A stretch of 37,220 nt of DNA from a virus. The notes beneath the pieces are model-generated. The model did no database searches. It saw only the letters and a program-made list of their open reading frames with translations, and had not been told where the DNA came from. Positions 1 through 37,220 of the stretch are shown piece after piece (the stretch's first letter is position 1; each line of letters begins with the position of its first letter). The position numbers and the translations under genes were made by a program. The stretch covers positions 1 through 37,220 of IMG/VR virus record IMGVR_UViG_3300028378_000010, one strand, 5' to 3'.

Positions 1-219
1 ACAGCCGAGAAACAACAAGAATTGCTGGATCTCGGAGATGTGGTACGGATGCAGACAGAAGCTCTTCGCCAGATTCAACGTGAAAAAGAGGACTTGATCA
101 ATGCACTTGAAAAAGAAGCCACTGCGGCTCCTAATTCTAACAAGCCTGGCATTGCTACTACTGGGGGGATGCAGCGGCTCGAACGTCGGTGGGGTCCGAG
201 TCCAGGAACTTCCGACTGA
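1..219 (+). CDS. Inner-membrane spanin (Rz-like), C-terminal part only
   Basis: The reading frame is open from base 1, so the gene begins before the window and its N-terminal membrane anchor is not visible. What remains is a short charged helical segment (roughly residues 15-40 of the visible part, rich in Glu, Lys and Gln) ending in a loose Gly/Pro tail, as expected for the periplasmic coiled coil of an Rz-type spanin. The identification rests mainly on context: a lipoprotein gene starts inside it in another frame, which is the classical Rz/Rz1 arrangement. Spanins fuse inner and outer membranes in the last step of lysis. A different lysis protein is possible, since only about 72 residues can be seen. 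Confidence 0.6.
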   Translation, partial: TAEKQQELLDLGDVVRMQTEALRQIQREKEDLINALEKEATAAPNSNKPGIATTGGMQRLERRWGPSPGTSD

Positions 220-394
220 TGTGGCTGAACCATGTCCACATCCTTTGGACGTGATCAAGGGTGTATCAGGTTCCACTGTTGGTTCAGATGAAATCCGAAT
301 GGGTCGCCTTGGCGATGCACTTATTGAATGTGGCGTTGAGAAACAAATTACTGTAGACGCAAACCAACAACTCATTCAGATCTTTCGAAACTAG
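101..394 (+). CDS. Outer-membrane lipoprotein spanin (Rz1-like)
   Basis: This 97-residue protein starts inside the preceding spanin gene in the +1 frame. A GAGGA ribosome binding site lies 8 bases before the ATG. The N-terminus is a lipoprotein signal peptide: basic residues KKK at 4-6, a Leu-rich core, and a lipobox LLGG-C with the acylated cysteine at position 24. The mature part is about 74 residues, larger than lambda Rz1, and has little proline. It should sit in the outer membrane and pair with the Rz-like partner across the periplasm. Its far half extends beyond the stop of the host gene, so the pair is overlapping rather than fully embedded. The lipoprotein call is firm; the spanin role is inferred from the overlap. 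Confidence 0.75.
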   Translation: MHLKKKPLRLLILTSLALLLLGGCSGSNVGGVRVQELPTDVAEPCPHPLDVIKGVSGSTVGSDEIRMGRLGDALIECGVEKQITVDANQQLIQIFRN

Positions 395-404
395 GAGTCG
401 AATC

Positions 405-2732
405 GTGAAAAATGACAACGACATGATTGAGAACGATGTTTCGTCTAAAAAGACGGACAACGACCCTGTGTCTGAAATCTACAACCCTTCGGATCTGAAC
501 AAAGTTGCGAGTGAGAAACTCACAGACTGGAAAATCGAACCGTCGGTCGCAGATCTCAAAGGAGATTTGGATTATGCACGGCAAGAAAACACAGACCAGA
601 AAAGCAACGTCGATGGTTGGTTGAACCTCCGTAACACCACTGGTGCTGAGTCAGGCAAGAAAACCAAAACAGTTGGACGCTCTTCTGTTCAGCCAAAGCT
701 GATCCGGAAGCACAACGAATGGCGTTATCCTGCGTTGAGTGAACCATTCCTGAACACGGAACGTATGTTCAACATCAACCCCCGTACCTTTGAAGACAAA
801 GCATCAGCCGACCAGAACCAGTTGATTCTCAACTGGCAGTTTGACACGAAGCTCAACAAAGTCGATTTCATCGACCGGTACGTCCGCAAGACTGTGGATG
901 AGGGTACTTGCGTTGTGCGTGTGGGCTGGGAACGTAAGACCGAAAAGGTCAAAGTTCTCAAGCCTGTGTATGAATATACCCAACTGGAAATGGGTGATGA
1001 AGAAGGTATGCAGATGCTGGCTCAGGCAACTGAGATGGCGACATCTGATCCTGAAGCATGGGAAGCTGATCCATCTATCCCGGATGAACTTCGGGCCGCC
1101 GTAGAGTTTGGTTTGGAAAACCAGGAAATGGTTGTGGCTGTTGAGATTGGTGAAGAGTGGGTCCAAGAGAACAAGATCACATACAATCAACCATCTCTGA
1201 AGATTATTGATGTTGCGAACTTCTTCATTGATCCCTCGTGCGATGGTGAGTGGGAAGATGCTCAGTTCATGATTTCTACGTTTGAGTCCACAAAGTCGGA
1301 ACTCAAAAAACGTGGTATCTACAAAAACTTGGACGATGTGGACTGGGGTGCAAACCAGATCAAAGCTCAGGTCGGTGATCCAGATCATGAGACAACAACT
1401 CCGATTGCAGACAGTCGTCTGAATCAGGACAAGTCCAAAGTGCTGGTCTATGAATACTGGGGTGAGTGGGATGTCCATGATGATGGGGTGATGATCCCAA
1501 TCGTGGCCACGTTCATCGGTGACACGATGATCCAGCTCGCAGAGAACCCTTTCCCTGACCGGAAGCCTCCGTTCGTCATCGTTCCTTACATGCCTATCCT
1601 TGGTTCAATCTGGGGCGAAGCAGATGCTTCTCTCCTCCAGGACAACCAGCGTATCCTTGGTGCTGTCACTCGTGGCACGATCGACCTTTTGGGTCGTTCG
1701 GCGAATGCTCAGTCTGGGTATTCCAAAGGTTTCCTGGATCCAGTGAACCGGAAGCGTTTCACCAACGGTGAAGATTTTGAATTCAACCCCAATGAGGATC
1801 CTCGTGTTGCCATCCAACAGATGCAATATCCTGAGATCCCCAACTCTGCACTGACCGTGATGCAGCTCCAGAACGCTGAAGCTGAAGGTCTGTCCGGGGT
1901 CAAGAGTTTCTCAGGTGGTATCACTGGCGAAGCCTATGGCCCAGTTGCTCGTGGTATCTCTGGTGCGTTGGATGCGGCTGGCCAACGTGAGATGAATATC
2001 CTTCGTCGTCTGGCTGAAGGTATGCGTCTGATTGGCCGCAAGATCATCTCGATGAACGCTTTCTTCCTCGAAGAGAAAGAAGTCATTCGGGTCACAAACC
2101 GTGAGTTCGTTGAAATCAAACGAAAAGATCTCTCTGGTGGATTTGACCTGATCGTGGACATCTCCACTGCACAGGTTGATGAGCAAAAAAGCCAAGACTT
2201 GGGAATGATGCTCCAGACAATCGGTCCAGATATGGACCCTGGTTTGAGCAAGATCATCTTGGGTCAGATTGCTGATCTCAAGCGTATGCCTGAGCTGGCA
2301 GAGCAGATCCGCTCCTATGAGCCTCAGCCTGATCCGCTTCAGCAACGTCTCGCTGAACTTCAGATTGAAGAGCTGGAAGCCAAGATTGAACTCGACAAAG
2401 CTCGTGCAACAGAAGCAATGGCACAAGCTGAGAACAAAGCTCTCGATACTGAGCTGGAGTCAACCGGTTCGAAGCATCAGCGTGATGTTGAGAAGATGGG
2501 TGCTCAGGCCCGTGGCAACCGTGATCTCGAAGTCACCAAGGGTCTCCTGAAAGGGGAGACTCCTGCTGGACAGATCGAAGCTGCTGTTGGGTACAACAAG
2601 ATGGTCGAAGATTCCGACCGTGAACAAGCTAAACCTGAAGTTCCTCTGGGGCGTCCTCCTGCTCCAGAGCAGACACTTCCTATGGCTCCTCTCCAGAGTC
2701 TCCAAGAACAACCCCTTGCTTTTCCTCAGTAA
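405..2732 (+). CDS. Portal protein
   Basis: This 775-residue protein matches the size and position of the N4 gp59 portal, the dodecameric ring at the head vertex through which DNA is packaged and ejected. The N-terminus is acidic and polar. The central part looks like a podoviral portal (for example the WGEADASLLQDNQR stretch near residue 405, in the region that contacts DNA or neighbouring subunits). The C-terminal ~120 residues are helical and Gln/Glu/Ala-rich (coiled-coil barrel-like), ending in a Pro/Gln-rich tail. It starts with GTG at 405; the AGGAG site at 393-397 overlaps the stop of the spanin gene. Two small genes and the capsid gene follow in the N4 order. The portal call rests on size, general sequence character and synteny. 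Confidence 0.85.
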   Translation: MKNDNDMIENDVSSKKTDNDPVSEIYNPSDLNKVASEKLTDWKIEPSVADLKGDLDYARQENTDQKSNVDGWLNLRNTTGAESGKKTKTVGRSSVQPKLIRKHNEWRYPALSEPFLNTERMFNINPRTFEDKASADQNQLILNWQFDTKLNKVDFIDRYVRKTVDEGTCVVRVGWERKTEKVKVLKPVYEYTQLEMGDEEGMQMLAQATEMATSDPEAWEADPSIPDELRAAVEFGLENQEMVVAVEIGEEWVQENKITYNQPSLKIIDVANFFIDPSCDGEWEDAQFMISTFESTKSELKKRGIYKNLDDVDWGANQIKAQVGDPDHETTTPIADSRLNQDKSKVLVYEYWGEWDVHDDGVMIPIVATFIGDTMIQLAENPFPDRKPPFVIVPYMPILGSIWGEADASLLQDNQRILGAVTRGTIDLLGRSANAQSGYSKGFLDPVNRKRFTNGEDFEFNPNEDPRVAIQQMQYPEIPNSALTVMQLQNAEAEGLSGVKSFSGGITGEAYGPVARGISGALDAAGQREMNILRRLAEGMRLIGRKIISMNAFFLEEKEVIRVTNREFVEIKRKDLSGGFDLIVDISTAQVDEQKSQDLGMMLQTIGPDMDPGLSKIILGQIADLKRMPELAEQIRSYEPQPDPLQQRLAELQIEELEAKIELDKARATEAMAQAENKALDTELESTGSKHQRDVEKMGAQARGNRDLEVTKGLLKGETPAGQIEAAVGYNKMVEDSDREQAKPEVPLGRPPAPEQTLPMAPLQSLQEQPLAFPQ

Positions 2733-2783
2733 AGCAGGTTACGAACGACCCACTGTAACATATCAACCACAAAGGACGTGGCA

Positions 2784-3179
2784 ATGAACCTTTATGAACA
2801 AAATGCGAACGATACCGAGGAAACCGCACACCTCACCATGGAACAGTATCAGGAGTATAAAGCCTCCTGTGAAGATCTGCTCCGCAAGGCAAAGGCCGCT
2901 GAGAAATTGGCTGGACTGCCAGAGTTCAAAGAGATCGTCATGGATGCGTATTTTGACCAAGAGCCAAAGCGGCTTGCTGGTCTGATGGCAACTGGTCGTC
3001 TTTCTGACAAGCAGTTCGACGAGTGCATCGGTGAGCTGAAGGCCATTGGTTCCATGCGGACCTTCCTCCAAGATTTCATCCAGAAGGGCAACATTGCTCA
3101 GTCTGAGTTGGACAACCTTGAGGTGGCCTGGAATGAAGCTGTTGAAGCCAACAGCACAATCGAGGGGAGTGTCCAGTAA
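2784..3179 (+). CDS. Small virion-region protein of unknown function (gp58 position)
   Basis: This is a 131-residue, largely helical, acidic protein that I do not recognise. ATG at 2784 is chosen over the in-frame GTG at 2778 because the AAAGGA motif at 2771-2776 is 7 bases from the ATG and only 1 base from the GTG. It lies between portal and scaffold-like genes, the place of N4 gp58. Its stop codon overlaps the next start (TAATG), so the two are probably translationally coupled. The composition (no membrane segment or signal peptide, many Glu, Lys and Ala) would suit a head assembly or core protein, but that is inference from position only. Confidence 0.7.
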   Translation: MNLYEQNANDTEETAHLTMEQYQEYKASCEDLLRKAKAAEKLAGLPEFKEIVMDAYFDQEPKRLAGLMATGRLSDKQFDECIGELKAIGSMRTFLQDFIQKGNIAQSELDNLEVAWNEAVEANSTIEGSVQ

Positions 3180-4462
3180 TGGCTGATCCAAAAAACACAC
3201 CGATCGACATCGAGTCGATGTCTGATGAAGACTTCATGAAACTGGATCCCTCTCAGATGCAAGAAAATGCGTCTGCTGAGGAAAAGGAAATTGTCGATGA
3301 GAATACTGATCCAGATGGTGAAAAAGATCTTGATGATCCCGACGCTGGTTCAGGCGAAGTCAATCCAGATGATGCTCCATCCGGATCTGATTCTGACACC
3401 TCAGATGGAGAAGATCCTGATAAAAACGAATCAGATGAAGGGGAAGAAGACTCTTCTACTGACAACCCAGATGCGGGTGATGCCGACAAACCTCCAGTCA
3501 AAGATTCCGAAAAGTCGAAGAAACCTGATGCCCCGAAAGGAGAAACAGACAAGTCAGCAAAGCCAGATGATTCAGAAGAACCAGAGAAGAAAGCTGACAA
3601 AGAGGCTGCTGGAGACGTAAAAACCTCTCCAGAAGATGCGATGGATTTCTACGACAAAGTCACTGCATCGTTCAAAGCAGATGGTCGGGATGTTCAGGTA
3701 AAGACTCCTGAAGATGCTATCCGTCTGATGCAGATGGGTGTGAATTACTCTCGCCGTATGCAGGAAATGAAACCCCTGCGTGCTCAAGACCAGATGCTGA
3801 AGTCCAACGGTCTGAATGATCCGGAGAAGCTGAACTTCCTTATCGACCTGTCAAAAGGCAACAAGGAAGCAATCAAGCAACTCCTCAAGGATTACAAGAT
3901 CGACCCTGTGGACATCGACACCTCGACAGAAGATTCGCCCTATCAGGCGAACAACTATCAGGGTGATCCAAAGGATTTGGCGTTCGACGATGCGATCAAA
4001 GAGACCATCTCACAAGATGGTGGACGTGAACTCATTAGCGATATTAACCGGGATTGGGATACAGTTTCAAAAGAAGCTCTGCGAGATCAACCTACTATCT
4101 TCCAAAATATACTTGCACAAAAACGTTCAGGAGTTTATTCGAAGATTCAAGACGAATTGAAATACCAGCGGACAATGGGTTATCTAACCGACGTTCCCTT
4201 CCTTCAAGCCTACCATCAGGTAGGTGAGGCGATGCAAAAAGCTGGGGTTTTCAATTCTGAACCAGAAGTCCAACCAAAAGCGAAAGCTCTTGGCACTGGC
4301 ACCCGGAAGGCTGCTCCCAAGCCGAAAACTGAGCAACCCACTCCAAACGTCTCATCGGCAACTCCACCCCGATCCGCACCATCAAATGATGGCGGACATC
4401 CTGAACCGGATTACTCGTCCATGTCAGATGAAGAGTTCAAGAAGTTGGCTCCTCCTGGTTAA
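3179..4462 (+). CDS. Acidic scaffold-like head protein
   Basis: This 427-residue protein lies directly upstream of the capsid gene, where scaffolding proteins are usually encoded. Residues 40-155 are extremely rich in Asp, Glu, Ser, Pro and Lys and are probably disordered. Residues 160-350 are helical and more ordered. The rest is a Pro/Lys-rich linker. The decapeptide SMSDEDFMKL at residues 13-22 recurs as SMSDEEFKKL at 414-423, so both ends carry the same short acidic/hydrophobic motif. In scaffolds, short terminal helices typically bind the coat protein, so the duplicated motif may be a two-ended coat or portal binding site; that is inference. The start overlaps the stop of the preceding gene. 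Confidence 0.65.
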   Translation: MADPKNTPIDIESMSDEDFMKLDPSQMQENASAEEKEIVDENTDPDGEKDLDDPDAGSGEVNPDDAPSGSDSDTSDGEDPDKNESDEGEEDSSTDNPDAGDADKPPVKDSEKSKKPDAPKGETDKSAKPDDSEEPEKKADKEAAGDVKTSPEDAMDFYDKVTASFKADGRDVQVKTPEDAIRLMQMGVNYSRRMQEMKPLRAQDQMLKSNGLNDPEKLNFLIDLSKGNKEAIKQLLKDYKIDPVDIDTSTEDSPYQANNYQGDPKDLAFDDAIKETISQDGGRELISDINRDWDTVSKEALRDQPTIFQNILAQKRSGVYSKIQDELKYQRTMGYLTDVPFLQAYHQVGEAMQKAGVFNSEPEVQPKAKALGTGTRKAAPKPKTEQPTPNVSSATPPRSAPSNDGGHPEPDYSSMSDEEFKKLAPPG

Positions 4463-4499
4463 GACAGAATCCAATTGAGAAGTTTGAAAAGGAAACACC

Positions 4500-5690
4500 A
4501 TGGCTCAATTGTATAACGCTCCTCCGGGTACGCCTTCGGACATTGGTCCGCAGTTCAACACCCATTACTGGGATCGTCGTTCTCTGATCGACGCTGCCGA
4601 ACAGATGTTCTTCAGCCCTCTGGCTGACGTTCGCTCCATGCCGATGCACTACGGTAAAGAGATGAAAGTCTACTTCTACGTTCCTCTGCTGGACGACCGC
4701 AACGTCAACGACCAAGGTCTCGACGCTTCGGGTGCTGTCACAGCTAATGGTAACATGTACGGTTCGAGCAAAGACGTCGGTCTGATCTCTGCCCGTATGC
4801 CTACCCTGACTGAAGAAGGTGGTCGTGTTAACCGTGTCGGTTTCACTCGTCTGGAACGCAACGGTACTCTGCAAGAGCACGGCTTCTTCACTGAATTCTC
4901 GGACGACATGATGACTTTTGATACCGACTCTGACCTCTACAGTCACATGTCGCGTGAGATGGTTGCCGGTGCCAACGAGATCACTGAAGACCTTCTGCAA
5001 ATTGACTTGCTCTCCAACGCTGGCACAGTGGTTTACACCGGTGTGGCAACTCAGGACAGCGAGATCACTGGTGAAGGTGCGAACCCCTCGGTCGTGACGT
5101 TCATGGATCTGAAGAAATTGAGCATCGTGCTCGATGACAACCGGACTCCGAAGAACACCAAGATCATCAAGGGTTCGACGATGAACGATACTGCGACAAT
5201 CAATGCGTCGCGCATCATGTACATCGGTTCTGACCTTCAGATCACTGTCGAGAATATGGTCGATGGGTTGGGCAACCCAGCGTTCGTTCCTGTTCGTAAG
5301 TACGCTGCTGCTTCGACAATCATGAATGGCGAAATTGGTTCGGTCGGCGACTTCCGTATCATTGTTGTTCCAAACATGATGAACTGGGAAGGTGCTGGTG
5401 CTGTCGCAACTGCTTCCAACCTGGGTTACGATGACGATGGTGCCAACTACAACATCTTCCCGATGCTGGTTGTTGGTGACGGCTCCTTCGCAACTGTCGG
5501 CCTGCAAGGGTCTGGCAGAAAAGGTACGAAGCAGAAGTTCAATATCATCGTGAAAAAACCTGGTAAGGAAATGGCAACGATCCAGGATCCTTACGGTAAG
5601 ATTGGTTTCAGCTCGATCACGTTCTACCACGGCTTCATCGCCCTGCGTCCTGAGCGTCTGGCTGTTGTCAAAACTGTTGCGGCTGAGTAA
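4500..5690 (+). CDS. Major capsid protein, N4 gp56 family
   Basis: This 396-residue protein has the length and the beginning typical of the N4-gp56 major capsid family (HK97 fold): TPSDIGPQF at residues 11-19, followed by an aromatic/DRR segment (residues 22-27). N4 coat protein is about 400 residues. It builds the icosahedral head shell. The central part is rich in beta-type segments and ends in a hydrophobic C-terminus. An AAAGGA site lies just upstream of the ATG. Codon choice is strongly biased towards a few codons (CGT, CTG, GGT, AAC), fitting the most abundant protein of the virus. A strong hairpin follows within 20 bases of the stop, which would isolate or boost this transcript. No sign of a cleaved prohead peptide or protease gene is visible. 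Confidence 0.93.
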   Translation: MAQLYNAPPGTPSDIGPQFNTHYWDRRSLIDAAEQMFFSPLADVRSMPMHYGKEMKVYFYVPLLDDRNVNDQGLDASGAVTANGNMYGSSKDVGLISARMPTLTEEGGRVNRVGFTRLERNGTLQEHGFFTEFSDDMMTFDTDSDLYSHMSREMVAGANEITEDLLQIDLLSNAGTVVYTGVATQDSEITGEGANPSVVTFMDLKKLSIVLDDNRTPKNTKIIKGSTMNDTATINASRIMYIGSDLQITVENMVDGLGNPAFVPVRKYAAASTIMNGEIGSVGDFRIIVVPNMMNWEGAGAVATASNLGYDDDGANYNIFPMLVVGDGSFATVGLQGSGRKGTKQKFNIIVKKPGKEMATIQDPYGKIGFSSITFYHGFIALRPERLAVVKTVAAE

Positions 5691-5705
5691 TCAGCTCTAG
5701 GGGAA

Positions 5706-5730
5706 GGGGGCTAGAAATAGCCCCCTTTCT
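5706..5730 (+). terminator. Rho-independent terminator after the capsid gene
   Basis: Perfect 8-bp stem (GGGGGCTA paired with TAGCCCCC) closed by a GAAA loop and followed by TTTCT, 15 bases after the capsid stop codon. Because the structural genes downstream lie on the same strand, this is probably a partial terminator or 3' end stabiliser that raises capsid mRNA relative to the rest. Confidence 0.8.
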
Positions 5731-5766
5731 CACATTTTAATCCCACTCAACTGAAAGAGACTTTCA

Positions 5767-6486
5767 ATGAACATCAGTAAACTCGCACCCGCTGAAGCCA
5801 TCGAGGCTGTCACGGCAATGGAAACTGTAGAACAACTCCGTGAAGCAGCAACCTCAATCAACGTCACATTCTCCGGCAACACCGGTGAGGCTACACTTCG
5901 GAAGAAGCTCATGGATACTTTGAAATCTGATTTGAACAAACTCGAAGTCGATGAGACTGTCCCCGATGCTGAGGAAGAAGAAGTTCCTGATTTTGGTGGT
6001 GAAGACACAACCGAAGATGGGATCCAATCGACTGCTGGCCCAGCAAAAACCGGCCCGACAATGGAAGAGATCCTGAAGATGGATCCGAACCAGATCACTG
6101 ATCCGCAGCTTCTGCGTCAGGTGGTTCGTGCCAAAGCACTTCGTTTGCACCGTGTGAAGATCACCAACTTGGATCCAAGTGATTCACAGCTCAATGGTGC
6201 CATCATCACAGCCGTGAATAAATTCACCGGCAAAGTGGCGAAGTACATCCCTTTCGGCGACGAAGAAGCACCGAACGGATACCACGTCCCTGAGATCCTC
6301 CTGAACCAGTTGAAAAACACCAAGTTTCCTCTGCGTCGTGAGATCAAAGGTGGGGCATTCGGCGTCAAACGTTACAAGACCACGATGATCAACAAGTTCA
6401 ATATCGAGACTCTTCCTCCGCTGACGAAGAAAGAGATTGAAGAACTGGCCAACCATCAGCGTGCATCCCACGCTATCGACAGCTAA
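5767..6486 (+). CDS. Structural-region protein of unknown function (gp55 position)
   Basis: This is a 239-residue protein. Residues 1-60 look like a small helical domain of the HeH/LEM or SAP type (a helix, then SGNTGEATLRKKL, then a second helix). An acidic linker follows at residues 62-85 (EVDETVPDAEEEE), then an ordered C-terminal half from about residue 97. It sits between capsid and a coiled-coil-like virion gene, the position of N4 gp55. The fold suggestion for the N-terminus is by pattern only. The C-terminal half contains basic and aromatic residues (for example KRYKTTMINKFN) and could contact DNA or portal. I cannot assign a function. Confidence 0.7.
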   Translation: MNISKLAPAEAIEAVTAMETVEQLREAATSINVTFSGNTGEATLRKKLMDTLKSDLNKLEVDETVPDAEEEEVPDFGGEDTTEDGIQSTAGPAKTGPTMEEILKMDPNQITDPQLLRQVVRAKALRLHRVKITNLDPSDSQLNGAIITAVNKFTGKVAKYIPFGDEEAPNGYHVPEILLNQLKNTKFPLRREIKGGAFGVKRYKTTMINKFNIETLPPLTKKEIEELANHQRASHAIDS

Positions 6487-6491
6487 GCAGT

Positions 6492-6511
6492 TTCCCTGCT
6501 AAGGCAGGGAG
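6492..6511 (+). other. Intergenic RNA hairpin
   Basis: Stem TCCCTGC/GCAGGGA with a TAAG loop, extended by one or two weak pairs, in the short gap between two late genes. No T-run follows on either strand, so it is more likely an mRNA processing or stability element than a terminator. Confidence 0.45.
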
Positions 6512-6539
6512 ACCAAGAAATTGAGAGAGGAATTCAGAG

Positions 6540-7814
6540 ATGCCCGTAAATGACTGCAATGCAGATGGACAGGCAAATGCTCTGTTTACCTCTCTCACCG
6601 CAGACTCTCCAACGCCTCCAACGTTGGATCTGTCTGATTCCAAGTATGACTTCAGTGCTGATGCCAGCTCCGAGCTGTACAAAGACATTCAGACAGTCAC
6701 TCTCGAACAACTGACTGAGGTCAATCTCGAAGGCGACGGTGTCTTTGACAAACTCATGCAAGCCATGGATCAGCATATCCAGCGTGAGTACAAAGGGAAC
6801 CGGATCACCGGGGACCAATATGCCAAAGTTTACACAGATGTGAGCACCGCTGTCCTGGGACAGTCGGTCTCTTTCCTGTTGCAGAAAGACCAATCCAAGT
6901 GGGCTGCCATCACTGCTCAGATGCAAGCACGGATTGCTGAGATCCAGGCAACTGAGGCTCTGATCAACCTTGAGAAAACCAAGGTCGAAGCACAACAGTC
7001 TGTCTTTGAAATGCAGAACGCTGGAGCACAGTATGCTCTGACGAAGATGCAGGTTGCCAATGCTGATGCAGCTTACTGCCTCACACAAGCACAGACTGAA
7101 GGTGAACAGTACAAGCGTAACTGGCTCATGCCAGCAGAACTGGCGATCCAGGAATACACACGCAGCAACATCCTGCCTGCTGAATATGCTGCGAAGCAGG
7201 TTACATCCGATCGGATTCTTCCTGCTGAAGCAGCGATCAAGGAATACCAGAACCGTGTTCTCCAGCCGCTCGAAAAAGATCTACAAGAGTTCCAGCGTGA
7301 TCAAACACTGCCAACACAACAAGCAACTGCTGAGTACCAACTCAACCAGATGATGCCTGTTGCTCTGGGTAAAGAACAGCACCTGCTGAACTTCCAGCTC
7401 CCAGCTCAGACAAACCTGATCAACGAGCAGAAGGAAGTTCAGCGTGCTCAAACTCTGGAGACACGTTCAGATGCTCTGACTCCAATCAGTGGTCTCCTGG
7501 GTCGCCAGAAGAACCTGTTGGAGATGCAAATTGAACTGACCAGCGAGCAGCATGAGAATGAGCGTTCCAAGACAATGGATACTCGTTCGGATGATTCCAC
7601 ACTGGTTGAAGGTCTGAACGGTAAGCAGATGGATCTGTATGACCAGCAAATCGACAGCTTCATCAAGGACGCCAAACAGAAGGCTGCCAAGATGTATCTC
7701 GATGGCTGGATCACCCAGAAAACTCTGGATGAGAACTTGGCTGCTCCTGTTGAACTCAATGTTCCATCGGTCAGTGCTGTTCTTGAATCTCTGCGGTCGG
7801 CCAACAGCTTGTAA
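6540..7814 (+). CDS. Virion protein with an exact 15-residue proline repeat (gp54 position)
   Basis: This is a 424-residue, Gln/Glu/Ala-rich, almost entirely helical protein. Residues 190-295 hold seven consecutive repeats whose prolines fall at 198, 213, 228, 243, 258, 273 and 288, an exact 15-residue period. The consensus is about LPAE-x-A-x-x-EY followed by five or six polar residues. After these, a TxxTRSD motif occurs at 305-311 and again at 345-351. It lies in the place of N4 gp54, in the group between capsid and vRNAP that supplies connector and ejected proteins, so an elongated tube or tail-lumen role is likely but inferred. Start ATG 6540 has an upstream AGAGGA. No membrane segment or catalytic motif is visible. 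Confidence 0.75.
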   Translation: MPVNDCNADGQANALFTSLTADSPTPPTLDLSDSKYDFSADASSELYKDIQTVTLEQLTEVNLEGDGVFDKLMQAMDQHIQREYKGNRITGDQYAKVYTDVSTAVLGQSVSFLLQKDQSKWAAITAQMQARIAEIQATEALINLEKTKVEAQQSVFEMQNAGAQYALTKMQVANADAAYCLTQAQTEGEQYKRNWLMPAELAIQEYTRSNILPAEYAAKQVTSDRILPAEAAIKEYQNRVLQPLEKDLQEFQRDQTLPTQQATAEYQLNQMMPVALGKEQHLLNFQLPAQTNLINEQKEVQRAQTLETRSDALTPISGLLGRQKNLLEMQIELTSEQHENERSKTMDTRSDDSTLVEGLNGKQMDLYDQQIDSFIKDAKQKAAKMYLDGWITQKTLDENLAAPVELNVPSVSAVLESLRSANSL

Positions 7815-7826
7815 GGAGATCAACCC

Positions 7827-10562
7827 ATGGGTCTCTTTGGTAGCAAGAAAATCTACGTCTCCAGCTCGATTTACAATCTGGCTGGGGACGAATTGGATCG
7901 TCCAAACTTCCTGAAATCGAGTCTCTTTGCAGCGGTCATGAACCCATACGATGCGTATCTGGGTGATACCATTGTCGGAAACTATCTGACTGGACCGGGC
8001 ATTATGCAGCGGTCTTTCTTCAATTGGTCTGTGCGTAACGACATTGCTGGGCTGCCCACATTGGATGTGTCCAACGCAACAACGATCGACCCTCTGCTTG
8101 TTCAGCCTTTGGTTCCAGTGCCTTCAACTCCTGCGGGTCAGGTGATTCAAGTACAGACAGCCGTACTGACTGACGGAGACTATGGTCTCTGGGCAGAACA
8201 ATGGATCTTGGAGAATGATCCAAGTGTGATCGACACAGACTGGGTGGCTGATTATGACGAAGACACAAACGAGATCACAATCCAGTTTGAAGGTGGTGGA
8301 ACAACTGTCTTCAATCCAGTCGGCTTCAACAAGAACAACAAATATATCGTTGCCAAATACTCGTCTGTAGTCCCATCAGCATCAGAACCTCTGGAAGTTG
8401 GAACCAAGATTCTGAGTGTCAGTTCGACACCATCAACCACAGGCTATGTGCTGGACTCAACAGTCAACACAGGGATGGTCAATTACAACCTGGATCAGAT
8501 CGTTGAAGTGACCAAATCATACAGTGATGGAAGCTCTGGTACATTCACCTCCAGTGCTCAGAACGTGAACCAAGGCTTTAACAGTCTTCTGAACACCTGG
8601 AATCGGACTGATTACGTTGGTTCAACATCGGGTGGGGATGACGTCTCAAACATCGAGAAGTGGCTGTATATCTGGGAACGTCGAGAGATCTACAATAACA
8701 CTGTGGGGACCACGGTCGTTACGACAAATCCGAATACACCCTCACCAGGGGTGACGGAGACTGTCTCGACAAAAACCAAAGGAGATTGGCTCCGCCCTAT
8801 CTACGATCATCAGCTCGACACACAGGAAACCATTGAGGACAATGTGATCCTGAATGGTGTGTGGATCTACCAGATTGGGACTGGCCAGGCCACACTGGAT
8901 GCTTTGGTGGATGAAGAAGCGAATGAACCAAGCCCGGATTACTACCCATTTATCCCTATTCGTTTGAACAACGTAGGGCTTCGGGAACCAGTGTTTGATG
9001 ACCTGTATGCTGAAAGCAAACGGGCATACAAACGTGCAACTGGTGGTCCGATGGAGGGCAACAATATCGACAAGATCCTCGACGAAGTTGAGGCAAACGA
9101 AGATATTGGAGACATCGACTATTCCTATGTTCAGTGGGGTGTGTCGGTGAACGTGTTTGATCCTGCTTGTCGCCGGTACATGTATGAGTGGTTCAAAAAC
9201 CAGATCCCATATCAAAACACATCTCCATCGACGATGACTAATTTTACAAACTCAGTCACCAACTATGAAGCCGATATGGCCACATATACGGAGTGGCTTG
9301 AGGGTCAAGGTGATAGTGGTAGTGCGTTGTTTGGGGAACCTCGTCCTCCAAAACCAACAATCTCAGAACCTCCATCGACGACAGTTCGTCTGGTTGCAGA
9401 TCACCCTCAATTGGGTGGTTTTGATAACCGTTTCACATGGGTAAATATCACTGAAACTTCCCATACTGGTTTGGGTAAAGCTGGTGCTGTTCCAGGAGAC
9501 ATCTGGTGGGATACAGGTGATACTCTGAGCTGGAGTGTTCAGACTGGCTCAACAGGACGTGATGGGGATTTTCTGCCCATGTTCACGGTCAACACTCTAG
9601 ACGAAATGGTGTTGTTCAAACAAACCGGGGTCAACACGTACTCGAAGATGTCCATTTGGGGCATGGTTCATGAGAACTTCATCTATGGTGGTAAGGCTGT
9701 ACGGACAACTCTGGCTGAAGGTGTTGCAGATACTGCTGAGTCTGTCTTCATCATACCTCTGCACGCTCCAACGGTGAAAACTCTGGGTGTGAAAGACTTC
9801 ACCCAAATGGCTCTGTCAAACACGTTTATCACCTTCAACTCGTACAAGGTCGTGAAGAAGAAGTGGTATCAGACATTCCTCGGAATGTTGTTCATCGTGA
9901 TTGCCATCGTTGTGGTGTCTGCTCTGATTGCTCCGTCTGCCGTAGGGGGTGCCTCTGGGGTATTCGGAACCAACGCTGCTGTGGGTGGTGCTCTGGGTCT
10001 CACAGGTACAAGTGCGATCGTTGCTGGTGCTGTGACCAACGCCATTGCTGCTGTCGTCATTGCACAGGCTGTAGGTGTGGCCTCTGTGGCCATCTTCGGT
10101 GAGAAGTGGGGTGCCATCATTGGTGCCATCGTAAACTTCGCCATCAGCTTTGGTGTGGCAAATGGTTTCTCGAACCTGACTCTTTCCAACATGATGAACC
10201 CACGAACACTTCTGCAATTCTCTTCTGCTCTGGCAAACGGATACCAAGGCTTTGTCATGGCTGAGATTGGTGAGATCAATGCTCAGATGGAAGAGAACAA
10301 GGATGCTTATGAAAAAGCGACCAAAGATATTAACGACTTGATGCGTTCCATGGGACTCACAGATGACTTGATATTTGATCAGATGAGCCTTACTGACAGT
10401 GTCAAAGGCAATGGGTCAAAGCAAGTTTCGGGGACGTATCTTCCAGAAACGCTTGATCAGTTTATCGGACGTACAACCATGACTGGTTCGGACGTTGTAG
10501 ATATTACCCTTTCCATGGTATCTGAGTATTCAGATCTCCAGCTCACCCTGCCAAACAACTAA
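7827..10562 (+). CDS. Large virion protein with membrane-like segment (gp53 position)
   Basis: This is a 911-residue protein. Residues 1-680 are a soluble, Thr/Ser/Asn-rich, beta-type region with many aromatic residues. Residues about 684-800 are very hydrophobic and Gly/Ala/Val-rich: a first strong helix around 686-706, then a stretch of small residues, then two more hydrophobic helices to about 795. The last 110 residues are charged and helical. A soluble virion protein with a stored membrane segment suggests that it inserts into or crosses the host envelope during DNA ejection. TAAGGAG of the previous stop region serves as the ribosome binding site. I do not recognise a named domain; the ejection role is inferred from the hydrophobic block and neighbours. 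Confidence 0.75.
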   Translation: MGLFGSKKIYVSSSIYNLAGDELDRPNFLKSSLFAAVMNPYDAYLGDTIVGNYLTGPGIMQRSFFNWSVRNDIAGLPTLDVSNATTIDPLLVQPLVPVPSTPAGQVIQVQTAVLTDGDYGLWAEQWILENDPSVIDTDWVADYDEDTNEITIQFEGGGTTVFNPVGFNKNNKYIVAKYSSVVPSASEPLEVGTKILSVSSTPSTTGYVLDSTVNTGMVNYNLDQIVEVTKSYSDGSSGTFTSSAQNVNQGFNSLLNTWNRTDYVGSTSGGDDVSNIEKWLYIWERREIYNNTVGTTVVTTNPNTPSPGVTETVSTKTKGDWLRPIYDHQLDTQETIEDNVILNGVWIYQIGTGQATLDALVDEEANEPSPDYYPFIPIRLNNVGLREPVFDDLYAESKRAYKRATGGPMEGNNIDKILDEVEANEDIGDIDYSYVQWGVSVNVFDPACRRYMYEWFKNQIPYQNTSPSTMTNFTNSVTNYEADMATYTEWLEGQGDSGSALFGEPRPPKPTISEPPSTTVRLVADHPQLGGFDNRFTWVNITETSHTGLGKAGAVPGDIWWDTGDTLSWSVQTGSTGRDGDFLPMFTVNTLDEMVLFKQTGVNTYSKMSIWGMVHENFIYGGKAVRTTLAEGVADTAESVFIIPLHAPTVKTLGVKDFTQMALSNTFITFNSYKVVKKKWYQTFLGMLFIVIAIVVVSALIAPSAVGGASGVFGTNAAVGGALGLTGTSAIVAGAVTNAIAAVVIAQAVGVASVAIFGEKWGAIIGAIVNFAISFGVANGFSNLTLSNMMNPRTLLQFSSALANGYQGFVMAEIGEINAQMEENKDAYEKATKDINDLMRSMGLTDDLIFDQMSLTDSVKGNGSKQVSGTYLPETLDQFIGRTTMTGSDVVDITLSMVSEYSDLQLTLPNN

Positions 10563-10574
10563 AGGATAAAGCTC

Positions 10575-11012
10575 ATGTCAGGATACAGCCCAGTGATGCC
10601 ACAAATGACAGGTATGGGAGACACCGCAATGAATGCCGCCGTAGCCGGTGGTGCCACAGGTGGACAACAACAAGCAGAGATGGGTAATTTTTCAAGCACA
10701 TCAACTGGTAACATCTTCAACACAAAAACTGGTGCTGTCCAGTCACCCGGATTCTTCGGTCAAGGTGGTATGGCCGAGATCGGTCTTGGTGCAATTTCAA
10801 CACTTGGCTCACTCTGGAACAGCTTCCAGCAGAACAAGATCGCCAAGAAGTCTTTGGCTCTTCAAAAACGAACATTTGAAACGAATTTGGCGAACCAAAA
10901 ACAGACATACAATACGGAACTGACTGACCGTATTGAGAACCGCTATCGTTCTGAGGGTCGTGAAAACTACCAAGAACAGGCTGACGCATACGTCGAGGAA
11001 AACCAACTGTAA
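10575..11012 (+). CDS. Small internal virion protein (gp52 position)
   Basis: This is a 145-residue protein. The first 65 residues are Gly/Met/Gln/Thr-rich and probably flexible. A short hydrophobic helix with GLGAISTLGSLW lies around residues 70-85. The C-terminal 60 residues are one polar, charged helix (LQKRTFETNL onward). This layout (small-residue hydrophobic helix followed by a long polar helix) is common among small podoviral internal core proteins of the T7 gp14 kind. The size matches N4 gp52, a small virion protein. AAAGGA precedes the ATG by about 9 bases. The exact function is unknown. Confidence 0.7.
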   Translation: MSGYSPVMPQMTGMGDTAMNAAVAGGATGGQQQAEMGNFSSTSTGNIFNTKTGAVQSPGFFGQGGMAEIGLGAISTLGSLWNSFQQNKIAKKSLALQKRTFETNLANQKQTYNTELTDRIENRYRSEGRENYQEQADAYVEENQL

Positions 11013-11023
11013 GGATTGCTCAC

Positions 11024-13159
11024 ATGGCACGACTCACTATTGAACAAATCAAAGCACCTGATCTTTCAGTTGCTTCTCAAGCTACTACTCGTGCTGGTGA
11101 AGCATTTCAACGTGGTATGAGCAGTGCCTCTGATCTTTTGTCTAAGTATCAGGAAGGTCTGACAGCTCAGGGTGACGCCGAGCTGACAAACCTCCTTGCT
11201 GGGGCCAAGAACGAAGATGAGTGGAATGCCATTGTGGCTTCAACTGATTTCTCAAAGATGAACCTCTCCGCTGGTATGCGGAACAACATCATGAACCGTC
11301 GGGACAATATTCTGGGGTACGAACAAGATCGTGCTATACGTCGTGGGACTGATGCTAAGACTGCTGGTACACAAGCCACCACAGCCCGGACGTACAATAC
11401 GATCGGTCTGGAGAACAATCAAGATGCACGCCTACAAGACAATCATGACTACAAAACTACTCGTCGTGAGCAGCTTGGTGGTTTGGTCGGTGCTGTTCTT
11501 GAATCAGAACGTGATGGTCGAACCAATGGGTATCAACAACCTGCTCCTGCTGGTACAAACCTCGGTCCCCGTGCTGATGGTTCAGGGATTGCATTCCCAA
11601 GTGGATCCAGTGGTTCAGACCAAAAGATTGCCTATCGGAATGCTATCGCTGCAATTGAAAGTGATGGTTCCGGTGGATACGATGCTATTGGTGCAACCAA
11701 TCCAACTCTGGGACGTGCTCTTGGACGTTACCAAATTATGGAAGCAAACCTTCCTGCTTGGTCTAAACGTGCTTTGGGTCGTGAAGTCTCTGTTGATGAA
11801 TTCATGGCAAATTCTGATATTCAGGATGCAATCTTTGATGATCGCTTTGGTGGGTATGTTGAGAAATATGGTGAAGAACGTGCTGCTCGTGCATGGTTTG
11901 GTGGTCAAGGGAACATGAACTCTACTTCTGGTTCAGATGCCCATGGTCGTTTGACCATTGGTGATTATGGTCAGGATTTTCTGAGCAACCTTAAAGGTGG
12001 AAATCAGAACCCCAGTGCTCGTGCTCGTGCAACACAGAACCCGAACCAAGGTGGTGCAGCACGAGATCGACTTTATGCCGCTCTTGGCAACACTACTCAT
12101 TTGGATCCAGCTACTGCTCTTAGTATTACAGGCAATGATTATGATTATGCCACTACAGGACAGGGTGCGATCAACGCTGAGAATGATCGTATTAGTTCAG
12201 AGCGTTTGAACGCTGCTATTGTAGCTGGTATTGAAAACCCAGAGATCTTCCGTCCCGGAGAACTCACTGAGAGTGTATTTAACACTCCGGGTCTAACAGA
12301 TGCTCAACGTCTGCAAGCTATTCCTATAGCACGTCAAGCTGAAAAAGCTGCGGGAACTCTTTACACCCCATCAACGAAACCCAATGAAGTGCTGAATGCT
12401 GCTGTTCAGTCTCAAATTGATACGGATACTCGAAACTTCGAGAACTCACCTTCGTACTCATTCATTAAGGATGCTGAGGCATACAGTTCTGACCCTGTTG
12501 CCTCTCTTCAACAAAAGCTTGATCTGTCGAATGATCCTCAAGCTCTGACAGAGGAGACATCCAATAACCTCATGCGCTATATTGATGACATCGTATCCAA
12601 GAACCCCAACGTGTCTCGTGGAGAAGTTGTGGCTGCGATGGAGCGTAGCTTTATCAAAGATCCGGGAGATGATGATAACTCATCCTTCTGGTACAACAGT
12701 GATATAACACCTAACACTATTCGTCGTCGTTTCCCTGAAGAAAAGATCACAGAACTCCTAGGTCAGTTTGCTGGTCCAGAAGCCCGTAACCGTTTTGACT
12801 CACAAGCTCTCTCTAACCTATCCACACGGGATGGTATTGCCAAATCTCAAGCCAAACGGAATGAGCTTCTGTCTCAGGCACAACTGTATCCTGATGGTAG
12901 TCCAGAACAACAAAAACTGTTGCAGGAAGCTCAAAACATTGAAAACCAACTGTATTCAGGTAATTCTCAACAGACTGTAGAGCGTAAGCTTCGAGAGTAT
13001 ATTGAAGATAAGCCTTCGATTGTTGAACGTCTGTCTGGTCTTAATCCTAATTCTATGGAATACGAGAAAACACTAGCAGATATTGAAACAGGCATCCAAA
13101 ACGATTCTTCCCTGACAAAGACAGATAAGAAGCTGATGATTGCCGCTCTACGAGGGTAA
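11024..13159 (+). CDS. Virion protein with lytic transglycosylase domain (gp51 position)
   Basis: This is a 711-residue protein. Residues about 200-320 form an SLT/lysozyme-like lytic transglycosylase domain. AAIES around residue 212 carries the likely catalytic Glu (E212), followed by a Gly/Tyr-rich loop. GRALGRYQIM is the conserved turn, and RAAREW-like RAARAWFGGQGN closes the domain. Such virion enzymes cut peptidoglycan glycan strands locally so that DNA and injected proteins can pass. The flanks are long helical, Gln/Ala-rich regions. It lies just upstream of the vRNAP gene, and in N4 the neighbouring gene product is co-injected, so it is a good candidate for opening the path for the vRNAP. 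A Gly/Pro/Ser linker precedes the catalytic domain. AAGGA lies 8 bases before the ATG. Confidence 0.85.
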   Translation: MARLTIEQIKAPDLSVASQATTRAGEAFQRGMSSASDLLSKYQEGLTAQGDAELTNLLAGAKNEDEWNAIVASTDFSKMNLSAGMRNNIMNRRDNILGYEQDRAIRRGTDAKTAGTQATTARTYNTIGLENNQDARLQDNHDYKTTRREQLGGLVGAVLESERDGRTNGYQQPAPAGTNLGPRADGSGIAFPSGSSGSDQKIAYRNAIAAIESDGSGGYDAIGATNPTLGRALGRYQIMEANLPAWSKRALGREVSVDEFMANSDIQDAIFDDRFGGYVEKYGEERAARAWFGGQGNMNSTSGSDAHGRLTIGDYGQDFLSNLKGGNQNPSARARATQNPNQGGAARDRLYAALGNTTHLDPATALSITGNDYDYATTGQGAINAENDRISSERLNAAIVAGIENPEIFRPGELTESVFNTPGLTDAQRLQAIPIARQAEKAAGTLYTPSTKPNEVLNAAVQSQIDTDTRNFENSPSYSFIKDAEAYSSDPVASLQQKLDLSNDPQALTEETSNNLMRYIDDIVSKNPNVSRGEVVAAMERSFIKDPGDDDNSSFWYNSDITPNTIRRRFPEEKITELLGQFAGPEARNRFDSQALSNLSTRDGIAKSQAKRNELLSQAQLYPDGSPEQQKLLQEAQNIENQLYSGNSQQTVERKLREYIEDKPSIVERLSGLNPNSMEYEKTLADIETGIQNDSSLTKTDKKLMIAALRG

Positions 13160-13166
13160 AATTACC

Positions 13167-16100
13167 ATGGTTGAATACACTAACTCTCCATTGAAAAATC
13201 CTGATTTCTTTAAGCAATCGGCTAGTTCAAAGCTGGCCGATAGTCTTACAGAACCTAGTAATGTTGCTGCTGCGGTACTTGCTGATCGAGAAGGGAATGC
13301 ACGGGCAGAGTCTGAAATGGGTCAAGCCATCCTTGGCGGGATGAGTTATGGGGAGTTGGTATACAATTATGGTAAAGAGGTTGCTGACCGTGTTGGTAAT
13401 GCTCGTGTCTCAGAAGAACTGGGACGCCAGAACCGCATCCTAAATGCTGAACAGAATACCGCACAAATTGTGGGTGATACAGCCATTGGTTTCGGTGCTG
13501 GTTTTGTGAACACAGTGGGTTCTATCATCGGTGCAGGGATTGGTGGTATTGGTGCTCACGATAAGTTTTGGCACGGAGAGAATTATGTCAATGATGCCAT
13601 TTCGAACTATGCAGTGGATTACACAGAGAGCACACGGGAAATAACTCAGTGGATGAAGAGCTTTCAGTCAGATGAACTACGAGACCGTCGGGGTCTGAGC
13701 GGTGTTGAAGCTCGCCTCGATGCTGAAGACAACCTTGCAGAATATGAACGTCAAACAGAAGGTCGTGAAGCGACCATGGTTGATGACTTGGCTTGGGTTG
13801 GTCGTGGTTTCCTTAACAATGTAGGACGTGTTGGCGGTGATCCTGCTCTGGCAACTGATTATATTGCTGAAGGTCTTGGTTCATTTGGACCAAGTCTAAA
13901 GATTGGTTCCTTCGCTTCCAAGGCAATAACATCAACTAAAACGTTTCAAGCTGCAAAGGTCGCAAACGCCATTGCTCCCACACAGGGAACACGATTCCTA
14001 GCTATGGGAGCTGACGCTGTAAACCGAGGTGCTATCGCTGCATCTGTCGGTGCAACTGAAGCTTCTGGTGTTTACTCTCAGACAGTCAATGAAGTCTTGG
14101 GTCTTACCCATGGCGAGTTGCTGGACATGTCTCCAGAATATTCTCGTATGGTTGATGAGGGTATTGATCCAGACGATGCCAAAACAACTTTGGCTGCCAA
14201 TGCTGGTATTGAGGCTTTCAAGACATCTTTCCCAATGGCTGCTGGTCTGGGTATTGTTGCTGGTAAATTTGAAGCCATGCCTCTGTCTACTTTCCGTGGT
14301 TCAGGTTTCATTGGTGGCCTCCGCCAGGTAGGTGCTCAGACTCTCGAAGAGGGCGGCCAAGGGTTCACTGGTGAGGTCGCTACAAACGACGCTCTACGTG
14401 AGACAGGAGTAGATCCTGAGCGTGATGTGCTGGAAGGTGCTCCAGAGGCTCTGGCCATCGGTGTTATCACTGGTGCGGGTATGGGTGGTGTCATGGCGAC
14501 ACCTTCTGTATTCCGTCGTCCAGATCCAAAAAGCAATCCTGAGAGTGCTGAACAGGTCGAACGTCGTATTGAGAATGCGAAGAACAACGATGAGTATCTG
14601 CGTGAACAGTACAACGTTGCTGATGACATTGCACAAACTCGTATGGCAGTTCTTGAAGGCAAACAGGAACCAATGACTGAGCAAGAACTCGATGAATATG
14701 AGTTCCTTCTCGACAACTCAAATGATCCTGATGCCATTGGACGTGCATATGGTATCATCAATCGTGAAGACCAACGTCCCGCTGTTGAGCCAGAAGTACA
14801 AGAGAAGTCTCCTGCTGGTAAGGCTGCAAGTGCATTGGCTTCTGCTGCTGGGTCTGTGGCTCGTGGTGGTGGAAGTGCTCTGGATGCTGCTGCCAAAGTG
14901 GCTGAGAAAGCTGCTCCAGTTGTGGATGCAGTCAGTGAGAACGTGGCTGATTACAACACCCGCCCCGATCGTAAAACCCAGGCTGAAAGTATCTCATCTG
15001 GTTCACGGATTGTGGAGCTGGCTGAGAAAGAACTGTCCACACCGATTGATGATTCCGTGTCTGTCAGTGAGCTGAATGCTGAGTTGGGTCGTAAGCTTGC
15101 TGTTCAGTCTATTGCACGTAACACCTCTTCCGGTTCAGTTCCCAGCACATTCTCTGGTTCAACTCCTGAGAACGCTTCGACCCTGGGACGGGTTCAAGGC
15201 GTGCTGACGAAACTCGCAGAGAAGGGTATCCGGATCAACAAGATGAGCGATAGCGATGTTCTCTATGTCTCAACTGAGATTCAGAACCTTCGCAATGCTC
15301 TTCCAAGTCTGCCTGCTGCTATGCAGGTGGAGGTGAAAAAGATCCTCAATTCCAAGGACTTCGCTTCTATCCAGAAACGTGTTGCACGGATTGATCTCAA
15401 TGAAACACAGAACCCAGATACCACAATCACTGATTCAGTGGTTGCTGAGACCAAAGCTGTGGCTGTGACCAACCCAGTGAACCTGAACTCTGATGTGGTG
15501 ACAAAGATCCTGGAGCAGGATGATCGTACCGATCTGACTGCCAAGGACATCAAGTTCATGCGTGTGGGTAAACGGATTTCCGATGCCATCACAGGCCGTA
15601 CCGGTGCTCAGGCTGAACTGAAGAAAGAAGAGAACGTCGCTCTGTCTCTGAAACCAGAGTATGCAGAAGGGAAGAAGAAACTCCCTTTGATCAAAGCGAT
15701 TTCTCGCAACGTGACAATCGGTACTGGGAATGTGAAAGCACCCAGTGTTGCTGAGTTTGCTGGTTTAATTATGCAAGGTCTCCAATCAGAAACTGGTACA
15801 GTTGAGATCGACGGTGTTGCAACCGAAGTCGGTCAAGTTGTGAGCCATTACAAGAACTTCGCACAACACATGATCAACAAAGTCGGTGCTCTGAATGCTT
15901 CCCACAGTAAGCAGGATCAGAATGGCAAAGGCACAAACGAGATGTTTGAGAGCCTGGGTCAGAACCGTAAAATGGTGAAACCTGGTGAGCCGGGGAATGC
16001 AAAGTCTGTGTTCTATCACAGCTCGTCTCCTGGTTCGGTGAGTGCTGCTCGTGAGATCCATGCTGATGCTGTGGCCACGGTCGAAGTCTACAATGCTATG

Positions 16101-19100
16101 GCTGAAGCCTTCCCGGATCAGTTCCCGGATGGAACACTTAGTGTACCAGAATTGGCCGGATTTGAGACACAAACTGATTTGAGTGACACAAGTGACACAA
16201 GTGATCCACAAGATGATTCAAATAATACAAATGAGTCAACTGAGGATTGGTTGAAGAGTAATAAAGAAAAACGTGATAAGTCCGAAAAAGAACATGCAGC
16301 TCATTTAGCTAAAAATAAAGCTATTGATGAGCAGATTAAAATTGATGCTCAGAAGGGACGTGAACTACTTCACAGTCTTGCAATAGGTACGACCCTTGTA
16401 GGGAATGATTCAAATCCTGCTGTTGAGGGACTCTATTATCGTGTGGCTGTGGGAAGTAAAGATGGGACATTTCGCCGTCTTAATCAGATTGATGAAGATG
16501 GTAGTCACCTTATGATAAAGGATGAGAACGATAGTTTTGATATGGCAACCCTGTATCGTCGTTATAGAGATGGTGACTTAACAATTCAAGAATCCGAAGA
16601 CACCCCAACGGCTGTCGAAGAGGATGTCGCGCCAGCGACATCTGATGAGACAAAGGGGTCTTCGAAAGGTAAGGTAATTCTAAATGGTAAAACTCGTTTT
16701 ACTACAAAGGACCAAACTAAATCTGATCAAGCAAATAAGTTTATTGGACGTGGTTCTAAGGGTTCCTCAACAAACCAATATCGTCAAGATTGGGGTGATT
16801 TAGCCAATACTGGTCAATACAATAAAGAAGACGTAGTTTTTGTATCTGTTGAGGGTGGTCGCAATGGGCGAATTCCTTTAGATAAAGTAGAATTGCAACT
16901 GGCAATTGATGCTGGAGCCACAATCATTACTGATAATGCGAACGATCGTAAACGTGCATACAATGTAGGTGAACGTGAAGTTGCTGCTGTTCTTGAGAAT
17001 AATAACTACAGTGATAATAACGGTGTTTGGAGTGTCTTAGAAACTGTTGCTGCCCCAACTCTCGAAGAGATGGTGGCTGACGAGACTAGCAACTATGAAG
17101 ACTTTACAAAGATGTCTGAAGATGAGTTGATCGAGTCTGCCAACCGTTGGTTTATGAATGAAGAAGGGATGAGCTTTGAGAAGATGATCCCTGAGCGTCA
17201 GAAAGTCGTCACCAATTACACTGATGTCCTTTTGGCTCACTTCAACCTGGATCCCAAGATGGTCACAGGTGTGGTCTGGCTGCGTACACCAGATGAGAAC
17301 CATATGGGTCAAGTTATGTGGGGTGAGCGTCTGATCGGTATGCGTGCTGGTGCTATCAAGACTTTGATGGGTCCGCAGAATACTCGTGAGTTCTACGTCG
17401 CTGAACACACAGTTTTCCATGAGCTGATGCACATCATTGATGCTTCTGCTTCCGCAGATACGACTCGTCCTGCGAGCCACTCAAGCAATCTGTTCAGTAC
17501 AATCCAACAAGAAGAAGGTGCCATATATCTGGAGGTGAAAGCTGCTGTCGCTGCTGATTCAGAGATGGCACGGTACTTCGACTATGCCCTGTCATACGAC
17601 AATAACATCGAGCAAATAGATACTCTGGCTTCCGAGTTGTTCGCCGAGATCGGTGCTCTCTACATCGAAGACACTGCCAAAGCTAAAGAACTTTTCCCTG
17701 AAGGAGTGAAATATGTCGAGCAAATCATCGTCCAAGCAGGCGGCCAAATCCCAGGTCAAGCCACCGATGGAGACACCGCATCCGAGTCCACAACCGAAGC
17801 TGAACCAGTGGCCTCAGACACGGGTGTGGAAACGTCCGGCGAAGTAACTATCTATCAACGTGACTTCAGCAATGTGAACCCGACCTTCAACAATTCGTTC
17901 CTGAAGAACGATGAGACTGTGTCCTATGTGGATGGTGCTGGTCTGCTCTCAATGGTTCGTGAGCAGGCTGATACTGATGGGTACGTGCAGTTCCAAGATG
18001 AGTACCTGCAAGCTCTGATGGACACTGCGAACAGTCGTCTGGAGTCAATCGACGGGATCAAAGACAAAGCCTTTGAGCGTATGAAGTCTGGTGAAGACGT
18101 CACCCGCATTCGTGCATTCAAAAACACCATGATGGTGGATAAGCGGACAGGCAAATACGATGCTGATCTACTGTCCATTGCCAGTGTGGCTGTCATTGAT
18201 TGGCTCAGTAGTGTTCGTGCATCGAACCCCAAGTCCATCAGTGAGATCCTCGAAGATGCCAACCTGACGTATGACAATGTCACAGATGAGCAAATCCGTG
18301 ACATGACATATGGTGTCCCAGTCCGGGATGTTGCTGAAGGTTTGGCGAAAGACATCGTCCGTCTCTGGGGTCGTCGTATCAACAAAGATGCACCGATGGT
18401 TGATGCTCGTGGTGCTGCTGAAGGCATGGCCAAAGAACTGCTGGCTGCTCTGATCCAAATGGATACTGGTCTGATTGCTGAGAAGAAAGTTCCGTACTTC
18501 AGCCAAGAAACTCAGTCGATCGTTGATCAATCTGTGTTCAACGTCTTCGGTATGGTCAAAAAGCAACAGGACATCGGGATGAAAGGTCAGGAGGCTATCA
18601 AGAAGATGTTGGCTCCTGAGCTGGATACGATGCCTTCGATCGGTAAACCAATCACGTCGATCGACCAGACACAGTCTCGTGGTGAGGTGAAACTCACACG
18701 TCCTGAAAAGAAAACTCTGAACCGTATGCAGACACAGGGACATGGCCTGGCTGCCGGTCTCAGTGGTGTGATCACAATGCTGGGCAAGGACAACCTGGCA
18801 ACGCTCTTGGGCTACCAGGACATCTCTCTGCTGGGTGATCGTCATCCTCTGCGTGCTTCGATGGCTGGTAAAAACCTGTCGATCGAGCGTGACTTCCAAG
18901 AAGCAATGGCTGTGGTCGATGCGATCAACGCTGCTGGGGATAACCCAATGGTCTATTACCATGTGGGTGTCTCTCGTGTGGGTCGTCACCAATTCAAAGG
19001 GATCAACCCTCAGAACAACAAGATCTTGCGTGCTCTGGTCACTCCGACCAAATCGACTTTGGACATGACAACCCAGAAGCACAAAGATGCTTTTTGGCTG

Positions 19101-22100
19101 ACAGTTGCTCAGGCTGCTGACATTTCTGGTTTCAACAAAGTCGAGAAGCAAGATCACGCATACCTGCTGGCGAATATCCAAGAGCAATTCTATGGAAAAT
19201 ACTCCGATGCTGTTGAGCTGATCGGTGAGTATCTCGAAACAGGTGAGATGGATGGAGCTGCTCTGGTGGAAGCCATGGGTGGTGAAGCCGAGATGCAACA
19301 GATCTCTGCTGTCTTTGCTGTGGCTCAGATGGAGAAAGCTATCATTGACGGTACAGAAGCATCGTTCGAGACCACTCTCTCATTCGAGCTGGATGGTGTG
19401 ACCGATGGTCCGGGCAATATAATGTCAAACTTCGGCCAAGGTGTTCTGACCGAGCAGGATTACTCCAACTTCAAGCGTGTTGGTTTCTTCCTTGGTTCAA
19501 CATCCATGACGCTGAACAAGTTCTTCGGAGCTGGGACTGAGAAAGACCTCTACGAGGTGACTGCTCAGAAAGCTCAAGCTGCGTACTATCTGAAGGCGGC
19601 CAACGCCAAAGCAGAAGACAAAGCAATCATGCACGCTGTGGGTCGCTTCGCTGCATATTTTGGAGATCTGGAGATTGTGGATGGCGACTATGTCATGACA
19701 CGTAACATTGCGAAGAACCCGATGACCAAGACGGTCTACGGATCTTCTGAGCGTGGTATTGGTCAAGGTCTGGCCCAAGACATGATGATCAAGATGTACA
19801 AGAAACTCATCAAATCTCCTGATGGGTTTGCTGATTACACCGCGTTCAAAGATGACTTCGAGCTGATCTTCAACACGAAGTTTGATGAGGGTGTGGACTG
19901 GAACAAGAACCACCTGAGCAAAACTGATGTGGAGTTCTTCACTGCAACTGTGACCCAAACTCTGGGCAAGGTTCTGAGTGATACTGCGAAAGAAGTCATC
20001 GGCAATGAAATCATAAAAGTGAACGATGCTCTGGTGATGATGACTAATTTCCAGACTGAATTCCTCACACGGAAGTTCCAAGCACTGTTGGATGAAATGA
20101 TCCAGTTCCGTGCTGCTGAGGGTTCTATCCCAATGGTCAACGGAAAGCCTGACCGCTCTCGTCTGACACAGCGTGACTACGATACTGTGGTCGAGAAGAT
20201 CCGTGAGTATTCACCGGTCTACGCCAATAGTATGCAGACTTTGGACATTGGTTCATTCTCTCCAACAGACAGTGGCATCCGTCTCTCTGAGACAATGGAT
20301 GGTCGTTTCCAACAGCCGTCATCAATGATCAGCCCTGAGACTGCTGGTGTGAAAGTCATCCCATACATCACACAGGGTCGTGGTGATGCAATGATGATGA
20401 ACTGGATCTATGGTGGTGAGACTGCTCCAGAGAATACCCTTCAGGTGTTCGATGGTATCGACATGCCAATCGACAAGATTTTTGAATACGCTGACCAGAT
20501 CAACAACGCTGTACTCAAGAACTGGGAGTCAGATGTCATGGGTGACATCGTCACTGACATCACTGGTTTCCTGGACAAAGCACAGACCCTGGATAGTGCG
20601 ATGTACGCAGAAGCCTGGTCTAAGACTCTGTCCAATGCTGTTGAGAAGGAGAATTCTGCTGCTGTTCACTCTACTCCTGACGCTCTGATGAACCAGATCG
20701 TTGAGATGCGTCGTCGGAACCAAGCCCGTAAGGTTGTGTTCAAGAAGATCGGTATCTCTGTCGATCACATGGGTGGTTCAAACTCTGCCTTTGTGCAGGG
20801 AGAGCTGGGCCGTGAGTGGACACTGGGTGAGATCAATGACCTGATCCAAGCGGAGCTGGATGGTGTACCAGTCGATGGTACAATCGAAGGCACATTCACA
20901 GAGATTGTTGATGTGGCTCAGATCGAGCAACAACGCATGATCGAAGACCAGCGTGAACCAGTCGCAGGAGAGTTCTCTAAGCTCGTTGTGACGGATGCTG
21001 CAACGGTTATGGATGGTCTCCTCCGAGAGACACGTAACAAGTCTGTAGCAGCCGCTGTGCGTCTCCTGGCCAAGGCTGGATTGAAGACACGTATTGTTGT
21101 TGGTTCAGCACAGGAAGTTAGTGACTGGTACAAAGACAACATCGGTGTGATGCGTTCTGGTCTGAAGCAGGACAAGAAAGGTATCTATGACCCAATCAAC
21201 GATGTGATCCTGATCACAGACAACAACCATGAGACGATGGTCCATGAGTTGATCCATGCTGCGACGTTCCAGAAACTCCAAGGTTTCTACGATGGTTCGG
21301 ATACCTCGCAGAGTGCAACGGTCACACGTCTGGAGACACTGGCTGAAGAGTTCATGGAGATGGACTTCTCCAATAGCTCTGAGCAAGTTCAGAATGCTGC
21401 GAACAGTGCGAAGGCTCAGATCCTGTCACTTCAGGTGAAGTCGGATCCATTCTCCAAAGCTGCTGCTCTGAATGAGTTCATGGCTTGGAGCCTGAGCAAT
21501 GATGCTCTGATGAAGGAGCTGAAACAGCGTCCATCAACTGCGATGCAACGTCTGAGCCAAACAGTGAAGGCTCTGATGCAGCGTCTGCTGGGTGGGATCA
21601 AGTCTGACATCCTGTCAGGTATTCTGTTCAACACAGAGATCCTGATCACTGATGAGCAAGCCACACCTGAGTTTACTCAGCAAGATGAGAACGTGGATGA
21701 TGAGCTGTCGAAGACTGCTCACAAGTTCACCAACTTCTGGATTGATCTTGCAAAACAGCGTCTGCAAGAAGCTCAGAATGCGTTGGGTGATAGCGGTGCT
21801 CGGATCCAACAGATCGGACAGTACCGTAAGAATGCACAGGATGCTGTGGACACCATTACGTTTGGTGGTTTCACACTGAGTGCGTACCAGCAAGAGACAT
21901 TCAAAGCGATCCACATGGTCTTGGCCATGGAGATGCGTTTGAACCCTCAGAGTGCTGCTGCTCTCAACGAGACATTCCAAAGTGTAACAGATGGGCTGAC
22001 ACCTGCTATGTTCGGTCCTATTAACGCACAGGACCGTTACTCGGCTGTGATGGAAGCATTTGGGGGGACTGAAAATGATGAAGGTGTATCAGATGCAATT

Positions 22101-25028
22101 GCTGTTCTTCTGGCTCTCAGTCAGACAAGCAAAGGTTTCCGTAAAGCTCTGGATCAACTTCCTATGCCGGAATCCATCCAAAACCTTAGCACTGACTCAC
22201 TCAATGATTTCCTCGGTTCCCTGACAGGGATGCTGATGAACAAGGCTGTTGGGACGATCGACACAAATAGTCAGTCGATTTCCGAAACCTTGGATCAATT
22301 GTCAGAGTCGATCCTGCGAGAAGACTCAGCGAAAGAGTTCCGGATCCTTGCAGGTTTGATGAACAACCTGAACAAAGCTGACGCATACACAAGCGGTGCT
22401 CTGAAAACTTTGGCCGGTTACACCGAGTCAGTGAACAGTGAGCTTCGTGCTTCAAACCGTTCTAAACTAGTGAAAATTTTGTTTGGTGCTGTGACTGCTG
22501 CCACTGCTTTCCTGAATCAAGATCGTGCAGAGATCCAGGCTCAAGGGTTCAAACGAGTTACCCATATGGGAACTAACCTCGATTGGGCTATCCCAGTGCG
22601 TGAGTTTGTGAACGAGATGATCGGCACAGACGAGACAAACCGTAACGTGGTGGCTATGTTGGACCGTACCACATACGCTGCATCGTCAGTTCGTCAGAAC
22701 TATCGTGAAGATCTTCCTGTGATTTTGCAGAAAGCATTCAATACTGCTCCGGATCAGGAACAGTGGCGTGCTGCTCACAAGGTGCTGGGCCGTACAGACT
22801 TTGCTGTGCTGTTTGATCAGAACCGTCCGAACCGTTCGTTCGAGATGATTAAAGATGAGAACGTCCTCGACACAAACATCGTGAATGCTGAGGCGGCCAT
22901 TCGTTCGAACTTCTCACCTGCTGTGGCCAACACCATTCTGGAGAAGGGTCAGCAACTGGCTGACTTCATGAACGGTAAAGGTGCTGGGCATCAACTGTGG
23001 CGGAACGCATATGCTATCAACAAGATGGCCGGTGCTTACAAAGCAGAGATGACCGGTGAGATCGACAGCTTGATTTCTCTCTATGCTCTGAAGGGATCAG
23101 ATCCTCTGATGCGTCAAGAGATCACTCGTATGTATGCAAGTGATCCAGAGGCAATGCAGAACCTGGCCGTGTACATGAAAGGTCTGAACGAAGAAGAGAA
23201 CCAGAAGGTTGCTTCTGAGATGGCCTACATGAACGGTTACAAAGGTTACATCCCAGATGCAGGCAAACCAGGTGCCAAGGTCGTCATTGAGAAAGACGAG
23301 AACCGTCAAGATCTGGAGAAGAAAGGGTACAAGCGTATAGCTGACGCTCCTGCTGACAGTGGTTTCTCTTCGATCAACCGTGGATACTACGTGACCTCGA
23401 CCAAACAAACTGGGACGTATTCCCAGGGTGTCATGCAGCTCATCCAGGACACGTATCGTGGTGTTGATTCCACAACTGGTTTGAGCGTCAATGGTATGAC
23501 ATCTGGTTTGATGGCTGGTTCAGTGGTCACAAGCGTAACCAATGCCATGAACAACATGACCAATGGTCTGGTGGACAACAAAGAAGCCCTGGTTCCTGTC
23601 TATGACGAAGACGGGGTGGTCTATTATGAGCGGATGATGAACCCTGACATCCTGGAGAAGCACACAGCTCCCAAGAGCAACCTTGCGATTGCATTGGGGT
23701 CTTGGGCTGGTCGTCAGGTGGAAGAGAAATTCGCACAGGTTTACAACGCAGAGCTGGTTGATGAGCTGAAACGTATCCATGATCAGCGTGATCCAAGTGA
23801 TGATGGTCTGTTCGTGAACCTCCCAGAGGAAGCAAAGGCTTGGGCAGAGTGGGAAAAAGCTACACCGGCTCAACGTCGTCGTCTCAAAAAACCTGATTGG
23901 GTCTTCGTTGAAAGCTGGAATGTGATTTCACCACAAACCAAGCAATACATCGAAGAGGTGTTTGGCAAAGATCAATTCTTTGTTCGCAAAGATCAGATGA
24001 ACTTGGCACTGGGCTACCGTGATCCATCTGTCATTGACATGTGGACTGGGAACACTCGTGTGCCTGACAGCCTGCGTGAAGGCGTACAGGCGATCACAGG
24101 AACAATCATGGGTAAGTACGCCATGCAGGTGATGGCCGGTATCGAGGGGACAACCCAGGGCGCTGTATCAGTGGCCAAGGATCTCATCGTGGTTCGCTCT
24201 CTGGTGGTTCCATACATGAACACACAGGCTAACGTGGTTCAGCTCTCCACTCGTGGGATCCCGATCAAACAGCAATGGCAAGGTTACAAGAACAAGCTGG
24301 CTGAGATCGAGAAATTCAACGAGAACCGGAAGAAGATCATCGAGTTTGATACTCGGATCCAATTGGCTGGTATGGATTTGAACAAAGTCCGTATTCTGGA
24401 GAGCCAGAAGCAGGTTGTGCTGGATGAGAATGCTCGCATGAGTGTGGCCCCATTGATCGAGGCTGGTGCTTACAAGAACATCGCTGAAGGTATCACCGAG
24501 ATGGACAAAGAGTTCACATCGGGTCGTATTGGGGAATGGGTCGAGAACCAGACCAACAAACTGCCTGCTGGGGCTCAAACCGTTGCCAAGTATGGTCTGC
24601 TGTCCAAGGACACAACCCTCTACAAGGGTGCCAATAAGGCGGTGCAGTACGGTGATTTCATTGCCAAATCCATCTATTACGATCACTTGATGGAAAAGGG
24701 CTTGAGCCACGACGACGCAATGAAATTGGTGAACGAAGAGTTCGTGAACTTTTCCGTGCTCCCAGGACGAACACGTCAGTATTTGGAAGGTATGGGTGCG
24801 ACTTGGTTCCTCTCATTTAAGATCCGGATCATGAAGATTGCCATGAATCAGATCCGTGAGAACCCTGCTCGTTCGTTGATCCTGGCTGCCACGATTGCAG
24901 ACTTTGGTTCCCCACAGGCAGACAACCTTGCCTCGGTCATTGCTGACGATCGGATCGGGTATGCCTTGGGCTGGGAGATGATGTTCGGATCCGCAGGACT
25001 GAACCCATGGCTCAATCTGTACGATTAA
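13167..25028 (+). CDS. Giant virion RNA polymerase (N4 vRNAP type) with two metalloprotease-like sites
   Basis: This protein has 3953 residues (N4 vRNAP is about 3500). ATG 13167 is preferred to an upstream TTG because it follows the previous stop and a GAGGG site. T7-like RNA polymerase motifs are all present: SRVGR at 1936-1940 (T/DxxGR), ELDG with D2076 (motif A), R2179-xxx-K2183-x7-Y2191-G (motif B) and VFDGID with D2429 (motif C). The spacings R1940-D2076 (136) and D2076-K2183 (107) nearly equal those I recall for N4 (135 and 111). The enzyme is carried in the capsid, injected, and transcribes early genes from hairpin promoters. Extra elements: HELMH at 1418-1422 with a possible third ligand at E1490; HELIH at 2693-2697 with a possible third ligand at E2770; a Gly-rich hydrophobic segment near 105-130; and an AT-rich coding segment over residues ~995-1292. 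The C-terminal ~800 residues contain helical regions typical of this family (PGRTRQYLEGMGATWFLSFK). Confidence 0.95.
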   Translation: MVEYTNSPLKNPDFFKQSASSKLADSLTEPSNVAAAVLADREGNARAESEMGQAILGGMSYGELVYNYGKEVADRVGNARVSEELGRQNRILNAEQNTAQIVGDTAIGFGAGFVNTVGSIIGAGIGGIGAHDKFWHGENYVNDAISNYAVDYTESTREITQWMKSFQSDELRDRRGLSGVEARLDAEDNLAEYERQTEGREATMVDDLAWVGRGFLNNVGRVGGDPALATDYIAEGLGSFGPSLKIGSFASKAITSTKTFQAAKVANAIAPTQGTRFLAMGADAVNRGAIAASVGATEASGVYSQTVNEVLGLTHGELLDMSPEYSRMVDEGIDPDDAKTTLAANAGIEAFKTSFPMAAGLGIVAGKFEAMPLSTFRGSGFIGGLRQVGAQTLEEGGQGFTGEVATNDALRETGVDPERDVLEGAPEALAIGVITGAGMGGVMATPSVFRRPDPKSNPESAEQVERRIENAKNNDEYLREQYNVADDIAQTRMAVLEGKQEPMTEQELDEYEFLLDNSNDPDAIGRAYGIINREDQRPAVEPEVQEKSPAGKAASALASAAGSVARGGGSALDAAAKVAEKAAPVVDAVSENVADYNTRPDRKTQAESISSGSRIVELAEKELSTPIDDSVSVSELNAELGRKLAVQSIARNTSSGSVPSTFSGSTPENASTLGRVQGVLTKLAEKGIRINKMSDSDVLYVSTEIQNLRNALPSLPAAMQVEVKKILNSKDFASIQKRVARIDLNETQNPDTTITDSVVAETKAVAVTNPVNLNSDVVTKILEQDDRTDLTAKDIKFMRVGKRISDAITGRTGAQAELKKEENVALSLKPEYAEGKKKLPLIKAISRNVTIGTGNVKAPSVAEFAGLIMQGLQSETGTVEIDGVATEVGQVVSHYKNFAQHMINKVGALNASHSKQDQNGKGTNEMFESLGQNRKMVKPGEPGNAKSVFYHSSSPGSVSAAREIHADAVATVEVYNAMAEAFPDQFPDGTLSVPELAGFETQTDLSDTSDTSDPQDDSNNTNESTEDWLKSNKEKRDKSEKEHAAHLAKNKAIDEQIKIDAQKGRELLHSLAIGTTLVGNDSNPAVEGLYYRVAVGSKDGTFRRLNQIDEDGSHLMIKDENDSFDMATLYRRYRDGDLTIQESEDTPTAVEEDVAPATSDETKGSSKGKVILNGKTRFTTKDQTKSDQANKFIGRGSKGSSTNQYRQDWGDLANTGQYNKEDVVFVSVEGGRNGRIPLDKVELQLAIDAGATIITDNANDRKRAYNVGEREVAAVLENNNYSDNNGVWSVLETVAAPTLEEMVADETSNYEDFTKMSEDELIESANRWFMNEEGMSFEKMIPERQKVVTNYTDVLLAHFNLDPKMVTGVVWLRTPDENHMGQVMWGERLIGMRAGAIKTLMGPQNTREFYVAEHTVFHELMHIIDASASADTTRPASHSSNLFSTIQQEEGAIYLEVKAAVAADSEMARYFDYALSYDNNIEQIDTLASELFAEIGALYIEDTAKAKELFPEGVKYVEQIIVQAGGQIPGQATDGDTASESTTEAEPVASDTGVETSGEVTIYQRDFSNVNPTFNNSFLKNDETVSYVDGAGLLSMVREQADTDGYVQFQDEYLQALMDTANSRLESIDGIKDKAFERMKSGEDVTRIRAFKNTMMVDKRTGKYDADLLSIASVAVIDWLSSVRASNPKSISEILEDANLTYDNVTDEQIRDMTYGVPVRDVAEGLAKDIVRLWGRRINKDAPMVDARGAAEGMAKELLAALIQMDTGLIAEKKVPYFSQETQSIVDQSVFNVFGMVKKQQDIGMKGQEAIKKMLAPELDTMPSIGKPITSIDQTQSRGEVKLTRPEKKTLNRMQTQGHGLAAGLSGVITMLGKDNLATLLGYQDISLLGDRHPLRASMAGKNLSIERDFQEAMAVVDAINAAGDNPMVYYHVGVSRVGRHQFKGINPQNNKILRALVTPTKSTLDMTTQKHKDAFWLTVAQAADISGFNKVEKQDHAYLLANIQEQFYGKYSDAVELIGEYLETGEMDGAALVEAMGGEAEMQQISAVFAVAQMEKAIIDGTEASFETTLSFELDGVTDGPGNIMSNFGQGVLTEQDYSNFKRVGFFLGSTSMTLNKFFGAGTEKDLYEVTAQKAQAAYYLKAANAKAEDKAIMHAVGRFAAYFGDLEIVDGDYVMTRNIAKNPMTKTVYGSSERGIGQGLAQDMMIKMYKKLIKSPDGFADYTAFKDDFELIFNTKFDEGVDWNKNHLSKTDVEFFTATVTQTLGKVLSDTAKEVIGNEIIKVNDALVMMTNFQTEFLTRKFQALLDEMIQFRAAEGSIPMVNGKPDRSRLTQRDYDTVVEKIREYSPVYANSMQTLDIGSFSPTDSGIRLSETMDGRFQQPSSMISPETAGVKVIPYITQGRGDAMMMNWIYGGETAPENTLQVFDGIDMPIDKIFEYADQINNAVLKNWESDVMGDIVTDITGFLDKAQTLDSAMYAEAWSKTLSNAVEKENSAAVHSTPDALMNQIVEMRRRNQARKVVFKKIGISVDHMGGSNSAFVQGELGREWTLGEINDLIQAELDGVPVDGTIEGTFTEIVDVAQIEQQRMIEDQREPVAGEFSKLVVTDAATVMDGLLRETRNKSVAAAVRLLAKAGLKTRIVVGSAQEVSDWYKDNIGVMRSGLKQDKKGIYDPINDVILITDNNHETMVHELIHAATFQKLQGFYDGSDTSQSATVTRLETLAEEFMEMDFSNSSEQVQNAANSAKAQILSLQVKSDPFSKAAALNEFMAWSLSNDALMKELKQRPSTAMQRLSQTVKALMQRLLGGIKSDILSGILFNTEILITDEQATPEFTQQDENVDDELSKTAHKFTNFWIDLAKQRLQEAQNALGDSGARIQQIGQYRKNAQDAVDTITFGGFTLSAYQQETFKAIHMVLAMEMRLNPQSAAALNETFQSVTDGLTPAMFGPINAQDRYSAVMEAFGGTENDEGVSDAIAVLLALSQTSKGFRKALDQLPMPESIQNLSTDSLNDFLGSLTGMLMNKAVGTIDTNSQSISETLDQLSESILREDSAKEFRILAGLMNNLNKADAYTSGALKTLAGYTESVNSELRASNRSKLVKILFGAVTAATAFLNQDRAEIQAQGFKRVTHMGTNLDWAIPVREFVNEMIGTDETNRNVVAMLDRTTYAASSVRQNYREDLPVILQKAFNTAPDQEQWRAAHKVLGRTDFAVLFDQNRPNRSFEMIKDENVLDTNIVNAEAAIRSNFSPAVANTILEKGQQLADFMNGKGAGHQLWRNAYAINKMAGAYKAEMTGEIDSLISLYALKGSDPLMRQEITRMYASDPEAMQNLAVYMKGLNEEENQKVASEMAYMNGYKGYIPDAGKPGAKVVIEKDENRQDLEKKGYKRIADAPADSGFSSINRGYYVTSTKQTGTYSQGVMQLIQDTYRGVDSTTGLSVNGMTSGLMAGSVVTSVTNAMNNMTNGLVDNKEALVPVYDEDGVVYYERMMNPDILEKHTAPKSNLAIALGSWAGRQVEEKFAQVYNAELVDELKRIHDQRDPSDDGLFVNLPEEAKAWAEWEKATPAQRRRLKKPDWVFVESWNVISPQTKQYIEEVFGKDQFFVRKDQMNLALGYRDPSVIDMWTGNTRVPDSLREGVQAITGTIMGKYAMQVMAGIEGTTQGAVSVAKDLIVVRSLVVPYMNTQANVVQLSTRGIPIKQQWQGYKNKLAEIEKFNENRKKIIEFDTRIQLAGMDLNKVRILESQKQVVLDENARMSVAPLIEAGAYKNIAEGITEMDKEFTSGRIGEWVENQTNKLPAGAQTVAKYGLLSKDTTLYKGANKAVQYGDFIAKSIYYDHLMEKGLSHDDAMKLVNEEFVNFSVLPGRTRQYLEGMGATWFLSFKIRIMKIAMNQIRENPARSLILAATIADFGSPQADNLASVIADDRIGYALGWEMMFGSAGLNPWLNLYD
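16182..16208 (+). repeat. 9-bp tandem repeat inside the vRNAP gene
   Basis: Two exact copies of AGTGACACA and a third degenerate copy (AGTGATCCA) encode a Ser-Asp-Thr repeat. They lie at the left edge of the AT-rich segment and begin an Asp/Ser/Asn-rich linker, consistent with a junction between the conserved protein and inserted sequence. Confidence 0.7.
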
Positions 25029-25033
25029 AAAAA

Positions 25034-25069
25034 GATCCCCCTCCCAGGGTGAGCCTTGGGAGGGGGATC
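25034..25069 (-). terminator. Strong terminator for the leftward operon (possibly bidirectional)
   Basis: A 13-bp perfect stem (GATCCCCCTCCCA with TGGGAGGGGGATC), extendable by three pairs around a TGAG loop. Read on the minus strand it is followed immediately by seven Ts, a textbook intrinsic terminator. On the plus strand it begins 5 bases after the vRNAP stop but lacks a T-run. It separates converging late (plus) and replication (minus) transcription. Confidence 0.9.
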
Positions 25070-25117
25070 ATAAGCCAGAGGCACTTGCTCATAGAGCTGT
25101 ACAGTGGCTTTATTTGA

Positions 25118-25216
25118 TGGAGACAATGGGATTTGAACCCATGCCTTGGCGATCACTTATCTGGTTTGAGCAGAAGGTCTCTTCGATCACTTGTTCTACC
25201 GCTGAACTATGTCCCC
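25118..25216 (-). tRNA. tRNA-like gene with enlarged anticodon domain (anticodon uncertain)
   Basis: Read on the minus strand, the 7-bp acceptor stem (GGGGACA with TGTCTCC, one G-T pair), U8-A9, a perfect D-arm (GTTC, AGCGGTA, GAAC) and a perfect T-arm (ATGGG, TTCAAAT, CCCAT) are all present. Between position 26 and the T-arm there are 49 bases instead of about 22. One fold gives an anticodon stem of four or more pairs (AGTGA with TCGCC, first pair mismatched), a normal 5-base variable loop, and a 34-base loop in place of 7. Inside that loop a second hairpin TCTG-CTCAAAC-CAGA looks exactly like a Leu(CAA) anticodon loop. The nonamer CGATCACTT occurs twice (25150-25158 and 25184-25192). CCA is not encoded. 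It could be an intron-bearing tRNA, a pseudo-tRNA or a tRNA mimic. Confidence 0.6.
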
Positions 25217-25225
25217 AAATTAGGT

Positions 25226-25324
25226 CAGGGATTTTCACCCTGTGTGATGAGCACAACCTCATCTCTGTGGCTTTCGGCCACTGGTAGCAGGTAAGTCTCC
25301 AGGTGAACCTGGTGCTTATCCTGC
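25226..25324 (-). ncRNA. Structured RNA region: four consecutive hairpins
   Basis: Between the last minus-strand gene and the tRNA-like gene lie four adjacent perfect hairpins. At 25287-25324 there is a long one: GCAGG...CCTGC, a bulged A, TAAG/CTTA, and an inner CCAGG-TTCA-CCTGG. At 25267-25281: GTGGC-CGAAA-GCCAC. At 25246-25263: GATGAG/CTCATC with a 6-base loop. At 25226-25242: CAGGG/CCCTG with a 7-base loop. None has a terminator T-run. Their spacing of only 3-5 bases suggests one compact RNA on the leftward transcript. Function unknown: it may be a small RNA, a 3' end protecting element, or degenerate tRNA genes. Confidence 0.5.
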
Positions 25325-25331
25325 CTCGCTG

Positions 25332-25517
25332 TCAGTCGTTCTTCTGCTCGTCGCGGTGTTCTTTGGCGACCCACCATCCAAAACACAGTCCCGTGAAAAC
25401 TATGGCGAATGGTGTGATAAACGCAACGAATGCCGCTACGACAAAAGCAGCTACCGTGATAGCGACTGACAACAAACCGAGAAGAAGGGCTAGGCCAAAG
25501 ACCTTTACCCGACTCAT
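25332..25517 (-). CDS. Small membrane protein
   Basis: This 61-residue protein has one long hydrophobic block from about residue 7 to 50, enough for two closely packed transmembrane helices separated near Pro36, and a charged C-terminus (KEHRDEQKND). Size and topology resemble small phage holins or inner-membrane modulators, but it lies in the replication operon, away from the spanins, so a holin role is only a possibility. The start overlaps the stop of the RusA-like gene (ATGA), which indicates translational coupling. It is the last protein gene of the leftward operon. Confidence 0.65.
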   Translation of the reverse strand: MSRVKVFGLALLLGLLSVAITVAAFVVAAFVAFITPFAIVFTGLCFGWWVAKEHRDEQKND

Positions 25518-26410
25518 TGGTCGAAGATAGACGACTTCTTGGAAGTGGTTGTTTTCACTTCCGAATCGTCTTCGGTTTTTTCGGGGGAATCACTTTTGGA
25601 GGATTCTGTTTCCTCGTCCCCGAAAAGGTTTTTTGACGAGGAGTTCCCGGTTTCGACCTTGGTATCGGCTTTCGCCGATGCTTTGTCTTCTGTTGGTTCA
25701 GGATCTCCTGCCCCATCGCCAGCATCGCTGTCTTCACTAGGTGTTTCCACATCTTCATCTGGCTCCTCTTTGGGCTTGTTTTTGGAACCAGCGGGGCGAC
25801 CACCCTTATTTTTGGCAGGTGTCTTACGAGGCTTGGCGGTGAGAGACCCATCAATCATGACCTCGGCAACGAATTCGTCGTTTTCCATACGGAGTTCGAC
25901 ACCAGTTGCATTGGGCATTTTCAGTGTGTTCAAAACATACTGATCCAATACTTCCTGGATTTCTTGTTCTTCCAGAAGGATACGCATTACGTTCCCCTTT
26001 CTTGGTTCAATTTCAATGATCGTCACAAGGACGTATTCTTCGGGGGCAAAGCCCCCAAAACCAAACGAGACATCGTCAAGAAACTTCCAATTGTCATCTT
26101 CAATGATCCCAGCATGTTGCAGGGTATCTGAGAAAAACTTGTCCACTATGGAACAGATGTTTGCTATGTCGAATTCTCTTTTGGTCTTGGTAAAGACTTG
26201 ATACCGAAGTTGAATTCTCCCCAGTGGGGGAACCTTCGCATCTCGTAACAGCTTCTTACCGTGGTCTTGAAACTTGTGCTTCAGTGCTGTGAGACTACGG
26301 AAGTGGAGGTTGCGATAAACGTTGAGGTTGAGTGCCGTGACCTTTTTGCGTGAGGTACGAAACCTCATTGGCAGTTTGATCTGATACACTCGTTGGGTCG
26401 GTGTGTTCAT
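25514..26410 (-). CDS. RusA-like endonuclease with disordered AT-hook/acidic tail
   Basis: This is a 298-residue protein. Residues 1-140 resemble RusA Holliday junction resolvases: a KREFDIANIC segment around D81-N84, D90, and the GIIEDDNW motif at 101-108 (E104, D105, D106). The usual DxDN motif reads D-I-A-N, so one of the expected acidic ligands is replaced by Ala83, and activity is uncertain. Residues 145-205 form a small separate domain. Residues 215-298 are disordered, with an AT-hook-like GRPAGSKNK and long acidic Ser-rich stretches, ending in SSIFDQ. A strong AGGAGG precedes the ATG. RusA enzymes resolve branched DNA during phage recombination or before packaging. Most RusA proteins are only about 120 residues, so the tail is unusual. 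Confidence 0.75.
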   Translation of the reverse strand: MNTPTQRVYQIKLPMRFRTSRKKVTALNLNVYRNLHFRSLTALKHKFQDHGKKLLRDAKVPPLGRIQLRYQVFTKTKREFDIANICSIVDKFFSDTLQHAGIIEDDNWKFLDDVSFGFGGFAPEEYVLVTIIEIEPRKGNVMRILLEEQEIQEVLDQYVLNTLKMPNATGVELRMENDEFVAEVMIDGSLTAKPRKTPAKNKGGRPAGSKNKPKEEPDEDVETPSEDSDAGDGAGDPEPTEDKASAKADTKVETGNSSSKNLFGDEETESSKSDSPEKTEDDSEVKTTTSKKSSIFDQ

Positions 26411-26436
26411 CGCAACCTCCTGTTGCTTGACGGTGA

Positions 26437-27249
26437 TTAGTCGTCAAACAGTGAGGTGGAGGCTTTCGCCTTGGATCCACCTGCACCAGGCTTAGAGAAA
26501 GATTTCCCTTCGCCGGACTTCTTGCCAGACGACTTGTCGTAAGTCTGACCTTTGTTCCGTTTCAGCCACTTCTCGGCGTAGTTCGACTGGGACTCATCCA
26601 TCTTGGCGATGGCCTTACCCAGCTCACGATCGTTCAGCACGTCATCGAAGTTGCCACCCAGTCCGCGAATGAACTCGGCGACGTCACTGATTGTGACCAG
26701 CTTATCTTCAGGGAAGAATTTCACGATCTCGTTCTTATCGCGGACTTCGCCGGAAGGCTCGTAGTTGCCTGTGGATTCATTCTTGACGTTCTTGTCCACA
26801 GTCTGACGTTGGAGAGCGATCTGGATTTTTTCACCATGCAGCTCCGAGAAGCAGTCAACTGCCTGGGGCAGCTCTTTCTTCGCGTCGAAGTTATAGATAT
26901 TGACCGTCAGCTCTTCGACATCCATTTCGCCCATCTCTTTCGAGCAGACGAGCATACACAGCGAGTTGACCTGGTTGAAGCCAGGAAGGTTCTTCGCTTC
27001 ACCTGTCTTCTTATCCTTGTAGGTCACATCGCCGTTGCGGTTGGAGACCCAGATTTGCTGTGTGGTCTGACGACCATTGATGTCCAGCAAAAGGGTCACG
27101 TTACGTGCATCAGAAGCCTGGGCTTCGCCGATGTATGCTGTCTTGATGGTGGCCGGATAGATGTCCGTATCCAGTACACCACCGCCTCCGAGGAAGTCGT
27201 CTTCGACTTTATCATCAGCGGCTTTTTTTCCTGCGAAAATGTTGCTCAT
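26437..27249 (-). CDS. Single-stranded DNA-binding protein (N4 gp45-like)
   Basis: This is a 270-residue protein with the size (N4 SSB is 265) and position of N4 gp45, which coats single strands in replication and recombination and, in N4, activates late transcription by the host polymerase. Residues 25-150 contain beta-type segments suitable for an OB fold. The C-terminal third is Lys/Gly/Ser-rich and disordered and ends in the acidic/aromatic tip STSLFDD, like the protein-recruiting tails of bacterial and phage SSBs. ATG 27249 is chosen; another ATG two codons upstream (27255) is too close to the only purine-rich stretch. Assignment rests on context, length and tail rather than a sequence motif. 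Confidence 0.75.
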   Translation of the reverse strand: MSNIFAGKKAADDKVEDDFLGGGGVLDTDIYPATIKTAYIGEAQASDARNVTLLLDINGRQTTQQIWVSNRNGDVTYKDKKTGEAKNLPGFNQVNSLCMLVCSKEMGEMDVEELTVNIYNFDAKKELPQAVDCFSELHGEKIQIALQRQTVDKNVKNESTGNYEPSGEVRDKNEIVKFFPEDKLVTISDVAEFIRGLGGNFDDVLNDRELGKAIAKMDESQSNYAEKWLKRNKGQTYDKSSGKKSGEGKSFSKPGAGGSKAKASTSLFDD

Positions 27250-27299
27250 TAGCATTGTTCTTTCTTTTCAGGGGTTGGGTTTTGGTTATTTGTTCGGAG

Positions 27300-28034
27300 C
27301 TATTCCGCGTAGTAACCAACGAGTTGGTCGATGACGAGCTGTGCATCATTCTCGATGAACGTCTCGTCGTCTGAGAACAGACCGAAGGGAGAACGTAAAC
27401 GATCCCCAACTGTTGCTCTCGTGGTTCGGGTTTGGAAGACGTGCTTGTAGCCCATGTCCCGATCCCGTTCAGAGATGGTGAGCAGTTTGCCTTCGTTGGC
27501 ATCCTTCTCGATCTCCTTGATCGTAGCCTTCTTGGCTCCAATCACGGTCGTGAAGTAGGCTTCAAGACCGTTTTTCTTCAGCGCACCTTTGACAGGTACG
27601 GTGTGGGAATACTTGCCAGAGTTCTCATCAAGCACAGAGTCAATGTGACCCAGCATGACTGAGTAGCCGGGAAATTTGGCCACATAATTATACATCAGTG
27701 TTTTGAAAAACTGACCGTAAGCACCCCACTGCTGCATCGTATTGGGTGAACCAATGACGTGAACAGATTCAAAGCGATCCATCATAAAGCTGATGGTGTC
27801 AATGATGATGGTGTGAAACCGTCCGGGGTTGTCGATGACTTGCTGATACAGATCAAAGATCTCTTCAGGGTCGTCGATAGTCACCCGTTTGAATTTGTTT
27901 TTGAAAGGTAGTGGTTTACCACCTTCGCAGTTGATGTAGAGCACACCTTCTCCACCACGGAGGTTCCGAAGACAGGCACTTTTACCTGCTCCAGACTCTC
28001 CTGCAATGAGGATAGATTTTGGACTTTCAGACAT
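27300..28034 (-). CDS. RecA-like/Sak4-type ATPase
   Basis: This is a 244-residue P-loop ATPase. Walker A is GESGAGKS at residues 12-19 and Walker B is HTIIIDT with D79. The compact core without extra N-terminal domain fits the phage Sak4/RecA-core group often encoded beside an SSB, as here. These proteins promote strand annealing or exchange with the help of the SSB. The LGHIDS segment near residue 125 could be the sensor region. The ATG overlaps the stop of the preceding 50-residue gene (TAATG). Alternatively it may be a loader for the replicative helicase; the sequence alone does not decide. Confidence 0.8.
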   Translation of the reverse strand: MSESPKSILIAGESGAGKSACLRNLRGGEGVLYINCEGGKPLPFKNKFKRVTIDDPEEIFDLYQQVIDNPGRFHTIIIDTISFMMDRFESVHVIGSPNTMQQWGAYGQFFKTLMYNYVAKFPGYSVMLGHIDSVLDENSGKYSHTVPVKGALKKNGLEAYFTTVIGAKKATIKEIEKDANEGKLLTISERDRDMGYKHVFQTRTTRATVGDRLRSPFGLFSDDETFIENDAQLVIDQLVGYYAE

Positions 28035-28186
28035 TATTTGATTTCCTTGAGTTCAAGCAATTTCTGTTCAGCACCAACAGGACATACAGGATCGTATGTG
28101 TCTGCGTTCACCCATTTCCCATCTTCTTCGAAGACGAGATACCAGTAGGCTGAATAGAAAATGATATGTGTGGATGGATCACCCAT
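28034..28186 (-). CDS. 50-residue protein of unknown function
   Basis: The frame is open further upstream into the tRNA gene, but the true start is ATG 28186, preceded by a near-perfect AAAGGAGAT site 4 bases away. The product is 50 residues, aromatic-rich in its middle (Tyr, Trp and Phe at 10-18) and contains a single cysteine. No family recognised. The stop overlaps the start of the ATPase gene, so it probably couples translation of the ATPase or forms part of its complex. Confidence 0.7.
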   Translation of the reverse strand: MGDPSTHIIFYSAYWYLVFEEDGKWVNADTYDPVCPVGAEQKLLELKEIK

Positions 28187-28201
28187 AGTAATCTCCTTTG
28201 T

Positions 28202-28276
28202 TGGTTCCCCCAGAGGGACTCGAACCCTCATTCCTCGTTTAGGAAACGAGTTTCTATCCCGTTGAATTATGGAGGA
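28202..28276 (-). tRNA. tRNA-Arg(CCT)
   Basis: A complete cloverleaf on the minus strand: acceptor TCCTCCA with TGGGGGA (one T-G pair), a weak three-pair D-stem (ATTC/GAAA), anticodon stem CTCGT/ACGAG with loop TTCCTAA (anticodon CCT at 28243-28241, reading AGG), and T-arm GAGGG-TTCGAGT-CCCTC. A 3' CCA is encoded. It lies 8 bases after the primase-helicase stop and is co-transcribed with the replication genes. AGG is rare in the late genes, which favour CGT, so the tRNA may serve AT-rich acquired genes. Confidence 0.88.
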
Positions 28277-28286
28277 ATGAGGGTTC
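28222..28286. repeat. 15-bp perfect inverted repeat overlapping tRNA-Arg
   Basis: GAACCCTCATTCCTC (28222-28236) and GAGGAATGAGGGTTC (28272-28286) are exact inverse copies. The left arm is the anticodon 3' stem/variable/T-stem part of the tRNA. The right arm covers the first five tRNA bases, the leader, and part of the primase-helicase stop codon. The precursor RNA could thus fold either as tRNA or as a long hairpin. Confidence 0.9.
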
Positions 28287-30486
28287 ATGGGGCAGTCATT
28301 TTACTGGCTACCGATTTCAGAATGGTCAGCTCCACTTCATCCTTTTTCAGGGGACTGATAGACTTCTCATTGAGCGTGTTGACCTTCTTCTTGATCATGT
28401 CATAGGACGCTCCGGCATCGACCAACATCATAGCGAATTTCAGCAGGTTGTCATTCCGGTGTCCCACTTCCATGTTGTTCAGGAACCAACGCTCAAGGTG
28501 ATCCAAACGTCCCAGATCGGCCACCTGTGCGGTGTACTCACTGTGCTGCTTGGTCTTGGGGATGAACGGTAGGACGTTCAACAGATTGGTTCCCTTGTGG
28601 ACAAAGACATCACTGTCTTCATAGGTCATCCATTTCTTTGACCGCTGGTTTGCGGATTCATCAGATTTGAATGGGAGCCAAAGAAGAAAGCTATTCATGA
28701 AGTCTCGATAGTCAGCCTTGTCCAGCTTCAGGTTGTAGTTGCAAGGCATGATCAAACGGAACCGATGCTCTTCATCGGTGTGACGCTTGGTCGTGGCTGT
28801 TATGAAAGTGTACTCTTTCATCAGCTCATGGAGAGCTTCCAAACGAATACCCTTGTTGGTGACTTTGCCATCTTTGTCACGCTCATGACCGTCGATGTCA
28901 GCAACCAAACAGTTGAAGCCTTCAAGAACGTTGTCTTCTTTCCGGTGCTCATCAACGAAGTGATGGTTACACCAGTGTAGACCCGGAGCTGTAAGCATCT
29001 TTGGGATCTTGTCAAATGGTTGGGTCATTGGAGAATAGTCAGAAGCGAATTGATCAGAGAAGCTGAAGCTGATCTTATTCAGATCGGTCTCCTCCAGCGT
29101 TGAACCAGTGAAGAAATCAACTCCACTGATCACGTTCTTCTTGATAACAACGTGGTTGCCCACGCCCCATGCCATTGCGAGATCCATAATCTCTCTACGT
29201 GGAACGGTAGAGGATGGATAATATGGCAGATCTTCAACCAGATCAGCATGGGTCAAGGTGACGCCTGACTCAGCGATATACTTCGCCAGACGTACAAAGT
29301 TGCGTTCACGCTTCAGGAGCTGTTGAAAGCTGGCACCTGATTGTTCTGCAACCTTGAGAGCTTGCCGGAGGTTTTGCTTCGAGATCGAATTGGAGTCGTC
29401 CAGGAAAGCATAGATCCCAGCAAGTTTGAGAGCCTTGAAGTACCGGTGAGACAGCTCTGCCTTCCGGATCACTTCATGTTCTGGCAAAGAGTTTGCCGTG
29501 GACTCACAGAAGAGACGGTATGAGATCAACTCGACCCCCACTTCTTTTGGTACATCAATCTTGTTATTGTAGTACCGGGTGTCAGCGAACTTGGCGAACT
29601 TGGCCTTCCATTTCAGAAGTGCATGGGACCGGTTCTTGGACACTAACCCATCGTAGACATCCTCTGGATTGACTGTCGCTGAGAGGGTCTCAGGACGGCC
29701 CATGCCAAAGAAGCAACGACGAGCATACCCAGTTTCCAAGAAGGAGTAGAACTCCTCCTCAGTCTTGGATCCGTCGAACAGCTTGGAGGTAGTACCGAAC
29801 ATGAGCATGTTGGCAGGGGTGGTCCCGACCAAGTCTATGCCACGTTCGTTCTCGGCTGTGTTTTTTACCAGCTTGGTTTTGATCCGACCCAAGTCGTAAA
29901 GCTCCAGGAGGATGTTCACCACCTCTGTATTGCCTACGATGTTGGATCCGATCTCATCCATCTGGAAGTTGATTGCACCTGCACGAGCCAGCAGCAGCTT
30001 GTAGCGTAGCTGTTTAACTGCTGGGCCAGTACCGGAGTCAAAGATGAAAGGAGCGTGTCCCTGACGCTTAAAATCAGCCTCAAGGAGTGTCTTCTCTTGA
30101 TCTTCATTACTGGATTTCTTTGCAGCAATGTCCACTGCGAGATCATAGATTGAACTCTCAGCGATAGAGGGGAAGGTGGTCCCCATGAAGAGCTGTCGAA
30201 AGTCAGCAATGACATCTTCCATCATGGACACAGAGTGACCCTTACCAAAGCCTGATGTAGCCAGAGCAATGGAATAGATATTGATCGGGATTTCACCCCG
30301 TTCAGGACTGATGATTGTTGCCCTCATTGAGCTTGGGATCAAGCTCAGGAAGTAGGCAACTTCAGCCTGGAAGAAGTCACGGTTGACGTTTCCTGTACGG
30401 TGGCACAGCAGATCAACCAGCTCCGACATGGCCGGGTGATGGGGTTCTTTCTCAAGCACGCTTAGGTCATAGAGTGGTTTTGACAC
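28285..30486 (-). CDS. Primase-helicase: N-terminal P-loop ATPase, C-terminal AEP-type primase
   Basis: This is a 733-residue protein in the position of N4 gp43. The N-terminal half is a DUF3987-like P-loop ATPase: Walker A ATSGFGKGHS at 76-85 and Walker B FQMDEIG with D177/E178. The C-terminal part has archaeo-eukaryotic primase features: LVADIDG with D530 and D532 as metal ligands, then TTKRHT and HRFRLIM around 565-580 as the second motif. It would unwind DNA and make primers for the family A polymerase. The order (ATPase first, primase last) is opposite to T7 gp4. The GTG start at 30486 has AAGGAG 7 bases upstream. The tRNA-Arg gene follows closely. The primase assignment is by motif pattern. 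Confidence 0.8.
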   Translation of the reverse strand: MSKPLYDLSVLEKEPHHPAMSELVDLLCHRTGNVNRDFFQAEVAYFLSLIPSSMRATIISPERGEIPINIYSIALATSGFGKGHSVSMMEDVIADFRQLFMGTTFPSIAESSIYDLAVDIAAKKSSNEDQEKTLLEADFKRQGHAPFIFDSGTGPAVKQLRYKLLLARAGAINFQMDEIGSNIVGNTEVVNILLELYDLGRIKTKLVKNTAENERGIDLVGTTPANMLMFGTTSKLFDGSKTEEEFYSFLETGYARRCFFGMGRPETLSATVNPEDVYDGLVSKNRSHALLKWKAKFAKFADTRYYNNKIDVPKEVGVELISYRLFCESTANSLPEHEVIRKAELSHRYFKALKLAGIYAFLDDSNSISKQNLRQALKVAEQSGASFQQLLKRERNFVRLAKYIAESGVTLTHADLVEDLPYYPSSTVPRREIMDLAMAWGVGNHVVIKKNVISGVDFFTGSTLEETDLNKISFSFSDQFASDYSPMTQPFDKIPKMLTAPGLHWCNHHFVDEHRKEDNVLEGFNCLVADIDGHERDKDGKVTNKGIRLEALHELMKEYTFITATTKRHTDEEHRFRLIMPCNYNLKLDKADYRDFMNSFLLWLPFKSDESANQRSKKWMTYEDSDVFVHKGTNLLNVLPFIPKTKQHSEYTAQVADLGRLDHLERWFLNNMEVGHRNDNLLKFAMMLVDAGASYDMIKKKVNTLNEKSISPLKKDEVELTILKSVASKMTAP

Positions 30487-30497
30487 GGGGTGTCTCC

Positions 30498-31496
30498 TTA
30501 TGTTCGGCTTCCATCATCATGGAAGTAATTTTTGCGTTGTTCACAAACCGAAAAAGCAGGGCAATATGGACATGCCTTGACTTCACCGGGGACAGTGATG
30601 ACTACACCTTTGCCTTTTTCTTTGAGCCAAAGCTGTGCATCAGCTTCTTTCTCAAAGTTCTTCTGGCAACGACCACCTGCTTTGGCTGTCGCTGGATTGG
30701 AGTAGTATTTGTATTGTGGTTCAGAACGCCAAAGTTCTTTTGGCGTACACTCCACCATCTTGTCTTGGTTTTTCCCAGCATTTTCAATGATGTGATCAAC
30801 CTTACCGTTGACCCAATCCTCAGTCTCATCGAGAGACAGCAGAGTAAACTCCTTGTGGGGTGTTCGGATCTGAGGATATTTTGGATCGGCTGTGCGATAC
30901 TTGACCCAATCAGTGAAGATGAACTGGATACGCATCACGTCATCACGGATCAAGTCCGGAAGGATCCAACGATACAAGGAACCCTGAAGGATGTAGTCTT
31001 CATCCTTGTTCCCAGAAGTCCAAGCAAATGTGGATGTGGATTTGAAATCCCGATAGGCTTGACCGATCAGGAAGTCGAGCTGACCGGTGATGACAAGATC
31101 ACGGAACTGCTTGTAACCACGGATCTCCAGATAGATGGGGATCTCGTCATCTTTCACAGTCTTGGGATCTGGATTGATCCGGACTTTGTCGATGATCTTC
31201 TGGGGATAGTGCAGCTTACGCATTGCACTACGCCAGTCACCCTGGGTCCACGCACGTTCGATAGAGTCATGAAGACCATGACCCATACGAGAGGCAATCA
31301 TGTCAGAGAGGTCATACTCTTCGAGCTTCTGATCAACCTGACGTTTGAGGATGAGCTGTCGAGTTGGTTTCATCAGAGTGGTGACAGAGATCAACTCACC
31401 TGGGGGAGCTTCAGCAGCACCGGATTTGTATCCATCCTGCAAAAGCCAGACTGCCAAGGGCAAGTCGATCTTGTGGTGATTGGTAATCTTAACCAT
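30498..31496 (-). CDS. PD-(D/E)XK nuclease, Cas4/RecB-like with Fe-S cysteines
   Basis: This is a 332-residue protein. The nuclease core shows a His in GHGLHDSIE (residues 72-80), then TGQLDF with D141 and YRDFK with D150-x-K152, the G-x-x-D...D-x-K pattern of RecB/Cas4 exonucleases. Cysteines in MVECTPKEL and the C-terminal CPYCPAFSVC, plus one in GGRCQ, probably bind a 4Fe-4S cluster as in Cas4 and AddB. It likely trims DNA ends in recombination or degrades host DNA to supply nucleotides. ATG 31496 with AGGA 8 bases upstream is chosen over an upstream in-frame start that would overlap the preceding gene. The primase-helicase gene follows after 11 bases. Confidence 0.82.
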   Translation of the reverse strand: MVKITNHHKIDLPLAVWLLQDGYKSGAAEAPPGELISVTTLMKPTRQLILKRQVDQKLEEYDLSDMIASRMGHGLHDSIERAWTQGDWRSAMRKLHYPQKIIDKVRINPDPKTVKDDEIPIYLEIRGYKQFRDLVITGQLDFLIGQAYRDFKSTSTFAWTSGNKDEDYILQGSLYRWILPDLIRDDVMRIQFIFTDWVKYRTADPKYPQIRTPHKEFTLLSLDETEDWVNGKVDHIIENAGKNQDKMVECTPKELWRSEPQYKYYSNPATAKAGGRCQKNFEKEADAQLWLKEKGKGVVITVPGEVKACPYCPAFSVCEQRKNYFHDDGSRT

Positions 31497-31506
31497 TGAG
31501 TTTTTC

Positions 31507-31842
31507 CTAAAGAAATGTGCAGAATGTGTAGAACTTTGGGTCGTTGTCTTCAGCAAGCTGATCTACAAAGACCTTCATTTCTGATGAGAGTTCAGACTTC
31601 CAAGTTTCAAATTGGACTTCTGCTTCTACGATTGTGAATTCTTCAAAGCCTTGAAGAACATCCCAACGAACATCTGAACTGATGAAAAGCTCAACACCAA
31701 AGACACACTGTTTGCTGTCCAGATCTATTGACATGAAACCTTTGGTCTCTTTGTAGTCGATGTTTGATTGCCAGTTAGAAATTTCAGTGGTCATTGGTGT
31801 GACCCAGCCATACCAAGTATGGGCGCGTTGACTATATCCCAT
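31507..31842 (-). CDS. 111-residue protein of unknown function
   Basis: This small acidic protein overlaps the end of the DNA polymerase gene by 11 bases. ATG 31842 is chosen because a GGAG lies 8 bases upstream; a longer frame would run deep into the polymerase coding sequence. It begins with an aromatic segment (HTWYGW) and has a helical acidic C-terminal half. No family recognised and no signal or membrane segment. Its tight packing between polymerase and nuclease genes suggests a replication or recombination accessory, by position only. Confidence 0.65.
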   Translation of the reverse strand: MGYSQRAHTWYGWVTPMTTEISNWQSNIDYKETKGFMSIDLDSKQCVFGVELFISSDVRWDVLQGFEEFTIVEAEVQFETWKSELSSEMKVFVDQLAEDNDPKFYTFCTFL

Positions 31843-32624
31843 TGAGTGTCTCCAGATGTTTCGTGATGCAGGTTTGGACATCAGCGATGGTTGCGTTGTT
31901 AGGGATGGTCATTTCATTCTTCCAGTTTGGAAAGAAGATCGACAGCTCCCCGCTCATTTTGATGTCTTCGCTCTGGATTTCAGGAAGTTCCTGCCAGCTC
32001 ACAGCTTTCACCAAATGCTTGTTGGCATACAACAGCACTTCCATATCATCTTTGATGAGGAAATATCCTGCATCATGGATCTGAGCACATGGTTTGATGT
32101 CCAACCGATAGGGACCGGAACGAACAGTCTTCATAAATTCAGTACCAGCACGACTGTTCAACATGCAGTAGGATTGACCCAGGGCGTTGCCTGCTGTGCG
32201 TCCTTCGGCTGCTGCTTCATAGGGTGTCTTACTGGTTCCAAGCACCACCTGCTTCAGCAGGGGAGTCCGGAGACGCAAACCAAAAGCGAGAGTGACGTAG
32301 CCATCCTTACAGGCTTGTTCCAGTTTATCTGCAACCCACTTGTCAGAGACGTGGTACAGATTGTGATAGCTGGCCTCGATTGACTTAGCCAACTGCGATG
32401 TGAAGCCACAGTTTGCCATCAGAGTCACGTATGTACCCTGATATGTTTACATACCCCCCTCACATTACATGAGGGGGTAATCCAGTAAGCGCAAAAGTGG
32501 GCGCTTTGGATTCTTGCCTCCAATGTGGGTAAAGTTTTTTGATTGAGTTAACACGAGTCACATTATGATCTAAAGATGAAACTTCAGATATAGATGTAAT
32601 AGTGTCATTGATTTTTAGCACCAT
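31832..32624 (-). CDS. Family A DNA polymerase, C-terminal fragment, interrupted by a 40-nt gap
   Basis: ATG 32624 (AAAGGG 9 bases upstream, inside the endonuclease tail) opens a frame of 47 codons: a divergent leader, then RVNSIKKLYPHW and RQESKAPTFALT. After Thr47 (codon 32486-32484) come 40 bases with stops in the relevant frames. From 32443 the expected continuation YQGTYVTLM is read to the stop at 31832. Joined, the product has 250 residues. R36, K40, F44 and Y48 reproduce the O-helix spacing R-x3-K-x3-F-x3-Y of polymerase motif B (Pol I R754, K758, F762, Y766), and QIHDAGY is motif C. Without joining, neither part could complete the O-helix. The downstream part alone could start at GTG 32428 but would lack Y48. 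Together with the upstream fragment this completes a polymerase of about 940 residues. Confidence 0.8.
32444..32483 (-). other. 40-nt coding gap with hairpin: candidate ribosome-bypass element
   Basis: The sequence lies between the ACT codon (Thr47) and TAT (Tyr48) of polymerase motif B. It starts with GGA and ends with ACA, a Thr codon that could serve as landing triplet for the ACT-decoding tRNA. An 8-bp stem CCCCCTCA/TGAGGGGG (plus TA/TA beyond one bulged G) with loop TGTAATG fills its centre. The 3' arm is Shine-Dalgarno-like (GAGGGG), 7 bases before ACA. Continuing in frame hits TGA at codon 8. The downstream frame contains TAA two codons before TAT, so no simple frameshift can pass. Splicing is an alternative, but 40 bases is far too short for a group I intron and the 3' end is not G. 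Confidence 0.75.
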
Positions 32625-33150
32625 TGCTTCTAGCCCTTTCTTGTTTTTGCATCAAAAGAGAAAAGTTGAGTTCTTTTTCACGATTAGTATATCGTGCAAT
32701 CTCTCTGAGTTTGGTTGATAAATAAGGCACTTTATAAGGAACACGTTGAGTGAGACTTAAATATGATTCTCCATCAATCACAGACTGAAGACACTCTTGA
32801 AACTCACCAAAAGAAAGTCGATTGGTATATACCCGAAGCCCTAAATTCACTACATGAATGGAGTTCTCTGAACTTGTTACCCATTCAAGATTAGTGTCTT
32901 TATTATTCCAAACATCTCCATCTTTATGATTGACCTCTGGAAGGTTATTTGGATTTGGAATCCAAGTTAATGCCACAAGACGGTGTACGTAAAAAGAGGA
33001 TCCAAATCCATTAGACCACAAAGAGACATGAAAATACCTAACATCCTTATGTTTTGCTGGTTTTAGGTACTTGTTGGAATGATGAGAAAATACCCTACCA
33101 TCTGAGTTGATAGAGTATTTTCCTTCATACCCTTTCAGAGCTTTAAGCAT
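32605..33150 (-). CDS. HNH homing endonuclease (NUMOD4-HNH type)
   Basis: This is a 181-residue protein. Residues 1-30 form a NUMOD4-like beginning (LKGYEGKYSINSDGRVFS). Residues about 60-105 form the HNH nuclease core: VHRLVALTWIPNP, then VNHKDGDVWNN and NLEWVTSSEN. The C-terminal third is helical and probably binds DNA. Such enzymes make site-specific cuts in alleles lacking the element and so spread it. The coding sequence is clearly AT-rich (about 37 percent GC in one counted 60-base line, against about 58 percent in the neighbouring gene). ATG 33150 overlaps the end of the Tad2-like gene, and the ribosome binding site is weak. Its last codons overlap the start of the polymerase C-terminal fragment. 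Confidence 0.92.
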   Translation of the reverse strand: MLKALKGYEGKYSINSDGRVFSHHSNKYLKPAKHKDVRYFHVSLWSNGFGSSFYVHRLVALTWIPNPNNLPEVNHKDGDVWNNKDTNLEWVTSSENSIHVVNLGLRVYTNRLSFGEFQECLQSVIDGESYLSLTQRVPYKVPYLSTKLREIARYTNREKELNFSLLMQKQERARSNGAKNQ

Positions 33151-33610
33151 CAGGTACGACGCCCCAGTCATTGGCCAGCATGTCTGTCTGCGAACAAAGC
33201 CAAGGAACAATCGTCCCGTCTGCTGTACGCATATCCACATGGCCGTGGTAGCTCACCTCTGTACCCTCACCGAGAATCGAGATGAGAGGCTCACGGTTGA
33301 CTGTGAATGTGGAACCTTGAACCAGGAAGATGAACATGTTCTTCCCATTCCAGCCGGAACGAGAGACACGACCACCACGCTTCACGATCTCCAGTGCATC
33401 ACTGAAAGTCATGTTACCACTGTTGTGGAAGAGTTCATCGAAGACAGCTTTGGGCTGCCAGTTGATGTGATCAGTGACCAGATCTTCGACAAGGTATCCA
33501 GCATCATTGCCGTCTTCATCATCGGGGAGTGTCCAACCACGAAGGTTGTTGTACTCCTGTCGTGTCATTGGTTTGGCATTGACTGCCAGAGTTCCTAGAT
33601 AGATATCCAT
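33143..33610 (-). CDS. DUF2829/Tad2-like protein (candidate Thoeris anti-defence)
   Basis: This is a 155-residue protein. The C-terminal ~85 residues match the DUF2829 pattern: MTFSDALEIVKRGGRVSRSGWNG, then KNMFIFLV, and a final WLCSQTDMLANDWGVV. Proteins with this domain include Tad2, which binds the cyclic ADP-ribose-type signal made by Thoeris and so blocks that defence. The N-terminal ~65 residues (YLGTLAVNAKPMTRQEYN, GYLVED) form an added small domain seen with DUF2829 in some phages. It lies between the two DNA polymerase fragments, 7 bases after the stop of the first, with normal phage base composition. The domain call is good; the anti-Thoeris function is known only for some family members. 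Confidence 0.8.
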   Translation of the reverse strand: MDIYLGTLAVNAKPMTRQEYNNLRGWTLPDDEDGNDAGYLVEDLVTDHINWQPKAVFDELFHNSGNMTFSDALEIVKRGGRVSRSGWNGKNMFIFLVQGSTFTVNREPLISILGEGTEVSYHGHVDMRTADGTIVPWLCSQTDMLANDWGVVPDA

Positions 33611-33617
33611 TGGTTTC

Positions 33618-35693
33618 TCACTTGTTTAGTTGGGCTACTAGCTCTGAACCGAGCATCGTTTGACCCTGATATTCTATCTCCTCATCACTGTGGAAATAGA
33701 TCTGTTTGCCATCGACCAGAGCTTTGTAAGCTGTGGCTCCTTCGGGAAGGAGTTCGATGTCAGGCATGTGCTCCTTGAAATAAGCCAATGCACGAAGACA
33801 GTGGCCGTCGAACCCATCAGTATAGACCTTGATCTTCTCTGGATCTTTGGTCGTAACTGCTGAGATTTTGTCCTCCAAAGAGTCGAAGTCCAAACCAACA
33901 AACAGCCATCCGGGAGGTGCTTCAAAGCACTCCTTGATGAGCTTGGCAAGTCTTTGTTTGGTCTTTGTAGACCCAGCAGAAGGGATATTCTGTAGGTTGG
34001 GTCCGTTGCTGGACAATCTACCAGATGCTGTCCCTCCGAGTCGGAAGTTTCCAAACAAATAATGCCACCCATCGTTGCCTTTCTGAGCTTTGAGAAAAGC
34101 TGGAAGGAAGGTTGAGAGGATAATTGCACTGGCTTTGTACTCGATCAGGATCTCCAAGAATCGAATCACTTCGGGATCCTTGGTGTGATTGATCAGCTTC
34201 TCCAATGTCTCAGCACCTGTGGCAGGCTGCTTGGTGTCTGTGTAATCCAACACAGGCAAACCAAGGAAGTCTTCATTATAAAGGAACCGCTGTAGCTGCT
34301 TAGGGCTACCGGGGTTGAACTCTACGATTGTATCTTTGGTGAGACCAAGATCAGCCTTGGTTATCACTTTGGTTTTGAGCTTGGCATTCTTCTCGATGAC
34401 TTTTTCATCTCGCAGTGTGTCCATAAAGGACCATACGATTTGAAGGTTGTTCATCTTATTCAGATTATCTGTGGATTCTTTCTGAAGAAGTTTGTCCAAG
34501 GCTTTCACTTTGGACATGTTGAGAGGCATACCTGTGAGCTGCATCTGAATGATGTCGATCACTGCTGGTCTGAACAACGTCTGGTAAGGAATGTCCTGAT
34601 TGTCAGCCAACATAATTGGCAGATTTTTGTTGTGGACATACCATGTGGAGAGTCCATCAATCAGGTTGTACTGTAGGAGATCTGGTAGAGAGATCAGATG
34701 GATGTCATGGATGTCTTCCTGAGCATAGTTTCCAGCAAATGCTTGTGCTTGGATCTTGAGACCCAGCTCATTACCAGCACAGGAATTGGTTGCCAGATAG
34801 GTGATAATCTGGGTGCAGTCCCAGTCTTTCAGCATCACGTCGAGACCTTCGAGGAGACCCTCTTGGTCAAGGATGTGATCCATAAACAGTTGATAAATCA
34901 TGACATAAACGTCGTAGCAGATGTTGTGGTAGATCATCTTTCGTTTGAAAGCATAGAAGAAATCTCGGAGAGCTGCTTTGATTCTCTGGTTTTCTTTTCG
35001 ACCAGACTTCTGACCATCCATAGGATTGTTGTCTGAGTCTACAGGGAAGGCTATCCCTTCATGTTCATTCCAACAGAAGGTGATGGTCCCAACTCCTGCA
35101 TCATAATGCTTCAGAGAGAAGCCTTCGATGTCACAGGTGAGATCACAGTCCATAGCCAAGAGCTTGTCGAGCCAGTCTAGGATGTCATTCTCTTTGGTAG
35201 GGTAGTCTGCGAACTTAATGATGTTCGATCCAACCACTGTGGAATTGCCTGCTGCCCACCGTTTGGTGGACTCCAGTGCCATACCAATCTTTGCCTTTAT
35301 CTTGTCAGGATCATAGAAGACCCGTCCATAATTTGGACAGTAGGTGATGGTGAAGTCCTTGTCATATTCAGAGACAAAGTAATCACCAATGGTGGCATCT
35401 GTCTTGGCTTTCTTCGACAGGATTTTGAAGTAATCCGGTTGAGTGACAACCAACATTTCAATGCCTTCTGCCTTGAGATTTGGCAGAAGATCATCGAGAT
35501 ATTCTTTCATGTCAGCAGCAGAGTTTTTCTTCTTGGTTCCATCCATGAAGAGATCGGCAACCATGATGCTCTCACCCAAAGCAAGCAGGTGAGGTTGGTA
35601 GTAATGCTTCTGCACCTCTGCTGTCTGGATGCGTGGAACCAAGATACAGATTCGAGGATCTTTTGCAGAGTTGCCGATGACTTCATATCTCAT
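33618..35693 (-). CDS. Family A DNA polymerase, N-terminal fragment (exonuclease and palm motif A)
   Basis: This is a 691-residue polypeptide. A 3'-5' exonuclease domain is present: CDIEG with D188 and E190 (Exo I), HNICYD (Exo II) and YNLIDGLSTWYV (Exo III). The thumb and palm follow, with GRLSSNGPNLQNIPS (motif 1 of family A polymerases) and VGLDFDSLED, where D602 and E607 correspond to Pol I D705 and E710. The protein then ends at ...LVAQLNK, about 50 residues before the expected motif B, which lies in the separate downstream fragment. N4 polymerase (gp39) is a single protein of about 870 residues. ATG 35693 has GGAG 7 bases upstream and overlaps the previous gene's stop region. The two fragments presumably assemble in trans. 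Confidence 0.92.
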   Translation of the reverse strand: MRYEVIGNSAKDPRICILVPRIQTAEVQKHYYQPHLLALGESIMVADLFMDGTKKKNSAADMKEYLDDLLPNLKAEGIEMLVVTQPDYFKILSKKAKTDATIGDYFVSEYDKDFTITYCPNYGRVFYDPDKIKAKIGMALESTKRWAAGNSTVVGSNIIKFADYPTKENDILDWLDKLLAMDCDLTCDIEGFSLKHYDAGVGTITFCWNEHEGIAFPVDSDNNPMDGQKSGRKENQRIKAALRDFFYAFKRKMIYHNICYDVYVMIYQLFMDHILDQEGLLEGLDVMLKDWDCTQIITYLATNSCAGNELGLKIQAQAFAGNYAQEDIHDIHLISLPDLLQYNLIDGLSTWYVHNKNLPIMLADNQDIPYQTLFRPAVIDIIQMQLTGMPLNMSKVKALDKLLQKESTDNLNKMNNLQIVWSFMDTLRDEKVIEKNAKLKTKVITKADLGLTKDTIVEFNPGSPKQLQRFLYNEDFLGLPVLDYTDTKQPATGAETLEKLINHTKDPEVIRFLEILIEYKASAIILSTFLPAFLKAQKGNDGWHYLFGNFRLGGTASGRLSSNGPNLQNIPSAGSTKTKQRLAKLIKECFEAPPGWLFVGLDFDSLEDKISAVTTKDPEKIKVYTDGFDGHCLRALAYFKEHMPDIELLPEGATAYKALVDGKQIYFHSDEEIEYQGQTMLGSELVAQLNK

Positions 35694-35695
35694 TT

Positions 35696-35869
35696 TCAAT
35701 CTCCAATAACGATATGATCAGCTTCACCAATAGCTGTTTGAGCTTCCAACATTTGGGTCATCCATTTATCATTGTGAGATGGAAAATCGAGTTCTTCATC
35801 AATGACTTGTGAGATAACAGCATAGAGTGTATTTGCACTGTCTTTGCTGATTGTGATTTCAGTTTTCAT
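35696..35869 (-). CDS. 57-residue protein of unknown function
   Basis: This short gene fills the gap between helicase and polymerase. ATG 35869 overlaps the helicase stop (ATGA), and its own stop lies 3 bases before the polymerase ATG. The product is acidic, with a predicted helix in the middle (SANTLYAVISQVIDEEL) and a second near the end. No family recognised. The perfect fit between two genes, overlapping starts and stops, and absence of other coding capacity argue that it is real. Translation coupling to the polymerase is likely, since the polymerase ribosome binding site lies inside this gene. Confidence 0.7.
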   Translation of the reverse strand: MKTEITISKDSANTLYAVISQVIDEELDFPSHNDKWMTQMLEAQTAIGEADHIVIGD

Positions 35870-37134
35870 TTGAAGTATCTTTCTGAAAGCTCACCTCTGA
35901 TGTAGAGACGAGAGCGTGGACGGGACAGTGCAACGTACTGGAGACGTGCTGTCTGCTCCTTGTTGGTGGACTTACCAATGTCGGCAAGATCCACGATGAC
36001 GGAGTCATAGGTTGATCCCTGAGCCTTGTGCGTGGTGGATGCACTGACTGAACGTAAATCAGGATAACCATTTTTGACTTTGAAGAATCGTTCCCAGCTC
36101 TTTGTTCCAGAGTAAAATTTCAGAACCAAGGCACGATCATTGTGGTCTGCGAAGGCTGTTACCGAATAGGTAACACCTGAATTCACATCCTCTACATCCA
36201 TGATGATCATGCGAATCTCTTCACCAGAGACAATGGATTTGTCCATATAGTCATCAGTGATTCGAACCACACGAACCACTTGGTCAGTGTAGAGACGGGT
36301 CTTGCCAATCAGTTCAGCCGACGAGTTGTTCGAAAGAATCTCACCAACCTCATAGGGGTGAGTATAATTCCGAAGCTGACGGATGAACGTGTTGTACTGG
36401 ATCACACGCTTGTTTGTGTAGGAGAGCACACGCTTGCATGGATCCTCGTTGAGGAACTCACGCTCAAGGATTCCCTTGAGTGTTGTACCATCGACAAAGT
36501 CTATGACACCAGGGACTTCTTTGATTCGTGTGAAGACACCGGTGAGGACTGTTTGCTTGGCCTGCTCACACAGATCCATCAGAGCCTGTTGTCCAGCATT
36601 ACGCACACTGGTTTGCAGGAGACCTGTATCCATACCACGAGCATAGATCGGAGAGATTTTCTCTTTGACAGGGGCCAATTGATTTTTGTCCCCTACAAAC
36701 AACACCTTACAAGAGGAGTCGATACCCTTCTGGATGTACTTGAACAGGTCAGTGTTCACCATGGAACATTCATCGACAATGAAGAGGGTTCTAGAATGAA
36801 CGAACCAGTTGGGGGTAGGAACAATCTTGACTGCTCCAGTGTTGAAGTTCTCACTGACTCGGAGATTCATCAGAGAATAGATCGTGCCGATCTGGCCAGC
36901 ACGGTGAGGCATTGCGTCTGAGATGACGGCTGCTGCTTTGTTTGTGGTCGCTGTGATCTCCACAGTGTGCATCGTCTTGTTGGTTTGATGCTTTAGGATT
37001 CCATCGGCGATCTCTTTGATCAGGTGAGTTTTGCCCGTACCTGCACCACCGGATACGTCCATGAATTGATCTGGTCCATTGATGAACTTGATGATTTTCA
37101 TGAACACGGCTTGTTGGTCTTTGTTAAGTGTCAT
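35866..37134 (-). CDS. SF1B DNA helicase, Dda/RecD-like
   Basis: This is a 422-residue helicase in the position of N4 gp37. Motif I (Walker A) is GGAGTGKT at 29-36; motif Ia is TATTNKAA at 61-68; motif II is FIVDECSM with D121 and E122; motif III is LFVGDKNQLAPV; and STTHKAQGSTYD and YVALSRPRSRLYI are motifs V and VI. The layout and length match T4 Dda, a 5'-3' helicase that assists replication initiation and displaces proteins. ATG 37134 starts at the conserved LNKDQQ helix; an upstream in-frame TTG-type extension would run through a hairpin and is unlikely. The ribosome binding site is weak (GAAAG). Confidence 0.92.
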   Translation of the reverse strand: MTLNKDQQAVFMKIIKFINGPDQFMDVSGGAGTGKTHLIKEIADGILKHQTNKTMHTVEITATTNKAAAVISDAMPHRAGQIGTIYSLMNLRVSENFNTGAVKIVPTPNWFVHSRTLFIVDECSMVNTDLFKYIQKGIDSSCKVLFVGDKNQLAPVKEKISPIYARGMDTGLLQTSVRNAGQQALMDLCEQAKQTVLTGVFTRIKEVPGVIDFVDGTTLKGILEREFLNEDPCKRVLSYTNKRVIQYNTFIRQLRNYTHPYEVGEILSNNSSAELIGKTRLYTDQVVRVVRITDDYMDKSIVSGEEIRMIIMDVEDVNSGVTYSVTAFADHNDRALVLKFYSGTKSWERFFKVKNGYPDLRSVSASTTHKAQGSTYDSVIVDLADIGKSTNKEQTARLQYVALSRPRSRLYIRGELSERYFK

Positions 37135-37157
37135 GTTGTTGCTTTCTATATTGAAAT

Positions 37158-37181
37158 GTCCCCAGCCTTTCGACTGGGGAC
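37158..37181 (-). other. Hairpin upstream of the helicase gene
   Basis: A perfect 8-bp stem GTCCCCAG/CTGGGGAC with an 8-base loop, 24 bases before the helicase start. On the minus strand it is followed by ATTTC, so it may be a weak terminator of a gene outside the window or an mRNA 5' structure. N4 vRNAP promoter hairpins have 3-base loops, so it does not look like one. The remaining 39 bases to the window edge show nothing I can assign. Confidence 0.5.
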
Positions 37182-37220
37182 AGTGGATCACACGCTATTT
37201 TAGCTTGGGTTTCAGCCAAG

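Follow-up and report, generated by a model that had tools for sequence, protein, structure and literature searches.

A proposed programmed ribosome-bypass element on a mobile homing cassette in the DNA polymerase gene of N4-like phages

The window analyzed here (IMG/VR record IMGVR_UViG_3300028378_000010, positions 1-37,220, that is, the whole 37,220-nt stretch) encodes on its minus strand an N4-like (Schitoviridae) family A DNA polymerase, polA, in three pieces, the last two of which are separated by 40 non-coding bases that split the O-helix exactly between a threonine and a tyrosine codon. We propose, with a probability of roughly 0.87, that these 40 bases are a programmed ribosome-bypass element borne by a mobile homing cassette. 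Comparison with close relatives reveals a precise insertion, comprising an HNH gene, a recoded start of pol-C and the hairpin-bearing gap, which ends at the Thr codon before the Tyr. The bypass itself we infer from sequence, as the only explanation that appears to fit all of the tests.

The pieces are arranged in the order pol-N, Tad2-like gene, HNH gene and pol-C (Table 1), with pol-C made up of the 47-codon ORF1, the gap and the 203-codon ORF2. pol-N matches Pfam PF00476 at profile positions 28-199 and is 62-66% identical to the roseophage polymerase over residues 3-649, while ORF2 is 60-66% identical to the C termini of N4-like polymerases from its first residue and its protein is 100% identical to that of the IMG/VR contig L002. 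The HNH protein of the window has the conserved HNH residues common to those of L021 and L014. The Tad2-like gene also lies between the polymerase pieces in the cassette-free relatives L002, L007, L009, L010, L016, and L028. Elsewhere in the window, an Rfam tRNA match at 25118-25216 (50 bits, 99 nt long) is without an ARAGORN call, whereas a tRNA-Arg(CCT) at 28202-28276 is called by ARAGORN.

Table 1. Features of the split polymerase gene in the window
Feature	Coordinates	Strand	Description or basis
pol-N	33618..35699	-	N-terminal 693 codons, family A (N4 gp39-like) DNA polymerase, own stop codon; ORF
Tad2-like gene (Thoeris anti-defence domain), between pol pieces	33143..33610	-	PF11195, 1.3e-24
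NUMOD4/HNH homing endonuclease gene	32605..33150	-	PF07463 and PF13392
695-nt cassette (HNH, recoded 47 codons, gap)	32447..33141	-	comparison with L002
pol-C ORF1, 47 codons, end ...RQESKAPTFALT	32484..32624	-	homologous to contiguous polymerase of relatives
Take-off codon ACT (Thr47)	32484..32486	-	
40-nt non-coding gap, proposed to be bypassed	32444..32483	-	four more elements at same boundary
Core hairpin, 9 bp, 5-nt loop	32455..32477	-	
Landing codon ACA (Thr), adjoins resume codon TAT	32444..32446	-	
pol-C ORF2, YQGTYVTLM..., 203 codons	31832..32443	-	

On the minus strand, from 32483 down to 32444, the junction reads ACT-GGATTACCCCCTCATGTAATGTGAGGGGGGTATGTAAACA-TAT, which is exactly the stop-containing gap described in the first-pass annotation. 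From the ATG at 32624, the upstream frame (frame 0) reads MVLKINDTITSISEVSSLDHNVTRVNSIKKLYPHWRQESKAPTFALT, then GLPPHVM and a TGA, the eighth codon within the gap. Read in the resume frame, the gap is TAA TGT GAG GGG GGT ATG TAA ACA, followed by TAT, with a TAA two codons ahead of the Tyr. Since both relevant frames contain stops, one frameshift is not enough to get through the gap. In N4-like relatives that lack the element, the same residues are uninterrupted (...FALT/YQGT...), and phmmer against PDB family A polymerases aligns the FALT/YQGT stretch with the O-helix region, in agreement with the earlier placement of the junction between Thr47 and the O-helix Tyr. The hairpin was found to have 9 bp instead of the 8 originally counted, with an RNA fold z of -3.0.

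To look for similar elements, IMG/VR was scanned with the flanking codons fixed and any 28-58 nt between them, leaving the hairpin and the landing codon free; a looser first scan had given mostly chance hits among the matches listed, and the pattern was then tightened. In polymerase context, the scan recovered four elements beyond that of the window, in L021, L083, L378 (the same phage as L403), and L392. All five, with lengths of 40 (window), 48 (L021), 45 (L083), 47 (L378), and 48 nt (L392), sit exactly at the ALT/Y boundary in diverged phages, each of which keeps an intact ORF2 (57-69% identical to that of L378). The same phage, with the same element, was recovered from two samples as L378 and L403 (99.97% identity). 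Regarding the earlier suggestion of an independent bypass element, these comparisons appear to support the bypass reading, but the element is not a single case and belongs to a mobile family. An assembly or sequencing artefact, for which one could cite that the carriers are all metagenome contigs, is scarcely conceivable in view of five different sequences that follow the same logic in different samples, one of them found twice. Among GTDB genomes, searched with the TTT form of the pattern only, there were 11 matches, none in a polymerase, and queries with the HNH or the 47-codon piece found no bypass carrier among cultured phages, only the nACB1 intron described below. In L392 (437-2470 of the reverse complement), pol-N and the pol-C with the candidate element are separated by a ribonucleotide reductase gene.

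Threonine codons (ACN) flank the proposed hop at both ends in all five elements, with take-off/landing pairs of ACT/ACA in the window, ACC/ACT in L021, ACG/ACC in L083, ACT/ACT in L378, and ACC/ACC in L392. The Thr codons pointed out in the first-pass annotation are thus present, as a synonymous and not an identical pair, identical codons being found in two elements (L378 and L392). In principle, a short duplication of the target could have left behind the conserved landing codon, but its third base varies and its AC is fixed, the pattern expected if the codon is read. No other take-off/landing match, whether with Leu CTN before the Thr or with the sense codon after it, was seen in the five elements. 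The lengths leave remainders modulo 3 of 1 (window), 0 (L021), 0 (L083), 2 (L378), and 0 (L392), and each of the three in-frame elements (L021, L083, and L392) holds two or three in-frame stops. Stops occur in both relevant frames in 5/5 elements, which rules out readthrough or a single frameshift throughout, as had been argued for the window. The first stop after take-off is the second codon in L021, L083, and L378, the seventh in L392, and the eighth in the window; a stop directly 3' of the take-off codon is absent from all five.

The elements also share a predicted RNA structure anchored at the take-off codon. Fold z values were -3.0 for the window, -6.3 for L021, -5.6 for L083, -5.7 for L378, and -8.3 for L392, compared with -3.4 for the T4 control. 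Pairs were counted element by element, because the 3' arm is partly misplaced when RNAalifold is run on the MAFFT alignment. In the core stem (gap positions 7-15), 45/45 cells are paired across the five elements, with double-sided exchanges such as C-G/G-C, C-G/A-U, T-A/C-G, and A-T/T-A. Below it, the wobble base of the take-off codon pairs with a base 3' of the hairpin in every element and covaries with it (U-A in the window, C-G in L021, G-C in L083, U-A in L378, and C-G in L392), and this lower stem is weak in the window. In three elements, 6 nt separate the end of the structure from the landing codon. Ahead of the landing codon lies a purine-rich, Shine-Dalgarno (SD)-like stretch, with uncalibrated anti-SD duplex energies of -3.6 to -11.8 kcal/mol. 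Upstream of take-off, hairpin potential for a 5' stem-loop is present in carriers and also in many non-carriers (p = 0.03), and this feature is not clearly specific to carriers.

The SD-like stretch, together with the upstream split, which already makes the polymerase two-chain, might suggest that ORF1 simply ends in the gap and that ORF2 restarts on its own, yielding a three-chain polymerase. However, the stretch from the last stop to the Tyr holds no ATG, GTG, or TTG in the resume frame in any of the five elements, nor is there an in-frame start within 60 nt past the Tyr in L021 and L392. Moreover, ACA, ACT, and ACC are not near-cognate starts, and the break would fall inside the O-helix, between the F and the Y of the catalytic motif. 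A restart is therefore highly improbable.

Alternatively, the 40-48 nt might be cut from the mRNA before translation, as a mini-intron of a new sort. No group I or II intron in the window matched Rfam at the gathering threshold, and no intron match was obtained in 31800..35800 even at E 5. As positive control for the RF00028 search served a group I intron in Acinetobacter phage nACB1 (OQ032511.1; L080:3846-4690), whose two halves score 41 and 30.5 bits, both under the gathering score. This HNH-bearing intron lies unannotated in the DNA polymerase gene, whose exons are entered as separate polymerase genes in the deposited record, and the exons would join as FA-L(T^TA)-T-Y, 5 nt upstream of the bypass boundary. 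Its HNH is a related one (53% identity), and its position suggests that the ALT/Y site is the target of this HNH lineage. The intron and the window element thus have a related HNH, the same gene and nearly the same insertion site in common, but the intron would be removed by RNA splicing, whereas the window is without an intron core. That splicing appears to be used elsewhere at this target speaks for a mini-intron; on the other hand, 40-48 nt are too short for a group I or II core, and a Thr codon before the resume codon reflects a need of tRNA re-pairing and not of a splice site. We therefore consider splicing very unlikely.

The endonuclease gene and the candidate bypass element form one unit that is missing from close relatives. 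The window and L002 share 99.25% identity as far as 33142 and 99.0% identity from 32446 on; at the cassette position, L002 lacks both HNH and gap, and its 126 nt correspond to 695 nt in the window, made up of the HNH, the recoded 47 codons and the gap. The recoded codons show 68% protein identity to L002, the start ATG of the window HNH is the ATG serving as pol-C start in L002, and the cassette has the ACA codon ahead of the Tyr as its right edge. The same holds for two further comparisons with relatives whose polymerase is intact, L413 (the same contig as L378) versus L416, with 96% identical flanks, and L021 versus L020, with 94-96% identical flanks, in which identity returns at the landing codon. 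Hence, the right cassette edge coincides with the landing codon in three of three occupied/empty pairs (flanks 94-99% identical). The left edge in L413/L416 and L021/L020 lies within pol-N, past ...PDI, indicating that a new pol-N tail arrives on the cassette along with the HNH and the pol-C start, and that the gene is split in this way. In the pol-C tree, carriers are scattered next to cassette-free sisters.

Where the HNH is present as a free gene, a frame-breaking insert is found at the junction or up to 9 nt from it in 6/6 loci (window, L021, L083, L378, L474 with 5 nt, and L014 with 1 nt), compared with 1/14 split loci without this HNH (L392); Fisher's test gives p ~2e-4 with 14 controls and 1.3e-4 with 15, for loci that are not phylogenetically independent. 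In L014 (L014:4980-5001), the HNH cassette is accompanied by one extra base and no long gap (ACC TTT C GCA CTT ACC TAT), which might allow +1 frameshifting at TTT_C or else reflect a defect or an error in sequencing. In L474 (L474:3996-4000), the HNH cassette comes with 5 inserted nt at the ALT/Y boundary (ACT-TAGCT-TAT), and ahead of them the SKAPTFAL codons form a very stable hairpin (z -4.7 versus mononucleotide shuffles). The inserts of L014 and L474 either need another form of recoding or are defective. The polymerase of L038, L063, and L076 (Klebsiella phage Pylas type) is interrupted by a more distant HNH, and its residues 627-649 are encoded both before and after that HNH. In L427 (L427:1567-2820), polymerase residues of about 563-692 are found in repeated pieces around another HNH gene.

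Next, we asked whether the interrupted polymerase is functional. ORF2 of the window and of L002 differ by 5 synonymous and 0 nonsynonymous changes, and L413 versus L416 shows a dN of 0.011 against a dS of 0.151. The ORF2 segment is under purifying selection, and part of this change is older than the insertions. In all of the records, no DNA_pol_A match was found besides pol-N and pol-C, and thus no second intact polymerase of family A; another intact polymerase, together with a missing joined peptide, had been named in the first-pass annotation, along with splicing and misassembly, as a way in which its reading could fail. It follows that the polymerase protein must come from the interrupted gene, unless there is a non-family-A replacement enzyme or one encoded in the missing part of fragment records. 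These results bear on whether the window merely holds a defective polymerase allele caught in a metagenome, its replication being carried out by another polymerase or a helper phage. The carriers are all uncultivated contigs, the interruption falls in the active site, and L014 and L474 have small frame-breaking inserts at nearly the same place. Yet such an allele is unlikely when five diverged carriers keep ORF2 intact, change between the window and L002 is only synonymous and purifying selection in L413 is strong, the same element recurs in two samples (L378/L403), and the records offer no second family A polymerase; besides, neither the conserved Thr codon nor the structure would persist in a dead gene.

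According to the bypass model, ribosomes would translate the 47 codons and stall at the Thr codon paired into the strong stem-loop. The peptidyl-tRNA-Thr would then detach, the ribosome would slide across the gap, and the tRNA would re-pair at the ACN codon, such that translation resumes at the Tyr with the O-helix uninterrupted again; pol-C presumably joins pol-N as a two-chain polymerase. At the DNA level, the insert would destroy the HNH target and so protect the cassette-bearing genome, while the HNH would carry the cassette into polymerase genes that lack it. The conserved Thr codons, the take-off-anchored structure and the length range all fit a bypass by Thr-tRNA re-pairing. Against it stand the pairs of the window (ACT/ACA) and L083 (ACG/ACC), which are not identical, codon identity being limited to 2/5 elements, and the missing stop next to take-off, which is important in T4. 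Nor is a nascent-peptide signal recognisable in the elements. It is conceivable, at about even odds in our estimate, that the elements form a broader family of mobile Schitoviridae polymerase cassettes guarding their own target with recoding-dependent inserts, in which Thr-to-Thr bypass would be the main form, L474 a short hop, L014 a +1 frameshift, and the nACB1 intron, whose endonuclease is related and whose site is nearly identical, an alternative.

The closest known system is the 50-nt bypass of T4 gene 60 (gene 39, mobA, 60.1), where a replication gene is likewise split with an HNH homing endonuclease (PMC11194080, PMC3014915, PMC5009743). A likeness in gap length, codon position (46/47) and HNH neighbor had been claimed from the window alone and proved closer than stated, since the polymerase is also split further upstream, with pol-N ending at 33618 and the Tad2-like and HNH genes in between, which parallels the T4 order 39-mobA-60.1-60. 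In both systems, a non-coding gap comparable in length follows codon 46 or 47 of the C-terminal gene, the take-off codon lies within a stem-loop (with a UUCG cap in T4 and in L083), and the landing codon is identical or synonymous; an SD-like sequence before landing may be a further likeness. They differ in the gene (a topoisomerase there, a DNA polymerase here) and the amino acid (Gly there, Thr here); moreover, the landing codon here is synonymous and not always identical, no stop follows right after take-off, the core hairpin starts about 6 nt downstream, and several natural variants with empty-site relatives exist. No sequence homology is claimed, and, having no stop adjoining take-off, the elements are not strict members of the gene 60 type and would only work alike. 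Sliding in T4 keeps its processivity up to 56 nt (PMC11194080). In work cited in PMC5009743 (its ref 158), the T4 hop is described as protecting the endonuclease target and as part of a mobile DNA cassette, in which gene and element move together and the right edge is the bypass element, as here; what differs here are three independent occupied/empty pairs in another phage family, with cleavage and protection only predicted. The byp elements of Magnusiomyces capitatus are set apart by their description as mitochondrial, many per genome and apparently context-independent. In tmp of mycobacteriophage Corndog, an HNH gene also adjoins the interrupted gene, a Thr codon also precedes the resumed peptide, and splicing was not seen (PMC4351075). 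However, Corndog tmp and the terminase of Streptomyces phage Hau3 are proposed, unproven bypass candidates (PMC5009743, PMC4351075) without an element family. Programmed bypass in phages was said in 2020 to be observed only in T4 (PMC7576135), and a T4 review describes bypass as apparently unique to gene 60 (PMC3014915); a literature search, with most subscription papers outside it, found no report of bypass in Schitoviridae or N4-like phages. The elements described here would share the working principle of T4, apparently independently, with another gene, tRNA and anatomy.

If bypass occurs as proposed, annotation pipelines would label genes that carry such elements as broken. With five natural variants in an essential polymerase of another, unrelated phage family, one could then tell which features are necessary: threonine would work, and the adjacent stop would be dispensable. 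Matched occupied and empty alleles are available for direct tests. Finally, the finding would support the view that bypass evolves as immunity to a homing endonuclease.
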